DNA from: Streptomyces sp. SID486
GTDB taxonomy: Bacteria > Actinomycetota > Actinomycetes > Streptomycetales > Streptomycetaceae
Assembly (NCBI RefSeq): GCF_009865385.1
Contig: NZ_WWJT01000702.1
Location: forward strand, 1 to 64,000
Length of the DNA: 64,000 bases
Direction: 5' to 3'
Numbering within the stretch: position 1 is the first letter of the stretch; each line of letters starts with the position of its first letter. This document shows, piece by piece, positions 1 through 64,000 of this stretch. Below the pieces are notes generated by a model. That model had not been told where the DNA came from. It searched no databases and saw nothing but the letters and a program-made list of their open reading frames with translations. The position numbers and the translations under genes were made by a program.

Positions 1-1
1 G

Positions 2-1435
2 GGCGGCTTCGGCGGTCAGACGCCGGGGGCCCCGCAGGGCCTGCAGGCCGCCAACCCGAACGGACCGCAGCAGGACTTCTTCGGCGGCCGCGGCCAGAAG
101 CGCTCCGGCGCTCCCGCGGACCAGGGCCGCCGGCCCCAGCTTCCGCCGCGTGGCGGTCCGCGCGCCGAACTGCCCGGCGGCGACGCGCAGTCGCGCACCC
201 CGGACTGGAGCGACGCCCAGGCCCCGCTGTCCCGCGCCTCGCTGGACACCCCGCGCGGCCACGACGAGCAGGACCCCTCGCAGACCGCGCGCATGCCGCG
301 GGTGGACGACCGGCAGGGTCCGGGCTCCACCTCGGAGATACCCCGCGTCGACGCGCAGGGTCCGGCCGCGACGGGCGAGTTCCAGCGCCCCGAGCTGCCC
401 GGCCCGAGCGGCTCCGCCCAGCAGACCGGCCAGTTCGCCCGCCCGGACAGCGCCCAGCACACGGGCCAGTTCGCGCGCCCCGACGACGCCCAGCAGACCG
501 GTCAGTTCGCGCGCCCCGACAGCGCCCGGCACACGGGACAGTTCGCCCGCCCGGACAACGGCCACCACACGGGCCAGTTCGCCCGCCCGGACGACGGTGC
601 CCAGCAGCCGGGTGACTTCGACGGTCCCGGTGCGCAGCAGGGCAACGGGTCGTTCGTCCGCTCCGACGTGTTCGGCACGCCGGCCGCCGGACGGCCGGAC
701 GGCGGCGCGCAGAGCACGGGCCAGTTCCCGGTTCCGCAGGCCCCGCAGGGGTACGACGGCGGCTCCACGGGCCAGCACGCCCTGCCCGGCCGCCAGAACC
801 CCGGCCACAGCGGGCAGTTCGAGCGCCCGCAGCCGGGCGGCCCGGCCGACTTCGGCGCCCCGCGTCCGCAGGCTCCGGCCCCGGCTCAGGCCCCGCAGCA
901 GCGCCCGGTGCGTTCCGAGTCCGGCAACCCGGGCGGCGCGCAGCGGCCCGACGAGGGCCGCGGACCGGGCGACGGCTGGGCGCTGCCGCCGGCCAGCGGC
1001 CCGGGCGACGGTCGTACCCCGCTGTACGACACGCTGGAGACCAACTGGTTCCACGGCCAGCAGCAGGAGAGCGAACCCGCCCAGCGGCAGCCCCAGGCTC
1101 CCGCGCAGGCGCCCGCTCCCCAGCGGCCCGCGCCCAACACCGGTTCCTGGCGCACCTCGCCGAACGACGAACTCGTCCGGCAGGCCGAGCGCGTACGGCA
1201 GCCAGCCGCGGGTGGGATCACCACCTCCGGCCTGCCGCGCCGCGTGCCCCGGGCGAACCTCGTGCCCGGTACGGCACAGCAGCAGCAGCACCAAGCCGGT
1301 CCGCAGGTCTCGCGTGCGCCTGACGACGTACGCGGACGGCTGACCAATCTTCGTCGGGGCATCGCTCAGGGCCGTCAGGCCGGCAGCGGCCAGACCGGCA
1401 GCTTCCCGAGCCCCACTCACCAGCAGGAGCGTTAG
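2..1435 (+). CDS. cvnA: Conservon sensor protein CvnA, C-terminal part (5' end outside the window)
   Basis: Only the C-terminal tail of a conservon histidine-kinase-like membrane protein is visible. The frame is open from base 2 and stops at TAG 1433-1435. What remains is a Pro/Gly/Gln-rich, probably disordered cytoplasmic linker with five 12-residue repeats around TGQFARPD, ending in a conserved tail (GGITTSGLPRRVPRANLV, then GPQVSRAPDDVRGRLTNLRR). The same tail closes the complete paralogue ending at 6596, which identifies this fragment. In that family the upstream part carries an extracytoplasmic nitrate-sensing domain, HAMP and an HATPase domain; none of these is in the window. The stop abuts the cvnB start, so cvnA-B-C-D is read as one operon. 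Confidence 0.88.
   Translation, partial: GGFGGQTPGAPQGLQAANPNGPQQDFFGGRGQKRSGAPADQGRRPQLPPRGGPRAELPGGDAQSRTPDWSDAQAPLSRASLDTPRGHDEQDPSQTARMPRVDDRQGPGSTSEIPRVDAQGPAATGEFQRPELPGPSGSAQQTGQFARPDSAQHTGQFARPDDAQQTGQFARPDSARHTGQFARPDNGHHTGQFARPDDGAQQPGDFDGPGAQQGNGSFVRSDVFGTPAAGRPDGGAQSTGQFPVPQAPQGYDGGSTGQHALPGRQNPGHSGQFERPQPGGPADFGAPRPQAPAPAQAPQQRPVRSESGNPGGAQRPDEGRGPGDGWALPPASGPGDGRTPLYDTLETNWFHGQQQESEPAQRQPQAPAQAPAPQRPAPNTGSWRTSPNDELVRQAERVRQPAAGGITTSGLPRRVPRANLVPGTAQQQQHQAGPQVSRAPDDVRGRLTNLRRGIAQGRQAGSGQTGSFPSPTHQQER
419..598 (+). repeat. Five in-frame 36-bp repeats (TGQFARPD) in cvnA
   Basis: Five consecutive 12-residue units of pattern xxTGQFARPDxx lie in the linker of the first CvnA. Degenerate relatives (STGQFPVPQ, TGQHALPG, SGQFERPQ) follow downstream. 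They look like an expanded disordered spacer or a docking array; no function is known to me. Confidence 0.9.
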
Positions 1436-1858
1436 TTGAGTCCGATGAGCCAGGCGGCACAGAACCTGAACTGGTTGATCACCAACTTCGTGGACAACAC
1501 CCCCGGGGTGTCGCACACGGTGGTGGTCTCCGCCGACGGCCTTCTGCTGGCGATGTCCGAAGGTTTCCCACGGGACCGCGCCGACCAGTTGGCGGCCGTC
1601 GCGTCCGGGCTGACCTCCCTGACGGCCGGGGCTTCCCGGATCTTCGAGGGCGGCACGGTGGCGCAGACGGTCGTGGAGATGGAGCGCGGGTTCCTCTTCC
1701 TCATGTCCATCTCGGACGGGTCGTCCCTCGCGGTCCTGGCCCATCCCGATGCGGACATCGGCCTCGTCGGCTACGAGATGGCACTGCTCGTCGACCGCGC
1801 GGGTGCGGTACTGACCCCGGACCTGCGCGCCGAACTCCAGGGAAGTCTGCTTCACTGA
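1436..1858 (+). CDS. cvnB: Conservon roadblock/LC7 protein CvnB
   Basis: A 140-aa roadblock/LC7-family protein. Such proteins are usually dimeric partners and regulators of small MglA-like GTPases, here presumably the CvnD 500 bp downstream. The sequence begins MSPMSQAAQNLNWLITNFV and holds the single roadblock fold with the SADGLLLAMSEGF strand-turn. I chose TTG 1436 because the GGAG at 1426-1429 sits 6 nt upstream and the second conservon uses GTG at the equivalent position. ATG 1445 (third residue onward) is the alternative. The start directly follows the cvnA stop, indicating coupling. It is about 95% identical in protein to the copy at 6598, with many synonymous base changes. Confidence 0.93.
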   Translation: MSPMSQAAQNLNWLITNFVDNTPGVSHTVVVSADGLLLAMSEGFPRDRADQLAAVASGLTSLTAGASRIFEGGTVAQTVVEMERGFLFLMSISDGSSLAVLAHPDADIGLVGYEMALLVDRAGAVLTPDLRAELQGSLLH

Positions 1859-1970
1859 CCTCCCGCGGCACCACCCACCTCACGAAAACACCGTCCGGCC
1901 GCCACAATCCCCCCACCGGCCCCATACAGACGGCTTGACTGACCGACTTGCTGTCCCGCCCGGAGGATTC

Positions 1971-2369
1971 ATGACCCCGCCCACCGCCCATCATGATCCG
2001 TACGCGGAGCCGTACGGGGACGAGGGCGACCAGCCGCTGGTGAGGCCGTACGCCATGACCGGCGGCCGGACCCGGCCGCGCTACCAGCTCGCCATAGAGG
2101 CGCTGATCAGCACCACGGCCGACCCGGCAGCGCTCATGGGGCTGCTCCCGGAGCACCAGCGCATCTGCCATCTGTGCCGGGAGGTCAAGTCGGTCGCGGA
2201 GGTCTCCGCGCTGCTGGCCATGCCGCTCGGTGTGGCCCGGATCCTGGTCGCCGACCTCGCCGAGGCCGGCCTGGTCGCCATCCACCAGCCTGGTGGCGAC
2301 GAGAACAACGGCGGCGCTCCTGATGTGACGCTGCTCGAAAGGGTGCTCAGTGGACTTCGCAAGCTCTGA
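1971..2369 (+). CDS. cvnC: Conservon DUF742 protein CvnC
   Basis: A 132-aa DUF742 protein, the third member of a conservon. It is thought to work at the membrane complex with the sensor kinase-like CvnA, roadblock CvnB and GTPase CvnD. The core begins at VRPYAMTGGRTRPRYQLAIE, contains the paired-Cys segment HQRICHLCREVKSVAEVSALL, which reads like a winged-helix fold, and ends LERVLSGLRKL. ATG 1971 is preceded by GGAGG at 1962-1966, so the upstream TTG 1935 is rejected. The 3' end overlaps cvnD by 20 nt. Its N-terminus is much shorter than that of the second copy (187 aa), which carries an extra Pro/Gln-rich leader. Confidence 0.92.
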   Translation: MTPPTAHHDPYAEPYGDEGDQPLVRPYAMTGGRTRPRYQLAIEALISTTADPAALMGLLPEHQRICHLCREVKSVAEVSALLAMPLGVARILVADLAEAGLVAIHQPGGDENNGGAPDVTLLERVLSGLRKL

Positions 2370-2925
2370 CGCGGGCCGGGCCACCACCTCCGCGAAGATC
2401 GTGGTGGCGGGCGGCTTCGGCGTGGGCAAGACCACGTTCGTCGGCGCCGTCTCGGAGATCAACCCGCTGCGCACAGAGGCCGTCATGACGTCCGCGTCGG
2501 CCGGCATCGACGACCTCACCCACACCGGGGACAAGACCACCACCACGGTGGCCATGGACTTCGGCCGTATCACCCTGGACCAGGACCTCATCCTGTACCT
2601 GTTCGGCACCCCCGGACAGGACCGCTTCTGGTTCATGTGGGACGACCTGGTCCGCGGCGCCATCGGCGCCGTCGTCCTCGTCGACACCCGCCGCCTCGCC
2701 GACTGCTTCCCCGCCGTCGACTACTTCGAGAACAGCGGCCTGCCCTTCGTCATCGCCCTCAACGGCTTCGACGGCCAGCAGCCCTACAACCCCGACGAGG
2801 TCCGCGAAGCCCTCCAGATCGGACCCGACACCCCGATCATCACCACCGACGCCCGCCACCGCGCCGACGCCAAGAGCGCCCTGATCACCCTGGTGGAACA
2901 CGCCCTCATGGCCCGCCTGAAGTAG
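2350..2925 (+). CDS. cvnD: Conservon small GTPase CvnD
   Basis: A 191-aa MglA/Rab-like small GTPase, the output switch of the conservon. Visible motifs are the P-loop GGFGVGKTT, the switch/G3 segment FGTPGQDRF and a G4-like ALNGFD. CvnB is the expected partner, since roadblock proteins act on this GTPase class. GTG 2350 lies inside cvnC (20-nt overlap), implying translational coupling. From about 2391 to the stop it is nearly base-for-base identical to the second cvnD at 7659 (I count roughly four differences in over 500 bp), far closer than the flanking cvnB and cvnC copies. That suggests gene conversion. Confidence 0.95.
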   Translation: MDFASSDAGRATTSAKIVVAGGFGVGKTTFVGAVSEINPLRTEAVMTSASAGIDDLTHTGDKTTTTVAMDFGRITLDQDLILYLFGTPGQDRFWFMWDDLVRGAIGAVVLVDTRRLADCFPAVDYFENSGLPFVIALNGFDGQQPYNPDEVREALQIGPDTPIITTDARHRADAKSALITLVEHALMARLK

Positions 2926-3305
2926 CACTCAAATGCGACAGGCCGTACGGCAGTTGTCGTAGCGGGTTCGGAGCCGACTGTGGCCTTAGACACGGTCGGC
3001 TCCGGTGTTCATAACAGTTCGGCAGAGGAATCCTCCGGTATCGCCACGCGACGCGGTCGTGCGGTGCCGCTGTGCGCACGACCACCCCGCCTTTTGGCAA
3101 GGCTCGCTCTTTATGACCGTTTTATCTGGCGCTTACAAGTGTGTGCTCCACCGGTTTCCACTGTTTGGAAGTGCGCTGGTCCACGTGCTGGAATGCCTGA
3201 ACTGCCCAAAGGTCGAAGACGTACTCCACAGTGGTCTGTGGCGAACCGGGCTCTGAGAGACTGCGGCACGACGTAGGTGCCGACCGCCGAGAGGTTGTTG
3301 GTCGA
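2926..3305. other. Intergenic region between the two conservons
   Basis: This 380-nt region has no convincing gene. After the terminator hairpin it contains an AT-richer stretch (about 3090-3180), which is where a promoter for the second conservon would be expected. I could not assign -35/-10 boxes with confidence. Confidence 0.5.
2969..3004. terminator. Terminator hairpin after the first conservon
   Basis: Arms 2969-2982 and 2991-3004 pair (GGAGCCGAC... with ...GTCGGCTCC, one G-U pair) around an 8-nt loop, 44 nt after the cvnD stop. There is no long T tract, as is common for Streptomyces terminators. Confidence 0.65.
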
Positions 3306-6300
3306 GTGAGGCGAAGCAAGAACGGTCCCGAGCCGTCGGCACGGGGCAACTTCACCCCGCCGCCGCGCGCTGCGGCGCCCACCCCCGTTTCCGGCGCGGA
3401 ACCGGCGGCCGCTCCCGCGGCCGGCGGTGGCCGTCTCTCCCCGCGGAACTGGCGGGTGCCCACCCGTCTGAACGCGATTCTGCTCATACCCGTGGCGGTC
3501 GGCCTCGTCATGGGCGGCTTCCAGGTGAAGAGCTCGATCGACACCTGGCAGCAGGCCCGCGACGCGGAGCACACCGCCCGTCTGGTGCGTGCCGCCCTCG
3601 GCTACGCCGACGCGCTGGAGAACGAGCGCGACGTCACCGCGGCGCCGCTGCTGATGAAGAAGAACGACGCGGCCGGCAAGGCCACCGTCGACAGCGCCCG
3701 CAAGGCCACGGACGAGGCCGCCGCCGCCTTCCAGGAGGCGACGAAGAGCGCGCCGGACGATTCCGGCCTGCAGCGCCGGCTGAAGCTGTTCGGCGAGGCC
3801 GAGCCCAAGCTGGCCCAGCTGCGCCAGGCGGCCTACACCTCCAAGATGACCGGCGTCCAGACCGAGGAGGGCTACGTCGGCGTCGCCCACCCCTTGATGG
3901 AGTTCGCCAACGAGCTGGGCCTGGGCACCGGAAACATCACCTCCTACGGCCGTACCGTCTACGCCATCTCGCTGACCAAGGCGGCGCTGTCGCTGGAGCG
4001 GTCGATCGGCACGCACCTGCTGGTCAAGCCCGGCCCGGACGCCCCGAACCTGGCGACCCAGCGGGTCTCGCTGTCCTCCTACGCCTACCTCGAGCGCATC
4101 GCCATCGAGGAGTACACCGGCGGTGGCACCGAGGCCGACGCGCAGAAGCTCGAGGACGCCAAGGAGAAGATCAAGGCGGACGGCGCCGCCCTGAGCGAGA
4201 AGGCCAAGGCGGAGAACCCCGACTACGTCGCTCCGCCCGCCGACCCGTCCGACATGGTCACGGCGCTCGCCACCATGAAGGACACCAGCACGTCCACCCG
4301 CGAGGAGCTGGCCGGCAAGGGCATCACCGCCCAGAACTGGTGGGCGGCCAACACGCTGAAGTACACGGCGTACCGCCAGATCGAGTCGGACCTCGCCGAC
4401 AAGGCGGTGAGCGAGGCCTCCGGCATCGCCGACGACGCCAAGACCTCCGCGTTCATCACCGGTGCCGTGGTCGTCATCGCCCTGCTGGCCGCGTTCATCC
4501 TGGCCGGTCTGGTGGCCCGCCAGATGAGCCGCGCGATGCGCCAGCTGCGCAACGCCGCCTTCGGCATCGCCGAGCAGCGGCTGCCGATGCTGGTCGACCA
4601 GCTCTCCCGCACCGACCCCGGCCGGGTCGACACCCGGGTGGCGCCGATCCCGATCACCACCAAGGACGAGATCGGCGAAGTCGCCCGCGCCTTCGACCAG
4701 GTCCACCGCGAGGCGGTCCGGCTCGCCTCCGAGCAGGCCCTGCTGCGGGGCAACATCAACGCGATCTTCACCAACCTCTCCCGCCGTAACCAGTCGCTGA
4801 TCGAGGGCCAGCTGACCCTGATCACCGACCTGGAGAACAACGAGGCGGACCCGGACCAGCTGGAGAACCTCTTCCGCCTGGACCACCTGGCCACCCGTAT
4901 GCGCCGCAACGGCGAGAACCTGCTGGTCCTCGCGGGCGAGGAGCCCGGCCGCCGCTGGGACCAGCCGGTCCCGCTGGTCGACGTGCTGCGCGCCGCCTCC
5001 TCCGAGGTGGAGCAGTACGAGCGCATCGAGCTGTCCGGTGTGCCGGAGGCCGAGATCCACGGCCGCGCGGTCACCGACCTCGTGCACCTGCTGGCCGAGC
5101 TGCTGGAGAACGCCACGACGTTCTCCTCCCCGCAGACCAAGGTCCGCGTCACCGCGACCCGTCTTCCCGACGGCCGCGTCATGATCGAGATCCACGACAA
5201 GGGCATCGGCCTGACCGCCGAGGACTTCGCGGACATCAACCACAAGCTGGCCAACCCGCCGACCGTGGACGCCGCGATCTCCCAGCGCATGGGCCTGTTC
5301 GTGGTCGGCCGGCTGTCCGACCGGCACGGCATCCGGGTCCAGCTGCGCCCCTCGGGCGAGCAGGCCGGTACGACCTCCCTGGTCATGCTGCCGGACGCGA
5401 TCACGCACGGCGGTGGCGGCGAGATGCCGCTGGACCGCGAGGAGTTCACCGTCTCGCAGATCATCCCGGAGCAGCAGTTCCAGGGTGAGAGCTTCGGCCA
5501 GCAGCAGCCGCTGCGTACCGCCGCCGAGCTGGGCTTCGACGACAGCCAGTACACCGAGGTCCCGGACGACCTGCGGGATCTGAATCCGGTCGGCCGGTCC
5601 CTGATGCGCGAGGAGCGCCGGGCGGCCCTGGAGGCCCAGTCCCACGGGCAGCACCCCGGCGACCAGCAGCAGGAGGCGGGCGAGCCCGCCGCCGGGTACC
5701 AGGATCCGTTCGCCGGTCAGCAGGCGTACCAGGAGCAGCAGCACCAGCAGTCGTACCAGGAGCAGCAGCGGGCGTACGACGAGCAGCAGCACCAGCAGCG
5801 GGGCTTCGAGGCGCCCGCGTACGAGGAGCAGCAGCACGCGTCGTACGAGCAGCCGTACGAGCAGTCGTACGACGAGCAGTACTACCGGTCGGACGAGGAG
5901 GTGCCGCAGCACGACGGGTTCTCCGTCGGCGGTGGCTACCAGGAGTCGGCGGCCCCGTATGCGGAACCGGCCCGGACGCCGTCCTACCAGGACGACTGGC
6001 CCCAGCAGGACGGGTACCAGAACGGTTATCCGGACCAGTACGCTCCGGAAGCGGAATCCTCGCAGGTCGCCGACGCGAGTCAGCAGAACCACGTAGGCTT
6101 CGACCGTCCGGGGACGGCGACCCCCGCCGCACACGCGCTGACCGACGCCGGGCTGCCCCGCCGCGGTGCCCCCGCGAGCGGCTCCCAGGGCGCCGGCTCC
6201 GCGAACGGCACGGCGCGCGTGCGGCAGGACACGCCGGCTCCGGCACCGGGCAACGCTCCGGGCAACGCCCCCGGGGCGCGCGGCGACAGCGGCTGGCGTT

Positions 6301-6596
6301 CGGCGAACGACGAGCGCTGGCAGCAGGCGTCGCAGCTCAAGAAGCCCAAGGCAGGCGGGGTCACCGCCTCCGGCCTGCCGCGGCGGGTTCCCAAGGCCAA
6401 CCTGGTCGAGGGCGCCGCCGAATCCACTCCCCAGGGAGGCCCACAGGTCTCCCGTGCCCCGGAGGACGTCCGGGGCAGGCTGAGCAACCTGCGTCGGGGC
6501 GTCCAGCGCGGACGCAGCGCAGGCAGTGAAACGAACGGTCAGGCCACCGATAATCAGCACAGTGGTCCTGACAGCACCTACAACCAGGAGCGTTAG
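3306..6596 (+). CDS. cvnA: Conservon sensor histidine kinase-like protein CvnA (complete)
   Basis: A 1096-aa membrane sensor. There is a short cytoplasmic N-terminus, TM1 at about 55-72 (RLNAILLIPVAVGLVMGG), an extracytoplasmic nitrate-sensing-like helical domain to about 380, TM2 at about 381-403, HAMP, then an HATPase domain with the N-box ELLENATTFS near 597 and a G1 box HDKGIGLT near 630. The phosphoacceptor His region is atypical (SRRNQSLIEGQ), so kinase activity is not assured. Residues about 780-890 form a Gln/Tyr-rich disordered linker, and the end carries the conserved GLPRRVPKANLV ... SRAPEDVRGRL tail. GTG 3306 was chosen because it gives the MRRSKNGPEP start with GAGAGG upstream. 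The GTG at 3231 would add 25 unlikely residues. Confidence 0.93.
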   Translation: MRRSKNGPEPSARGNFTPPPRAAAPTPVSGAEPAAAPAAGGGRLSPRNWRVPTRLNAILLIPVAVGLVMGGFQVKSSIDTWQQARDAEHTARLVRAALGYADALENERDVTAAPLLMKKNDAAGKATVDSARKATDEAAAAFQEATKSAPDDSGLQRRLKLFGEAEPKLAQLRQAAYTSKMTGVQTEEGYVGVAHPLMEFANELGLGTGNITSYGRTVYAISLTKAALSLERSIGTHLLVKPGPDAPNLATQRVSLSSYAYLERIAIEEYTGGGTEADAQKLEDAKEKIKADGAALSEKAKAENPDYVAPPADPSDMVTALATMKDTSTSTREELAGKGITAQNWWAANTLKYTAYRQIESDLADKAVSEASGIADDAKTSAFITGAVVVIALLAAFILAGLVARQMSRAMRQLRNAAFGIAEQRLPMLVDQLSRTDPGRVDTRVAPIPITTKDEIGEVARAFDQVHREAVRLASEQALLRGNINAIFTNLSRRNQSLIEGQLTLITDLENNEADPDQLENLFRLDHLATRMRRNGENLLVLAGEEPGRRWDQPVPLVDVLRAASSEVEQYERIELSGVPEAEIHGRAVTDLVHLLAELLENATTFSSPQTKVRVTATRLPDGRVMIEIHDKGIGLTAEDFADINHKLANPPTVDAAISQRMGLFVVGRLSDRHGIRVQLRPSGEQAGTTSLVMLPDAITHGGGGEMPLDREEFTVSQIIPEQQFQGESFGQQQPLRTAAELGFDDSQYTEVPDDLRDLNPVGRSLMREERRAALEAQSHGQHPGDQQQEAGEPAAGYQDPFAGQQAYQEQQHQQSYQEQQRAYDEQQHQQRGFEAPAYEEQQHASYEQPYEQSYDEQYYRSDEEVPQHDGFSVGGGYQESAAPYAEPARTPSYQDDWPQQDGYQNGYPDQYAPEAESSQVADASQQNHVGFDRPGTATPAAHALTDAGLPRRGAPASGSQGAGSANGTARVRQDTPAPAPGNAPGNAPGARGDSGWRSANDERWQQASQLKKPKAGGVTASGLPRRVPKANLVEGAAESTPQGGPQVSRAPEDVRGRLSNLRRGVQRGRSAGSETNGQATDNQHSGPDSTYNQER

Positions 6597-6597
6597 T

Positions 6598-7020
6598 GTG
6601 AGCCCGATGAGCCAGGCGGCACAGAACCTGAACTGGTTGATCACCAACTTCGTGGACAACACCCCGGGGGTGTCCCACACGGTGGTGGTCTCCGCCGACG
6701 GACTCCTTCTGGCGATGTCCGAAGGCTTCCCCCGCGACCGCGCCGACCAGCTCGCGGCCGTCGCCTCCGGTCTGACCTCGCTGACCGCCGGTGCCTCGCG
6801 CATCTTCGAGGGCGGCAGCGTGAACCAGACGGTTGTGGAGATGGAGCGAGGATTTCTCTTCATCATGTCCATCTCGGACGGTTCGTCCCTCGCGGTGCTC
6901 GCCCACCCGGAGGCGGACATCGGCCTCATCGGGTACGAGATGGCCCTTCTGGTGGACCGCGCGGGCACGGTCCTCACCCCGGATCTCCGTGCGGAGCTCC
7001 AGGGGAGCCTTCTCAACTAG
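6598..7020 (+). CDS. cvnB: Conservon roadblock/LC7 protein CvnB (second copy)
   Basis: A 140-aa roadblock/LC7 protein, colinear with the copy at 1436 and differing at only a few residues (for example GGSVNQ for GGTVAQ and LLN for LLH at the end). It is expected to form a homodimer and engage the CvnD GTPase below the CvnA sensor. GTG 6598 lies one base after the cvnA stop, with GGAG 6 nt upstream, which defines the start. Longer in-frame readings into cvnA are overlap only. Unlike the cvnD pair, the two cvnB genes have accumulated many synonymous changes, so the tandem duplication itself is not very recent. Confidence 0.94.
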   Translation: MSPMSQAAQNLNWLITNFVDNTPGVSHTVVVSADGLLLAMSEGFPRDRADQLAAVASGLTSLTAGASRIFEGGSVNQTVVEMERGFLFIMSISDGSSLAVLAHPEADIGLIGYEMALLVDRAGTVLTPDLRAELQGSLLN

Positions 7021-7114
7021 TAATCGGACGGTGCGTATTCGCGTCCCGGGGCCGTAAGGTTTCGGGACGCGGCTCCACAGGGATGGGCGCCCGGCGCAGT
7101 CGGAGGAGGAGAAA

Positions 7115-7678
7115 GTGGCAACACCCCCAGGCGGTTCGTCTTCGGGCAACTGGTCGTACGGCCCTGGCCAGGGTCAGGGCGACGGTTCGGCGAACCGGTA
7201 CAACTTCCCCTCCACGCCCCGCCATCGGCAGCCGTACGCACCGCAGGGCCCCGGCCCGTCCCCGTACGACCAGCCCCAGGCCCCGCGCATCCAGCCGGTC
7301 CAGCCGCAGCGCCGGCCCGAGCCGGCCCCGGCGGCGAACAACCCCCTGGTGCGTCCGTACGCCATGACCGGCGGCCGGACCCGCCCGCGCTACCAGCTCG
7401 CCATCGAGGCACTGGTGCACACCACCGCCGCTCCGCACCAGATGCAGGGCCAGCTGCCCGAGCATCAGCGGATCTGCAACCTGTGCCGGGAGATCAAGTC
7501 GGTGGCCGAGGTCTCGGCCCTGCTGACGATCCCCCTCGGCGTGGCCAGGATTCTCGTCGCCGACTTGGCGGAGGCGGGCCTGGTCGCCATCCATCAGCCC
7601 GGCGGCGACGAGAACGCCGGTGGCCAGCCAGACGTGACACTGCTCGAAAGGGTGCTCAGTGGACTTCGCAAGCTCTAG
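7115..7678 (+). CDS. cvnC: Conservon DUF742 protein CvnC (second copy)
   Basis: A 187-aa DUF742 protein of the second conservon. The first ~75 residues are a Pro/Gln/Ser-rich leader (SPYDQPQAPRIQPVQPQRRP) absent from the first copy. The domain follows from VRPYAMTGGRTRPRYQLAIE through the paired-Cys segment RICNLCREIKSVAEV to LERVLSGLRKL. GTG 7115 has a very good ribosome site (GGAGGAGG, 7101-7110). It sits 94 nt after cvnB and overlaps cvnD by 20 nt. The divergent leader could give the two conservons different partner specificity; that is inference. Confidence 0.93.
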   Translation: MATPPGGSSSGNWSYGPGQGQGDGSANRYNFPSTPRHRQPYAPQGPGPSPYDQPQAPRIQPVQPQRRPEPAPAANNPLVRPYAMTGGRTRPRYQLAIEALVHTTAAPHQMQGQLPEHQRICNLCREIKSVAEVSALLTIPLGVARILVADLAEAGLVAIHQPGGDENAGGQPDVTLLERVLSGLRKL

Positions 7679-8240
7679 CGGCGGTCCTTCCCGCTCCACC
7701 ACCTCCGCGAAGATCGTGGTGGCGGGCGGCTTCGGCGTGGGCAAGACCACGTTCGTCGGCGCCGTCTCGGAGATCAACCCGCTGCGCACAGAGGCCGTCA
7801 TGACGTCCGCGTCGGCCGGCATCGACGACCTCACCCACACCGGGGACAAGACCACCACCACGGTGGCCATGGACTTCGGCCGCATCACCCTGGACCAGGA
7901 CCTCATCCTGTACCTGTTCGGCACCCCCGGACAGGACCGCTTCTGGTTCATGTGGGACGACCTGGTCCGCGGCGCCATCGGCGCCGTCGTCCTCGTCGAC
8001 ACCCGCCGCCTCGCCGACTGCTTCCCCGCCGTCGACTACTTCGAGAACAGCGGCCTGCCCTTCGTCATCGCCCTCAACGGCTTCGACGGCCAGCAGCCCT
8101 ACAACCCCGACGAAGTCCGCGAAGCCCTCCAGATCGGCCCCGACACCCCGATCATCACCACCGACGCCCGCCACCGCGCCGACGCCAAGAGCGCCCTGAT
8201 CACCCTGGTGGAACACGCCCTCATGGCCCGCCTGCGCTAG
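7659..8240 (+). CDS. cvnD: Conservon small GTPase CvnD (second copy)
   Basis: A 193-aa MglA-like GTPase with P-loop GGFGVGKTT, G3 FGTPGQDRF and ALNGFD. It is nearly identical in DNA to the GTPase at 2350 from about 7707 to the stop. Visible differences are CGC/CGT, GAA/GAG, GGC/GGA and the last codon, Arg instead of Lys. Only the first dozen codons (MDFASSSGGPSRS against MDFASSDAGRA) differ clearly. GTG 7659 overlaps cvnC by 20 nt. Because the GTPases are almost the same protein, any specificity between the two conservons must come from CvnA, CvnC or the N-terminus. Confidence 0.95.
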   Translation: MDFASSSGGPSRSTTSAKIVVAGGFGVGKTTFVGAVSEINPLRTEAVMTSASAGIDDLTHTGDKTTTTVAMDFGRITLDQDLILYLFGTPGQDRFWFMWDDLVRGAIGAVVLVDTRRLADCFPAVDYFENSGLPFVIALNGFDGQQPYNPDEVREALQIGPDTPIITTDARHRADAKSALITLVEHALMARLR

Positions 8241-8393
8241 GACTGCGCGCCCCGCGACCGGACCCGGCCCCCCGCCTCTCCCGCCAGAGGTACGGGGGCC
8301 GTCCGCGTGTCCGAGGGAGCGAAAGACGGCACGGCGCCGGGGGGCATGGGTGACAATGCCCAGATCGCAGCGCGTTCACGGAGGGGGTGGGCG

Positions 8394-11300
8394 ATGAGCG
8401 GCGCCGAGGTGGCGGCGTTACGGCTGGGGACGACCGTGGCGAAGGCCGCGGCCCAGATGTGGCTCGGGGGCAAGCGGCGGGAGCAGGAACGCCGGCTGGA
8501 CATGGCCGAGCTGATCCGGCTGCGGGTGTCGGGGCTGCGGTTCCAGCGGGGCGTCCAACGGCAGTTCGAGGAGATCGCGGACGCGGTGTACGACCGGCTG
8601 GCGCCCTTCCTGGACCGGGAGTTCCCCGGCCTGGAGAGCAGCAGCCGGCAGGCCGTGATCGACGGGGTGTGCGACACGTTCGCGGCGGCGGACCTGTCGG
8701 ACGGGGCGGTCCTCGCGGCGGACGTGAGCCCGGCGGAGATCGTGCGCCGGGTGACGGCGACGGCGGGGCCGCCGGCCGGTCTCGGCGAGGCGGAGAGCCG
8801 GCTGTTCGAGATGCTCCTCGGGGAGTGCGTCGAGTACTACGTGCGCGTCGTGCAGGGGCTGCCGGTCTTCGAGGAGCGGGCGCTGACCGAGCTGCTTGGC
8901 CGCACGACCTCCCTGGGCGCCGAGATCGCCCGGGTGCTTCGACGGCTGCCCGACCGCTCCCTGTTCGCTCCCGAGGGCACGGACCGGGACGGTGACTTCC
9001 GGCGCCGCTATCTGGAACTGGTCAGCACGAGCCTGGACGAGGTGGAACTGTTCCGGCGCACGTCCGACCGGGCGGGGGCGCAGGTACGGCTCTCGGTGGC
9101 GTACGTGAGCCTGCGGGCGACGGGGGACGACGGAAGCCGGCGCCGTCCGGCCCGCTCCCTGCCCGTGCTGCGCCCTGACATGAGCGACTGGGAGGACACC
9201 GGGGGCGAGAGCGCCGGGATGCGGGTGGAGACGGCCCTGGGCGGAGCCACCCGGGTGCTGCTGCGCGGCGAGGCGGGCTCCGGCAAGACGACGCTGCTGC
9301 GCTGGCTGGCGATCACAGCGGCGCGAGGCGCCTTCACCGGCGAACTGGCGGGCTGGAACGGCCTGACGCCGGTGTTCGTGAAGCTGCGGGAGTACAGCGG
9401 CCGGAAGCTGCCGAGGCCGGAGGCGCTGCTGGACTCGGTGGCCGGGCAGATCACCGGCGTCATGCCGAAGGCGTGGGTGGAGCGCCAACTCGCCGGCGGC
9501 AGGGCCCTGCTGCTCGTCGACGGCGTGGACGAGCTGCTGGACGGCGAGCGGCGGGGCGTACGGGAGTGGCTGCGCACGCTGCTCACCGCCTACGGGGACG
9601 TGCGGGTGGTCGTCACCTCCCGGCCCGCGGCGGCTCGCGCCGACTGGCTGCGCCGCGAGGAGTTCACGGCCCTGCACCTGGACCGCATGGCCCCGCCCGA
9701 CCTCGCGGCCTTCGTACGGCAGTGGCACCGGGCGGTACGGGAGCTGGACGACGACCTGCCGTGCCCGGTGGAGGAACTTCCGCGCTACGAGCAGTCGTTG
9801 CTGACGAGCCTGAAGGACCGGCCGCACCTTCAGTCCCTGGCGGGTACTCCGCTGCTGGCGGCGATGCTGTGCGCGATGCACCTGGTCCGGGGCAGCCAGC
9901 TCCCCCGGGACCGGATGGAGCTGTACCGCAACGCCCTGCACGCCCTGGTCCACGAGCGGGACGCGGACCGGAACGTGCCCAGCGCGGCGGACAGCGCGCT
10001 GAGCCTGAACGACAAGCTGGTGCTGCTCCGGGACCTGGCGTGGCGGCTGTCGGACAACAACCGCAGCGAGATCGGGCTGGAGCAGGCGGCCGTGCACGTC
10101 GGCAGGAAGCTCACCGGGATGCGGCACGTGGAGGAGCAGGACGGCGGCCGGGTCCTGGAGCAGCTCCGGGACCGCTCGGGGATCCTCCGCTCCCCCGCCG
10201 AGGGCCGTCTGGACTTCGTGCACCGGACGTTCCAGGAGTACCTGGCCGCCGCGGAGGCGACGGAGGAGGACCGCGTCGGCAACCTGGTCGAGCGGGCCCA
10301 CCTGGACCTGTGGCGCGAGACGGTCGTCATGGCGGCGGGCCATGCGAACCGCCCGCAGCGGGAGGAACTGCTCGGCGGCATCCTGGACCGGGCGCGGGAG
10401 GAACCCCGGTACGGCAGGAAGCTGCGGCTGCTGGCGGCGGCCTGCCAGGAGACCGTGCCGGAGGTCTCCGACGGGCTCGCCGGGAGGCTGGAGGAGGCGG
10501 TGTCCGCTCTTCTCCCGGCGCGCCGGCAGACCGACCCGCCCGCGCTGGCGGCGGTCGGGCCGAGTCTGCTGCGGAGGCTGCCGCGCTCGCTGGGGGAACT
10601 GACGACCAAGGCGGCGGTGCAGACGGTGCGGACCGTGGCGCTGATCGGCGGGGAGCAGGCACTGAGGGTCCTGGAGGGCTACGCGCGGGACGGGCGTCGT
10701 GACGTGATCGCCGCGCTCATCGACGCCTGGGGGTACTTCGACGCGGATGCTTACGCCGATCGGGTGATGAGCGGGCTTCCGCTGGACAGCCACCGAGTGG
10801 AGGTGAAGCACGCGGCCCAGTTGCGAGCCACGGCACGGCTGAGATCCCTGACCTCGCTGTGGATCAGGTTCGGCCTGCCGGACCTGTCCCTGCTCGGCGA
10901 ACTCGCTCCGCTTCGGGAACTGACCTGCACCGTGCAGGGCACGGCTGACCTGTCCCTGCTCAAGGGGCACGGCGAGCTCGGTGGCTTCCAGCTCCTCGGT
11001 GCCGCGGCGGTGCGCAATCCGCAGGTCCTGGCGGACCTGCCCGCGCTGCGCCTCCTGCAGTTGCCGCTCGCCGGCGGTGCCGGCGCGGGCCTCCCGGTCC
11101 TGCCGGAACTCGCCACGCTGGTCTGCTCGCGGGTGACGGCGGCGACCAGGCTGGACTTCCTGAGCCGGCTCGGCGGCGTCCAGAACCTGTACCTCGTCAG
11201 TGATCACCACAACGGGCTGCCCGAACTGGCCGCCCTGCCCGTGCTGGAGCGTCTGCGCAGCATGCGGCTCTACTACTTCGACGCCCGGGATCTGCCGGGG

Positions 11301-11483
11301 CGACTCGCGCCGGTCCGCGACAGGCTCACCGGTCTCGGCCTGCACGGCTGTCTCCTGCCCGACGGACCGGACGGCCTGGGCCCGTGGGCACGGCTGAGGT
11401 GGCTGGAGCTGAGCGACTGCGAGACCGGCGCGGGACCCGTCACCGAACTGCGCCTCCCCGGGGTCCACGTCACTGTCGACTGA
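8394..11483 (+). CDS. NACHT-domain STAND ATPase with leucine-rich C-terminus (NLR-like, candidate defence gene)
   Basis: A 1029-aa soluble protein. An N-terminal helical region (about 1-250) is followed by a NACHT ATPase with Walker A GEAGSGKTT (Lys about 298) and Walker B LLLVDGVDEL (Asp about 376). Winged-helix/superhelical segments come next, then a Leu-rich repeat-like C-terminus (about 815-1029) with repeated LxxLxxL(x)L patterns. Bacterial NACHT proteins of this layout include antiphage sensors that oligomerise on recognising a phage product. That function is inferred here from family only, as no separate effector domain was recognised. ATG 8394 follows GGAGGGGG at 8380-8387, better than GTG 8307. 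Codon 9 is TTA (8418-8420), the bldA-dependent codon in Streptomyces. No partner genes are in the same operon. Confidence 0.85.
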   Translation: MSGAEVAALRLGTTVAKAAAQMWLGGKRREQERRLDMAELIRLRVSGLRFQRGVQRQFEEIADAVYDRLAPFLDREFPGLESSSRQAVIDGVCDTFAAADLSDGAVLAADVSPAEIVRRVTATAGPPAGLGEAESRLFEMLLGECVEYYVRVVQGLPVFEERALTELLGRTTSLGAEIARVLRRLPDRSLFAPEGTDRDGDFRRRYLELVSTSLDEVELFRRTSDRAGAQVRLSVAYVSLRATGDDGSRRRPARSLPVLRPDMSDWEDTGGESAGMRVETALGGATRVLLRGEAGSGKTTLLRWLAITAARGAFTGELAGWNGLTPVFVKLREYSGRKLPRPEALLDSVAGQITGVMPKAWVERQLAGGRALLLVDGVDELLDGERRGVREWLRTLLTAYGDVRVVVTSRPAAARADWLRREEFTALHLDRMAPPDLAAFVRQWHRAVRELDDDLPCPVEELPRYEQSLLTSLKDRPHLQSLAGTPLLAAMLCAMHLVRGSQLPRDRMELYRNALHALVHERDADRNVPSAADSALSLNDKLVLLRDLAWRLSDNNRSEIGLEQAAVHVGRKLTGMRHVEEQDGGRVLEQLRDRSGILRSPAEGRLDFVHRTFQEYLAAAEATEEDRVGNLVERAHLDLWRETVVMAAGHANRPQREELLGGILDRAREEPRYGRKLRLLAAACQETVPEVSDGLAGRLEEAVSALLPARRQTDPPALAAVGPSLLRRLPRSLGELTTKAAVQTVRTVALIGGEQALRVLEGYARDGRRDVIAALIDAWGYFDADAYADRVMSGLPLDSHRVEVKHAAQLRATARLRSLTSLWIRFGLPDLSLLGELAPLRELTCTVQGTADLSLLKGHGELGGFQLLGAAAVRNPQVLADLPALRLLQLPLAGGAGAGLPVLPELATLVCSRVTAATRLDFLSRLGGVQNLYLVSDHHNGLPELAALPVLERLRSMRLYYFDARDLPGRLAPVRDRLTGLGLHGCLLPDGPDGLGPWARLRWLELSDCETGAGPVTELRLPGVHVTVD

Positions 11484-11488
11484 ACACA

Positions 11489-11528
11489 CCGCAGCCCCGT
11501 CCGCCCAGGAGGGCGAGCGGGGCTGCGG
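11489..11528. terminator. Bidirectional terminator between the NACHT gene and accE
   Basis: A perfect 11-bp stem (11489-11499 CCGCAGCCCCG with 11518-11528) encloses an 18-nt loop holding a smaller CGCCC/GGGCG pairing. It lies between two convergent stops. Confidence 0.8.
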
Positions 11529-11546
11529 TCACGCACTGAACCTCGG

Positions 11547-11741
11547 TCAGTGCCAGCTGTGCGGCGCGCGGAAACCGCCCTCGCGCTCCAGGCGGCGCCA
11601 GCCTGCCTTGGCGCGGCCTCGGTGGGTCTGGGCCGAGGGCTCGGGACGGGCGGCGGCGCGGGCCATGAGGACGGCCGTGATGGCGGCGACCTCCTCGGGG
11701 TCGGCGTGGCCCTTCTCGACGCGGATGTCAGGAGTGCTCAT
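11547..11741 (-). CDS. accE: Acyl-CoA carboxylase epsilon subunit
   Basis: A 64-aa small acidic/basic protein matching the actinobacterial acyl-CoA carboxylase epsilon subunit. The N-terminal IRVEKGHADPEEVAAITAVL is the family signature and the C-terminus ends WRRLEREGGFRAPHSWH. It stabilises and stimulates the alpha/beta carboxylase complex that carboxylates propionyl-CoA to methylmalonyl-CoA or acetyl-CoA to malonyl-CoA. It lies 57 nt downstream of the beta-subunit gene, the usual order, so the two are probably co-transcribed. The biotinylated alpha subunit is not in the window. Confidence 0.92.
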   Translation of the reverse strand: MSTPDIRVEKGHADPEEVAAITAVLMARAAARPEPSAQTHRGRAKAGWRRLEREGGFRAPHSWH

Positions 11742-11798
11742 GGGTGTCAGTCTCCGTGGATGAGAGGTCCGCGGGGTTGCCGCGGCGGGTCCGCCGGG

Positions 11799-13394
11799 TT
11801 ACTGCGGGGGGTTGCCGTGCTTGCGGGAGGGCAGGTCGGCGTGCTTGGTGTGCAGCATCGCCAGGGACCTGGCCAGCACCTCGCGGGTCTCCGCCGGGTC
11901 GATGACGTCGTCGACCAGGCCGCGCTCGGCCGCGTAGTAGGGGTGCATCAGCTCGGCCTTGTACTCCTTGACCATCTTCTGGCGCATGGCCTCGGGGTCC
12001 TCGGCGCCCGCGATCTGCCTGCGGAAGATGACGTTGGCCGCGCCTTCCGCGCCCATCACGGCGATCTCGTTCGTCGGCCAGGCGTAGGTGAGGTCGGCGC
12101 CGATCGACTGGGAGTCCATGACGATGTAGGCACCTCCGTACGCCTTGCGCAGGATGAGCGAGATCCTCGGCACGGTCGCGTTGCAGTAGGCGTACAGCAG
12201 CTTCGCGCCGTGGCGGATGATTCCGCCGTGTTCCTGGTCGACGCCGGGGAGGAACCCGGGCACGTCCAGGAAGGTGACGATCGGGATATTGAAAGCGTCA
12301 CACATCTGCACGAAGCGTGCAGCTTTTTCGCTCGCCTCGATGTCCAGGACACCGGCGAGGACCTGGGGCTGGTTGGCGATGATGCCGACCACCTGGCCGT
12401 CCAGGCGGCCCAGGGCGCAGATGATGTTGCGCGCCCAGCGCTCGTGGACCTCCAGGTAGTCGCCGTCGTCGACGATCTCCTCGATGACCTTGGTCATGTC
12501 GTAGGGCCGGTTGCCGTCGGCCGGGACGAGGTCGAGGAGGACGTCGGAGCGGCGCTCCACCGGGTCCGTGGAGTCCACCCGGGGCGGGTTCTCGCGGTTG
12601 TTCTGCGGGAGCATCGACAGGAGGTAGCGCACCTCGGCGATGCAGGTCTCCTCGTCGTCGTACGCGAAGTGGCAGACGCCGGAGGTCTCGGCGTGCACGT
12701 CGGCGCCGCCGAGGCCGTTCTGGGTGATCTCCTCGCCGGTGACCGCCTTGACCACGTCCGGGCCGGTGATGAACATCTGCGAGGTCTCGCGGACCATGAA
12801 GACGAAGTCCGTCAGGGCGGGGCTGTAGGCCGCGCCGCCCGCGCACGGGCCGAGCATCACCGAGATCTGCGGGATGACACCGCTCGCCTTGGTGTTGCGC
12901 TGGAAGATGCCGCCGTAGCCGGCGAGGGCGGAGACGCCCTCCTGGATGCGGGCGCCGGCGCCGTCGTTCAGGGAGACCAGCGGGGCACCGGCCGCGATGG
13001 CCATGTCCATGATCTTGTGGATCTTGGTGGCGTGGGCCTCGCCCAGCGCGCCGCCGAAGATCCGGAAGTCGTGGGCGTAGACGAAGACCGTGCGGCCCTC
13101 CACCGTGCCCCAGCCGGTGATGACACCGTCGGTGTACGGCTTCTTCGCCTCCAGGCCGAAACCGGTCGCCCGGTGCCGGCGCAGCTGCTCGACCTCCTGG
13201 AAGGACCCGGGGTCGCAGAGCAGCTCGATCCGCTCCCGCGCCGTCAGCTTGCCCTTGGCGTGCTGCGCCTCGGTCGCCTTCTCGCTCGGGCCCGCCACGG
13301 CCTGGGCACGGATCTCGTGCAGTTCGGCGACCCGTCCGCGCGCGTCCGTCGGCTCGCCGGTCGGCTCACCCGTCGTCTCTTCCAAAACGGTCAT
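11799..13394 (-). CDS. pccB: Propionyl-CoA carboxylase beta subunit (carboxyltransferase)
   Basis: A 531-aa carboxyltransferase beta subunit of an acyl-CoA carboxylase, the usual length for actinobacterial PccB/AccB (about 530). Both crotonase-like halves are present. Diagnostic segments are GKLTARERIELL near the N-terminus, NDGAGARIQEGVSALAGYG, GPCAGGAAYSPALTDF (first oxyanion-hole region), DVPGFLPGVDQEHGGIIRHG and the second Gly-Ala pair in KAYGGAYIVMDS. It transfers carboxyl from biotin to propionyl-CoA or acetyl-CoA, feeding polyketide and lipid precursors. It is followed by accE. ATG 13394 gives the normal N-terminus. Whether propionyl or acetyl is preferred depends on one active-site residue, which I did not resolve. 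Confidence 0.95.
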   Translation of the reverse strand: MTVLEETTGEPTGEPTDARGRVAELHEIRAQAVAGPSEKATEAQHAKGKLTARERIELLCDPGSFQEVEQLRRHRATGFGLEAKKPYTDGVITGWGTVEGRTVFVYAHDFRIFGGALGEAHATKIHKIMDMAIAAGAPLVSLNDGAGARIQEGVSALAGYGGIFQRNTKASGVIPQISVMLGPCAGGAAYSPALTDFVFMVRETSQMFITGPDVVKAVTGEEITQNGLGGADVHAETSGVCHFAYDDEETCIAEVRYLLSMLPQNNRENPPRVDSTDPVERRSDVLLDLVPADGNRPYDMTKVIEEIVDDGDYLEVHERWARNIICALGRLDGQVVGIIANQPQVLAGVLDIEASEKAARFVQMCDAFNIPIVTFLDVPGFLPGVDQEHGGIIRHGAKLLYAYCNATVPRISLILRKAYGGAYIVMDSQSIGADLTYAWPTNEIAVMGAEGAANVIFRRQIAGAEDPEAMRQKMVKEYKAELMHPYYAAERGLVDDVIDPAETREVLARSLAMLHTKHADLPSRKHGNPPQ

Positions 13395-13548
13395 GTAGCG
13401 ACCTTACGAAGGACACGAAGAAAAGCGAGCCGTCGACTCTGTACAGTCTCCGGCCCGTTTTCCTGGTACCAGTGAACAGAACCTACGCGCGATGCAGCCG
13501 TTCCGACTGCTCAGAAGGGCCCCGGCTTGTAGGTAGGCCACAAAGCCG

Positions 13549-15867
13549 TCAGCTGAGAGCCACCTCACATTCGTGTGTGGAGCATGCCATCCCTGGAGTG
13601 ACACGGAGCCTCAGACGGCGGTCCGCCGAGAGGACCTCGACGCTGTCGTCGGCCCGGGTGACCGCGCGCACCGGGTGGTCCCAGACCAGTTCCAGCGGGG
13701 CTCCGGTGCGGGGTGGCTCACTCACCCGGAGGGTCGCCGTGCGGCCCCGGCGCACGAGGAGCACGCTCGCGCCGGCCGAGAGGGTCAGCTCCCCCACCGT
13801 ACCGGCTCGCCAGAAGTTGCCGGCCGTCAGACCCAGCCGGGGGACGGCCACGGCCTGGCAGGCCGGGTCGTTGGCGAGGACGGTCAGCCAGTGCCGGTCG
13901 GCGGCCCGGGCGGCCGTCTCCGCGCGGGTGGCGCCAGGGAGCAGGACGTAGGCGTAGCGGGCGTCCACCGGGTCGGTGCCGTGGTCGAGCCAGAGGGTCT
14001 GCCAGCGCCGGGTACGCCGCTCGGTATCGCTGGTGGTGTTGATGTCGGACCAGGCGCCGGTGCGGTCCTCGCGCAGGGCGCGCAGTGCGCCGCCGTACGG
14101 CAGGATCCATCCGCCGTGCTCCGCCAGGTGGGCCCAGTCCGGGCCGCGGACGAAGCGCTGGGTGCCGTTCTCGCCCAGGTTGCGGTTGTCCACGACCGTC
14201 TCGACCGGCATCCCGTCGGCGCAGGAGATCCCGGCGCCGAGGCAGACCACGGCGTCGGCGAGGAAGAACCAGGACTTCCGGGCCTCCAGGGTGGAGCCGA
14301 GGCCCTTGAGGTGCTGGCCGACGGCCGCGTAGGTGCCGTCGGTGGTGCCGCCGACCCAGCGCACGTCCGGTTTGGGGGCGCCCCACTCACCGCCGGCCCG
14401 GTCGGCGAGCCGTTTGGCCGACACCGTGGTGCCGGGCAGCCGGTACCAGTCGACGGTGGGCCAGTACCAGTCGGTGTACTGGTCGCTCCGGCCGCGCGGC
14501 CACCAGGAGAGCATGCCCGAGCCGGTGTGCCAGCCGCGCGGGTTCTCGCCGTTGCCGCATTCGTAGTGGGCGATGCGGTCGCTGGCCATGGCGAGGGCGG
14601 CCGTGAACCGGGGAGTGCGGTGCACGGCGCGGTCCATGGCCGGGAAGAGACGGTGGCCGAGCGGTTCCGGGGCCGCGGGTCCGGGCGAGTCGGCGATGGC
14701 GTGCAGCCGCGCCAGGTCGGCCACGTCGAACTGACGTGACGTCAGCATGGGCACCACGGTGTCCCGTTCGATCCACCCCTTGATCCGGGCGTGCCAGCGC
14801 TGTCGCTCCGGCCGGCTCGCACCGGCCGCGAGCACGGCCATGGCGGCGATCAGCGCCTGCCCGTGGTAGTGGTCGCTGCGCATGACGTGCGTGTCGTCGC
14901 CGCGCAGGTGACCCCGGCTGATGGCGCGGCCGTTGACGCAGTCCATCACCAGGCCGTCGTGGACGAGGGGGGCGTAGGCGTGCTCGACGCCGTCCAGGAT
15001 GTTCTGCCGGGCGGGGTCGGTCACCTCCCACTCCGACCCGGCGAGCAGCGCGAACAGCCGCCCGAGGCCGTCGAGCAGGACCTGGCCATAGGTACCCGAG
15101 TAGGCGACCCAGGTGTGCTGGACGAAGGACCCGTCGGCGTAGAGGCCGTCACCCCGGGTGACGTGGGGGAAGACCGGTGAGAGGGCGTCCCGGGCCAGGG
15201 AGATCCGGCCGGGGTCCCGGCCGAGGACGCCGCGCAGCACCACTGACCGGCACAGGTCGACGCGGTTGGCGCCGGTGGAGGTGCCGGAGTAGTCGGTGAG
15301 CATCGCGTCCGGGATGAAGTGGTCGACGGCCGCGCAGGCCGCCGCGATCCGCTCCGGGCCGAGCGGTGTGTACAGGGCGGCCGTGATGTCCATGAGCAGC
15401 CGGGGGCTGCCGATCTGCCACTCCCACCAGTTGCCGTAGCGGGTGGTGGAGGGGTTGTAGACGGTGGCGGACAGGTGGTCGAGGCCGCGGAGCACATCGG
15501 CGAGCAGCCCGGGGTCGCCGGTCATGCCGGTGCCGTCCTGCGCGTACGCCTGGGCCATGGTCCACAGGCGGCCGTAGCTGAAGGTGATGCCGGACGGCGG
15601 GTCGAAGGGGTGCCCGGGCCACAGGGAGGCCGGTCCGGGGGCCATGGCAGCCCGGAACTCCTGCGCCTGCTCTCCGAGTTGAGCGAGCCGGGAGGCGTAC
15701 GGCTCGGCGCCCGGGTCGTAGCCGGTGCCGAGCGCGATGCCGAGCCAGCGCCGGCGCAGTGCGTCGTAGGGGTCGTCGCCGGCCGCCCGCGCGTTCCACC
15801 CGGGGGTGGCGGCGAGGGCGGTGGCCAGCAGGAGTGCGCGTCGGGTCATGCCCATGGGGCCGGTCAC
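13549..15867 (-). CDS. Secreted polysaccharide lyase family 8 (hyaluronate/chondroitin/xanthan lyase type)
   Basis: A 772-aa exported lyase that cleaves uronic-acid-containing polysaccharides by beta-elimination. An arginine-initiated signal (MTRRALLLATALAAT, possibly Tat) is followed by the alpha/alpha-toroid domain with the aromatic patch YGNWWEWQIGSPR. Catalytic candidates are Asn201 (TGANRVD), His251 and Tyr260 (DGSFVQHTWVAYSGTYG). Their 50- and 9-residue spacing matches what I recall for the Asn/His/Tyr trio of pneumococcal hyaluronate lyase, and NGRAISR carries the usual arginines. The C-terminal half is the beta-sandwich. GTG 15867 has GGGAGAGG just upstream; ATG 15855 is also possible. 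The exact substrate is undecided. It lies 17 nt after a small secreted protein gene, probably in one operon. Confidence 0.88.
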   Translation of the reverse strand: MTGPMGMTRRALLLATALAATPGWNARAAGDDPYDALRRRWLGIALGTGYDPGAEPYASRLAQLGEQAQEFRAAMAPGPASLWPGHPFDPPSGITFSYGRLWTMAQAYAQDGTGMTGDPGLLADVLRGLDHLSATVYNPSTTRYGNWWEWQIGSPRLLMDITAALYTPLGPERIAAACAAVDHFIPDAMLTDYSGTSTGANRVDLCRSVVLRGVLGRDPGRISLARDALSPVFPHVTRGDGLYADGSFVQHTWVAYSGTYGQVLLDGLGRLFALLAGSEWEVTDPARQNILDGVEHAYAPLVHDGLVMDCVNGRAISRGHLRGDDTHVMRSDHYHGQALIAAMAVLAAGASRPERQRWHARIKGWIERDTVVPMLTSRQFDVADLARLHAIADSPGPAAPEPLGHRLFPAMDRAVHRTPRFTAALAMASDRIAHYECGNGENPRGWHTGSGMLSWWPRGRSDQYTDWYWPTVDWYRLPGTTVSAKRLADRAGGEWGAPKPDVRWVGGTTDGTYAAVGQHLKGLGSTLEARKSWFFLADAVVCLGAGISCADGMPVETVVDNRNLGENGTQRFVRGPDWAHLAEHGGWILPYGGALRALREDRTGAWSDINTTSDTERRTRRWQTLWLDHGTDPVDARYAYVLLPGATRAETAARAADRHWLTVLANDPACQAVAVPRLGLTAGNFWRAGTVGELTLSAGASVLLVRRGRTATLRVSEPPRTGAPLELVWDHPVRAVTRADDSVEVLSADRRLRLRVTPGMACSTHECEVALS

Positions 15868-15884
15868 CGCCCTCTCCCGCCGGC

Positions 15885-16391
15885 TCAGCAGCCGCCGCAG
15901 TTGTAGTAGAGGACGTCCCAGTGGCTGCCCTCGTCGGCGTAGATGTTGCCGGAGCCCGACTGCCACTGCGGGTAGCCGTCGCCGCGCAGGCCGATGTAGG
16001 TGAAGGTGTTCTTGACGTACGACGTCAGACACGTGTTCTTGCCGAAGTCGAGCTTGTAGCCGTTCCAGTGGGAGTAGGTGCCGGAGGCGTGTCCGGTCTC
16101 GGTGCCCCCGGTGATGTTGAGCGCGCAGCCACTGGCCCCCTTGAGGGTCTGGGCGCCCTGCGCGGTGGCCAGGTTCAGCTGCTCGAAGGACGTGCACGTC
16201 GGGTTGTTGCGGTCGGAGCAGTTGCCCGAGGACGACCAGGTGATGCCGGCCTGGCGGAACATCTGGGTGGCGGTCGCGTGGCTGATCTTGGTGGCGGCGG
16301 AGGCGTCGGTGGCGGTGCCGAGGACGGCGACGCCGGGCGCGGCGACGAGGGCCAGCGTGGTCAGCAGGGCACGCATCTTGAGCGGCTTCAT
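15885..16391 (-). CDS. Small secreted Cys-rich protein with an M15-peptidase-like zinc motif
   Basis: A 168-aa protein with a clear Sec signal peptide (cleavage near TDASA/AT, about residue 32), followed by a compact domain with six cysteines, likely in disulfides. YSHWNGYKLD (His108, Asp115) fits the His-x6-Asp zinc site of M15 D-Ala-D-Ala peptidases (SxHxxGxAxD), and DEGSHWDV (Glu154, His157) resembles their distal E..HW. This suggests a secreted peptidoglycan or peptide hydrolase of minimal size. The assignment rests on motif spacing only. ATG 16391 has AGGAAGG 8 nt upstream. The gene precedes the polysaccharide lyase, pointing to a shared role outside the cell. Confidence 0.75.
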   Translation of the reverse strand: MKPLKMRALLTTLALVAAPGVAVLGTATDASAATKISHATATQMFRQAGITWSSSGNCSDRNNPTCTSFEQLNLATAQGAQTLKGASGCALNITGGTETGHASGTYSHWNGYKLDFGKNTCLTSYVKNTFTYIGLRGDGYPQWQSGSGNIYADEGSHWDVLYYNCGGC

Positions 16392-16582
16392 GGAGGGACC
16401 TTCCTGCGGTGGGCCGTGCTTCCGGTGGGATCGGCTGTGCAGGTGGTGCAGGCAGATGGTGCCCGAGCGGTCGGCGCGTGCGCCAGGGGGTGTGCGTGGT
16501 GACTGTGTGAAACCACGAGAACACGCAGCGGATGATGTTGAAAACTGAACAGAATGGGTCTACCGTCGGAGACACCAGATTC

Positions 16583-16596
16583 GTTTAACGTTCAAC
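16583..16596. promoter_or_regulatory. Candidate operator upstream of the YceI gene
   Basis: An imperfect 14-bp palindrome (GTTTAACGTTCAAC, two half-sites of GTTnAAC) lies just before the ribosome site of the YceI gene. This position fits repression by a MarR- or TetR-type protein. No regulator is adjacent. Confidence 0.4.
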
Positions 16597-16608
16597 CAGG
16601 AGCATGTG

Positions 16609-17214
16609 ATGGGTATCTTCGGCCGCAAGGACACCACCGTCGCCCCCGCCGCGCAGACCGCCGCGGGCCCCGACCTCACCGCGCTGACCGGCGACTACAC
16701 GATCGACCCCGCCCACAGCACGATCGGCTTCGTGGCCCGGCACGCCATGGTCACCAACGTCAAGGGCGGCTTCCACGACTTCACCGGCACGCTCCACCTG
16801 GACGGCGCCGACCCCACCCGCTCCACCGCCACGCTCGACATCCAGATGGCGAGCATCGACACCGGCAACGCCGACCGCGACGGTCACCTGAAGTCGGCCG
16901 ACTTCTTCAAGATCGACGAGTTCCCGGCCATGACGTTCCGCTCCACCAAGGCCGAGTCGCTGGGCGGCGACGACTACCGCATCACCGGCGACCTCTCCCT
17001 GCTCGGCGTCACCAAGCCGATCTCCATCGACCTGGAGTTCAACGGCTCCGCCACGGACCCCTTCGGCAACGCCCGCGTCGGCTTCGAGGGCAAGGCCGAG
17101 ATCCTGCGCTCCGAGTGGGGCCTGACCTGGAACGCGGCCCTGGAGACCGGCGGCGTCCTGATCTCCGACAAGATCAAGCTGGTCTTCGACATCTCGGCCA
17201 TCCGCAACGCGTGA
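16609..17214 (+). CDS. YceI-family (polyisoprenoid-binding-like) protein
   Basis: A 201-aa YceI-domain protein with a lipocalin-like beta-barrel that binds isoprenoid or other lipids. Recognised segments are GDYTIDPAHSTIGFVARHAM near the start, GGFHDFTGTLHLD, SADFFKIDEFPAMTFRST and the closing GVLISDKIKLVFDISAIRN. Unlike the E. coli protein there is no signal peptide, as is usual for Streptomyces members, so it should be cytoplasmic. ATG 16609 has AGGAG 6 nt upstream; the GTG one codon earlier is less well placed. It is transcribed divergently from the secreted-protein operon and is monocistronic. The true ligand is unknown. Confidence 0.92.
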   Translation: MGIFGRKDTTVAPAAQTAAGPDLTALTGDYTIDPAHSTIGFVARHAMVTNVKGGFHDFTGTLHLDGADPTRSTATLDIQMASIDTGNADRDGHLKSADFFKIDEFPAMTFRSTKAESLGGDDYRITGDLSLLGVTKPISIDLEFNGSATDPFGNARVGFEGKAEILRSEWGLTWNAALETGGVLISDKIKLVFDISAIRNA

Positions 17215-17265
17215 GGCGTCGGCGGGGGGCGGACATCCGAGAGGCGGGGCCCGTGTCCGCCGGCT

Positions 17266-17700
17266 TCAGGTGAACGCCGGTACGGCCGCCCCGCCACCCC
17301 GCACGGCGAACTCGCACCACACGATCTTGCCGGGGCTGCGCTCCCCCACGCCCCACTTGTCCGCGAGGGCCGCGACGAGAAGCAGACCCCGGCCGCGCTC
17401 CGACTCGGGAGACGTTTCCGGGGTGCGGACCTCACCCGGACCACTGTCGTGCACCTCCACCCGGAGCACGCCGCCCCGGTACAGCACCAGACGGACCAGG
17501 TACCCCCTGTCGGGCGGCACCCCGTGCAGCAGCGCGTTGGTCGCCAGTTCGCTCACACACAGGAGCACGTCGTCGCGCCGCTCGGCCAGCGACCAGTCGT
17601 CCAGGGTCACGCCCGCGAACATGCGGGCCAGCTGCACCGACCTGCGCTCCCGGTGACAGAAGGTCGCACGCACCGCAAAGGGTCGAAGTTCCGCGTTCAT
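17266..17700 (-). CDS. HATPase-family ATP-binding regulator (RsbW-like)
   Basis: A 144-aa single-domain GHKL ATPase resembling anti-sigma-factor serine kinases. It has an N-box-like LLCVSELATNALLHG, a G1-like VEVHDSGPGE and a G2-like RGRGLLLVAALADKWGV. Streptomyces carry dozens of such proteins beside DUF5753 regulators and DUF397 peptides, as here. They are thought to tune development and antibiotic production through partner proteins rather than a classic sigma factor. ATG 17700 is chosen; upstream in-frame sequence is the shared intergenic region. It diverges from the XRE gene at 17813, and a perfect inverted repeat lies between them. Confidence 0.88.
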   Translation of the reverse strand: MNAELRPFAVRATFCHRERRSVQLARMFAGVTLDDWSLAERRDDVLLCVSELATNALLHGVPPDRGYLVRLVLYRGGVLRVEVHDSGPGEVRTPETSPESERGRGLLLVAALADKWGVGERSPGKIVWCEFAVRGGGAAVPAFT

Positions 17701-17742
17701 GGAACGAGTGTCACTGTGCGTCACTACGCTGGGCCAACGAGT

Positions 17743-17771
17743 GAGGTCGTAGTTCCTTTCACTACGACCTC
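17743..17771. promoter_or_regulatory. Perfect 11-bp inverted repeat between divergent regulator genes
   Basis: Arms 17743-17753 (GAGGTCGTAGT) and 17761-17771 (ACTACGACCTC) are exact complements with a 7-nt spacer. A further TCACTACG occurs at about 17721-17728, matching the right arm. This is a probable binding site of the XRE protein encoded 42 nt downstream. Confidence 0.7.
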
Positions 17772-17812
17772 GGTACGACCGGTTCGTCCACGCACGGGGG
17801 TAGGCAACGCCC

Positions 17813-18634
17813 ATGAACCCAACACCCAGGAGCCGGAAGGTCGGTACGTGGCAGGCGGTGGGGTCGCTGGTCGCCCACTACCGCAAGCAGGCGCGGCTGA
17901 CCCAGGAGCAGTTCTCCGAACTGGCCCACATCCACGTCGACACGGTGCGCTCCATCGAACAGGGCCGACTGGCCCTCCAGCCGGACCGCGCCGAGCAGTT
18001 CGACGAACTACTGGGTACGGGCGGGGCGTTGGCCGTCTTCGTGACCCGCTTACCGGTGCGGGAACGGATCGTGCAGTTCGCGCAGGGGCTGGTCGATCAC
18101 GAGCAGGAGGCGGTGGGGATCCTGTCGTACGAGAGCCTGCTGGTACCGGGGCTGCTCCAGACCAAGGACTACTGCCGGGCCGTCTTCGACTACCGCTATC
18201 CGGCCATCGGCGACGAGACGGCCGAACAGTGGGTGAACGCCCGCATGGAGCGGCAGCTGATCTGGCGGCGCCAGCGACCGCCCGTCGGGCACTTCGTCCT
18301 CGAAGAGAGCATCCTGCGACGGCAAGTGGGCGGCCAGGAAGTGATGCGCGAGCAGTTCCGGCAGATCCTGGAGCTCACCGAACCGACCAACGTGAGCTTC
18401 CAGATCATGCCGGTGGAAAGCGTTCCGCACGCCTGCCTGGACGGCCCCCTGGTACTGCTGGAGACCCCCGAGCACGAACGCCTGGCCTACCTGGAGGTAC
18501 AGCGGGCGAGTTTCCTCGTCGACGACCCGGAAGAGGTCAGCGACTATCACCACAAGTATGCGATGCTGCGGTCACAGGCGCTCTCGCCCGACAAGAGTGT
18601 GCGCCTCTTGCACGGACTGCTAGGAGAGTCATGA
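17813..18634 (+). CDS. XRE-family DUF5753 transcriptional regulator (WhiJ/AbaA-system type)
   Basis: A 273-aa regulator. The N-terminal XRE helix-turn-helix is at about 15-65 (LVAHYRKQARLTQEQFSELAHI...TVRSIEQGR) and DUF5753 fills the rest (SYESLLVPGLLQTKDYCRAV, HFVLEESILRR, FQIMPVES). Proteins of this type work with a small DUF397 partner and often with an RsbW-like ATPase in Streptomyces development and secondary metabolism. All three are present here. The stop overlaps the DUF397 start (ATGA), so the pair is translationally coupled. Codon 80 is TTA (18050-18052), making production dependent on the bldA tRNA. It probably autoregulates through the repeat at 17743. Confidence 0.92.
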   Translation: MNPTPRSRKVGTWQAVGSLVAHYRKQARLTQEQFSELAHIHVDTVRSIEQGRLALQPDRAEQFDELLGTGGALAVFVTRLPVRERIVQFAQGLVDHEQEAVGILSYESLLVPGLLQTKDYCRAVFDYRYPAIGDETAEQWVNARMERQLIWRRQRPPVGHFVLEESILRRQVGGQEVMREQFRQILELTEPTNVSFQIMPVESVPHACLDGPLVLLETPEHERLAYLEVQRASFLVDDPEEVSDYHHKYAMLRSQALSPDKSVRLLHGLLGES

Positions 18635-18867
18635 CGACCGCGTGGTTCAAGTCCAGCTACAGCAGCAACGAGGGCGGTGACTGCCTCGAAGTCACCTACG
18701 ACTGGCGCAAGTCCAGCTACAGCGGCAGCGAAGGCGGTAACTGCGTAGAGGTCGCCGCGCACCCCGCCGCCGTCCACGTACGGGACTCCAAGGCGGTCGC
18801 CACCGGCCCCGTCCTCACCGTCTCCCCCGCCACCTGGAGCGAGTTCCTCGACGGCATCGCCCGCTGA
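18631..18867 (+). CDS. DUF397 protein with duplicated N-terminal motif
   Basis: A 78-aa DUF397 protein. The characteristic W(R/F)KSSYSxxEGGxCxEV motif occurs twice in tandem (residues about 5-20 and 26-42), followed once by HVRDSK and by the closing TWSEFLDGIA. DUF397 proteins bind their cognate XRE-DUF5753 regulator and modulate it. The start ATG 18631 overlaps the regulator stop by 4 nt and has AGGAGAG upstream. The duplicated first motif looks like an internal in-frame duplication of about 60 bp. Confidence 0.92.
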   Translation: MTTAWFKSSYSSNEGGDCLEVTYDWRKSSYSGSEGGNCVEVAAHPAAVHVRDSKAVATGPVLTVSPATWSEFLDGIAR

Positions 18868-18886
18868 CCGCTCGGGCGACCGGGGA

Positions 18887-20266
18887 TCAGAACCCCCCGC
18901 CGAAGTCCCCACCCCCACCGCCGCCACCGTCACCGAAGCCGCCCCCGTCGCCGAAGCCGCCTCCGTCGCCGAAGCCGCCCCCGAAGTCCCCGGCGTCGAA
19001 GTCCGTGCCCGAGACGTCGCCGCCCTGGTAGCCGCCGGCGCCGAAGTCGCCGTACCCGGTGCCGTAGTCGGCGGCGTAGGACGGGGTGGCCATCACGCTG
19101 CCCAGTACCGTGCCGAAGAGCAGGCCCGGGAGGAGGCCGCCGCCGAAGTAGCCGCCTGCCCAGGGGCCGTAGGCCGGGCCCGCGTCCCAGTAGGGGCGGC
19201 GGCCGTACTCGGTGTCGACCTCGCGGATCACGGGGTCGCGGCCGTCGGCCAGGCGGGTCGCGTCGGCCGCGCAGACGGGGACCTCGCGTGCGGCGCCGCC
19301 GGGCGGGGTCCAGGTGGCGTCGGTGACCGAGGGGCCGTGCCGGGGGTCGAAGAAGCAGGGCGGGCGGCGCTCGGGGAGCGCGCGGTGTTCGCGCCTCGCG
19401 GACAGCTGGGCGAGGGAGAAGCGGCCGTCCTCCAGGGCCTCGGTGACCGTGCGGACGTCCTCCGGTTTTCGGGCCGCCGCCATGCGTTGCTTCGCGGTCT
19501 CGTAGGCGTCCAGGGCGCGCTCGTAGTCGGCGCGCATGGCGTCGTCGGCGCCCGGCTCCGAGGGGTGGAAGTCCAGGCGGTCGAGTTCCTCGCCGAACGC
19601 GGTGATGTCCTCGTCCACGACCACCCGCAGCCGGTCCAGGGCGGCCCGCTGCTCCTGCTCCCGGCGCCGGCGGGTGCGGCGGACCAGGGCGTACGCGCCG
19701 GCGCCGCCGGCCACGAGGACCGCGCCCGCCGTGATCAGCGCGGTGGTGGAGGCGCCGCCGCCGTCCCCGCCCGCGCCGCCCCAGCTCTTGGGGGCGTGGC
19801 CGCCCATGTTGGCCAGGGCCCGGTCGGTGAAGTCGGTCAGCTGGGCCTTGGCGTCCTCGCCCTGGACGCTGGTGACCAGGTTCCGCCGGGCCGTGGCCGA
19901 CATGACGGAGGAGTCGGCGCGGGCGTCGAAGCGGTCGCCGAGGCGGATGCCGTAGAGGCCGGTGATCCCGGTGGCCGCGCGCAGGTCGGTGAAGAGGTTC
20001 GTGGTGCGGTAGCCGGCCGGGAGGACCGCGATGAACAGCGGTTTGTCCGCGTCCTTGATCCGGCCGGCGAGGGTGTCGGCGTCCGCCGCCGAGAGCTGGT
20101 CGCGGGCCGCCGGGTCGACGTAGACCGGGCTCGCTCGCAGGGCGCGGGCGATCGTGGAGACGCCGGTGTCCGTCCTCGTCCCGGGTGCGAACGCGGTCGC
20201 CAGGACCAGGACGAGGACGGCCAGCAGCAGGGCGGGGAGGCTTCGGGTCCGCAGCACGGCCTTCAT
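18887..20266 (-). CDS. TPM-like membrane protein with Gly/Phe/Asp-rich C-terminus
   Basis: A 459-aa protein with an N-terminal signal anchor (LPALLLAVLVLVLATAFA) and an extracytoplasmic domain (about 35-165) reminiscent of TPM/YgcG domains (LSAADADTLAGRIKDADKP, IAVLPAGYRTTN). A second TM follows near 175-195 (ALITAGAVLVAGGAGAYAL), then a basic stop-transfer, a coiled-coil-like region (AALDRLRVVVDEDITAFGEELD), a cysteine-containing segment, and a C-terminus of FGDGGGF-type repeats. Similar genes are common in actinomycetes without firm function. No operon partner is evident: the DUF397 gene converges on it and the GH3 gene stops 52 nt upstream of its start. Confidence 0.75.
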   Translation of the reverse strand: MKAVLRTRSLPALLLAVLVLVLATAFAPGTRTDTGVSTIARALRASPVYVDPAARDQLSAADADTLAGRIKDADKPLFIAVLPAGYRTTNLFTDLRAATGITGLYGIRLGDRFDARADSSVMSATARRNLVTSVQGEDAKAQLTDFTDRALANMGGHAPKSWGGAGGDGGGASTTALITAGAVLVAGGAGAYALVRRTRRRREQEQRAALDRLRVVVDEDITAFGEELDRLDFHPSEPGADDAMRADYERALDAYETAKQRMAAARKPEDVRTVTEALEDGRFSLAQLSARREHRALPERRPPCFFDPRHGPSVTDATWTPPGGAAREVPVCAADATRLADGRDPVIREVDTEYGRRPYWDAGPAYGPWAGGYFGGGLLPGLLFGTVLGSVMATPSYAADYGTGYGDFGAGGYQGGDVSGTDFDAGDFGGGFGDGGGFGDGGGFGDGGGGGGGDFGGGF

Positions 20267-20318
20267 GCTTCGAAACTACCCGAAACCCCACCTGACCGGT
20301 CAGTCGTCGTCTTCCGGG

Positions 20319-23330
<3,012 letters not shown>

Positions 23331-23364
23331 GGACCTTCCCTCGGCTCTCGTGGTTCACTCAGGG

Positions 23365-23391
23365 CTTAGCTCACGGCGTGAGTTAACTAAG
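23365..23391. promoter_or_regulatory. Candidate operator between GH3 and GH30 genes
   Basis: Nested inverted repeats CTTAG (23365-23369) / CTAAG (23387-23391) and CTCAC (23370-23374) / GTGAG (23378-23382) lie in the 124-nt divergent intergenic region. They are well placed to control both glucanase genes. I do not recognise a known regulator site. Confidence 0.5.
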
Positions 23392-23454
23392 GGCGCTTCA
23401 GCACGTCAAGACGCCCCGTCAGCCCTGTCGACCCGAGAGGAAGGGCGACGCACC

Positions 23455-25320
23455 ATGAGGAGAACCCCCCGCACGGTCCGGCTGCTGCTCGCCGGGCTGC
23501 TCTCCGCCGCCGGTGTCAGCGTGGCCGTACCCCCCGCGCACGCGGCCGGTGAGCAGGTCACGGCCTATCTCACCACCACCGACGACTCCGCCGGCCGGCA
23601 CGTCGTACGCGGCCTGCAGGCACAGACGCCGTTCGCCTTCCAGTCCGGGACCGGTGGCGGCGGCGAGAACATCACCGTGGACGAGAACACCCGCTACCAG
23701 ACCTTCACCGGGGGCGGCGCGTCCTTCACGGACACCGCCGCCTGGCTGATGAACAGCAGCGGAGCGCTGTCGCAGAGCACCCGGGACGCGACCATGCGCA
23801 AACTGTTCTCACCCACGGACGGCATCGGACTGTCGTTCCTGCGCAACCCGATGGGCGCCTCCGACCTGGCGCGCTACGGCTACACGTACGACGACGTGCC
23901 GGCCGGCCAGAGCGACGCGTCACTGGCGAAGTTCTCCATCGCGCACGACCTGGCGGACGTGGTGCCGCTGACGAAGCAGGCACTCCAGCTGAACCCGTCC
24001 CTGACCGTGATGGCCTCGCCGTGGACGGCGCCGGCCTGGATGAAGGACAGCGGCTCGCTCAACGGGGGCTGGCTGAAGTCCGAGGACTACGGGGCCTACG
24101 CCTCCTACTTCGTGAAGTACCTCCAGGCGTACCGGGACCAGGGCGTCAACGTCTCGTACGTGACCGCGCAGAACGAGCCGACCTGCTGTTCCGGCTACCC
24201 GTCGATGAGCTGGAACGCGAGCGGGCTCGCGTACTTCACCAAGAGCGAGCTGCTGCCGAAGCTCGCCGCGGCCGGCCTGACCACGAAGGTGCTGGCACAC
24301 GACTGGAACTGGGACGTGTACGACTCCTACGCCGCCCAGACCGTCGACGACCCGGCGGTGCGCAGCCACCCGAACTTCGGCGGCATCGCCTGGCACGGCT
24401 ACGGCGGTGACATCGCCAAGCAGACGAGCGTGCACAACCAGTACCCGGCGCTGGACGCCTTCGGCACCGAGCACTCCGGCGGCACCTGGATCGCCAACCA
24501 GCAGCGCGAGGACATGTCCAACATCATCGACTACACCCGCAACTGGGCGAAGTCGGTGACCAAGTGGTCGCTGGCCGTGGACCAGAACATGGGCCCGCAC
24601 AACGGCGGCTGCGGCACCTGCACCGGCCTGATCACCGTGCACGACGGGGACGGCGCGAGCGGGACGGTCGACTACACGGTCGAGTACTACACCATGGGCC
24701 ACCTGACGAAGTTCGTCCGGCCCGGCGCCCAGCGCATAGCCTCCACGGCGTCCACCGCGGTGCCGAACGTGGCCTGGCGCAACCCGGACGGCAGCAAGGC
24801 GCTGATCGCGTACAACGACGGCTCCGCGGCGAAGACGGTCACCATCGACTGGGGCGGCCAGCACGCCACTTACTCGCTGCCCGGGAAGACCTCGGCGACC
24901 TTCACCTGGTCCGGCACGCAGTCCGGCGGTGGCGGCACGTCCGGCGCCTTCGTGGGGCTGGCCGGCAAGTGCCTCGACGTGGCGGGCGGTTCGAGCGCCA
25001 ACGGTACGGCGGTGCAGCTCTACGACTGCAACGGCTCCACCGCCCAGCAGTGGACCGTCCAGGCCGACGGCTCGGTCCGGGCGCTCGGCAAGTGCCTGGA
25101 CGTGACCTCCGCCTCGACGGCGAACGGGGCCAAGGTGCAGTTGTACGACTGCAACGGCAGCGGCGCCCAGCGGTGGTCGTACGACGCGGCCACCGGTGAC
25201 GTCGTGAACACGGCGGCGGACAAGTGCCTCGACGTCACCGACAACTCGTCGGCGAACGGGGCCCGGGCGCAGATCTGGTCCTGCACCGGGGCCGCCAACC
25301 AGAAGTGGGCCCTGCGGTAG
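23455..25320 (+). CDS. Secreted GH30 glucanase with ricin-type CBM13 (endo-beta-1,6-glucanase-like)
   Basis: A 621-aa exported enzyme. Signal peptide 1-30 (PPAHAAG) leads into a GH30 TIM barrel with acid/base Glu241 in TAQNEP and nucleophile Glu339 in FGTEHSGG. Other family segments are QTFTGGGASFTDTAAWLM, SFLRNPMGASDLARYGYTYDD and MASPWTAPAWMKDSGSLNGG. A beta-sandwich and a short Gly linker lead to a ricin-B/CBM13 lectin domain (about 500-621) with three KCLDV...YDCNG...QxW repeats. Family members cleave beta-1,6-glucan or glucosylceramide. Paired with the GH3 enzyme this suggests digestion of fungal-wall beta-1,6-glucan, which is inference. ATG 23455 has GAGGAAGG upstream. Confidence 0.92.
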   Translation: MRRTPRTVRLLLAGLLSAAGVSVAVPPAHAAGEQVTAYLTTTDDSAGRHVVRGLQAQTPFAFQSGTGGGGENITVDENTRYQTFTGGGASFTDTAAWLMNSSGALSQSTRDATMRKLFSPTDGIGLSFLRNPMGASDLARYGYTYDDVPAGQSDASLAKFSIAHDLADVVPLTKQALQLNPSLTVMASPWTAPAWMKDSGSLNGGWLKSEDYGAYASYFVKYLQAYRDQGVNVSYVTAQNEPTCCSGYPSMSWNASGLAYFTKSELLPKLAAAGLTTKVLAHDWNWDVYDSYAAQTVDDPAVRSHPNFGGIAWHGYGGDIAKQTSVHNQYPALDAFGTEHSGGTWIANQQREDMSNIIDYTRNWAKSVTKWSLAVDQNMGPHNGGCGTCTGLITVHDGDGASGTVDYTVEYYTMGHLTKFVRPGAQRIASTASTAVPNVAWRNPDGSKALIAYNDGSAAKTVTIDWGGQHATYSLPGKTSATFTWSGTQSGGGGTSGAFVGLAGKCLDVAGGSSANGTAVQLYDCNGSTAQQWTVQADGSVRALGKCLDVTSASTANGAKVQLYDCNGSGAQRWSYDAATGDVVNTAADKCLDVTDNSSANGARAQIWSCTGAANQKWALR

Positions 25321-25518
25321 GACCGTGGCACGGAGCCCGCGGCACACGGGGACCGCGGGGTGCGGGCCGGCCGGCGGCAGGAGGGGCGGGCGGGCGCGGG
25401 CGGGTGCCCGTTCCGCCCCGGGCTCGCCCGGAGTGCGTGCTGAGCGGCGTGCGCCCGTGCGCTGGGGGACGATGAAGGAGACCGGCCGTCCCTGACCCTT
25501 TGCGTCCCTGGAGTCTTC

Positions 25519-26121
25519 ATGACGACACCGCAGGATCTGTTCCTCGTCAGCCTGGACATCCCCCGTGAGGAGCCCGTCGAGCAGGGGGACCTGTCCCTGG
25601 CGCTGGCCGGGGCCGAGCTGATCGACCTCCTCGGCGTCCGGGCGCTCAGCGTGGCGGGCGGGCGGATCGTGCCCGGGGCGGGGCCGGCGACGGGTGACCG
25701 GCTGCTGGACGAGGCGGGCGCCGCGCTGGTCCGGACGGAGCCGTACGAGACGGTCGAGGACTGGCTGTGGCGGCGCGGGCAGGGACTGGCCGTCGCCTAC
25801 CGGGACGCCCTGGAGGCCGCGGGACAGCTCACCGGCAGGCGGCGGCAACGGCTGGCACTGCGCGACAAGGACGACCCCACGGCCGACACCCCCGCCCGCC
25901 GGCACGCGGCCGACCGCTGGTGGTCCCACGAACCGGTCCTGGCGGGCCTCGCCTCCACCCTGGGCATCCCGGACGACCGCCCCGCCGCTCCCGAGCCCGA
26001 CGACGAGGCGGTGGTCACCGTGCTGCTGGCGGTCGGCGACGCGGTCACGGAGCTGGAGGCGGTGCGGGAGCGGCGCCGCATCGAGAACATCGCCTTCGAC
26101 AACATCTGGCGGGCGCCCTGA
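25519..26121 (+). CDS. GPP34 (GOLPH3-like) family protein
   Basis: A 200-aa bacterial GPP34 protein, related to the phosphoinositide-binding Golgi phosphoprotein 3. It starts MTTPQDLFLVSLDIP and continues LALAGAELIDLLG, which is the typical helical opening, and it ends ENIAFDNIWRAP. Actinomycetes encode many such cytoplasmic proteins of unknown role, possibly at membranes. ATG 25519 has GGAG about 7 nt upstream. It is monocistronic and converges on the VOC gene, with only 3 nt between the two stops. The 198 nt between the GH30 stop and this start hold no other gene. Confidence 0.85.
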   Translation: MTTPQDLFLVSLDIPREEPVEQGDLSLALAGAELIDLLGVRALSVAGGRIVPGAGPATGDRLLDEAGAALVRTEPYETVEDWLWRRGQGLAVAYRDALEAAGQLTGRRRQRLALRDKDDPTADTPARRHAADRWWSHEPVLAGLASTLGIPDDRPAAPEPDDEAVVTVLLAVGDAVTELEAVRERRRIENIAFDNIWRAP

Positions 26122-26124
26122 GCG

Positions 26125-26550
26125 TCACAGGATCAGCTCGCCGATCCCGAGCAGGTTCCCCTCGCTGTCCCGGAACCAGGCACCCCGCTCCCCCCGCGCG
26201 TTCTTGCTCGGGTAGTTGCCCTCGATCTCGGCGATGCCGTCCCGGGTCCGGAAGCCGGGCACGTCGATCTCCTCGAAGACCACGCCCCGGCGGCGCAGCT
26301 CGGTGACGGCCGCCTCGATGTCGTCCACCTCGAAGGCCATCTGGGTGAAGGTGCCGGGCGAGGCCCCCGTCGAGCGGAACACGACGAAGTCCACACCCGA
26401 GCACCGGTACAGCAGCCCGCCCGGCCGTTCGTCGACCGGGCGCAGGCCGAGCATGTCCGCGTAGAAGCGCCGGGCCCGGTCCAGGTCCCGCGCGGGCAGC
26501 CGGGTCGCCACGCGGGCCCCGGCCAGCACGTCACTCGCGTGTGAGGTCAT
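26125..26550 (-). CDS. VOC (glyoxalase/bleomycin-resistance/dioxygenase) family protein
   Basis: A 141-aa single-domain VOC protein made of two beta-alpha-beta-beta-beta modules. It opens ATRLPARDLDRARRFYADML and continues GVDFVVFRS and TQMAFEVDDIEAAV, ending with WFRDSEGNLLGIGEL, whose Glu could be a metal ligand. Members range from glyoxalases to antibiotic-binding proteins and dioxygenases, and the substrate cannot be told from sequence. ATG 26550 is the first start after the intergenic region. It lies 14 nt downstream of the citramalate synthase stop and may be co-transcribed with it. No functional link to isoleucine synthesis is evident. Confidence 0.87.
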   Translation of the reverse strand: MTSHASDVLAGARVATRLPARDLDRARRFYADMLGLRPVDERPGGLLYRCSGVDFVVFRSTGASPGTFTQMAFEVDDIEAAVTELRRRGVVFEEIDVPGFRTRDGIAEIEGNYPSKNARGERGAWFRDSEGNLLGIGELIL

Positions 26551-26564
26551 GCCTCCACTGTGGC

Positions 26565-28175
26565 CTACTCGGCCGGCTGCACGCCCGCGCGGAGGAGGCC
26601 GTACGTGTACGCGTCCTCCAGGGCCTGCCAGGAGGCGGCGATGACGTTCTCGGCGACGCCGACCGTGGCCCACTCGCCCGAGCCGTCGGAGGTGGAGATC
26701 AGCACGCGGGTGGTGGACGACGTGCCGTGCTTGCCCTCCAGGATGCGGACCTTGTAGTCCACCAGCTCCAGCTTGGCCAGCTGCGGGTAGATCTTCTCCA
26801 GCGCCACGCGCAGGGCGCGGTCCAGGGCGTTGACCGGGCCGTTGCCCTCCGCGGTGGCGACGATCCGCTCGCTCTTGGCCCACAGCTTCACCGTGGCCTC
26901 GTTGGCGTGGGTGCCGTCGGGCCGGTCCTCCACGATGGCCCGCCAGGACTCGACCTCGAAGTACTTCAGCGGCCTGCCCTCGACCTCGGCGCGCAGCAGG
27001 AGTTCGAAGGAGGCGTCGGCGGCCTCGTAGGTGTAGCCCCGGAGTTCCCGCTCCTTGACGCGTTCGACCACCCGGCCGACCAGCTCGCGGTCGCCGCCCA
27101 GGTCGATGCCCAGCTCCTTGCCCTTCAGCTCCACCGAGGCGCGGCCGGCCATGTCGGAGACCAGCATGCGCATGGTGTTGCCGACCAGCTCGGGGTCGAT
27201 GTGCTGGTACAGGTCGGGGTCGACCTTGATGGCGGAGGCGTGCAGGCCGGCCTTGTGCGCGAAGGCGGAGACACCCACGTACGGCTGGTGCGTGGACGGC
27301 GTCAGGTTGACGACCTCGGCGATGGCGTGCGAGATGCGGGTCGTCTCGCGGAGCCTGCCCTCGGGCAGCACCTTCTTGCCGTACTTCAGTTCCAGGGCCG
27401 CGACGACCGGGAACAGGTTGGCGTTGCCGACGCGCTCGCCGTAGCCGTTGGCCGTGCACTGCACGTGGGTCGCGCCGCCGTCCACGGCGGCCAGGGTGTT
27501 GGCGACCGCGCAGCCGGTGTCGTCCTGCGCGTGGATGCCCAGCCGGGCCCCGGTGTCGGCGAGGACGGTGGAGACGACGGCGTGCACCTGGGCGGGGAGC
27601 ATGCCGCCGTTGGTGTCGCACAGCACGACGACGTCGGCGCCGGCCTCGGCGGCGGTGCGGACGACCGCCTTCGCGTACTCGGGGTTGGCGCGGTAGCCGT
27701 CGAAGAAGTGCTCGCAGTCCATGAAGACCCGGCGGCCCTGGTCCTTCAGGTACGCGACGGTGTCGCGGACCATCTCCAGGTTCTCCTCCAGGGTGGTGCG
27801 CAGCGCCAGCTCCACGTGCCGGTCGTGCGACTTGGCGACCAGGGTGATCACCGGTGCGCCGGACTCCAGCAGCGCCCTGACCTGCGGGTCCTCGGCGGCT
27901 TTGGCGCCGGGGCGGCGGGTGGCGCCGAAGGCGACCAGCTGGGCGTGCCTGAAGTCGATCTCCGCCTGCGCGCGGGCGAAGAACTCGGTGTCACGGGGGT
28001 TCGCCCCGGGCCAGCCGCCCTCGATGAAGCCGACGCCGAAGTCGTCCAGGTGCCGTGCGATGGCGAGCTTGTCCGCGACAGTGAGGTTGATGCCCTCGCG
28101 CTGCGCGCCGTCGCGCAGCGTGGTGTCGAAGACGTGGAACGAGTCGTCGAGCTCGCTGGTTGCCGTCTCGGTCAT
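26565..28175 (-). CDS. cimA: Citramalate synthase
   Basis: A 536-aa homocitrate/isopropylmalate-synthase family enzyme best read as citramalate synthase. It condenses pyruvate and acetyl-CoA to citramalate, opening the threonine-independent route to 2-oxobutyrate and isoleucine. The barrel begins FHVFDTTLRDGAQREGINL (metal and substrate residues in TLRDGxQ). Metal-binding HAQDDTGCAVANT and the NxxGERxGNAN segment follow, then the C-terminal LeuA-type allosteric domain (about 390-536), where branched-chain amino acids would feed back. ATG 28175 has AGGAG 8 nt upstream. A longer in-frame reading to 28433 runs through a terminator-like leader and is not the start. leuB and ilvE lie nearby, and serA and ilvCNB further along. 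Confidence 0.9.
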   Translation of the reverse strand: MTETATSELDDSFHVFDTTLRDGAQREGINLTVADKLAIARHLDDFGVGFIEGGWPGANPRDTEFFARAQAEIDFRHAQLVAFGATRRPGAKAAEDPQVRALLESGAPVITLVAKSHDRHVELALRTTLEENLEMVRDTVAYLKDQGRRVFMDCEHFFDGYRANPEYAKAVVRTAAEAGADVVVLCDTNGGMLPAQVHAVVSTVLADTGARLGIHAQDDTGCAVANTLAAVDGGATHVQCTANGYGERVGNANLFPVVAALELKYGKKVLPEGRLRETTRISHAIAEVVNLTPSTHQPYVGVSAFAHKAGLHASAIKVDPDLYQHIDPELVGNTMRMLVSDMAGRASVELKGKELGIDLGGDRELVGRVVERVKERELRGYTYEAADASFELLLRAEVEGRPLKYFEVESWRAIVEDRPDGTHANEATVKLWAKSERIVATAEGNGPVNALDRALRVALEKIYPQLAKLELVDYKVRILEGKHGTSSTTRVLISTSDGSGEWATVGVAENVIAASWQALEDAYTYGLLRAGVQPAE

Positions 28176-28285
28176 GGTCTCAAGGCTCCTGTTGTGAATC
28201 TTCGGTCTTACCGGAATGACCGGCTCCACCGTCCCCCCAATACTCCCTCGCGCTCCGTTCCCGGCTGAAGGTGGGCCGGAAAACG

Positions 28286-28311
28286 AAAAAACCCCTCGCG
28301 GGTGCGAGAGG
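28286..28311 (-). terminator. Rho-independent terminator/attenuator in the cimA leader
   Basis: On the minus strand, 8-nt arms CCTCTCGC and GCGAGGGG (one G-U) enclose a 4-nt loop and are followed by six T. The hairpin sits 111-136 nt before the cimA start, so it lies in the 5' leader of cimA or ends an upstream transcript. A GCGGGTG about 35 nt earlier can pair with CACCCGC of this hairpin, giving a possible antiterminator. Confidence 0.7.
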
Positions 28312-28460
28312 TCTGCGCGCGGGTCGAGAACGACGGTGGCCACCCGCACCTGGTCGTACGAGGTGGTCACTGCGGACCGGCGCGCCTGCTGCCAATAATC
28401 ACGGCGAACGAGAGCACGGGGGAAGTCTGGCACAGTGCCGCCCCCGGCTCACCGCCCGTC

Positions 28461-29771
28461 TCAGGATGCGGTCGTCACGGTGGACTCCCCCGATCCGTCG
28501 GTGGCCTTCACCCGGGCCAGGTCCAGGTCCTTCGTCTCGCGCATGGTGACGTACACCACCAGGGACACCGCGGCACAGGCGGCCACGTACCAGTAGAAGC
28601 CGGACTCGACGCCGCCCTTCTTGAACCACAGGGCGACGTACTCCGCGGTACCGCCGAACAGGGCGTTGGCGACGGCGTAGGGCAGGGCCACACCGAGCGC
28701 GCGCACTCCGGTCGGGAACAGCTCGGCCTTCACACAGGCGTTGATGGAGGTGTAGCCGGTGACCACGACCAGCGCGAGCAGGGCGAGGCCGAGGGCGGAC
28801 CAGTAGCCGTCGGCGTGCCGGAGCAGGGTCATGATCGGGACGGTGAGGAAGGTGCAGCCCACGGCGAAGGTGATGAGCAGCGGGCGGCGGCCGATCCGGT
28901 CGGACAGGGCACCCGCGAGCGGCTGGAGCGCGGCGAAGACGATCAGCGCGGTGAAGGAGACCAGGGTGGCCGTCTCCTTGGACAGCCCCGCGGAGTTGGA
29001 GAGGTACTTGGTCAGGTAGGTGGTGTACGTGTAGTAGGCCACCGTGCCGCCCATGGTGAGGGCGACGACCAGGAACGCCTCCCGCCGGTGCTGCCACAGG
29101 GCGCGCAGGGTGCCGCGGTCGTCGGTGTGCGAGGTGTCCCCGGCGTACACCTCGGTCTCCAGCATGCTGCGGCGCAGGTAGAAGACGACGGCCGCGCCGA
29201 GGGCTCCCACGACGAAGGGGATGCGCCAGCCGTAGCTGTGCAGGGCGTCGTCGGACATGGTGCGCTGCAGGACGATCTGCAGGCCGAGGCCGACGATCTG
29301 GCCGGCGGTCATGGACACGTACTGGAAGCTGGAGGCGAAGCCGCGCCGGGCCGGGTCCGACGCCTCCGTCAGGTAGGTGGCGCTGGCCGCGTACTCACCG
29401 CCCACCGACAGGCCCTGGAGCAGGCGGGCGACGAGCAGGACGAACGCGCCGCCGTAACCGGCCACCGCGTAGGTCGGGGCCACGGCGATCAGGACCGCCG
29501 ACGCCGACATCAGCGAGACGGTCAGCGTCAGTGCCGCCTTGCGGCCCTTGCGGTCGCCGACCCTGCCCAGCAGCCAGCCGCCCACGGGCCGCATGAAGAA
29601 GCCGACGGCGAAGATGCCGGCCGTGTTCATCAGCTGGGCGGTGGGGTTGCCGCTCGGGAAGAACGCGCCGGCGAAATAGGTGGCGAAGCTCGCGTACACG
29701 AACCAGTCGAACCACTCCACCATGTTGCCGGCGGAGCCGACCCAGATCTTCTTCCAGTGTTCTCGTCCCAT
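28461..29771 (-). CDS. MHS-family MFS transporter (alpha-ketoglutarate/shikimate permease type)
   Basis: A 436-aa 12-TM symporter of the metabolite:H+ symporter group. Family marks are NMVEWFDWFVYASFATYFA at the start (TM1), FMRPVGGWLLGRVGDRKGRK in the first cytoplasmic loop, LLQGLSVGGEYAASATYLTE and the repeated loop SDRIGRRPLL. Relatives import 2-oxoglutarate, shikimate, citrate or osmolytes; the substrate is not decidable. ATG 29771 is used. The TetR-type gene ending at 29835 is immediately upstream on the same strand (63 nt), so the regulator probably controls this transporter. Confidence 0.88.
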   Translation of the reverse strand: MGREHWKKIWVGSAGNMVEWFDWFVYASFATYFAGAFFPSGNPTAQLMNTAGIFAVGFFMRPVGGWLLGRVGDRKGRKAALTLTVSLMSASAVLIAVAPTYAVAGYGGAFVLLVARLLQGLSVGGEYAASATYLTEASDPARRGFASSFQYVSMTAGQIVGLGLQIVLQRTMSDDALHSYGWRIPFVVGALGAAVVFYLRRSMLETEVYAGDTSHTDDRGTLRALWQHRREAFLVVALTMGGTVAYYTYTTYLTKYLSNSAGLSKETATLVSFTALIVFAALQPLAGALSDRIGRRPLLITFAVGCTFLTVPIMTLLRHADGYWSALGLALLALVVVTGYTSINACVKAELFPTGVRALGVALPYAVANALFGGTAEYVALWFKKGGVESGFYWYVAACAAVSLVVYVTMRETKDLDLARVKATDGSGESTVTTAS

Positions 29772-29809
29772 GCGCCGTTACCTGCCCGGCGGCGGAGTGA
29801 ACGATTCCT

Positions 29810-29828
29810 TCACCCCCGGCGGGGGTGA
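29810..29828. terminator. Short perfect hairpin between the TetR and MHS transporter genes
   Basis: TCACCCCC (29810-29817) pairs with GGGGGTGA (29821-29828) around a 3-nt loop, 7 nt after the TetR stop. Without a T tract it may be a weak terminator or a protein-binding palindrome before the transporter gene. Confidence 0.45.
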
Positions 29829-29834
29829 CGCGGA

Positions 29835-30452
29835 TCAGGCGTCCGGGACGAGCAGTGCCTCGGTGAGGAACTCCCGGACATGGGCCAGTACTTGCTCCCG
29901 GCCGGTGCCGCGCAGCCCGATGGCGACATGGATGGAGAACCCGTCGAGCAGCGCCCGCAGCCTGGTCGCGAAGCGGTCCGCGTCGACCGGCCGGAACTCC
30001 CCGCGCGAGATGCCCTCGGCGACCAGGGCGACCAGGTCGCGGTGCCAGGCGCCCTCGATGGCGGCCTGCCGGGCCCGCGCGTCGTCGTCGGCGTTCTGCG
30101 AGCGGTTCCAGACCTCCAGCCAGAGCGTCCAGTGCGGGTCCCGGTGGCCGTCGGGCACGTACAGGTCCACATAGGCGGCGAGCCGCTCGCGGGCCGGGCC
30201 GCCGCCGGTGAGCAGGCGGCCCCGCTCCGCGCCGAGCCGCCCCTCGCTCCACTCCAGGGTGCGCAGCAGCAGCTCGTCCTTGGAGCGGAAGTAGTAGAGC
30301 AGGTGCCCGCTGCTCATGCCGACCTCCCGGCCGAGCGCGGCCATGGTCAGCTTCTCCAGACCGCGCTCGGCGATCATGTCCATCGCACTGGCGAGCACGT
30401 CCTCGCGGGGCGGGGCGGGGGTGCGGCGGCGGGGCGGGGGCGCCGTGCTCAT
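29835..30452 (-). CDS. TetR-family transcriptional regulator
   Basis: A 205-aa TetR regulator. The N-terminal HTH is at about 15-60 (VLASAMDMIAERGLEKLTMAALGREVGMSSGHLLYYF), a helical ligand-binding domain follows, and its BetI-like segment (WLEVWNRSQNADDD) suggests the TetR_C_6 group. ATG 30452 has GGGAGG upstream; a longer frame to 30557 would add only a Pro/Arg-rich stretch. Placed just before the MHS transporter on the same strand and after the agmatine deiminase gene (145-nt gap), it is a candidate repressor of transporter uptake, perhaps sensing the transported acid or a polyamine. That role is inferred from position. Confidence 0.88.
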   Translation of the reverse strand: MSTAPPPRRRTPAPPREDVLASAMDMIAERGLEKLTMAALGREVGMSSGHLLYYFRSKDELLLRTLEWSEGRLGAERGRLLTGGGPARERLAAYVDLYVPDGHRDPHWTLWLEVWNRSQNADDDARARQAAIEGAWHRDLVALVAEGISRGEFRPVDADRFATRLRALLDGFSIHVAIGLRGTGREQVLAHVREFLTEALLVPDA

Positions 30453-30597
30453 GCGGGGACCTCCCCTACGGCGTCCGGGCGGAGGCGGGCGGGGCGTTCG
30501 GGCAGCTCGGGCAGCGGGCGCGGGGGCTCGCCGGGACGGCGGCCGCGGGCCGCGCACACCAGGACGTTCACCCGTATGTTCTACCCGACCGGCGCCG

Positions 30598-31641
30598 TCA
30601 CCGGACCTTCGGCTGCTGCTGGGTGATGCAGTGGATGCCGCCGCCGCCCGCGAAGATCGCGCGGGCGTCCACGAGGGTCACCGTGCGCTCGGGGAAGAGG
30701 CGGCGGAAGATGCCGGCGGCGATCTCGTCGCGCGGGTCGTCGAAGCCGCAGAGCACGACGCCGCCGTTGCAGATGTAGTGGTTGATGTAGGAGTAGTCGG
30801 CCCAGTGTCCGTCGGCCTCCAGGACGGTCGGCGCGGGCACCTCCACGACCTCCAGCGCGCGGCCGCGGGCGTCGGTCGCCGACTTCAGCAGGCCGATGAC
30901 CTCCTTGGTGACCTCGTGGTCGGGGTGGGCGGGGTCCGGCTGGTGGTGCGCGACCACGACACCGGGGCGGGCGAAGGCGGCGACGATGTCGACGTGGCCG
31001 AGGGTGCCGAAGCCGTAGGGCGGGTAGTCGCCGGTCAGGCCGCGGGGCAGCCAGATCGCCTTGCTGGTGCCGAGGTGGGCGTGGATCTCGGCCTCGACCT
31101 CCTCCCTGGACCAGTGCGGGTTGCGCTCGGCGCCGAGCTGCACGGTCTCGGTGAGCAGGACGGTGCCCTCGCCGTCGACGTGGATCGCGCCGCCCTCGTT
31201 GACCAGCCGGGAGGCGTACGTCTTCGCCCCCGCGAGGTCGCTGACGTACGCGGCGATCTTCGAGTCGTGCTCCCAGCGCGCCCAGTCCTGGGCGCCCCAG
31301 CCGTTGAACGTCCAGTCCACGGCGCCGAGTTCGCCCTTGTCGCTGGTCAGGAAGGTGGGGCCGATGTCCCGCATCCAGGCGTCGTCCAGCTCGCGCTCGA
31401 CGGTGTCGACGCCCGGCCCGAGCAGTGCCCGGGCCTGTGCGGACTGGCCGGGTCCGCACACGACCGTCACGGGCTCGAAGCGCAGCACGGCGCGGGCCAC
31501 CGAGGCCCAGGCGACGCGGGAGAGGCGCAGGTCCTCCGGGTCCTCGAAGGTGGGGTTGGGGCCCGGCCACGCCATCCAGGTGCGCTCGTGCGGGGTCCAC
31601 TCGGCGGGCATGCGGAAGCCGTCGGCGGCGGGGGTGGTCAT
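30598..31641 (-). CDS. aguA: Agmatine deiminase (porphyromonas-type peptidylarginine deiminase fold)
   Basis: A 347-aa agmatine iminohydrolase that converts agmatine to N-carbamoylputrescine and ammonia. Diagnostic segments are FRMPAEWTPHERTWMAWP at the start, DAWMRDIGPTFL, LVNEGGAIHVDGEGT, GHVDIVAAF and the nucleophilic cysteine GGGGIHCITQ (Cys338). ATG 31641 lies 11 nt downstream of the ureC stop, so it is probably cotranscribed with ureAB-ureC as a nitrogen-salvage operon releasing ammonia from agmatine and urea. No N-carbamoylputrescine amidase gene is in the window. Confidence 0.93.
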   Translation of the reverse strand: MTTPAADGFRMPAEWTPHERTWMAWPGPNPTFEDPEDLRLSRVAWASVARAVLRFEPVTVVCGPGQSAQARALLGPGVDTVERELDDAWMRDIGPTFLTSDKGELGAVDWTFNGWGAQDWARWEHDSKIAAYVSDLAGAKTYASRLVNEGGAIHVDGEGTVLLTETVQLGAERNPHWSREEVEAEIHAHLGTSKAIWLPRGLTGDYPPYGFGTLGHVDIVAAFARPGVVVAHHQPDPAHPDHEVTKEVIGLLKSATDARGRALEVVEVPAPTVLEADGHWADYSYINHYICNGGVVLCGFDDPRDEIAAGIFRRLFPERTVTLVDARAIFAGGGGIHCITQQQPKVR

Positions 31642-31652
31642 GTCGCGGGTCC

Positions 31653-33377
31653 TTAGAGGAAGTAGAGGCGGTTGAGGGAGACGGAGTCGGCGGGCTCGGA
31701 GCTGAGCGGGTCGCCGTCGAGGGTGACCAGGCCGGTGCGCTGGTCGACGTCGACCGCTCCGACGCGGGCGTTCAGCCGCAGGTCGGCGGGGCCGATCCCG
31801 CGGGTGCCGCGCACGGCGACCCGGCGCCTGCGGGTGGGCATCCGGTCGTCGCCCTGGTCGACGGCCGCCTGGGCGACGAACGCGACCGAGATGTCCGCGG
31901 CCGTGGCCCCGTAGGAGCCGAACTGCGGGCCCAGGACGAGCGGTTCGCAGGTGTCGGTGGCCGCGTTGGGGTCGCCGACCACGCCGTACGCCGGGAAGCC
32001 GGACTTGAGGACGAGCTGCGGCTTGGCGCCGAAGTACTCGGGGCGCCACAGCACGATGTCGGCGAGCTTGCCGACCTCGATCGAGCCGACCTCGTGGGCG
32101 AGGCCGTGCGCGATGGCCGGGTTGATGGTCAGCTTGGCCATGTAACGCAGGACGCGGGCGTTGTCGTCGCCCTCGCCGTCGCCCTCCATCGGGCCCAGCT
32201 CGGCCTTCATCTTGCCGGCCATGGCGAAGGTACGGCGGACCGTCTCACCGGCCCGGCCCATGCCCTGGGCGTCGGAGGAGGTGATGCCGATCGCGCCCAG
32301 GTCGTGCAGCACGTCCTCGGCGCCCATGGTGCCGGCCCGGATCCGGTCGCGGGCCATGGCGGCGTCGCCGGGCAGGTCGGTCTTCAGGTCGTGGACGGAG
32401 ACGATCATGCCGTAGTGCTCGGCGACCGCGTCCCGGCCGAAGGGCAGGGTGGGGTTGGTGGAGGAGCCGATGACGTTCGGCACGCCGGCCATCTTCAGCA
32501 CGTTGGGCACGTGTCCGCCGCCGCAGCCCTCGATGTGGAAGGCGTGGATCGTGCGGCCCTCCAGCACCCGGAGGGTGTCCTCGACCGACAGGCACTCGTT
32601 CAGGCCGTCGCTGTGCAGGGCCACCTGGACGTCGTGCTCCTCGGCGACGCGCAGCGCGGTGTCCAGGGCGCGGGTGTGGGCGCCCATGTCCTCGTGCACC
32701 TTGAAGCCGCTCGCCCCGCCCTCGGCCAGGGCCTCGATCAGGGGGGCCTTGTCGGAGGAGGAACCCCGGCCCAGGAAGCCGATGTTGACCGGCCAGGCGT
32801 CGAAGGCGTTGAAGGCGTGGCGCAGCGCCCAGGGCGAGTTGACGCCGACGCCCCACACGGGGCCGAACTCCTGCCCGATGATCGTGGTCACGCCGGACGC
32901 GAGGGACGCCTCCATGATCCGCGGGGACAGCAGGTGGACGTGGGTGTCGACGGCGCCCGCGGTGGCGATCATCCCCTCGCCGGAGACGATCGAGGTGCCG
33001 GTGCCGACGACGACGTCCACGCCGTCGAGGGTGTCGGGGTTGCCGGCCCGGCCGATCCCGCAGATCCGGCCCTCGCGGATGCCGATGGACACCTTGCGGA
33101 TGCCCTGCGCCGCGTCGATCACGACGACGTTGCTGATCACGACGTCGCAGGTGGCGCGGACGGCGGCGGCCTTCAGGTGCAGTCCGTCGCGGGCGGTCTT
33201 GCCGAAGCCGGCCAGGAACTCGTCGCCGTACCGCTGCGCGTCGGACTCGACGCGGATGGTCAGGCCGGAGTCGCCGAGGCGGACCCGGTCGCCGGCGCGG
33301 GGACCGTGGGTGGCCGCGTAGGCGTGCGGATCGACGTGGATCGACCGGCTCACCTCGCGTCCCTTCGAGCGGCTCAT
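31653..33377 (-). CDS. ureC: Urease alpha subunit, flap-cysteine-lacking type
   Basis: A 574-aa urease catalytic subunit that hydrolyses urea to ammonia and carbamate. The nickel ligands are visible: VDTHVH, the carbamylated Lys226 in GFKVHED, HSDGLNE, HIEGCGGGHVPN and SSDAQGMGR. In the mobile flap the usual VCHHLD is replaced by SVHDLK. The catalytic His329 is kept, but the neighbouring Cys becomes Val328 and the next His becomes Asp330. Lys-Ile/Leu-His-Glu-Asp-Trp is also changed to ...Asp-Met. ATG 33377 overlaps the ureAB stop (TGATG) and has AAGGAGG 6 nt upstream. No ureE/F/G/D accessory genes are adjacent, so nickel insertion would rely on genes elsewhere. Confidence 0.92.
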   Translation of the reverse strand: MSRSKGREVSRSIHVDPHAYAATHGPRAGDRVRLGDSGLTIRVESDAQRYGDEFLAGFGKTARDGLHLKAAAVRATCDVVISNVVVIDAAQGIRKVSIGIREGRICGIGRAGNPDTLDGVDVVVGTGTSIVSGEGMIATAGAVDTHVHLLSPRIMEASLASGVTTIIGQEFGPVWGVGVNSPWALRHAFNAFDAWPVNIGFLGRGSSSDKAPLIEALAEGGASGFKVHEDMGAHTRALDTALRVAEEHDVQVALHSDGLNECLSVEDTLRVLEGRTIHAFHIEGCGGGHVPNVLKMAGVPNVIGSSTNPTLPFGRDAVAEHYGMIVSVHDLKTDLPGDAAMARDRIRAGTMGAEDVLHDLGAIGITSSDAQGMGRAGETVRRTFAMAGKMKAELGPMEGDGEGDDNARVLRYMAKLTINPAIAHGLAHEVGSIEVGKLADIVLWRPEYFGAKPQLVLKSGFPAYGVVGDPNAATDTCEPLVLGPQFGSYGATAADISVAFVAQAAVDQGDDRMPTRRRRVAVRGTRGIGPADLRLNARVGAVDVDQRTGLVTLDGDPLSSEPADSVSLNRLYFL

Positions 33378-34093
33378 CACTGGCCTCCTTCCGTCGTGAC
33401 ACCGAGATATCCGCAGGCGGCGGCGCGGCGCAGGGCTTCCTCGCGGGCTCCGGGCGCGTCCAGCAGCCCGTCCACGAGTCCGGCGAAACCGATCGCGATC
33501 CGCTCGCCGCCGACGGGTACGAGCCCGACCTCCTCGCTCTCGCCCGGCCCGAAGCGGACCGAGGAGCCCGCGGGCACGGCCAGGCGCATGCCGTAGGCGC
33601 TGCGGCGGTCGAAGTCGAGGCGCGGGTTGGCCTCGAAGAAGTGGAAGTGGGAGGTGACGGAGACCGGCACGGCCGCGGTGTTGGTGACGCGCAGCCGGAC
33701 GACCGGTTCGGGGTCGGTGTGCTCGGGGCCGGGCAGCAGCGCGCCGGGGGCCTGCTCGCCCAGGCCTCCCCCTGCTTCGCGGGGGGACCCCCAGCCGATG
33801 GGGTCGGAGACGACCGCGAGCCGGGAACCGTCGTCGAAGACGGCCTCGACCATCACCTCGCTGACGACGTCGGCGACACCCGGCAGCACGTCCTCGGGTC
33901 CGAGCACCGACCGGGCCGCCGCGATGGCCTCGGCGAGCCGCCTGCCGTCCCGGGCGGCCTCGCAGACGGTGTCCGCGATCAGCGCGGTGGCCTCCGGCAC
34001 GTTGAGCCGGAGGCCGCGGGCCCGCCGGGCGCGGGCCAGCTCGGCGGCTCCGAAGAGCAGCAGCCGGTCACGTTCCGTTGGGGTCAGTCTCAC
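33377..34093 (-). CDS. ureAB: Fused urease gamma-beta subunit
   Basis: A 238-aa fusion of the urease gamma subunit (about 1-95, MRLTPTERDRLLLFGAAELA and LNVPEATALIADTVCEAARDG) and beta subunit (about 130-238, SHFHFFEANPRLDFDR, MRLAVPAGSSVRFGPGE). It forms the structural frame for the UreC active sites. The fusion is typical of one actinobacterial urease lineage. A Gly/Pro-rich linker of about 25 residues between the halves is encoded partly by a palindromic repeat-like element (33764-33793). Start ATG 34093; TGATG coupling to ureC. The NCS1 permease gene diverges 144 nt upstream with paired candidate operators between them. Confidence 0.92.
   Translation of the reverse strand: MRLTPTERDRLLLFGAAELARARRARGLRLNVPEATALIADTVCEAARDGRRLAEAIAAARSVLGPEDVLPGVADVVSEVMVEAVFDDGSRLAVVSDPIGWGSPREAGGGLGEQAPGALLPGPEHTDPEPVVRLRVTNTAAVPVSVTSHFHFFEANPRLDFDRRSAYGMRLAVPAGSSVRFGPGESEEVGLVPVGGERIAIGFAGLVDGLLDAPGAREEALRRAAACGYLGVTTEGGQ
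33764..33793. repeat. Palindromic C5/G5 element inserted in-frame in ureAB
   Basis: CCTCCCCCTGCTTCGC followed by GGGGGG and ACCCCCAG lies inside the ureAB coding region. The pattern (C-run, CTTCGC loop, G-run, ACCCCCA) resembles a small dispersed palindrome I remember from many Streptomyces intergenic regions. It encodes the odd linker PREAGGGLGEQ. Confidence 0.55.
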
Positions 34094-34120
34094 GACGCGG
34101 CACCTCCTTGTCTTCCGAAA

Positions 34121-34209
34121 GTTAGAACATCACTCTAAACAGAGAATTCATGAAACAGAAGCATTGACCGGAGTCGACGGTTCACGTCACATTGAACGTC
34201 GCTCTAACC
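34121..34209. promoter_or_regulatory. Two matching candidate operators between ureAB and the permease gene
   Basis: Site 1 (34121-34140) and site 2 (34191-34209) share GAACRTCRCTCTAA, 14 positions in the same orientation. Site 1 is also an inverted repeat (TTAGA...TCTAA). They lie in the divergent intergenic region and would let one regulator control both the urease operon and the permease. Confidence 0.55.
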
Positions 34210-34237
34210 CAGTGGCGGCCGTCGAAGGAGACCAGCC

Positions 34238-35680
34238 ATGCCGATCGAACAGCACGGAGTCGACACCATCCCGGAGCAGGAGCGGACCAGTGGTCCGCGC
34301 GACCTCGTGTCGATCCTGCTCGGCTCCAACCTCTGCCTCGGAGTGATCATCTTCGGCTGGCTGCCGCCGTCCTTCGGGCTCGGCTGGTGGGCGTCGGTGA
34401 GCGCCGTGGCGGCGGGCACGGTGATCGGCACCCTGTTCACGGCGCCTCTCGCGCTGGTCTCCCTGCGCACCGCGACCAACCTGTCCACGTCCTCGGGCGC
34501 GCAGTTCGGGGTGCGGGGCCGGCTGGTCGGCTCGGTCGTCGGACTGCTGCTCGCCCTCGGCTACACCGCGCTGACCGTGTGGATCGGCGGCGACGTGATG
34601 CTGGGCGTCCTCGGCCGGCTCTTCGGCGTGCCCGCGGACGGGGTGTCGTACGCCCTGGTCTACGCGGTGCTCGCCGCGGCGACCGTCGCGGGCGCGGTCT
34701 ACGGCTACCGCGTGCTGCTCGCGATGTCCCGGGTGCTGGCCGTCGGCATGACGGCCCTGCTGCTGCTGGGCGTCCTCGCCTACGCCCCGCACTTCTCCAC
34801 CGGCGCCCTGCCGGGCGCGGGCGGCTATCTGCTGGGCTCCTTCTGGCCCACCTGGTTCCTGGCGGCGGTGGCGGCGGGACTCTCCGGGCCCATCGCGTTC
34901 ATCACCCTGCTCGGCGACTACACCCGCTACATCTCCCCCACCCGCCACGCCGGCCGGAAGGTTCTGCACGCCACCTGGCTCGGACTGGTCCTCGGCCTGC
35001 TGGTGCCCCAGCTGTTCGGCACGTTCACCGCGTACGCCGCCCGCGCGGCCACCGACTACGCGGGCCCGCTGGTCTCCGCCTCCCCGGGCTGGTACCTGGT
35101 GCCGCTGCTGCTCGCCGCCTCGGCCGGCTCGGTCGGCAACGCGGGACTGATGCTGTACTCCATGGGCCTGGACCTGGACGCGATCCTGCCCCGCGCCTCC
35201 CGCGCCCGGGCCACCTACACCGTCGCCGTCGTGGCCACCGCCTGCGTCTTCGCCGGCCACTACGCCTGGAACGCGCAGTCGGCGATGACGTCCTTCGTGC
35301 TCCTGCTCACCGCCATCGGCACGCCGTGGGCGGTCATCACCCTCATCGGGTTCGTCCGCTGCCGCGGGGTGTACGACGCCGACGCCCTCCAGGTCTTCAA
35401 CCGCCGCTCCCGGGGCGGGATCTACTGGTACCGGGCGGGATGGAACGTGCAGGCGGCCACCGCCTGGGCGGCCGGCGCGCTGGTCGGCCTGCTGGCGGTG
35501 TCCCTGCCGTCGTACGAGGGTCCGCTGCTGCACCTGACCGGCGGGGTGGACTGCAGCTTCCTGCTGTCGGGGCTGGTGGGCGGGGTCGTCTATCTCCTGC
35601 TGAGCGCACGCGGCGCCGGCCCGACGGTCACGGCGCGGGAGCCCGCCGAGCCGGCCACCACGGTGGCCGCCGGGGGCTGA
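34238..35680 (+). CDS. NCS1-family permease (cytosine/purine/allantoin type)
   Basis: A 480-aa 12-TM nucleobase:cation symporter-1. It opens with the family pattern GPRDLVSILLGSNLCLGVIIFGW and continues SSGAQFGVRGR, FITLLGDYTRYIS and SAGSVGNAGLMLYSMGLDLDA; all are positions conserved in CodB/PucI-like carriers. The substrate is a nitrogen-rich base such as cytosine, a purine, hydantoin or allantoin, which fits the divergent urease/agmatine operon in nitrogen salvage. ATG 34238 has GAAGGAG upstream. It ends at a strong bidirectional terminator facing ilvE. Confidence 0.92.
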   Translation: MPIEQHGVDTIPEQERTSGPRDLVSILLGSNLCLGVIIFGWLPPSFGLGWWASVSAVAAGTVIGTLFTAPLALVSLRTATNLSTSSGAQFGVRGRLVGSVVGLLLALGYTALTVWIGGDVMLGVLGRLFGVPADGVSYALVYAVLAAATVAGAVYGYRVLLAMSRVLAVGMTALLLLGVLAYAPHFSTGALPGAGGYLLGSFWPTWFLAAVAAGLSGPIAFITLLGDYTRYISPTRHAGRKVLHATWLGLVLGLLVPQLFGTFTAYAARAATDYAGPLVSASPGWYLVPLLLAASAGSVGNAGLMLYSMGLDLDAILPRASRARATYTVAVVATACVFAGHYAWNAQSAMTSFVLLLTAIGTPWAVITLIGFVRCRGVYDADALQVFNRRSRGGIYWYRAGWNVQAATAWAAGALVGLLAVSLPSYEGPLLHLTGGVDCSFLLSGLVGGVVYLLLSARGAGPTVTAREPAEPATTVAAGG

Positions 35681-35700
35681 CCCCGGGACACCCACAGACG

Positions 35701-35736
35701 GCCCGGGCCGGTCGGGGACGGCCGGCCGGCCCGGGC
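35701..35736. terminator. Bidirectional terminator between the NCS1 permease gene and ilvE
   Basis: A perfect 11-bp GC stem (35701-35711 GCCCGGGCCGG with 35726-35736) and a 14-nt loop lie between convergent stops. Confidence 0.8.
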
Positions 35737-35754
35737 TCCTTCATGACGCGGCGC

Positions 35755-36843
35755 CTAGCCGACGCGGTGCATCCAGCCGTGCTTGTCCTCGGTCATGCCG
35801 CGCTGGATGCCGAGCAGGGCCTCGCGCAGCCGGCCGGTGACCGGGCCGGGCGTGCCGTCGCCGTGGGACCACTGGTCCGTCTTGGTCTTGACGTGGCCGA
35901 TCGGGGTGACCACGGCCGCGGTGCCGCACGCGAAGACCTCGGTGAGGGCGCCGGAGGCCGCGTCCGCCCGCCACTGCTCCAGGGTGATCGTCCCCTCCTC
36001 GGCGGTGTAGCCGAGGTCGCGGGCGACCTGGAGGAGGGAGTCGCGGGTGATGCCCTCCAGGATCGAGCCGGTGAGGGACGGGGTGACGATCCGGTCGCCG
36101 TAGACGAAGGCGACGTTCATGCTGCCGCTCTCCTCGACCTTGGTGCGGGTGACCGCGTCGAGGTAGACGACCTGGTCGCAGCCGTGCGCGGCGGCCTCGG
36201 CCTGCGGGAGCAGGGAGGCGGCGTAGTTGCCGCCGGTCTTGGCGTCTCCGGTACCGCCGGGGACGGCGCGGACGTGGTCCTCGGAGACCCAGATGGTGAC
36301 CGGCTTCACACCGCCGGCGAAGTAGGCGCCGGACGGGGAGGCGATCAGCATGAACAGGTACTCGTTGGCCGGGTGGACACCGAGCGCGGCCTCCGTGGCG
36401 AACATGAACGGCCGCAGGTACAGCGACTCCTCACCGCCGTGCGGCGGGACCCAGTCGGCGTCCTGGCCGAGCAGCGCGTCCAGCGCGGCGATGAACAGCT
36501 CCTCGGGCAGCTCGGCCATGGCCATGCGGTGCGCGGAGGTCCGGAAGCGGCGGGCGTTGGCCTCGGGGCGGAACAGCGCGATCGAGCCGTCGGGCTGCCG
36601 GTAGGCCTTCAGCCCCTCGAAGATCTCCTGGCCGTAGTGCAGGACGTGGGTGGAGGGGTCCAGGGAGATCGGGCCGTACGGGACGAGCTGGGCGTCGTGC
36701 CAGCCGCGGCCCTCGGTCCACTTGATCGTCACCATGTGGTCGGTGAAGTGGCGGCCGAACCCCGGGTTGGCCAGGATCGCCTCGCGCTCGGCGGCGGCGA
36801 GCGGGCTGGCGGACGGCTTGAGCTCGATCGTGGGCGTCGTCAT
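35755..36843 (-). CDS. ilvE: Branched-chain amino acid aminotransferase
   Basis: A 362-aa class IV PLP aminotransferase, the last step of valine, leucine and isoleucine synthesis and the first of their catabolism. [40 protein letters not shown] and the Schiff-base lysine in [13 protein letters not shown] (Lys202) are all present, as is [10 protein letters not shown] near the C-terminus. The length is normal for the actinobacterial IlvE. ATG 36843; leuB lies upstream on the same strand, with a terminator and a 238-nt gap between them, so ilvE probably has its own promoter. Confidence 0.96.
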
Positions 36844-37031
36844 CAGTGGTGTCCTTCACCGGTTGTAGTGACGGGCCGCGCTCACGCCTGTACTGCCGGT
36901 CGTCGGTGCTAGGACGTCCGAGCATTCCCTCATGTCGCGGCCCCGCGTTCGATTATCGCGCGGAGGCTGCGGCGGACGGAATCAGGGTGATGCGGCCCAG
37001 GTCGATGGTGGCACCCGGCGAGGCACAGGAA

Positions 37032-37064
37032 AAGCCGCCGGGTGCGGTGGCGACCCGGCGGCTT
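37032..37064 (-). terminator. Intrinsic terminator after leuB
   Basis: On the minus strand, AAGCCGCCGGG pairs perfectly with CCCGGCGGCTT (11 bp, 11-nt loop) and is followed by a short T run. It starts 17 nt after the leuB stop. Confidence 0.85.
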
Positions 37065-37081
37065 GGAGGCAGAGCGGCGGG

Positions 37082-38125
37082 TCAGCCGGCTACGCGTACG
37101 GCGAGCGCGTCGCCGATCTCGGCGGTGGAGCGGGCGGGTCCGCCGGCGCGCTCGGTCAGGTCGGCGGCGACCGCCGCGTCGATGCGGTCGGCCTCCGCGT
37201 CGTAACCGAGGTGGCGCAGCAGCAGGGCGACGGACAGGACGGTGGCGGTGGGGTCCGCCTTGCCCTGGCCCGCGATGTCCGGGGCCGAGCCGTGCACCGG
37301 CTCGAACATGGACGGGAACTCGCCACCGGGGTTGATGTTCCCGGAGGCGGCGACGCCGATGCCGCCGGAGACGGCCGCGGCGAGGTCGGTGATGATGTCG
37401 CCGAAGAGGTTGTCGGTGACGATGACGTCGAAGCGGCCGGGGTCGGTGACGAGGTAGATCGTCGCCGCGTCGACGTGGACGTAGTCGGTGGTGACCTCGG
37501 GGAACTCCTCGGCCACCCGGTTGAAGACGTTCGTCCACAGGTGCCCGGCGAAGGTCAGCACGTTGTTCTTGTGGACCAGCGTGAGCTTCTTGCGCGGGCG
37601 GGCCTGGGCACGGGCGAAGGCGTCGCGCACCACGCGCTCGACACCGAAGGCCGTGTTCACGGACACCTCGGTGGCGACCTCGTGCGCGGTGCCCTTGCGG
37701 ATCGTGCCGCCGTTGCCCGTGTACGGGCCCTCGGTGCCCTCGCGGACGACGACGAAGTCGATCTCCGGCTGGCCGGCGAGCGGGGTCGCGACACCCGGGA
37801 GCAGCTTGGACGGGCGCAGGTTGACGTGGTGGTCGAAGGCGAAGCGGAGCTTGAGCAGGAAACCGCGCTCCAGGACGCCGGACGGCACCGAGGGGTCGCC
37901 GATCGCGCCGAGCAGGATGACGTCGTGCCGCTTGAGCTGCTCCAGGTCGCCGTCGGTGAGGGTCTCACCGGTGGCGTGGTAGCGGCGGGCGCCGAAGTCG
38001 TACTCCTTGGTCTCCAGCTTCACATCCTGCGGCAGGACGGCGGAGAGGACCTTGAGACCCTCGGCCACGACCTCCTGGCCGATGCCGTCACCGGGGATCA
38101 CTGCGAGATTGATGCTGCGAGACAT
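37082..38125 (-). CDS. leuB: 3-isopropylmalate dehydrogenase
   Basis: A 347-aa isocitrate/isopropylmalate dehydrogenase family enzyme that oxidatively decarboxylates 3-isopropylmalate in leucine synthesis. Features are the opening [20 protein letters not shown], the substrate arginines in [28 protein letters not shown], metal-binding [15 protein letters not shown] and the NAD loop [16 protein letters not shown] 38125 was chosen; the upstream frame is antisense to the phosphatase gene region. It diverges from the purple acid phosphatase, with an inverted repeat at 38178-38204 between them. Confidence 0.96.
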
Positions 38126-38177
38126 GCCCGGCACCCTACTCTCCGTCCCATGGGATGACACGAGCCGTCCGCCATAC

Positions 38178-38204
38178 GGACACCCGGACGAGTGGCGGGT
38201 GTCC
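38178..38204. promoter_or_regulatory. 9-bp inverted repeat between leuB and the phosphatase gene
   Basis: GGACACCCG (38178-38186) and CGGGTGTCC (38196-38204) are exact complements around a 9-nt spacer in the divergent promoter region. It could be an operator for either gene; no regulator can be named. Confidence 0.45.
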
Positions 38205-38270
38205 ACCCGTTGGCCGGTGTTCACCCCTGTGTGGCACGGGAGTTGGGCTCTGGTGGGAGTATTCCCCGAC

Positions 38271-39818
38271 ATGGAGACCCCTGACGTCGGCATCCCGCAC
38301 CCGCTCGCCGAACGGCTGAGCATGGCCGAGCAGTACGAGTACCTGCGCACCCGCGTCGTCCCGCGCCGCACGCTGGTGACCGCCGGCGCGGTGGCGGGCG
38401 GCCTGCTGGCCGGCTGCGGCACCGCGTCCGCCGGCAGGCCGGACCCCGCCACCTCGCGGGCGCCCGGCTCGGCGGCCGTCCCGTTCGGCCGCCACCTCGC
38501 CTTCGGCTCCGACCCGAGGACCGGGATGCGGATCTCCTGGCAGGTGCCGTTCGCGGTGAAGCGGCCGTACGTGCGCATCGGGCTGCGCCCGGACGGCCTC
38601 GGGCACCGCGTCGCGGCCGAGCTGCGCCCGCTGCACACCCCCGCGGCCCCGGGGGTGCGTCCCGCACTGGAGCAGTACTACGTGCACGCGGCCGTGGCCG
38701 GCCTCACGCCCGGCACGACCTACTACTACGGCGTCGGCCACGACGGCTGGGACCCCACCGCCCCCGCCCACCGCGCGACCGTCACCTCCTTCCGCACGGC
38801 GCCGGCCCGCCCCGAGCGGTTCGTCTTCACCGCCTTCGGCGACCAGGGCGTGGGCCGGGCGGCACACGGCAACGACGACGTGCTGCTGCGCCGCAAGCCG
38901 GCCTTCCACCTGCACGCCGGGGACATCTGCTACGCGAACGCCAACGGAACGGGCCGGACGACGGACCACTACGACCCGGCCGTGTGGGACCTGTTCCTCA
39001 AGCAGAACGAGCCGGTCTCGCGGTCCGTGCCGTGGATGGTGACGACCGGCAACCACGACATGGAGGCCTGGTACTCCCCGGACGGTTACGGCGGCCAGTT
39101 GGCCCGCTTCTCCCTGCCGGAAACCGGCTTCGACCCGCACGGCACCCCGGGCGCGTACGCGTTCACCTACGGCAACGCCGCCTTCGTCGCGCTGGACGCC
39201 AACGACGTGTCGTACGAGATCCCGGCCAACCTCGGGCACACCGGCGGCCGGCAGACGGCCTGGCTGGACCGGACCCTGCGGCGGCTGCGCGCCACCGCCG
39301 GGATCGACTTCCTGGTCGTCTTCTTCCACCACTGCGCCTACTCCACGTCGCGGCACGCCTCGGACGGCGGTGTACGGCGGGACTGGCTGCCGCTGTTCGC
39401 GAAGCACCAGGTGGACCTCGTGATCAACGGCCACAACCACGTGTACGAGCGCACGGACGCGATCAAGGGCGGACGGGTCGGCCGGGCGGTGCCCGTGGGC
39501 GGCGCCACCGACCCCACCCGGGACGGCACGGTGTACGTCACGGCGGGCGGCGGCGGCGCGAACCTGTACCCCTTCCCCTCGGGCGCCAAGGACAGCTACG
39601 AGGGACACGTCACCCGGCACGGGGCCGTGCCGACCTTCGTCTGGAGGAAGGGCGGGGGCCGCACGCCGGAGACGGTGGAGTGGTCCCGGGTCCGCTACAC
39701 CGGCTTCTCGCTGCTCTCGGTGGAGGTACGGGCGGGCACCTCACCGCGGCTCGCGGTGTCGGCGCTGAACCAGGCCGGCCGGCGGATCGACCACTTCGAG
39801 GTGCGGCGGGGAAGGTGA
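38271..39818 (+). CDS. Tat-exported purple acid phosphatase / metallophosphoesterase, probable lipoprotein
   Basis: A 515-aa secreted phosphatase. The N-region [20 protein letters not shown] leads to a twin-arginine signal ([19 protein letters not shown]) with lipobox LLAGC (Cys49), so it is probably a Tat-exported lipoprotein. The purple acid phosphatase N-terminal Ig-like domain (about 65-155) precedes the calcineurin-like domain. Metal-site segments are [25 protein letters not shown], the FFHH pair and [10 protein letters not shown]. It should release phosphate from organic esters at the cell surface. ATG 38271 has GGGAG 10 nt upstream. It is monocistronic. Confidence 0.9.
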
Positions 39819-39825
39819 CCGCCGC

Positions 39826-39921
39826 GGCCGGTGCTCAGTGGCAGGTCCCGGCCGATGCTCAGTGGCCGGTCCCGGCCGGTGCTCAGTGGCAAGTCCCGGC
39901 CGGTGCTCAGTGGCCGGTCTC
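39826..39921. repeat. Four 24-bp tandem repeats at the 3' end of a small gene
   Basis: Units at 39826, 39850, 39874 and 39898 follow GGCCGGTGCTCAGTGGCxxGTCCC with one or two changes each. The last unit contains the stop codon of the 43-aa gene on the minus strand, so the array is a serial copy of that gene's 3' end. Confidence 0.92.
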
Positions 39922-40038
39922 GCCGCCGTTGTCCCGGCGGTCCAGGGCGCGCTGGAGGGCGGCGGCGGCGTTCTTGCGCTCGGACTCGCCGGCGCGGGTG
40001 GTGTGGCGGACGCGGCGGCGGACGGTCGTCTCGGCCAT
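39907..40038 (-). CDS. Small 43-aa basic protein of unknown function
   Basis: A short gene reading MAETTVRRRVRHTTRAGESE and ending DRRDNGGETGH. ATG 40038 has AAGGAG 9 nt upstream, coding third positions are GC-rich, and the product is a strongly basic, mostly helical peptide. I do not recognise the family. It converges on the phosphatase gene and overlaps the last unit of a 24-bp repeat array at its stop. The LysR gene lies upstream on the same strand, about 270 nt away. A real small gene is likely because of the good ribosome site and coding-like composition, but there is no homology support. Confidence 0.6.
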   Translation of the reverse strand: MAETTVRRRVRHTTRAGESERKNAAAALQRALDRRDNGGETGH

Positions 40039-40306
40039 GGGAATCGACTCCTTCGGCAGAACGCTTCGCAAAAGCGCGGAGTACGGCGGTGACGGGTTTC
40101 GAGACTCCCCCGCTGCCCGGAAGGCGCGGGAGGTGCCCCCGGAAGGGGCGGAGCGTCGGCCGCAGGGGTTGCCTGCACGGGGCCCGGCTCACGACCGCCA
40201 TTCGCTGGATCGAGCGAGGCGTTCGGCTCCTACCAAGCTAAGGGAGCGGCCCGCGTCTGTCTGCACAATTACTCGGACTTCCTACTATCTGAGACGGCTC
40301 CCTGCG

Positions 40307-41221
40307 TCACACCGCCCTGAGCTGGGGCTTCGCGCGTTCGGAGGTACTCCCGCCGAGGGAGCGCAGAATGCGGATCAGGGCTCGAACGGCGTCCGTCGCG
40401 GCCAGTTCGGCCGTGGTCACGTAGCCGACGGCCCGGTACGGCCGCTGCGCTCCGAGGTCGGCGATCCGCACCGCGGCGGGAGCCCCGGTGAGCGAGAGCG
40501 CGGGCATGACGGCCATCCCGAGGCCGCTGCCCACCATCGCCAGCACGGCTCCGTCGTCCTCGGCGGTGACGGTCGCCGGCGGGATCCAGTCCTGGGCGGC
40601 CCACCACTCGCGGGTGTAGGAGCCGCAGTTCTCCGCCCAGTCGACGAGCGGCAGTGAGCGCGGTGCCGGGTGGCCGGCCGGGTGCACCAGGGAGTACGGC
40701 TCCCGCAGCAGCATCCCGCCGATCAGCCCCCCGGGCACGGTCTCCGGGTCGCCGAAGGTGGCGATCCCCAGGTCGGCCCGCCCGGCGGCCACCTCGCCCG
40801 CGGTGCCGGCCCCCAGTTCCCGTACCACGGTGACGGTCACCTCCACGCCGGGGTGCAGGGCGGCCAGCCGCTCCAGGGCCGGGGGCAGGAGATGGAGGGC
40901 CGCGCTGCGGAACGCGGCGATCCGCAGCCGGCCCGTGACCTCGCCGGTGTCCGCGCCCCGGACGTCGGCGGCCAGCGCCTGCAGCATGCGCAGCACGCGC
41001 CGCGCATGGGCCGCCGCCCGCTCCCCGGCCGGGGTGGGCCGGGCGCCGAACCGGCCACGTTCGAACAGCACGGCGCCCAGCTTGCGTTCGATGCCGCGGA
41101 CGGCGTGGGAGACCGCGGACTGGGTGGCCCCGAGCCGGGCGGCGGCGCTGGAGAAACCCCCCTCGTCGGCCACGGCGACGAGGACACGCAGTTCCTGCGG
41201 GGCGAGGTCGGCAGCGGCCAT
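40307..41221 (-). CDS. LysR-family transcriptional regulator
   Basis: A 304-aa LysR regulator. The N-terminal winged HTH is at about 5-65 (LRVLVAVADEGGFSSAAARLGATQSAVSHAVRGIERKLG) and the periplasmic-binding-like effector domain at about 90-290 (LRIAAFRSAALHLLPPALERL ... LREPYSLVHPAGHP). ATG 41221 has GGGAGA upstream. It diverges from the MDR-superfamily reductase at 41324 with about 100 nt between starts, the usual LysR-target layout, so that reductase is the best candidate target. The inducer is unknown. Confidence 0.92.
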   Translation of the reverse strand: MAAADLAPQELRVLVAVADEGGFSSAAARLGATQSAVSHAVRGIERKLGAVLFERGRFGARPTPAGERAAAHARRVLRMLQALAADVRGADTGEVTGRLRIAAFRSAALHLLPPALERLAALHPGVEVTVTVVRELGAGTAGEVAAGRADLGIATFGDPETVPGGLIGGMLLREPYSLVHPAGHPAPRSLPLVDWAENCGSYTREWWAAQDWIPPATVTAEDDGAVLAMVGSGLGMAVMPALSLTGAPAAVRIADLGAQRPYRAVGYVTTAELAATDAVRALIRILRSLGGSTSERAKPQLRAV

Positions 41222-41323
41222 GGGGTCTCCCACCTGCTGGTATGAGGCCGGTTCATGATCCGGCGCGTTCCATGACCGCAACCCGCTGCCCGGCCCGCGC
41301 ATTCCTGCCTACGGTCCCTTTCC

Positions 41324-42319
41324 ATGACCGAGTCCGCGCTCACCGTGCACCAGACCGCCCGCCCCACCGGCCTCCCCACGGCCGCCCACTTCCGCTTCGC
41401 CGAGACCCCGGTGCCCGAACCGGCCCCGGGCACCGCCCTGGTGGAGAACCTCTACTGGTCGGTGGACCCCTACCACCGCGAGATGATGGACGGCGACTTC
41501 GCACTGGACGCCCCGCTGGAGGGCCGCACGCTGGGCCGCGTGGTGGCGACCCGCACCTCCGCCCTGGCCGAGGGGCAGATCGTCCTGCACCGGCGGGGCT
41601 GGCGCACCCACGCGGTGGTCCGCCCCGGGGAGACCCGCCGGATCCCCCGGCACCCGGGGGTCCCGCTCTCGGCGTACCTGAGCGTGCTCGGCGGCACCGG
41701 GCTGACCGCCTACATCGCCCTCACCCGGATCGCCCGGCTGCGCGAGGGTGAGGACCTGTTCGTCTCGGGCGCGGCGGGCGGGGTGGGCACGGCGGTCGGC
41801 CGGTTCGCCCGGCTGCTCGGCGCCGGCCGGCTGACCGGCAGCACCGGGACGCCCGGGAAGGCGGCGTACCTGACGGAGCACGTCGGCTACGACGCCGCGT
41901 TCGACTACCACGCCGGCCCGGCCGCCGGCCTCCTCGCCGAGGCCGCCCCCGCCGGCATCGACGTGTTCGTCGACAACGTCGGCGGGGACCAGCTCGGCGC
42001 GGCGATCGGCGCGCTCCGGACCCGCGGCCGGGTGGTCCGGGTCGGCACGATCGGCCAGTACAACACCCCGGACGTGCCCCCGGTGCGGTTCGACCACACC
42101 GCCGTGGTGGAGAAGAGCCTGCGCATCGAGGGTTTCCTGGTGCGGGACCACGAGGACGCGCAGGAGGAGCTGTACGACTTCGCCGTGCCGCATCTGCGCA
42201 GCGGGGCGCTGGCCGCGGACGAGACCGTGGTCGACGGGTTCGAGCGGATCGTGGAGGCGTTCCTGCTGATGCTGCGCGGCGGCAACACCGGCAAGATCCT
42301 GGTCCGCGCCGGCTCCTGA
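41324..42319 (+). CDS. NADPH-dependent MDR-superfamily oxidoreductase (CurA/PTGR-like)
   Basis: A 331-aa medium-chain reductase without zinc ligands. It has an N-terminal GroES-like domain (NLYWSVDPYHREMMDG) and a Rossmann domain with VSGAAGGVGTAVGRFARLLGA, then FDYHAG, IDVFVDNVGGDQL and GRVVRVGTIGQYN. The last two are typical of the leukotriene B4 12-hydroxydehydrogenase/curcumin reductase group, which reduces alpha,beta-unsaturated ketones with NADPH. The natural substrate is not evident. It is divergent from a LysR gene that may control it and ends at a large terminator shared with pruA. Confidence 0.9.
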   Translation: MTESALTVHQTARPTGLPTAAHFRFAETPVPEPAPGTALVENLYWSVDPYHREMMDGDFALDAPLEGRTLGRVVATRTSALAEGQIVLHRRGWRTHAVVRPGETRRIPRHPGVPLSAYLSVLGGTGLTAYIALTRIARLREGEDLFVSGAAGGVGTAVGRFARLLGAGRLTGSTGTPGKAAYLTEHVGYDAAFDYHAGPAAGLLAEAAPAGIDVFVDNVGGDQLGAAIGALRTRGRVVRVGTIGQYNTPDVPPVRFDHTAVVEKSLRIEGFLVRDHEDAQEELYDFAVPHLRSGALAADETVVDGFERIVEAFLLMLRGGNTGKILVRAGS

Positions 42320-42330
42320 CCTCCGCCGGG

Positions 42331-42440
42331 TGACGCGGGCGGGCGCGTGCCACCCGGTCCGGGGGCCGATGACGCAGGCGGGCGCGTGCCACCCGGTCCT
42401 GGGGCGCCGCGCATGGGGAGGGGGCGCCGCGCATGGGAAC
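42331..42440. repeat. Two sets of short direct repeats downstream of the MDR reductase
   Basis: A 31-bp unit (TGACGCxGGCGGGCGCGTGC then CACCCGGTCC) occurs at 42331 and 42370. A 20-bp unit (GGGGCGCCGCGCATGGGxAx) follows twice at 42401 and 42421. No coding function was seen. Confidence 0.85.
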
Positions 42441-42481
42441 GGCCCGGGAAGCCCGCTCTGCTGTCGGGTTTCCCGGGCCGT
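42439..42481. terminator. Bidirectional terminator between the MDR reductase gene and pruA
   Basis: A 17-bp stem with one G-U pair (42439-42455 with 42465-42481) encloses a 9-nt loop between convergent stops. Confidence 0.9.
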
Positions 42482-42495
42482 GCTCGCGGGGCCGG

Positions 42496-44127
<1,632 letters not shown>

Positions 44128-44166
44128 GAGATCCTTGACTCCTTGTACGTGAGCGGGTGTTCGGGC

Positions 44167-45093
44167 TCAGCCCTTGGTGATCATGCTGCGGACGAAGAAG
44201 CGGAGGTTCGCCGGCTTCTCGGCCAGACGGCGCATGAAGTAGCCGTACCAGTCGGTGCCGTAGGCGGTGTAGACGCGCATGCGGTGGCCCTCGGCGGCCA
44301 GCCGCAGGTGCTCCTCGCCACGGATGCCGTACAGCATCTGGAACTCGTACTCGTCGAGCTTACGACCGGCCTTGTGGGCCAGCTCCTGGGCGATGGCGAT
44401 CAGGCGCGGGTCGTGGGACCCGATCATCGGGTAGCCCTCGCCCTCCATCAGCGTCTTCAGGATGCGCACGTAGGCCTTGTCGATCTCGTGCTTCTGCTGG
44501 TAGGCGACCTCGGCGGGCTCCTTGTAGGCGCCCTTGACGAGGCGGACGCGGCTGCCGGACTCCGCCAGGCGGCGGGCGTCGGCCTCGGTCCGGAACAGGT
44601 AGGCCTGGATGACGCAGCCGGTCTGCGGGAAGTCCTTCCGCAGCTCCTCGTGGATGGCGAACATCGAGTCCAGGGTGGTGTGGTCCTCGGCGTCCAGGGT
44701 GACCGTGGTGCCGATGGCCGCGGCGGCCTCGACGACCGGGCGGACGTTCGCGAGGGCCAGCTCGTGGCCGCCCTCCAGCGCCTGGCCGAACATGGACAGC
44801 TTGACCGACATCTCGACCCGTTCGCCGAGCTCCAGCTCCTTGAGGTGGTCGATGAGCGCCAGGTAGGCGTCACGGGCGGCGGACGCCTGCTCGGGGGTGG
44901 TGATGTCCTCGCCGACGACGTCCATCGTCAGCTCCAGGCCCTGGTCCGTCAGGTCCCTGATGATCGGGACGACGTCGGTCACGGTCTCGCCGGGGATGAA
45001 GCGGTCGACGACCTGCTTGGTGACCGGGGCCGCCGAGATCAGGCGTCGCATCCGGTCGCTGCGCGACGCGGCGAGAATCACGGGACCCAGCAC
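44167..45093 (-). CDS. putB: Proline dehydrogenase
   Basis: A 308-aa FAD-dependent proline dehydrogenase that oxidises proline to 1-pyrroline-5-carboxylate at the membrane face and passes it to PruA. The barrel holds LTMDVVGEDITTPEQA, VEMSVKLSMFGQAL, VTLDAEDHTTLDSM, RLVKGAYKEPAEVAY, MIGSHDPRLI and the Tyr/Arg-containing FQMLYGIRGEEHLRL, as in monofunctional bacterial enzymes. GTG 45093 was chosen because GGAGG sits 6 nt upstream; a longer frame to 45210 would add an unlikely N-terminus. It is first in the putB-pruA operon, divergent from a PucR-type activator gene. Confidence 0.94.
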   Translation of the reverse strand: MLGPVILAASRSDRMRRLISAAPVTKQVVDRFIPGETVTDVVPIIRDLTDQGLELTMDVVGEDITTPEQASAARDAYLALIDHLKELELGERVEMSVKLSMFGQALEGGHELALANVRPVVEAAAAIGTTVTLDAEDHTTLDSMFAIHEELRKDFPQTGCVIQAYLFRTEADARRLAESGSRVRLVKGAYKEPAEVAYQQKHEIDKAYVRILKTLMEGEGYPMIGSHDPRLIAIAQELAHKAGRKLDEYEFQMLYGIRGEEHLRLAAEGHRMRVYTAYGTDWYGYFMRRLAEKPANLRFFVRSMITKG

Positions 45094-45173
45094 GGGGCAC
45101 CTCCACAACAAGACCAAAACGAGGCCGAAACCCGACGATTCGGGTACGGCACGGAGAACCACCGTGAAACCTA

Positions 45174-45190
45174 AGGATCTCTCCGATCCT
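45174..45190. promoter_or_regulatory. Candidate operator in the proline-utilisation promoter region
   Basis: A perfect AGGATC/GATCCT inverted repeat with a 5-nt spacer lies between the divergent putB and PucR-type regulator starts. It is short, so the assignment is tentative. Confidence 0.35.
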
Positions 45191-45257
45191 CGGCCATCGA
45201 CAGCTGTCACGCATCCGTGCCCGGGATCTCAGACAGATGTATGAAGGTGGCCGGGAA

Positions 45258-46535
<1,278 letters not shown>

Positions 46536-46538
<3 letters not shown>

Positions 46539-46569
46539 CCGCACCGGCGGCCTCGCGCCGGTGCGGTCA
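46536..46569. terminator. Bidirectional terminator overlapping the PucR-type stop codon
   Basis: A perfect 14-bp stem (46536-46549 TGACCGCACCGGCG with 46556-46569) and a 6-nt loop lie between convergent genes. The left arm contains the TGA stop. Confidence 0.9.
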
Positions 46570-46572
46570 GGG

Positions 46573-47157
46573 TCAGCTCTTCGCGGCGCCCTGGATCAGC
46601 CGGCGCAGGCCCTCCGTGAGCTGCCCGGCCTCGGGCGCGGTCGCCGGCGCGAAGGACCACTGGGAGATGAGGCCCGACATCAGGACGGTGTAGAGGGCGC
46701 CCAGCGAGTCCACGGCGTCCTCCGTGACCTCGTCCTCCGGCACGTCGGCCATGAGGGCGACGAAGGCGCGTGACCCCTCCCGCTGCGCCTTCGCGAGATG
46801 GTCGCGCACCTCGGGCAGCTGGTCGCCCACGGCCACGATCTCCGCGCTGAGCCGCCAGAACGAGCCCGGCTCGCGCATGGTGGCGATGATGTTGGACCAC
46901 ATCTCCTGGAAGCGTTCCAGCGAGCCGGGCGGCGCGGTGAGCCCGGCGTGCGCCTCGCCGCCGAACGCGTCCGACATGCCCTCGACCAGGGACACGTACG
47001 CCTGGGCGAGCAGCGTGTCCTTGGAGCCGTAGTGGTAGCCGATCGAGGCGAGGTTGGTCCCCGACTCCTTGACGATGTCCCGCGCGGTCGTGCGCGCGAA
47101 GCCCTTCTCCAGCAGGCAGCGCTTGGCGCCTTCGAGCAGATCCTCACGGTGTCCCAT
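46573..47157 (-). CDS. TetR-family regulator of the adjacent exporter
   Basis: A 194-aa TetR regulator. HTH is at about 5-50 (DLLEGAKRCLLEKGFARTTARDIVKESGTNLASIGYHYGSK), followed by a helical ligand pocket. ATG 47157. It diverges from a DHA2-family exporter with 123 nt between starts, containing 13-bp tandem repeats and a short GTCCTAGAC palindrome. This is the classic repressor/drug-exporter layout. The ligand, probably an exported toxic compound, is unknown. Confidence 0.93.
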   Translation of the reverse strand: MGHREDLLEGAKRCLLEKGFARTTARDIVKESGTNLASIGYHYGSKDTLLAQAYVSLVEGMSDAFGGEAHAGLTAPPGSLERFQEMWSNIIATMREPGSFWRLSAEIVAVGDQLPEVRDHLAKAQREGSRAFVALMADVPEDEVTEDAVDSLGALYTVLMSGLISQWSFAPATAPEAGQLTEGLRRLIQGAAKS

Positions 47158-47187
47158 GCGACCACCCTACTCCGGGATTCATACAAC

Positions 47188-47226
47188 TGTCCCACACGCA
47201 TGTCCCACACGCATGTCCCATACGAA
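47188..47226. promoter_or_regulatory. 13-bp tandem repeats in the TetR/exporter promoter region
   Basis: TGTCCCACACGCA occurs at 47188 and 47201, with a third degenerate copy (TGTCCCATACGAA) at 47214. Three direct copies suggest a cooperative binding array, and GTCCTAGAC at about 47241-47249 is a second possible site. Confidence 0.6.
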
Positions 47227-47280
47227 CGACTTATACGCCCGTCCTAGACAAGCGTTTAAAACATCCGTACAGTCCTCGGC

Positions 47281-48822
47281 ATGACGAACTCGACGAGCAC
47301 CACCACCCCCGTCGGCGCCGCCGTCGCCACCCCCGCCCGCGCCGGGCGCCGCGAGTGGACCGCTCTCGGCGTGCTGATGCTGCCGCTGCTGCTGGTCTCG
47401 ATGGACGTCTCCGTCCTGTACTTCGCGACCCCCGCCATCAGCGCGGACCTGCACCCGAGCGGCACCCAGCAGCTGTGGATCTTCGACATCTACGGATTCG
47501 TCCTGGCCGGCCTGCTGATGACGATGGGTTCGCTCGGCGACCGCATCGGCCGCCGCAGGCTCCTGCTGCTGGGCGCCGCCGCCTTCGGCGGCGCCTCCCT
47601 CCTCGCGGCCTACGCGGGCAGCGCCGAGACCCTGATCGCCGCCCGCGCGGTACTCGGCATCGGCGGCGCGACCCTGATGCCGTCCACGATGGCGCTGCTG
47701 CGCACGATGTTCACCGACCCCGCCCAGCGGGCGAAGGCGATCGGCCTGTGGTCCGGAGTGATGACCGGCGGCATCGCCCTGGGCTCGGTGATGAGCGGCA
47801 TCCTGGTCGAGCACTTCTGGTGGGGTTCGGTCTTCCTCGTCAACCTGCCCGCCATGGCACTGCTGCTGCTCCTCGGCCCGGTGCTGCTGCCGGAGTCGAA
47901 GGACCCGCGGCCCGGCCGCTTCGACTGGCCGAGCGTGCCGCTGTCGATGGCCGCCGTGCTCCCCGTGATCTACGGCCTGAAGGAGATCCCCTCCGAGGGC
48001 TGGCACCCGCGGTACGCCGTCTCGGTCGCCGTCGGCCTGCTCTTCGCGGCCCTGTTCGTCCGCCGGCAGCGCACCGGTCCCTCGCCGCTGATCCCGCCGG
48101 CCCTGCTGAAGGGCCACGGCTTCACCCCGGCACTGGTGCTGAACCTCCTCGCCACCCTCGGCGTCATGGGGTCGGCCGTCTTCACCACGCAGTACCTGCA
48201 GTCGGTCCTCGGCAAGAGCCCGCTCTCGGCCGCGCTGTGGAGCCTGCTGCCGTCGGTGTTCATCGGCGCCGCCGGTCCGGTCACCACGCAGCTCGTCCAG
48301 CGGGGCGTCAACCGCGGGTACGTCGTCGCGGGCGGCTTCGCCGTCATGGCGGCCGGTTACGGGCTCATGGCCGGGGCGGGCACGGACTCCCTGTGGCTGG
48401 TGCTGGCCGGGACGGGCGTGCTGGCCTGCGGGGCGGTCGCGATCATGTCGCAGCTGACCGACCTGGCCATGAGCAGCGCCCCGGTGGAGCGCTCGGGAAC
48501 GGCCTCGTCGCTGCTGGAGACGGGCAGCGAGTTCGGGGGCGCGCTCGGCATGGCGCTCCTCGGCTCCATCGGCACGGCGGTCTACCGCCACGAGATGCCG
48601 GCCACCGCCCCGGACCAGGCCCGCGAGACCCTGGGCGGCGCCCTCGCCACGGCAGGACGGCTGCCCGGCCGGGCCGGCGGGATGCTGCTCGGCACCGCCC
48701 GGCACGCCTTCACCAGCGGCATGCAGGCGGCGATGATCGCCGGAGCCGTGCTGCTCGCGCTGGCGGCGGTGGGAGCGGCGGTGACGCTGCGCGGGACCGA
48801 GACCGGGCAGGGCGGGAAGTAG
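47281..48822 (+). CDS. DHA2-family (14-TM) MFS multidrug exporter
   Basis: A 513-aa drug:H+ antiporter. Motifs are LLVSMDVSVLYFATPAIS (TM1), LWIFDIYGFVLAGLLMTMG, the loop motif GSLGDRIGRRRLLLLGA (motif A) and ALLRTMFTDPAQRAKAIGLW; later helices follow the EmrB/SmvA pattern with SSLLETGSEFGGALGMALLG. It should export a toxic compound across the membrane under control of the divergent TetR protein. ATG 47281. It ends before a very long terminator stem shared with serA. Confidence 0.93.
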   Translation: MTNSTSTTTPVGAAVATPARAGRREWTALGVLMLPLLLVSMDVSVLYFATPAISADLHPSGTQQLWIFDIYGFVLAGLLMTMGSLGDRIGRRRLLLLGAAAFGGASLLAAYAGSAETLIAARAVLGIGGATLMPSTMALLRTMFTDPAQRAKAIGLWSGVMTGGIALGSVMSGILVEHFWWGSVFLVNLPAMALLLLLGPVLLPESKDPRPGRFDWPSVPLSMAAVLPVIYGLKEIPSEGWHPRYAVSVAVGLLFAALFVRRQRTGPSPLIPPALLKGHGFTPALVLNLLATLGVMGSAVFTTQYLQSVLGKSPLSAALWSLLPSVFIGAAGPVTTQLVQRGVNRGYVVAGGFAVMAAGYGLMAGAGTDSLWLVLAGTGVLACGAVAIMSQLTDLAMSSAPVERSGTASSLLETGSEFGGALGMALLGSIGTAVYRHEMPATAPDQARETLGGALATAGRLPGRAGGMLLGTARHAFTSGMQAAMIAGAVLLALAAVGAAVTLRGTETGQGGK

Positions 48823-48833
48823 GACCACGCGAA

Positions 48834-48875
48834 GACGCCGGACGGGCCGAGGGAGACCTCGGCCCGTCCGGCGTC
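48834..48875. terminator. Long terminator hairpin between the DHA2 exporter gene and serA
   Basis: A perfect 19-bp stem (48834-48852 with 48857-48875) with GAGA loop lies 12 nt after the exporter stop. The right arm is copied twice more downstream (see repeat at 48861). Confidence 0.9.
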
Positions 48876-48955
48876 GTGTGGGCGGACCGGGATCTCCCCC
48901 GGCCCGTCCGGCGTCGTGTGGGCGGACCGGGGTCTCCCCCGGCCCGTCCGGCGTC
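48861..48955. repeat. 40-bp tandem repeats copying the terminator right arm
   Basis: Units at 48861-48900 and 48901-48940 differ at one base, and a third partial copy (GGCCCGTCCGGCGTC) follows at 48941. Each carries a sequence complementary to the single left arm at 48834-48852, so three alternative hairpins are possible. Confidence 0.92.
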
Positions 48956-48968
48956 CTGGCCGGGTGGG

Positions 48969-50558
48969 TCAGACCAGGTTCACCGAGCGGGCGGACGTCG
49001 CGCCGATCTCGGCGGCGACCTCGGCCAGCACACCCGGGGCCACCGTGTCGTCGACCGTCAGCACCGCGAGCGCCTCGCCGCCGGCCGCCGCGCGGGCGAC
49101 CTGCATGCCGGCGATGTTGAGGCCCGCCTCGCCGAGGATGCGGCCCACGGTGCCGACGACACCCGGACGGTCCTCGTAGCGCAGCACCACCATGTGGTCG
49201 GCGAGCGCGAGGTCGACGTCGTAGTCCCCGACCGCGACGATCTTCTGGACGTGCTTGGGGCCGGCCAGCGTGCCGGAGACCGACACCTCCTCGCCGGTGC
49301 CCAGCGTGCCGCGCACGGTCACCACGTTGCGGTGTTCGGCCGACTCGGAGCTGGTGGTCAGCCGGACCTCGACCCCCCGCTCCTGCGCGAACAGCGGCGC
49401 GTTGACGTACGACACGGTCTCGTCGACGACGTCCTCGAAGACACCCTTGAGGGCGGACAGCTCCAGCACCTTCACGTCGTGCTGGGTGATCTCGCCGTAG
49501 ACCTCGACGTCGAGGCGGACCGCTACCTCACCGGCGAGCGCGGTGAAGATCCGGCCGAGGCGCTCGGCCAGCGGCAGGCCCGGCTTGACGTCCTCGGCGA
49601 TGACCCCGCCCTGGACGTTGACGGCGTCCGGCACCAGCTCACCGGCGAGGGCCAGGCGCACGGACCTGGCGACCGCGATACCGGCCTTCTCCTGGGCCTC
49701 GTCCGTCGACGCGCCCAGGTGCGGGGTGCACACGACCTGGTCCAGCTCGAAGAGCGGGGAGTCGGTGCAGGGCTCCTTGGCGTACACGTCGAGGCCGGCG
49801 CCGGCGACCCGGCCCTCCTTCAGCGCCGCGTACAGCGCCGCCTCGTCGACGATGCCGCCGCGGGCCGCGTTGACGATGCGCACGCCGGGCTTGACCTTGC
49901 GCAGCGCCTCGTCACCGATGAGGCCGAGGGTCTCGGGGGTCTTGGGCAGGTGGACGGTGATGAAGTCGGAGATCTCCAGCAGCTCGTCCAGGGACAGCAC
50001 CTTGACGCCCATCTGCGCGGCCCGCGCGGGCTGCACGTAGGGGTCGTAGGCGACGACCTTCATGCCGAAGGCGGACATGCGCTGCGCGACCAGGGCGCCG
50101 ATGCGGCCGAGGCCGACGACGCCGAGGGTCTTCTCGGCCAGCTCCACGCCCGTGTACTTGCTGCGCTTCCACTCGCCGTTCTTCAGCGCGGCGTTGGCCT
50201 GCGGGATGTTGCGGGCGGTGGACAGCAGCAGACCGCAGGCCAGCTCGGCGGCGGTCACGATGTTGGAGGTCGGGGCGTTGACGACCATCACGCCGGCCTT
50301 GGTGGCGGCGGAGACGTCGACGTTGTCCAGGCCGACGCCGGCTCGCGCGACGACCTTGAGCTTCTTCGCGGCCGCGACGGCCTCGGCGTCGACCTTGGTG
50401 GCCGAGCGGATGAGGATCGCGTCCACGTCGGCGATGGCAGGGATCAGCTCGGAGCGGTCCGCTCCGTTGCACTGCCGGATCTCGAAGTCCGGACCGAGTG
50501 CGTCGACGGTCGCGGGCGACAGCTCTTCAGCGATGAGTACGACGGGTTTCGAGCTCAC
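48969..50558 (-). CDS. serA: D-3-phosphoglycerate dehydrogenase
   Basis: A 529-aa long-form (actinobacterial type 1) phosphoglycerate dehydrogenase, first step of serine synthesis. The substrate domain holds RSATKVDAEAV and ARAGVGLDNVDV, and the NAD site is LGVVGLGRIGALVAQR. VNAARGGIVDEAALY and the catalytic His in CTPHLGASTDEAQ are present. An intervening allosteric substrate-binding domain (about 315-450) and a C-terminal ACT domain (DRPGVVGTVGRILGEAGLNIAGMQV) suggest serine feedback. GTG 50558 is chosen with GAGG 6 nt upstream; the frame to 50636 has no better start. It lies downstream of ilvC behind a terminator, so it has its own promoter. Confidence 0.96.
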   Translation of the reverse strand: MSSKPVVLIAEELSPATVDALGPDFEIRQCNGADRSELIPAIADVDAILIRSATKVDAEAVAAAKKLKVVARAGVGLDNVDVSAATKAGVMVVNAPTSNIVTAAELACGLLLSTARNIPQANAALKNGEWKRSKYTGVELAEKTLGVVGLGRIGALVAQRMSAFGMKVVAYDPYVQPARAAQMGVKVLSLDELLEISDFITVHLPKTPETLGLIGDEALRKVKPGVRIVNAARGGIVDEAALYAALKEGRVAGAGLDVYAKEPCTDSPLFELDQVVCTPHLGASTDEAQEKAGIAVARSVRLALAGELVPDAVNVQGGVIAEDVKPGLPLAERLGRIFTALAGEVAVRLDVEVYGEITQHDVKVLELSALKGVFEDVVDETVSYVNAPLFAQERGVEVRLTTSSESAEHRNVVTVRGTLGTGEEVSVSGTLAGPKHVQKIVAVGDYDVDLALADHMVVLRYEDRPGVVGTVGRILGEAGLNIAGMQVARAAAGGEALAVLTVDDTVAPGVLAEVAAEIGATSARSVNLV

Positions 50559-50742
50559 GTGAGTCCTCACAAGTCCAGTGCGGACGGCCGTCCCGACGGC
50601 CGCAGGCGGTGGAGGGGCTAGCCGCGGAAGACGCACGACGCTGTGGGCCTGACGCGTGTTGTCCAGAAGTCTAGTGGCGTGGCGGTGGCCGTAATGCGCC
50701 TCCGCGGAAGGATCACCCGTCCGGGGCTGGACGGGGTGGACA

Positions 50743-50775
50743 ACGGGGGCCGGAGCAGTACGCTCCGGCCCCCGT
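50743..50775. terminator. Terminator after ilvC
   Basis: A 14-bp perfect stem (50743-50756 with 50762-50775), 5-nt loop, lies 9 nt beyond the ilvC stop. Confidence 0.85.
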
Positions 50776-50783
50776 CACGAGGC

Positions 50784-52396
<1,613 letters not shown>

Positions 52397-52410
52397 GTCG
52401 GAGGGTCCTC

Positions 52411-54264
52411 TCAGTCGTCCGTCGCGTCGCCGAAGTCGGGACGCACGCCACGGGCGGCCATGATGTCGTCGTTGGAAGTGCCGGCCGGGACCATCGGCCA
52501 CACCATCGCGTCCTCGTGGACGATGAAGTCCACCACCACCGGACGGTCGGTGACCGAGTTGGCCTTGTCGATGACCGCGTCCAGCTCGTCCGGGGACTCG
52601 CAGCGCAGGCCCACGCAGCCCATCGCCTCCGCGAGGAGGACGAAGTCCGGGACGCGCGTGCCCCGGTTGGCCGCGGAGCCCACGCCCCGGGTGGAGCCGG
52701 TGGCGGCGTTGGTGGCGCCGTCGTGCAGCACGGTGTTGGAGAACCGCGCGCCGTAGAAGAGGTTCTGCCACTGGCGGACCATGCCGAGGGCGCCGTTGTT
52801 GATGACGGCGACCTTGATCGGGAGGTCGTTCAGGGCGCAGGTGACCAGTTCCTGGTTGGTCATCTGGAAGCAGCCGTCGCCGTCGATCGCCCACACCGTG
52901 CGGTCGGGCCGGCCGGCCCTGGCCCCCATCGCGGCCGGGACCGCGTAGCCCATCGTCCCGGCGCCGCCGGAGTTGAACCAGGTGCCAGGCTCGTCGTGCG
53001 GGAGGAACTGCGCCGCCCACATCTGGTGCTGGCCGACACCGGAGGCGAACAGGGTCCCCTCGGGGGCGAGCCGGCCGATGCGCTCGATGACCAGCTGCGG
53101 GGAGAGCGTGCCGTCGGCGGGCAGGTCGTAGCCGCGGGGGTAGGTGTCCCGCCAGCGGTTCAGGTCCCGCCACCAGGCGGCGTGGTCCCCGGGGCCGCCC
53201 TCCTCCCGCACCGCGGCCGCCAGGGCGGCGATCACCTCGCGGGCGTCGCCGACGATCGGCACGTCCGCGTACCGGTTCTTGGAGATCTCCGCCGGGTCGA
53301 TGTCGGCGTGCACGACCTTGGCGTGCGGTGCGAAGCTGTCCAGCCTGCCGGTGACCCGGTCGTCGAAGCGGGCACCGAGGGCGACGATCAGGTCCGCCTT
53401 CTGCAGGGCCGCCACGGCGGACACGTCACCGTGCATGCCGGGCATGCCCATGTGCTGCGGATGGCTGCCGGGGAAGGCGCCGAGGGCCATCAGCGTGGTG
53501 ACCACGGGTACGCCGGTCAGTTCGGCGAGGTCCCGCAGCTCGGCGGTGGCCCCGGCCTTGAGGACGCCGCCGCCGACGTACAGGACCGGACGTTCGCTGG
53601 AGGTGATCAGCCGTGCCGCCTCGCGGATCTGCCGCGGGTGCGGGCGGGTCTTCGGGCGGTAGCCGCGCAGATGCGCCGCCGTGGGCCGGACGAAGGTGGT
53701 CCGGGCCTGGAGGGCGTCCTTGGTGATGTCGACGAGGACCGGCCCGGGGCGGCCGGTCGACGCCAGGTGGAACGCCTCGGCGATGGTCCGCGGGATGTCC
53801 TCGGCCCGGGTGACGAGGAAGTTGTGCTTGGTGATCGGCATGGTGATGCCGACGATGTCCGCCTCCTGGAAGGCGTCCGTGCCGATCGCCTTCGACGACA
53901 CCTGGCCCGTGATCGCCACCAGCGGTACGGAGTCCATGTGGGCGTCGGCGATCGGTGTCACCAGGTTCGTGGCACCCGGCCCGGAGGTCGCGATGCAGAC
54001 ACCGACCTTCCCGGTGGCCTGCGCGTACCCGGTGGCGGCGTGGCCGGCGCCCTGCTCGTGCCGCACCAGCACGTGGCGGATCCGCGCCGAGTCCATCATC
54101 GGGTCGTAGGCCGGGAGGATCGATCCGCCGGGGATCCCGAAGACGGTGTCCGCGCCGGCCTCCTCCAGGGCGCGGATCAGGGACTGGGCGCCGGTGATGG
54201 TCTCGTCGGCGGGGAGCATCCGTGGCAGGCGGGCCGCGGGGGCCTCTTGCACAGTGTGGGGCAT
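52411..54264 (-). CDS. ilvB: Acetolactate synthase large subunit
   Basis: A 617-aa ThDP-dependent acetohydroxyacid synthase catalytic subunit. Visible are the N-terminal [18 protein letters not shown] with the catalytic Glu in [23 protein letters not shown]-domain segments, and the ThDP site [34 protein letters not shown] (GDG...NN, residues about 455-490). ATG 54264. It heads ilvBNC, but unusually its upstream neighbour, 63 nt away on the same strand, is a phosphopantetheinyl transferase of a peptide cluster. I see no attenuator hairpin in that gap, so part of its transcription may come from the cluster. Confidence 0.96.
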
Positions 54265-54327
54265 GGTCGGTTCCCAGGGTTCGCAGGGATGGATGAGTGG
54301 TGTGAGCGGTCTTGCCGGTGTGCACGG

Positions 54328-55116
54328 TCAGATCGGGGCCCCTCCCGTCAGGAGCCCGGGCGGGGCCGCGCGGACCAGGTCGGCGGCCTGCGGGCCGACG
54401 AGGCGGGTCACGGTGGGTCCGGCGGCGGTGAGTTCGCCGCGCACCGCCACCGCCGCCGCGTAGCCCCGGTCCACCGGGACGTCCAGCAGGGTCCAGCCGG
54501 ACGGCGGGTAGGGGCCTCCGGGTGCGCCGGAGCCGACGTAGTCGAGGGACGGGTCGCGTCCCAATCCGGTGCCGAGGCCCTTGAGGTAGGCCTCCTTGCG
54601 GGTCCACAGCCTGGCCAGTGCGCGCGGGCGCGACTCCGGTGCCAGTGCGTCGAGTTCCTCCTGCTCCGCCACGTGCAGCATCGAGGCCAGTTCGGTGGTG
54701 GCCGTCTGGTCCGACACCAGGTCCACGTCGACGCCGATCGGCGCCGCCGCCGTACCGACGAGGGCGAGGTCGCCCCGGTGGGAGAGCGAGAAGAACAGGT
54801 CGTCGCGGCCCGGGCCGAGCACGGTGGGCCGGCCGTGCGGGCCGCCGCAGCAGGGGCAGGTGTCCCGGCCGAAGTGGATCTCCTCGGGGCGCAGCCGCAG
54901 ATACGACCCGAGGAGCCGGCGCAGTGCCACGTGCGCGGCCGTGAACCGGGTGCGGTCGGCCGCGTGCATGAGGGCGGCGGCGCGTCGGCGTTCCGTCGCG
55001 TCGAGCACCGCCTCGTCCAGGATGCCGGCGGCGACATCCGAGACCCTCAGGAGCCAGAGGTCGAGTGAGCCGGGAGGTGGCAGCTCACGGGCGACCCACG
55101 GCAGTGTTCCTTCCAC
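54328..55116 (-). CDS. Sfp-type 4'-phosphopantetheinyl transferase
   Basis: A 262-aa Sfp/Svp-like transferase that converts apo carrier domains of the NRPS to holo form using CoA. The Mg-binding motif is VGTAAAPIGVDVDLV and the second conserved motif is RLWTRKEAYLKGLGTG; the N-terminal half includes GRDTCPCCGGPHGRP and DLFFSLSHRGDLALV. GTG 55116 has AGGAG 8 nt upstream. It lies 40 nt downstream of the MFS gene and 63 nt before ilvB. Its presence supports the cluster being an autonomous peptide pathway. Confidence 0.93.
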   Translation of the reverse strand: MEGTLPWVARELPPPGSLDLWLLRVSDVAAGILDEAVLDATERRRAAALMHAADRTRFTAAHVALRRLLGSYLRLRPEEIHFGRDTCPCCGGPHGRPTVLGPGRDDLFFSLSHRGDLALVGTAAAPIGVDVDLVSDQTATTELASMLHVAEQEELDALAPESRPRALARLWTRKEAYLKGLGTGLGRDPSLDYVGSGAPGGPYPPSGWTLLDVPVDRGYAAAVAVRGELTAAGPTVTRLVGPQAADLVRAAPPGLLTGGAPI

Positions 55117-55156
55117 GGGGTCTCTCCTGTTCGTACTCGAAGGAGCCGACCGGGCG

Positions 55157-56443
55157 TCATGACCCTCCGGGCGCGGCGGGCAGGTCGTGCCTGCCGCGCA
55201 GGGGCCCGATCAGCAGCAACAGGGGGCTGACCGCGAGTCCGGCGGTCAGCAGCCACAACGTCGGCCGCAGTCCGAGCGCCGTGCCGAGCACGCCGCCGAG
55301 CAGGGAACCGAACGGAATGGCGCCGAAGTTCGCCACCGAGATGCAGGCCGTGATGCGGCCGAGCAGCTGCGGCGGGCAGTACCGCTGGCGGAACGCGCCC
55401 TGGATCACATTGGCGAGCACCACCCCGAGGGCGAGGAGCGCGCTGCCGGCCACGAGCGCGGCCAGCATCCAGCCCTGCCCCGCCATCGGGATCAGCAGGG
55501 CGAACGGGGCGGTGGCCGCGGTGGCCACCAGCAGCCCGCGTGCGGTGCCCCAGCGGGCGGTCACCCGCTTGGCGCCGGCCGCGCCCAGGATCCCGCCGAC
55601 GCTGCTGGAGGCCAGCAGCCAGCCGGCCGCGCCCTCCGGCACGCCGAGCTGGCGGATCATGAACACGGGCAGGATCGCCTGGTACGCCGTCAGGAGCAGG
55701 TTGGTGACGGTGCCGTAGGCGGTCAGCACACGCAGGTACGGGTCGCGCACGGTGTGCCGGAGACCCTCGCCGATGTCCCGGCGCAGCGGGGTCCGCTCGC
55801 GGGAGGGCTCGGGCAGGGGTTCCCGGCTGCGGATGCCGAGCAGGCACAGCGCCGAGAAGACGAAGGTGCCGGCGTTGACCAGCAGGCCGGAGACCGCGCC
55901 GAAGGTCTGGGCGAGCAGACCGCCGCCGCCCAGGCCGGCCACCTGGGCGACCGACTCGCTGCCCTGCAGCTTGGCGTTGGCCTCCTGGAGCTGGTCCCGC
56001 TCGACGATGGACGGCACGTACACCTTGTACGAGATCCCGAAGAACACCGCGGCCAGGCCGTTGAGGAGCGCCACCACCAGCAGATGGGTCATGGTGAGCA
56101 CGCCGAGCCACGCGGCCACCGGCACGCTCGCCAGGAGCAGCACCGAGGAGACGTTGCACACCAGCATCAGCGGGCGGCGCCGCATCCGGTCCACCCAGGC
56201 GCCGGCCGGCAGGCCGATCAGCAGCCAGGGCAGCCAGGGCGCGGCGGCCAGCACACTCACGCTGAGGGTGCTGGCGTTCAGGGTGACCACGGCGACCAGC
56301 GGCATCGCCACCGTGGTGATGTTGATGCCGACCCGGTTGGTGGTCTCACCGAGCCACAGCCGGCGGAAGTCGCGGTGGCGGGAGAGGGGGGTGCGGGCCG
56401 GGGCGGGCACCGGTGCGGCGGCGGTGGTGACGGTCTCGCTCAT
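55157..56443 (-). CDS. MFS exporter (EntS/DHA3-like)
   Basis: A 428-aa 12-TM major facilitator of the MFS_3 (EntS, macrolide-efflux) type. It begins SRHRDFRRLWLGETTNRVG and has LLIGLPAGAWVDRMRRRPLML as the motif A loop, then QLQEANAKLQGSESVAQVAGLG and repeated Ala/Leu helices. It is the likely exporter of the cluster product and may provide self-resistance. ATG 56443 overlaps the stop of the lyase gene by 4 nt (ATGA), so it is translationally coupled. Confidence 0.92.
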   Translation of the reverse strand: MSETVTTAAAPVPAPARTPLSRHRDFRRLWLGETTNRVGINITTVAMPLVAVVTLNASTLSVSVLAAAPWLPWLLIGLPAGAWVDRMRRRPLMLVCNVSSVLLLASVPVAAWLGVLTMTHLLVVALLNGLAAVFFGISYKVYVPSIVERDQLQEANAKLQGSESVAQVAGLGGGGLLAQTFGAVSGLLVNAGTFVFSALCLLGIRSREPLPEPSRERTPLRRDIGEGLRHTVRDPYLRVLTAYGTVTNLLLTAYQAILPVFMIRQLGVPEGAAGWLLASSSVGGILGAAGAKRVTARWGTARGLLVATAATAPFALLIPMAGQGWMLAALVAGSALLALGVVLANVIQGAFRQRYCPPQLLGRITACISVANFGAIPFGSLLGGVLGTALGLRPTLWLLTAGLAVSPLLLLIGPLRGRHDLPAAPGGS

Positions 56444-57903
56444 GCCCGCACCGCCCTGTCCACCTTGTCCACGGCATCGGTCAGCAGCTTCTCGGCGTCC
56501 GACCAGCGATCGCGGCGGACGGCGCACTCGGCGCGGTGGGCGTCGAGCAGGCGGCGCAGCGGCGGGAGTCCGTCGGCCCCCGGGCCGCCCCCGTGGACGC
56601 ACGCGGCGACCACGTGGTCCGGGTCCAGGCCGCCGTCGAGGCCCGCGGTCTCCTCCAGCGACAGGCCCGAGCCGAGCGCGGCCAGCACGGTCTCGCCGAC
56701 CTTGTGGTGCGCGGCGCGGAACGGCATGCCGTCCGCGACCAGGCGTTCGGCGAGGTACGTCGCCGCGGTGAACCCGTCCCGGGCCCGCTCGGACATGCGC
56801 TCGGGCCGCGGTTCGATGCCGGCCACGAGCAGCCGCAGCAGCGTCACCGCGTCGGTCGTGTCGCTCAGCCCCGGCCACAGGTGGCGCATGGCCTCGGTGC
56901 CGACGGCGATGGCGTTGGTGTAGCCGGCCGTGGTCATCGCCGAGGCCGCGCTCACGAAGGCGCCCAGACTCGCGCCGGCCCGGCCCTGGACGTGCTCCAG
57001 CAGGAACGGGTTGCGCTTCTGCGGCATCATCGAGCTGGAGCCGACCAGCGTGTCGGCGACCCGCAGCAGCGCCGTCTCCTCCGACGTCCACACGCTCAGG
57101 TCGCGGGCGACCCGGGCGAGGGTGACGCCGAGCACGGCGGACGCGGAGAGCAGGCTCAGCGCGAAGTCCCGGGAGGCCACGGCGTCCACGGAGTTGGTGG
57201 CCGCCCCGGTGAACCCCAGGAGCCTGGCGGTGCGTTCGGGATCGACGGGCACCGAGGTGCCGCCGACGGCCCCGGCGCCCAGCGGGTTGACGTCCAGCTG
57301 GCGTCCCGCGTCCAGGAGCTGGCCGTAGGCGCGCAGCACCGCGCCCGCGACGCCGGCCAGGTAGTGGCCGTAGGTGATCGGCACGGCGGGCTGCCCGTGG
57401 GTGTACGCCGGCATGGTGACGTGCGCGTACCGCTCGGCCCGGTCGAGGAGCACGGCGGCCAGCCGGTCCACGGCGTCCAGCAGGGCGAGGTAGGGGCCGC
57501 GGGCCTTGAGCCGGGCGGTGGTGGCGCCCAGGTCGTTGCGGGAGCGGCCGGTGTGCAGGACACCGCCGGTCTCGTCGCCCAGCCGCTCGATCAGCCAGCC
57601 CTCGTACGCCAGGTACACCCCGCGTGGCATCGGGCGCCCGCGCACCGGCCGGAAGTCGGCGGCGCGCAGCTCCTCCACCGCCCGCAGCAGCGCGGCGGCG
57701 CGGCCGGCGTCCACGACGCCGCGCTCGGTGAGCATGACCAGGTGGGCGCGGTCCACCTGGCTGATGCGGCGCAGCTCGGCGCCCAGCGGGTCCGCCGCGT
57801 CCTCGGACACGCGCTGGTCGTAGACGATGGCGTGCGCCTCGGGATCCAGCGCCGAGCTGAGCCGGCCGGTGTGGACGCCGTCGCGCGCGGGAGCGGTGGT
57901 CAT
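56440..57903 (-). CDS. Argininosuccinate-lyase-like enzyme of the peptide cluster
   Basis: A 487-aa fumarase/aspartase superfamily lyase. Features of the argininosuccinate lyase branch are HTGRSRNDLGATTARL, MPAYTHGQPAVPITYGHYLAG, NPLGAGAVGGTSVPVDPERTA and the mobile signature loop VGSSSMMPQKRNPF. It is unlikely to be the arginine-pathway ArgH, because it sits between cluster genes and lacks arginine genes nearby. I infer that it eliminates fumarate from an N-succinyl intermediate to release 2,3-diaminobutyrate. ATG 57903 has GAGG 7 nt upstream and overlaps the stop of the 40-aa gene (ATGA). The 3' end overlaps the MFS gene. Confidence 0.9.
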   Translation of the reverse strand: MTTAPARDGVHTGRLSSALDPEAHAIVYDQRVSEDAADPLGAELRRISQVDRAHLVMLTERGVVDAGRAAALLRAVEELRAADFRPVRGRPMPRGVYLAYEGWLIERLGDETGGVLHTGRSRNDLGATTARLKARGPYLALLDAVDRLAAVLLDRAERYAHVTMPAYTHGQPAVPITYGHYLAGVAGAVLRAYGQLLDAGRQLDVNPLGAGAVGGTSVPVDPERTARLLGFTGAATNSVDAVASRDFALSLLSASAVLGVTLARVARDLSVWTSEETALLRVADTLVGSSSMMPQKRNPFLLEHVQGRAGASLGAFVSAASAMTTAGYTNAIAVGTEAMRHLWPGLSDTTDAVTLLRLLVAGIEPRPERMSERARDGFTAATYLAERLVADGMPFRAAHHKVGETVLAALGSGLSLEETAGLDGGLDPDHVVAACVHGGGPGADGLPPLRRLLDAHRAECAVRRDRWSDAEKLLTDAVDKVDRAVRA

Positions 57904-58022
57904 GAGAGGTCCTCGGGGGTGAGAAGCGGCCGGTGTCCCCGGCGCCCGGAGGGGCGCGGGGTGGGGGTGCCGGGGTGGCGCCGGGCGGCTGCCCGGCCCT
58001 CGTGCGTCTCGGTGGCGCTCAT
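57900..58022 (-). CDS. 40-aa Arg/Pro-rich peptide gene embedded in the cluster operon
   Basis: A very short gene whose start overlaps the ATP-grasp stop by 4 nt (ATGA) and whose stop overlaps the lyase start by 4 nt (ATGA), exactly filling the gap between them. AGGAGG lies 7 nt before ATG 58022, the best ribosome site in the operon. The peptide reads MSATETHEGRAAARRHPG, then a Thr/Pro/Arg stretch, ending RPLLTPEDLS. It has no signal peptide, TM or cysteine. It could be a substrate peptide for the neighbouring ATP-grasp ligase, a small partner protein, or merely a coupling cistron. No family was recognised. Confidence 0.65.
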   Translation of the reverse strand: MSATETHEGRAAARRHPGTPTPRPSGRRGHRPLLTPEDLS

Positions 58023-59278
58023 GTCAGGGCCTCCTGCCGGTCCAGGGCCAGGGACGTCGGGGTGATCGCCCCCGCGAGGGCCTCCACCGCCCGGTCCGCG
58101 GCCCCGGCCGCCTCGGCGGGATGGTCCGCCACCGCGATGACATGGCCGAGCCGGCCGCGGAAGTCGGCGGCGGGGCCGACCGGTTCGCCCGGGGCGCGGT
58201 AGAGGACCGCCTCGACGACGCCGGGGACGGCACCGGCCCGGGTGACGGCGTCCGCGAGTCCGGGGGCCAGGATGCCGTCGCGGTCGGTGGTCAGGAAGCG
58301 GATCGAGGCGCGGCCGTACAGCGCGCGCTCCGGGTGCGCGGTACGCCCCAGGGCGGCCAGCACCTGGGCGCGGACCAGGTCGATCCCGCAGGCGCGGCGC
58401 ACGAGTTCGGGGATCATGCCGCCGGCCAGCCGCGGGTTGACCTCGATCACCTTGGCGGCCGGGCCGTCGAGCCGCAGCTCCACGTGGGCCGCGCCCCAGC
58501 CGAGGCCGAGCGCCGTCACGGCCCGCACGGCGGTGCGCCGCAGCTCGCGCTCCAGGCCGGCGGGGAGCGCCGCCGGCACGTCGTGGCCGACCTCGACGAA
58601 GGCGGGCAGCGGGCCGACGTGCTTGGCGACGGTCACCACCGCCTCGGTGCCGAAGACCTCGACGGAGAACTCCGCGCCTGTCAGGTACTCCTCGACCAGG
58701 ATCCGGCCGGGGGTCGCCACACCGCGTTCGTTCGTGGTGGTGGCCAGCAGTGCCCGCGCGTGCTCGGCGACCTCGTCGAGGTCCGAGCACAGCCGTACGC
58801 CCAGACTGCCCGAGCCCTGCACCGGCTTGACCACGACGGGCAGCCGGGTGGCCGCCGCCGACACCGCGGCGGCCTCGGTCGACACCACCGCGAAGCCCGG
58901 TACGCCCACCCCGGCGGCGGCGAGGATCCGCCGCTGCTCGGCCTTGTCCCGGCAGTCCCGCACCGCGTTTGCCGCGGGACCGGGCAGGCCCAGGCGGGAC
59001 GCCAGCGCGGCGGCGGCCGGGACGTAGTACTCGGAGCTGGTCAGTACTCCGGCGACCGGCGTCTCGTCGGCGAGCCGGGTGGCCGCCGCCCACAGCCGGT
59101 CCGCGTCGGAGGTGTCGACCACGACGGTCCGCAGCCCGTCCTCGGCCGCGTAGGGGTAGCGTCCCGGGTCCTGGCACAACAGGACCGGCACGACACCGAG
59201 TTCGGCGGCCCGGCGGGCGAACAGCCGCCCGGTACCGGTGGTGTTGGACTCGACCAGGAGCAGCAGCCGGCCGCTCAT
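58019..59278 (-). CDS. ATP-grasp ligase (amino-acid/peptide ligase type)
   Basis: A 419-aa ATP-grasp enzyme of the carboxylate-amine ligase group (BacD/L-amino acid ligase, biotin-carboxylase-like). The N-terminal Rossmann-like domain opens RLLLLVESNTTGTGRLFARRA; ATP-binding segments are LPVVVKPVQGSGSLGVRLC and RILVEEYLTGAEFSVEVFG; the metal loop is AAHVELRLDGPAAKVIEVNPRLAGG. It activates a carboxylate as acyl phosphate and joins an amine, presumably forming an amide in the product or an intermediate. ATG 59278 overlaps the PLP enzyme stop by 4 nt. Substrates are not deducible. Confidence 0.9.
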   Translation of the reverse strand: MSGRLLLLVESNTTGTGRLFARRAAELGVVPVLLCQDPGRYPYAAEDGLRTVVVDTSDADRLWAAATRLADETPVAGVLTSSEYYVPAAAALASRLGLPGPAANAVRDCRDKAEQRRILAAAGVGVPGFAVVSTEAAAVSAAATRLPVVVKPVQGSGSLGVRLCSDLDEVAEHARALLATTTNERGVATPGRILVEEYLTGAEFSVEVFGTEAVVTVAKHVGPLPAFVEVGHDVPAALPAGLERELRRTAVRAVTALGLGWGAAHVELRLDGPAAKVIEVNPRLAGGMIPELVRRACGIDLVRAQVLAALGRTAHPERALYGRASIRFLTTDRDGILAPGLADAVTRAGAVPGVVEAVLYRAPGEPVGPAADFRGRLGHVIAVADHPAEAAGAADRAVEALAGAITPTSLALDRQEALT

Positions 59279-60324
59279 GACGCGATCTCCGGCATCATCA
59301 CGTCGTCGAAGCCGCGGCGCCCCCACAGCAGCCGGGACCAGACCGGCGGGGCGTCCAGGGGGTGGCCGACGGTGACGGGTTCGCCGCCGGGCGCGGGCGC
59401 GGGGACGATGCCCTGCTCACGCAGCCAGGCGTCGTTGTAGACGGTCGACTGGTAGCGGTAGCCCTCGTCGGGCAGCACCATCACGACGGTGCTGGCGGGG
59501 TTGCGGGCCGCCCACCAGGACGCCACCTGGAAGGACGCGCCGCTGGTCGGGCCCATGAACAGCCCGTGCCTGCGGTACAGCTCGTGGGTGGCGTGGAAGG
59601 CCTCGGGCGCGGTCACCCAGTGGGCCTCGTCGTACGCCGCGTGCCGCACGTTGCCCGGGTGGATGCTGCTGCCCAGGCCGCGCAGGGTGCGCGGGCCGTC
59701 CGGGGTGCCGAAGATGATGCTGCCGTGGGTGTCGACGCCGACGAGGTGCAGCTGCGGATTGCGGGGCCGCAGTGCGGCGGCGAGACCGCCCGTGGAGCCG
59801 CCCGAGCCGACCGGCCCCACCACGCAGTCGACGGCGCCGACGGTGCCGTCGATCAGGTCGGCGACGACACCGTAGGCCCCCGGGTTGTCGGGGTTGTCGT
59901 ACTGGCCGGGGACGAACGCGTCCGGGTGCTGCCGGCACAGTTCGGCCACCCGGGCCAGCCGGGCGCCCTGGATGCCGCCGGGCTGGCCGGTGTGCTCGAC
60001 GATCTCCACCGTCGTGCCGAGCATCTCCAGCCGGGTGCGCAGTTCCTGGTCGATGGCGGAGTCGCCGACGATGGTCAGCGGGTAGCCGCGCAGCCCGCAC
60101 ACCATGGCCAGGCCCAGTGCGAAGGTGCCGGAGGAGGTCTCGATGACCGGGGTGCCCGGGGTGAGCACCCCGGCGGCCTCGGCCCGGTCGATGATGAAGC
60201 GGGCGGGCAGCAGCTTCATCAGGCTGAAGGCGGCCGCGTACAGGTTGTCGGCCACCTTGATGATCCGTGGCAGCTCGGTGGCCTCCACGATCGAGGAGTG
60301 CGCCTTGGGAAGGGTCGTCGTCAT
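59275..60324 (-). CDS. Cysteine-synthase-like PLP enzyme (beta/gamma-replacement)
   Basis: A 349-aa fold-type II PLP enzyme. ETSSGTFALGLAMVCG corresponds to the substrate-binding TSGNTG loop and VGPVGSGGSTGGLAAAL to the phosphate-binding Gly-rich loop; the Schiff-base lysine is probably in FSLMKLLPARF, an unusual context compared with the normal GSxKDR. GPTSGASFQVA lies near the end. It would replace the phosphate of O-phosphothreonine with an amino donor on the way to 2,3-diaminobutyrate, comparable to SbnA-type 2,3-diaminopropionate synthesis. ATG 60324 is one base after the kinase stop; GTG 60333 is an alternative. Confidence 0.88.
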   Translation of the reverse strand: MTTTLPKAHSSIVEATELPRIIKVADNLYAAAFSLMKLLPARFIIDRAEAAGVLTPGTPVIETSSGTFALGLAMVCGLRGYPLTIVGDSAIDQELRTRLEMLGTTVEIVEHTGQPGGIQGARLARVAELCRQHPDAFVPGQYDNPDNPGAYGVVADLIDGTVGAVDCVVGPVGSGGSTGGLAAALRPRNPQLHLVGVDTHGSIIFGTPDGPRTLRGLGSSIHPGNVRHAAYDEAHWVTAPEAFHATHELYRRHGLFMGPTSGASFQVASWWAARNPASTVVMVLPDEGYRYQSTVYNDAWLREQGIVPAPAPGGEPVTVGHPLDAPPVWSRLLWGRRGFDDVMMPEIAS

Positions 60325-60325
60325 G

Positions 60326-61243
60326 TCAGTCACCCGTTGTGTAGTTCCACTGCTCGTCGATACCGGTGCTCCGCAGGAGGTCCTGCGCCAGTGCGGTGCG
60401 CGTCTCGACGTCGGGATCGTCCCGGTCGAAGAGGAGCCCCGCGATGTCCCCGCTGTGGGCCACCTGCACGCCCACGGCGCCCGAGGTGCCCGCGATGTCC
60501 CGGATCCGGTCGAAGCCGGGGACCGGCAGGTGCCGCTGGTTGATCTCCGCGCTCGCCGTGGCCACCGAGCCGAGCAGCGCGACGTCCTTCATGTGGATGG
60601 CGTCCCGCAGCGTGTCCCGCAGTGCGGCGAACCGCTCGATCTCGGCCTCGTCGTAGCGGGCCGGCGGGAGGGCCAGCGTGTCGACGCCCTTGCCGCGGTT
60701 GGAGGGGCGCGAGCCGAAGCCCAGGACGCGCAGGGGTGGCATCCGGTAGCCGAAGTCCTCGATGACGGTGCCCTCGCGCTGCGCGAACAGCACGGTGGAG
60801 TCCTCGAACATCAGCGAGTCGGAGGCGGTCTCGGCGCGCACCGCGAGCCGGGCCACCTCGCGCGGCGGCAGCGGATCGGCGAACGCGTCCTTCACCGCCC
60901 AGATGGCCGACAGCACATCGCTGGTGGAGGAGCCGAAGCCCCGGCACAGCGGCACGTCCCCGGTCAGCTCCAGATGGCCGCCGACCGGTCCGGCGCCCGC
61001 CGGGACCACCGTCCGCACGGCCAGCTCGGCCGCCCGCCGCGCCTTGCCCTTCCAGTCCGGTGACACGGTGACCCCGGTGCCGGGTGCCGGCGTGAAGGTC
61101 GCCCGGGTGGTGTGAATGGTGCAGGGCAGCGTCACGAGTCCGCGCACGAGCCCGCCGGGGCCGGCGAAGACACCTTGCAGAATCTCGCCGTGATGGACGG
61201 GGGCCGAAGCTGCCCCGACACGCCAGTCGGAATGATCCACCAT
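60326..61243 (-). CDS. GHMP-family kinase (L-threonine kinase/PduX-like)
   Basis: A 305-aa GHMP kinase. The start SAPVHHGEILQGVFAGPGG is typical of the PduX-like threonine kinase group, the ATP loop is LCRGFGSSTSDVLSAIWAV (GHMP Gly-Ser-rich motif), and the C-terminus has SGAVGVQVAHSGDIAGLLFD. I infer phosphorylation of L-threonine to O-phospho-L-threonine as the activating step before PLP-dependent substitution. ATG 61243 is the first gene of the tightly linked set, downstream of two hairpins that separate it from the NRPS gene. A promoter in 61244-61370 is likely, but none was pinpointed. Confidence 0.88.
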   Translation of the reverse strand: MVDHSDWRVGAASAPVHHGEILQGVFAGPGGLVRGLVTLPCTIHTTRATFTPAPGTGVTVSPDWKGKARRAAELAVRTVVPAGAGPVGGHLELTGDVPLCRGFGSSTSDVLSAIWAVKDAFADPLPPREVARLAVRAETASDSLMFEDSTVLFAQREGTVIEDFGYRMPPLRVLGFGSRPSNRGKGVDTLALPPARYDEAEIERFAALRDTLRDAIHMKDVALLGSVATASAEINQRHLPVPGFDRIRDIAGTSGAVGVQVAHSGDIAGLLFDRDDPDVETRTALAQDLLRSTGIDEQWNYTTGD

Positions 61244-61372
61244 GTCCTTGACCTTCTGTTGCCGGTGAAGCCGTGACCTGCGGACACCCTTACGCTACGG
61301 AGGCCGGAACCCGCCTTCCGGCGGCAAGGGCGGCAGCTTGTGGGCGGTTGGCGGCGAGCCGCGGTCCGCACT

Positions 61373-61394
61373 CCGGGCGCACGAAAGCGCCCGG
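61373..61394. terminator. Hairpin between the NRPS gene and the kinase gene (distal)
   Basis: A perfect 8-bp stem (CCGGGCGC 61373-61380, GCGCCCGG 61387-61394) with a 6-nt loop lies about 140 nt after the NRPS stop on the minus strand. Confidence 0.6.
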
Positions 61395-61466
61395 CCCCGC
61401 CGAGACGGCAGGACCGGGCGTTCACCGGACAGGCGGGACGGGCGCGCCCCCGGGGGCGCGGGGGCC

Positions 61467-61514
61467 GCGCGACCGGCCGCGACGGGCCGGCGGAAGACCG
61501 ACGGCCGGTCGCGC
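61467..61514. terminator. Hairpin after the NRPS gene (proximal)
   Basis: 13-bp perfect arms (61467-61479 GCGCGACCGGCCG and 61502-61514) flank a 22-nt loop, 17 nt after the NRPS stop. It has no T run. With the distal hairpin it should insulate the NRPS transcript from the kinase operon. Confidence 0.65.
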
Positions 61515-61531
61515 CCCTCCCCTCGGCTCCC

Positions 61532-64000
61532 TCAGCTACGCACCCCCCGCAGCTGCTCGCCCAGCACCTTGCCGATCTCCCGCAGCGGCTCGGCGCCGGT
61601 CAGCTCCCAGTGTTCGCAGTCGATGTCGTGCTCCTCGACGTGGCCGGAAACGTAGGGTGCCCAGGACTCGGCGCCGGTGGCCGCGGCCGGCGTACGCCGG
61701 GCGTTGAAGAACACCACGTCGCCGCCGAAGCGCAGTTCGGGCACGTACCGGTAGCGCATGTGCAGATGCGCGGCCGTGGCCTCGACGACCGCGGCGGCCT
61801 GCACCGGGTCCAGGGCGCCCAGGATCGGGTCCGCACGCCGCAGCACGTCGGCGAGTTCGGCGGGGTCGGGCGCCGAGTCGGCGCACCGGACGTCGAGTTC
61901 GGCGCCGCGGGTGCCGAGGAAGGCGGTGAGGACCTCGCGTCCGTCGACGGCCGGGGCGGTGAAGCCGTCGGGCAGCGGATAGGCGTCCAGCAGTCCGAGC
62001 AGGGCCACCTCCTCGCCGAGCGCCTCCAGGCGGGCGGCGATCGCGTGCGCCACGAGTCCGCCGAAGGACCAGCCGAGCAGGTGGTACGGCCCGTGCGGCT
62101 GGACGGAGCGGATCTCGGCCACGTAGGTGTCGGCCATCTCCGCCATGGTCGCCGGCCGCAGCGCCGGGTCGGTCAGCTCCCGGGCCTGCAGGCCGATCAG
62201 CGGCCGGTCGAGGTGCTTGAGGAGTCCGGCGTAGCACCAGCTCATCCCGGAGACCGGATGGACGCAGAACAGCGGCGGCTCGTCCGACGCCGAGGCGGCC
62301 CGGATCGGCAGCAGCGTCTCCAGCGGGTCCCCGCCCGCGTTCTCGGCGATGTGCTCGGCGAGCAGGGCGGGCGTCGGGTGCTGGAACAGGTCCCGGATGG
62401 TCACCGGGGTGTCCCAGACCGCGCGGATCCGCCCGATGAGCCGGGTGGCGAGCAGGGAGTGCCCGCCGAGGTGGAAGAAGTGGTCGTCGATGGTGACCGA
62501 GGGGACGCCGAGCACGGCCGTGTACAGGCCGCACAGGATCTCCTCGGCCGGGGTGCGCGGTGCCCGCCCGCCGGTGGTCGCGGTCCGCGGCGGTTCCGGC
62601 AGTGCGCGCCGGTCCAGCTTGCCGTTCACGGTGAGCGGCAGGGCGTCGAGGGTGACCAGGGCGGCGGGCACCATGTACTCGGGCAGCGCGCCGGCCGCGT
62701 GCCGGCGCAGCTCGGCCGGGTCCAGCGGGTCCGCCTCGGCGTCGGCGGCCACCACGTAGGCCACCAGCCGCTTGTCGCCCGGCCGGTCCTCGCGGATCAG
62801 CACCGCGGCCTGCGCGACCGAGGGGTGCCGCAGCAGCGCCGACTCGATCTCACCGGGCTCGATACGGAAACCGCGCAGCTTGATCTGCTGGTCGGCCCGT
62901 CCCAGGTACTCCAGCGCGCCGTCCTGGCTCCAGCGGGCCAGGTCGCCGGTGCGGTACATCCGGGAGCCGGGCGCCCCGTGCGGGTCGGCCACGAACCGTT
63001 CGGCGCTCAGGCCCGGCTGGCCGATGTAGCCGTGGGCCAGGCCGTGCCCCGCGACGTACAGCTCCCCGGGCACGCCCGGCGGCAGCAGCCGCAGGTCCCC
63101 GTCGAGGACGTAGGCGTGCTTGCCGGTGAGGGGCCGGCCGATGGGGATGGCGGGGGCGGGCGCGGTGATGGTGTGGGCGGTGGTGAAGCCCATGCTCTCC
63201 GCCGGGCCGTAGCCGTTGACCAGGTGCAGGTGGGGGTGGTCGGCCAGGGCCTTGGCGGTGTGCGCGGGCGAGGCCGCCTCGCCGGCCGTCATCGCCTCCC
63301 GCACCTGGGAGAAGACCGCCGGGTGCTCGTCGAGCATGTGGTTGAACAGGCTCGCCGACATCTGCAGCGTGGTGATCCGGTGCTGCTCCACCAGCTCCGC
63401 GATGCGGTGCGGGTCGGTGTGCTGGCCGGGTTGCAGCACGCACACCCCGCCGTGCAGCAAGGGCCCGAACACCTCCAGCGCGAACGCGTCCCACGACACC
63501 GGGCTGCTCTGCAGATAGGTCTGCTCGGGACCGAAGTTGAGGTAGTCCGGTCCGATGAAGGTGGCCGCCAGCGCCCGGTGCGAGGCCGCGACTCCCTTGG
63601 GCACCCCGGTCGAACCCGAGGTGAACATGACGCACGCGGTGGCCTCCGGGTGCCCGCCGGTCTCCACGGCCGTGCCCGGCAGGGCGCTGACCGCCGGCGC
63701 GTCCTCGGTCAGGTCGATCAGCGGCGCCGCGGTGGGCAGCGCCACCAGGTGGCTCTGGGTGACCAGGGCGGACGGCCGGGTCTGGGCCAGCACGGTGGTG
63801 AGCCGGTCGGCCGGGAACTGCGGGTCCAGCACGGTGTACCCGGCGCCGGCCTTCAGCACCGCGAGGATGGTGGCGATCAGGTGCGGGGAGCGTTCCAGGT
63901 GCAGGGCGACCAGGCTGCCCGGGACGACGCCGCGCGCGGTCAGGTGCCGGGCCAGCCGGTTGGACCACACGTCCAGTTCGGCGTAGGTCAGCCGCTGCTC
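61532..64000 (-). CDS. Nonribosomal peptide synthetase, terminal A-T-TE module (5' end outside the window)
   Basis: The frame is open to the window edge ([17 protein letters not shown] is the A1 region). An adenylation domain fills about 1-500: A3 [13 protein letters not shown]5 [10 protein letters not shown]7 [11 protein letters not shown]8 region [19 protein letters not shown] and A10 [14 protein letters not shown] thiolation domain follows ([16 protein letters not shown], phosphopantetheinyl Ser) and then a type I thioesterase (about 560-820) with [10 protein letters not shown] as nucleophile elbow. My reading of the specificity residues is D-A-L-Q-M-A-G-G-F-K, which I cannot assign. As the last module it would load the final residue, perhaps 2,3-diaminobutyrate, and release or cyclise the peptide. 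Confidence 0.93.

Follow-up and report, generated by a model that had tools for sequence, protein, structure and literature searches.

What do the enzymes encoded beside the last NRPS module in this locus of a soil Streptomyces make, and does the ATP-grasp ligase among them belong to the same pathway? The window analysed here is a stretch of 64,000 nucleotides that ends within an NRPS gene. All genes of the locus are on the minus strand, each without internal stops. The NRPS gene runs from 61532 past the window towards the contig end at 64964. Its last module (61532..64000) has an A domain with the code DALQMAGGF, a T domain and a TE domain (Pfam PF00501, PF13193, PF00550, PF00975), and a partial condensation match marks a C domain beyond the window (C681:64112-64954). 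Next to it are a GHMP-family kinase, predicted to act on threonine or serine (60326..61243, PF00288), an SbnA/cysteine-synthase-like PLP enzyme (59275..60333, PF00291), a PRK02186-type ATP-grasp ligase with LAL_C2 (58019..59278, PF13535 and PF18603) and an argininosuccinate-lyase-like enzyme (56440..57903, PF00206). A predicted MFS exporter (55157..56443, PF07690/PF05977) and a phosphopantetheinyl transferase (PPTase; 54328..55116, PF01648) follow. The best Pfam E-values of the kinase (1.2e-10), PLP enzyme (1.9e-40), ATP-grasp (6.4e-20) and lyase (3.2e-43) are so low that these family matches are not chance.

The kinase, PLP enzyme and lyase had been described in an earlier note as consecutive and translationally linked. 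All three are present, but the ATP-grasp gene sits between the PLP and lyase genes. Overlaps of 8 bp (kinase/PLP), 4 bp (PLP/ATP-grasp) and 4 bp (lyase/MFS) bear out the linkage in part, whereas the ATP-grasp and lyase genes are separated by a 115-bp gap. This gap is occupied by a 40-codon ORF (57900..58022) with ATGA coupling to both the ATP-grasp stop and the lyase start. A corresponding open frame is present in S. filipinensis and S. musisoli (L022 and L023). Its role may be just translational coupling.

The catalytic motifs of all four enzymes are intact in the alignment of copies, the residues checked being those expected to be catalytic in these families. The kinase, with conserved GE..QG, SS, D109 and HSG motifs, matches only the GHMP superfamily and, weakly, homoserine and mevalonate kinases (27.7 bits to the homoserine-kinase HMM vs a cut-off of 168.25), with no PduX model or structure among the matches. 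For the PLP enzyme, in which the PLP lysine K40 is present in 100% of aligned copies, the best named HMM is SbnA, at 225.7 bits and under the cut-off of 349.95. It is predicted to swap phosphate for the amine of an amino acid by beta-replacement. In aspergillomarasmine synthesis, another PLP enzyme from this family couples phosphoserine to aspartate (PMC12751119). The ATP-grasp and the lyase match adjoining parts of one model, PRK02186, at positions 5-407 (340.9 bits) and 408-887 (408.4 bits). A search of 392 genomes with this model was swamped by housekeeping lyases, and the one result taken from it concerns a second lyase in the window genome. K151, E279 and N281 are conserved in the ATP-grasp, and the RSRND, TH and GxSxxMPQK motifs in the lyase, which is predicted to free fumarate from an N-succinyl adduct. 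In PMC12305651, KasC of kasichelin is called ATP-grasp-like, without a proven role.

Is the ATP-grasp an addition to the set, as had been supposed? A survey of 80 loci was seeded with the ATP-grasp, so that enzyme sets without it would escape. All four enzymes are together in 68 of these loci, as they are in the window. The PLP enzyme and ATP-grasp share one frame in 40 of the 80, and the ATP-grasp and lyase do so in a single locus; Pfam confirmed one example of each type. The cassette is kept, often fused, across Actinomycetota, Bacillota and Pseudomonadota. Loci L110 and L111 have kinase and PLP matches, without ATP-grasp or lyase matches. The Proteobacteria Azospirillum and Sulfuriferula have the cassette in stretches whose annotation lists no NRPS gene; in S. 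wedmorensis (L084) it is found beside uridyl-peptide-like genes. Gene content, conservation and shared frames are direct observations, as are the active-site changes and A-domain codes described below.

The ATP-grasp is an integral member of the cassette, then, and no add-on, so a scheme of three enzymes in the manner of DabA-C is incomplete. It could be argued that the kinase, PLP enzyme and lyase suffice for 2,3-diaminobutyrate, since their families and the motifs of the lyase agree with this and the chemistry calls for no ATP-grasp; the ATP-grasp would then be a separate tailoring ligase. Its company with the other three, its frame shared with the PLP enzyme and its persistence with these partners at loci without an annotated NRPS gene close by make this quite improbable. 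The same co-occurrence, the loci of the Proteobacteria with no NRPS annotated nearby and the uridyl-peptide-like neighbourhood in S. wedmorensis point to a four-enzyme cassette which, judged from sequence, very probably makes a 2,3-diamino acid. The route of phosphorylation, beta-replacement and fumarate elimination proposed earlier agrees with the families, the motifs and the company of the cassette, namely the L084 genes and the diamino-type A-domain codes outside the window clade (counted below), although it stops short in having three enzymes only.

Could the ATP-grasp and lyase instead work as a pair, amidating a carboxylate with the nitrogen of aspartate to give an amide and no diamino acid? 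In purine synthesis PurC and PurB ligate aspartate and then release fumarate, which is a precedent, and the two enzymes are joined in PRK02186 and in one locus. However, this would give the kinase and PLP enzyme nothing to do, and beyond the window clade diamino-type A-domains often accompany the cassette. We consider amidation very unlikely and retain the 2,3-diamino acid as the probable product.

This diamino acid is probably 2,3-diaminobutyrate, and the sequence comparisons favour threonine over serine as the substrate to a modest degree. In L084 the lyase, GHMP kinase, PLP enzyme and ATP-grasp are likewise together, the PLP enzyme and ATP-grasp being fused, and are followed by a PF01212 aldolase-type PLP enzyme and a Biopterin_H hydroxylase. 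This layout resembles that of pacidamycin-type uridyl peptide clusters, to which a diaminobutyrate pathway is attributed. From this we infer that L084 is a uridyl-peptide-like cluster (pacidamycin/mureidomycin type). Neither the hydroxylase nor the aldolase-type enzyme is annotated in the window-clade cluster of plasmid pSITFR-16a. Uridyl peptides contain 2,3-diaminobutyrate, stated to be threonine-derived in PMC10714638, and gausemycins contain it too, according to PMC12471526.

The cassette might nevertheless make 2,3-diaminopropionate from serine. The best named HMM of its PLP enzyme is that of a diaminopropionate enzyme, SbnA, and the ureido-forming transcarbamylases of viomycin and zwittermicin use diaminopropionate (PMC4581275). 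Set against this is the L084 cassette, which adjoins genes of a class, itself assigned by likeness, that contains diaminobutyrate (PMC10714638). Diaminopropionate seems to us somewhat unlikely. SbnA takes glutamate and SbnB oxidises the adduct, as PMC12751119 describes. An SbnA-like PLP enzyme is also found in the window cassette, but the pSITFR-16a cluster has the lyase and ATP-grasp in place of an SbnB-type oxidoreductase, none being annotated in that cluster. The SbnA/SbnB route was rejected on this and on the missed SbnA cut-off.

Brevibacillus loci (L096/L101) carry the cassette as well, preceded by the A-domain code DVGEIGSID, an ornithine code. This code points to the brevipentin rather than the edeine cluster, and brevipentins as reported contain no diaminobutyrate (PMC10753013). 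If L096 and L101 are the brevipentin cluster, they count against a diaminobutyrate role of the cassette.

Do the A-domains near the cassette recognise a diamino acid? Among window-clade loci, 0 of 27 have a diamino-type code, against 30 of the remaining 45, by a code pattern fixed post hoc after the codes had been seen and with most window-clade loci showing just their last one or two modules. The window clade is here loci L022-L047 plus re-fetched pieces; 28 members form one clade in the ATP-grasp tree (local support 0.779). The count dropped codes with gaps or X as well as L001-L004 and L006-L008, which are other NRPSs of the window genome, and kept the non-amino-acid codes SLLLLVGLA and ASFLLGVAF. 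Since gapped codes were dropped, a diamino-like Amycolatopsis module (DDIQ...ISQID), split between L048 and L173, was scored absent, which runs against the clade contrast. The loci are not independent, given the duplicates L104/L042, L125/L144 and L056/L107 and the window strain's L009, L119, L120 and L121. The window itself, with DALQMAGGF, has no diamino code. The absence of such codes from the clade suggests that free 2,3-diaminobutyrate is probably not the loaded form.

A carbamoyltransferase may supply that form. Its score is 418 bits or more in each of the 13 window-clade genomes tested, and it does not exceed 275 bits in the 10 genomes tested from outside the clade. Ornithine carbamoyltransferase is the family that it matches best, at 216.8 bits vs an equivalog cut-off of 280.85. 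The carbamoyl-phosphate motifs STRTRT and HPTQ are present, and the equivalents of D231 and S235 (DxxxSMG) and the HCLP cysteine are altered in 14 of 14 copies. The enzyme was covered in the 13 window-clade genomes and in pSITFR-16a. One or both Asn residues of the NN pair have changed too, and gap placement decides whether N167 is among them. D231 and S235 bind ornithine in ornithine carbamoyltransferase, according to PMC4581275. By description there, the diaminopropionate/diaminobutyrate transcarbamylases of viomycin, zwittermicin and padanamide are also OTC-family enzymes of NRPS clusters with altered acceptor residues; they differ in that the proposed acceptor here would be 2,3-diaminobutyrate. 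Could this be merely a resistant or back-up ornithine carbamoyltransferase, for self-protection or arginine supply? Its best family would fit. The missed cut-off and the loss of the ornithine-binding Asp and Ser and of the HCLP Cys argue against this, as do other carbamoyltransferase homologues elsewhere in the window genome (30-37% identity, not aligned), and we think it unlikely. That the cassette product is carbamoylated is, from these sequence features, close to an even call, leaning slightly to doubt; carbamoylation would come ahead of NRPS loading. In the window strain the gene is on another contig, and its linkage there is taken from the relatives.

Complete clusters are found in NBC_00572 and on pSITFR-16a, and further pieces of the window strain's cluster are on contigs C165, C476 and C770. 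There are six A domains in NBC_00572 and ITFR-16 and five in S. griseofuscus. The NBC_00572 NRPS opens with A-T and has 2 + 3 C domains for its six A domains; no starter C domain is present in the complete relatives, and the NRPS start of the window strain (C165) opens with A. Assignment to the lipopeptides was rejected because the NRPS of NBC_00572 and the window strain starts with A-T, without the lipid-initiation set of starter C domain, fatty acyl ligase and ACP. The earlier view that the product is not simply a known lipopeptide is upheld by this start and by the NBC_00572 NRPS having one C domain fewer than A domains (five vs six). Friulimicin is a lipid-initiated 11-residue product with kinase, cysteine-synthase-like and lyase-like enzymes as DabA-C. 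These three enzyme types are common to the window cassette, but the window clade has an A-T start, five or six modules and an integral ATP-grasp. Beyond the PPTase of pSITFR-16a, ~1.4-8 kb away and on the opposite strand, the annotation has an AMP-binding protein and an acyl carrier protein, which are taken for neighbours outside the cluster. In the open-access literature searched, no description of the cluster or known product was recognised.

The complete relatives also encode glutamate mutase, asparagine-synthetase-A-like and glutamate-synthase-like enzymes along with the carbamoyltransferase. An Actinoplanes locus has no asparagine-synthetase-like gene but does have a glutamate mutase gene close by on the opposite strand, and MAGG-type codes also occur at L053 and L061, whose clusters may lack the mutase; both weaken the residue assignment of the A-domains.

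The window would be the terminal end of a cluster that, by the size of its pSITFR-16a counterpart, spans ~32-37 kb and makes a small nonribosomal peptide of five or six modules without a lipid start. The kinase would phosphorylate the side-chain hydroxyl of threonine, and the PLP enzyme would let the amine of aspartate displace the phosphate. An ATP-dependent ligation by the ATP-grasp would follow, probably on the adduct ahead of the lyase, which would expel fumarate and leave, most likely, (2S,3S)-2,3-diaminobutyrate. The carbamoyltransferase at the other cluster end, ornithine-carbamoyltransferase-like but neofunctionalised, would then carbamoylate this acid on its side-chain amine, and the neutral ureido amino acid so formed would be loaded, probably at the DSYYWG modules. 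A second unusual residue, of the 3-methylaspartate/asparagine type, would come from the glutamate mutase, asparagine-synthetase-A-like enzyme and FMN enzyme and probably be loaded at the DALQMAGGF modules. All substrates, the point in the order at which the ATP-grasp acts and the product are inferred. It is a point against this proposal that the simple route of phosphorylation, replacement and elimination needs no ATP-grasp. The uridyl-peptide residue is stated in PMC10714638 to come from threonine and ammonia, not aspartate, which counts against aspartate as the amine donor. As a whole, a cassette diamino acid, carbamoylated and loaded by a non-lipid NRPS with a second unusual residue, is to us evenly balanced between right and wrong. 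The more specific version is tentative and more doubtful: 2-amino-3-ureidobutanoate as a free block (DSYYWG) with a 3-methylaspartate-derived residue (DALQMAGGF), in an undescribed peptide family X-X-Val-Val-Y-Y of many Streptomyces and with an obligatory ATP-grasp step not recognised before.

Enzyme sets of this kind are known, but the genes that accompany this one hint at a building block not seen before and at a small peptide yet to be described. A view of 2,3-diaminobutyrate synthesis with three enzymes seems to omit an ATP-grasp that evolution has retained; what this enzyme does is a mechanistic question that can be addressed with four small proteins. The analysis further draws attention to an orphan family of peptides that is widespread and is predicted to contain two non-standard residues.

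The cluster stands at the end of contig C681 (64,964 bases) of a draft genome of 8.5 Mb in 809 contigs. On the minus strand, the end of an NRPS gene lies towards the contig end, with its C domain past the window and followed by A-T-TE. Inward from it, on the same strand, come genes for a kinase of the GHMP family, a PLP enzyme resembling SbnA, an ATP-grasp ligase whose C-terminus is of L-amino-acid-ligase type, an enzyme like argininosuccinate lyase, an exporter of the MFS family, and a phosphopantetheinyl transferase (PPTase). The kinase gene runs 8 bp into the PLP gene, and the PLP/ATP-grasp and lyase/MFS pairs overlap by 4 bp each. The 115 bp between the ATP-grasp and lyase genes are filled by a 40-codon ORF (57900-58022, minus strand) with ATGA coupling at either end, the frame of which is open too in Streptomyces filipinensis and Streptomyces musisoli. 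The genes are present as described in an earlier note and, given these overlaps and this doubly coupled ORF, their translational linkage stands for the operon. The consecutive order of kinase, PLP enzyme, and lyase that it also described does not, since the ATP-grasp gene sits between two of the three. Next to the PPTase gene is an acetolactate-synthase-like (ilvB) gene (52411-54264), as it is in 10 close relatives (L022-L030 and L044); the cluster may therefore occupy a shared chromosomal site in these strains.

Is the ATP-grasp ligase a mere addition to a three-enzyme pathway, as had been proposed? Genome contigs were scanned with the window ATP-grasp as the query and the best 80 of 137 relatives were kept, and a partner gene was counted if it scored at least 45 bits against the window proteins and lay no more than 6 kb away in the same orientation. 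The full set of kinase, PLP enzyme, ATP-grasp, and lyase is present in 68 of these 80; one partner is missing in six and two in another six, some of them on short contigs. A single open frame joins the PLP enzyme to the ATP-grasp in 40 of the 80 and the ATP-grasp to the lyase in one, and Pfam confirms a fusion of each kind (L084 and L024, respectively). Both of the latter enzymes are covered by one NCBIfam model, PRK02186 (890 positions), the window ATP-grasp matching 5-407 and the lyase 408-887, each under the whole-model cut-off. The ATP-grasp is thus part of the cassette. Plasmids of Azospirillum and Sulfuriferula also carry the cassette, and in the stretch shown neither has an annotated NRPS gene. 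Sets without an ATP-grasp fall outside the counts of this ATP-grasp-seeded survey. Two 20-kb loci (L110 and L111) have kinase and PLP matches and no ATP-grasp or lyase match, and seem to put this pair to a different use. The window genome itself has pieces of a further cassette: an ATP-grasp, a GHMP kinase, and the A-domain code DIWQSTADD on contig C568, and a second lyase of the cassette type (C558:11959-13344).

The expected catalytic residues are conserved in 99-100% of the aligned copies of all four enzymes, window copies included: RSRND, TH, and GxSxxMPQK in 84 lyases, the PLP lysine K40 in 93 PLP enzymes, GE, QG, SS, D109, and HSG in 87 kinases, and K151, E279, and N281 in 91 ATP-grasps. 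The lyase residues include those that bind the succinyl/fumarate moiety in enzymes of this superfamily, and this supports a substrate of N-succinyl type. The window PLP enzyme scores below the SbnA model cut-off, so that its amine donor cannot be read from that match. From the lyase, we infer that aspartate may be the donor, the precedent being aspergillomarasmine synthase, which is described as joining phosphoserine to aspartate (in part of PMC12751119). Since a simple threonine route needs no ATP-grasp, the conserved ligase is a true gap in that scheme. Judging by the gene order and by both types of fusion, we favour a reading in which the ATP-grasp would carry out a ligation on the adduct ahead of the lyase, and we give it about an even chance.

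The product of the cassette is addressed by its other settings. On contig 73 of Streptomyces wedmorensis (L084) the lyase, kinase, and fused PLP-ATP-grasp are followed within approximately 2.3 kb by an aldolase-type PLP enzyme (PF01212) and a Biopterin_H hydroxylase, a layout like that of pacidamycin. Biopterin_H was found in 8 of 41 genomes searched, and only the S. wedmorensis copy was placed adjoining the cassette. The uridyl peptides contain N-methyl-2,3-diaminobutyrate, and a section of the mureidomycin paper gives threonine and ammonia as diaminobutyrate sources (PMC10714638). In Streptomyces roseosporus, loss of a gene proposed for N-methyl-2,3-diaminobutyrate synthesis is reported, in a portion of PMC4572928, to abolish mureidomycin peaks and activity. 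Many other cassette loci have A-domain codes whose side-chain pocket is acidic (DIWQxT(A/C)DD, DIWEINADD, or DDxQxSTID); of the 45 loci that do not belong to the window's own clade, 30 have such diamino-type codes, by a pattern defined after seeing the codes. This is moderate evidence that the cassette would make a 2,3-diamino acid. The diaminobutyrate interpretation of the earlier note is partly supported, as a diamino-acid reading and not as a three-enzyme scheme lacking the ATP-grasp; the precursor may be either threonine or serine. In Brevibacillus porteri (L096) and Brevibacillus fortis (L101) the cassette follows an NRPS with the code DVGEIGSID. This may explain the antiSMASH similarity of the brevipentin cluster to pacidamycin, ascribed in an excerpt of PMC10753013 to peripheral function units.

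The cluster of the window strain is broken over several contigs: its upstream genes are on C165, and C476 and C770 hold the NRPS pieces that match best. Complete relatives are present in strain NBC_00572, on the annotated plasmid pSITFR-16a of strain ITFR-16, and in Streptomyces griseofuscus. On pSITFR-16a the order is regulators, an OTC-like carbamoyltransferase, MbtH (opposite strand), methylaspartate mutase cobalamin and E subunits, asparagine-synthetase-A-like and glutamate-synthase-like enzymes, NRPS1, NRPS2, kinase, PLP enzyme, ATP-grasp, lyase, MFS, and PPTase. Genes for an AMP-binding protein and for an acyl carrier protein lie on the opposite strand, approximately 1.4-8 kb past the PPTase; these are taken as a neighbouring system, because in the window the acetolactate-synthase-like gene follows the PPTase. 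Of the 25 genomes that underlie loci L022-L046, 23 have the asparagine-synthetase-like gene at a score of at least 580 bits; the other two are G172 (454 bits) and an Actinoplanes genome (G450; none at 1e-60). A second mutase E-subunit gene of the window genome lies at C463:22909-24153 and shares 61% identity with its NBC_00572 counterpart.

The two synthetases of NBC_00572 comprise three A, three T, and two C domains (NRPS1) and three each of C, A, and T domains with one TE (NRPS2), and neither has a starter C domain or an extra condensation-family domain. The codes are DSYYWGAVF (twice), DAYFWGVTF, DAYWWGGTF, and DALQMAGGF (twice); those of ITFR-16 are similar with DAYWWGGTF and DAFWWGGTF as the middle pair, and five A domains are visible in S. 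griseofuscus. The window strain has DSYYWGVVF on C165, DAYWWGGTF on C476 and C770, and DALQMAGGF in the window. In friulimicin- and laspartomycin-type synthetases, DAYFWGVTF(K) and DAYWWGGTF(K) are valine codes according to a part of PMC9113097. None of 56 codes from 27 window-clade loci is diamino-like, most loci showing the last modules only and some clusters being counted at least twice.

With 216.8 bits, the OTC-like protein of NBC_00572 falls short of the ornithine equivalog cut-off (280.85). The ornithine-binding residues of ornithine carbamoyltransferase include N167, D231, S235, and M236, according to a passage of PMC4581275. All 14 distinct cluster copies have SxxxTMG for DxxxSMG, HDLP for HCLP, and Ser at one or more residues of the Asn pair, N167 itself depending on gap placement. 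The carbamoyl-phosphate motifs STRTRT and HPTQ are conserved, as are M236 and the lysine preceding STRT; judged by these residues, the acceptor site is altered. The enzyme scores at least 418 bits in 13 of 23 genomes searched, exactly the 13 with a window-clade cassette, and nothing in the other 10 exceeds 275 bits. In Actinoplanes its gene directly follows the cassette and MFS gene, with a DSYYWGVVF module on the other side and a glutamate mutase nearby on the other strand. Diaminopropionate is carbamoylated in viomycin and zwittermicin and 2,4-diaminobutyrate in padanamide, as related in the same passage (PMC4581275). On these grounds, we infer that the diamino acid would be carbamoylated to a neutral ureido acid and then loaded by the NRPS.

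The mutase, asparagine-synthetase-like, and FMN genes are all present in an Amycolatopsis cluster (L048, L173, L174), and its best carbamoyltransferase match (160 bits) is on another contig. Its codes include MGG(F/Y) types like DALQMAGGF and one split, diamino-like code, a combination that fits the residue assignment as a single case. MAGG-type codes also occur at L053 and L061, and these qualify that support. A second OTC-like group (L158, L168, L169, L170), 48-52% identical to the cluster type, likewise has HDLP together with a changed ornithine loop. Two contigs of the window genome carry carbamoyltransferase matches of the same score (C254:12858-13778 and C462:37683-38603), and the contamination value of the assembly is 6.42, so that some of its contigs may be duplicated or foreign.

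No description of this cluster was recognised among the open-access papers searched, which says little about subscription journals. On the sequence evidence, a four-enzyme diamino-acid cassette and an altered carbamoyltransferase would have been recruited into an orphan NRPS family without a lipid start.
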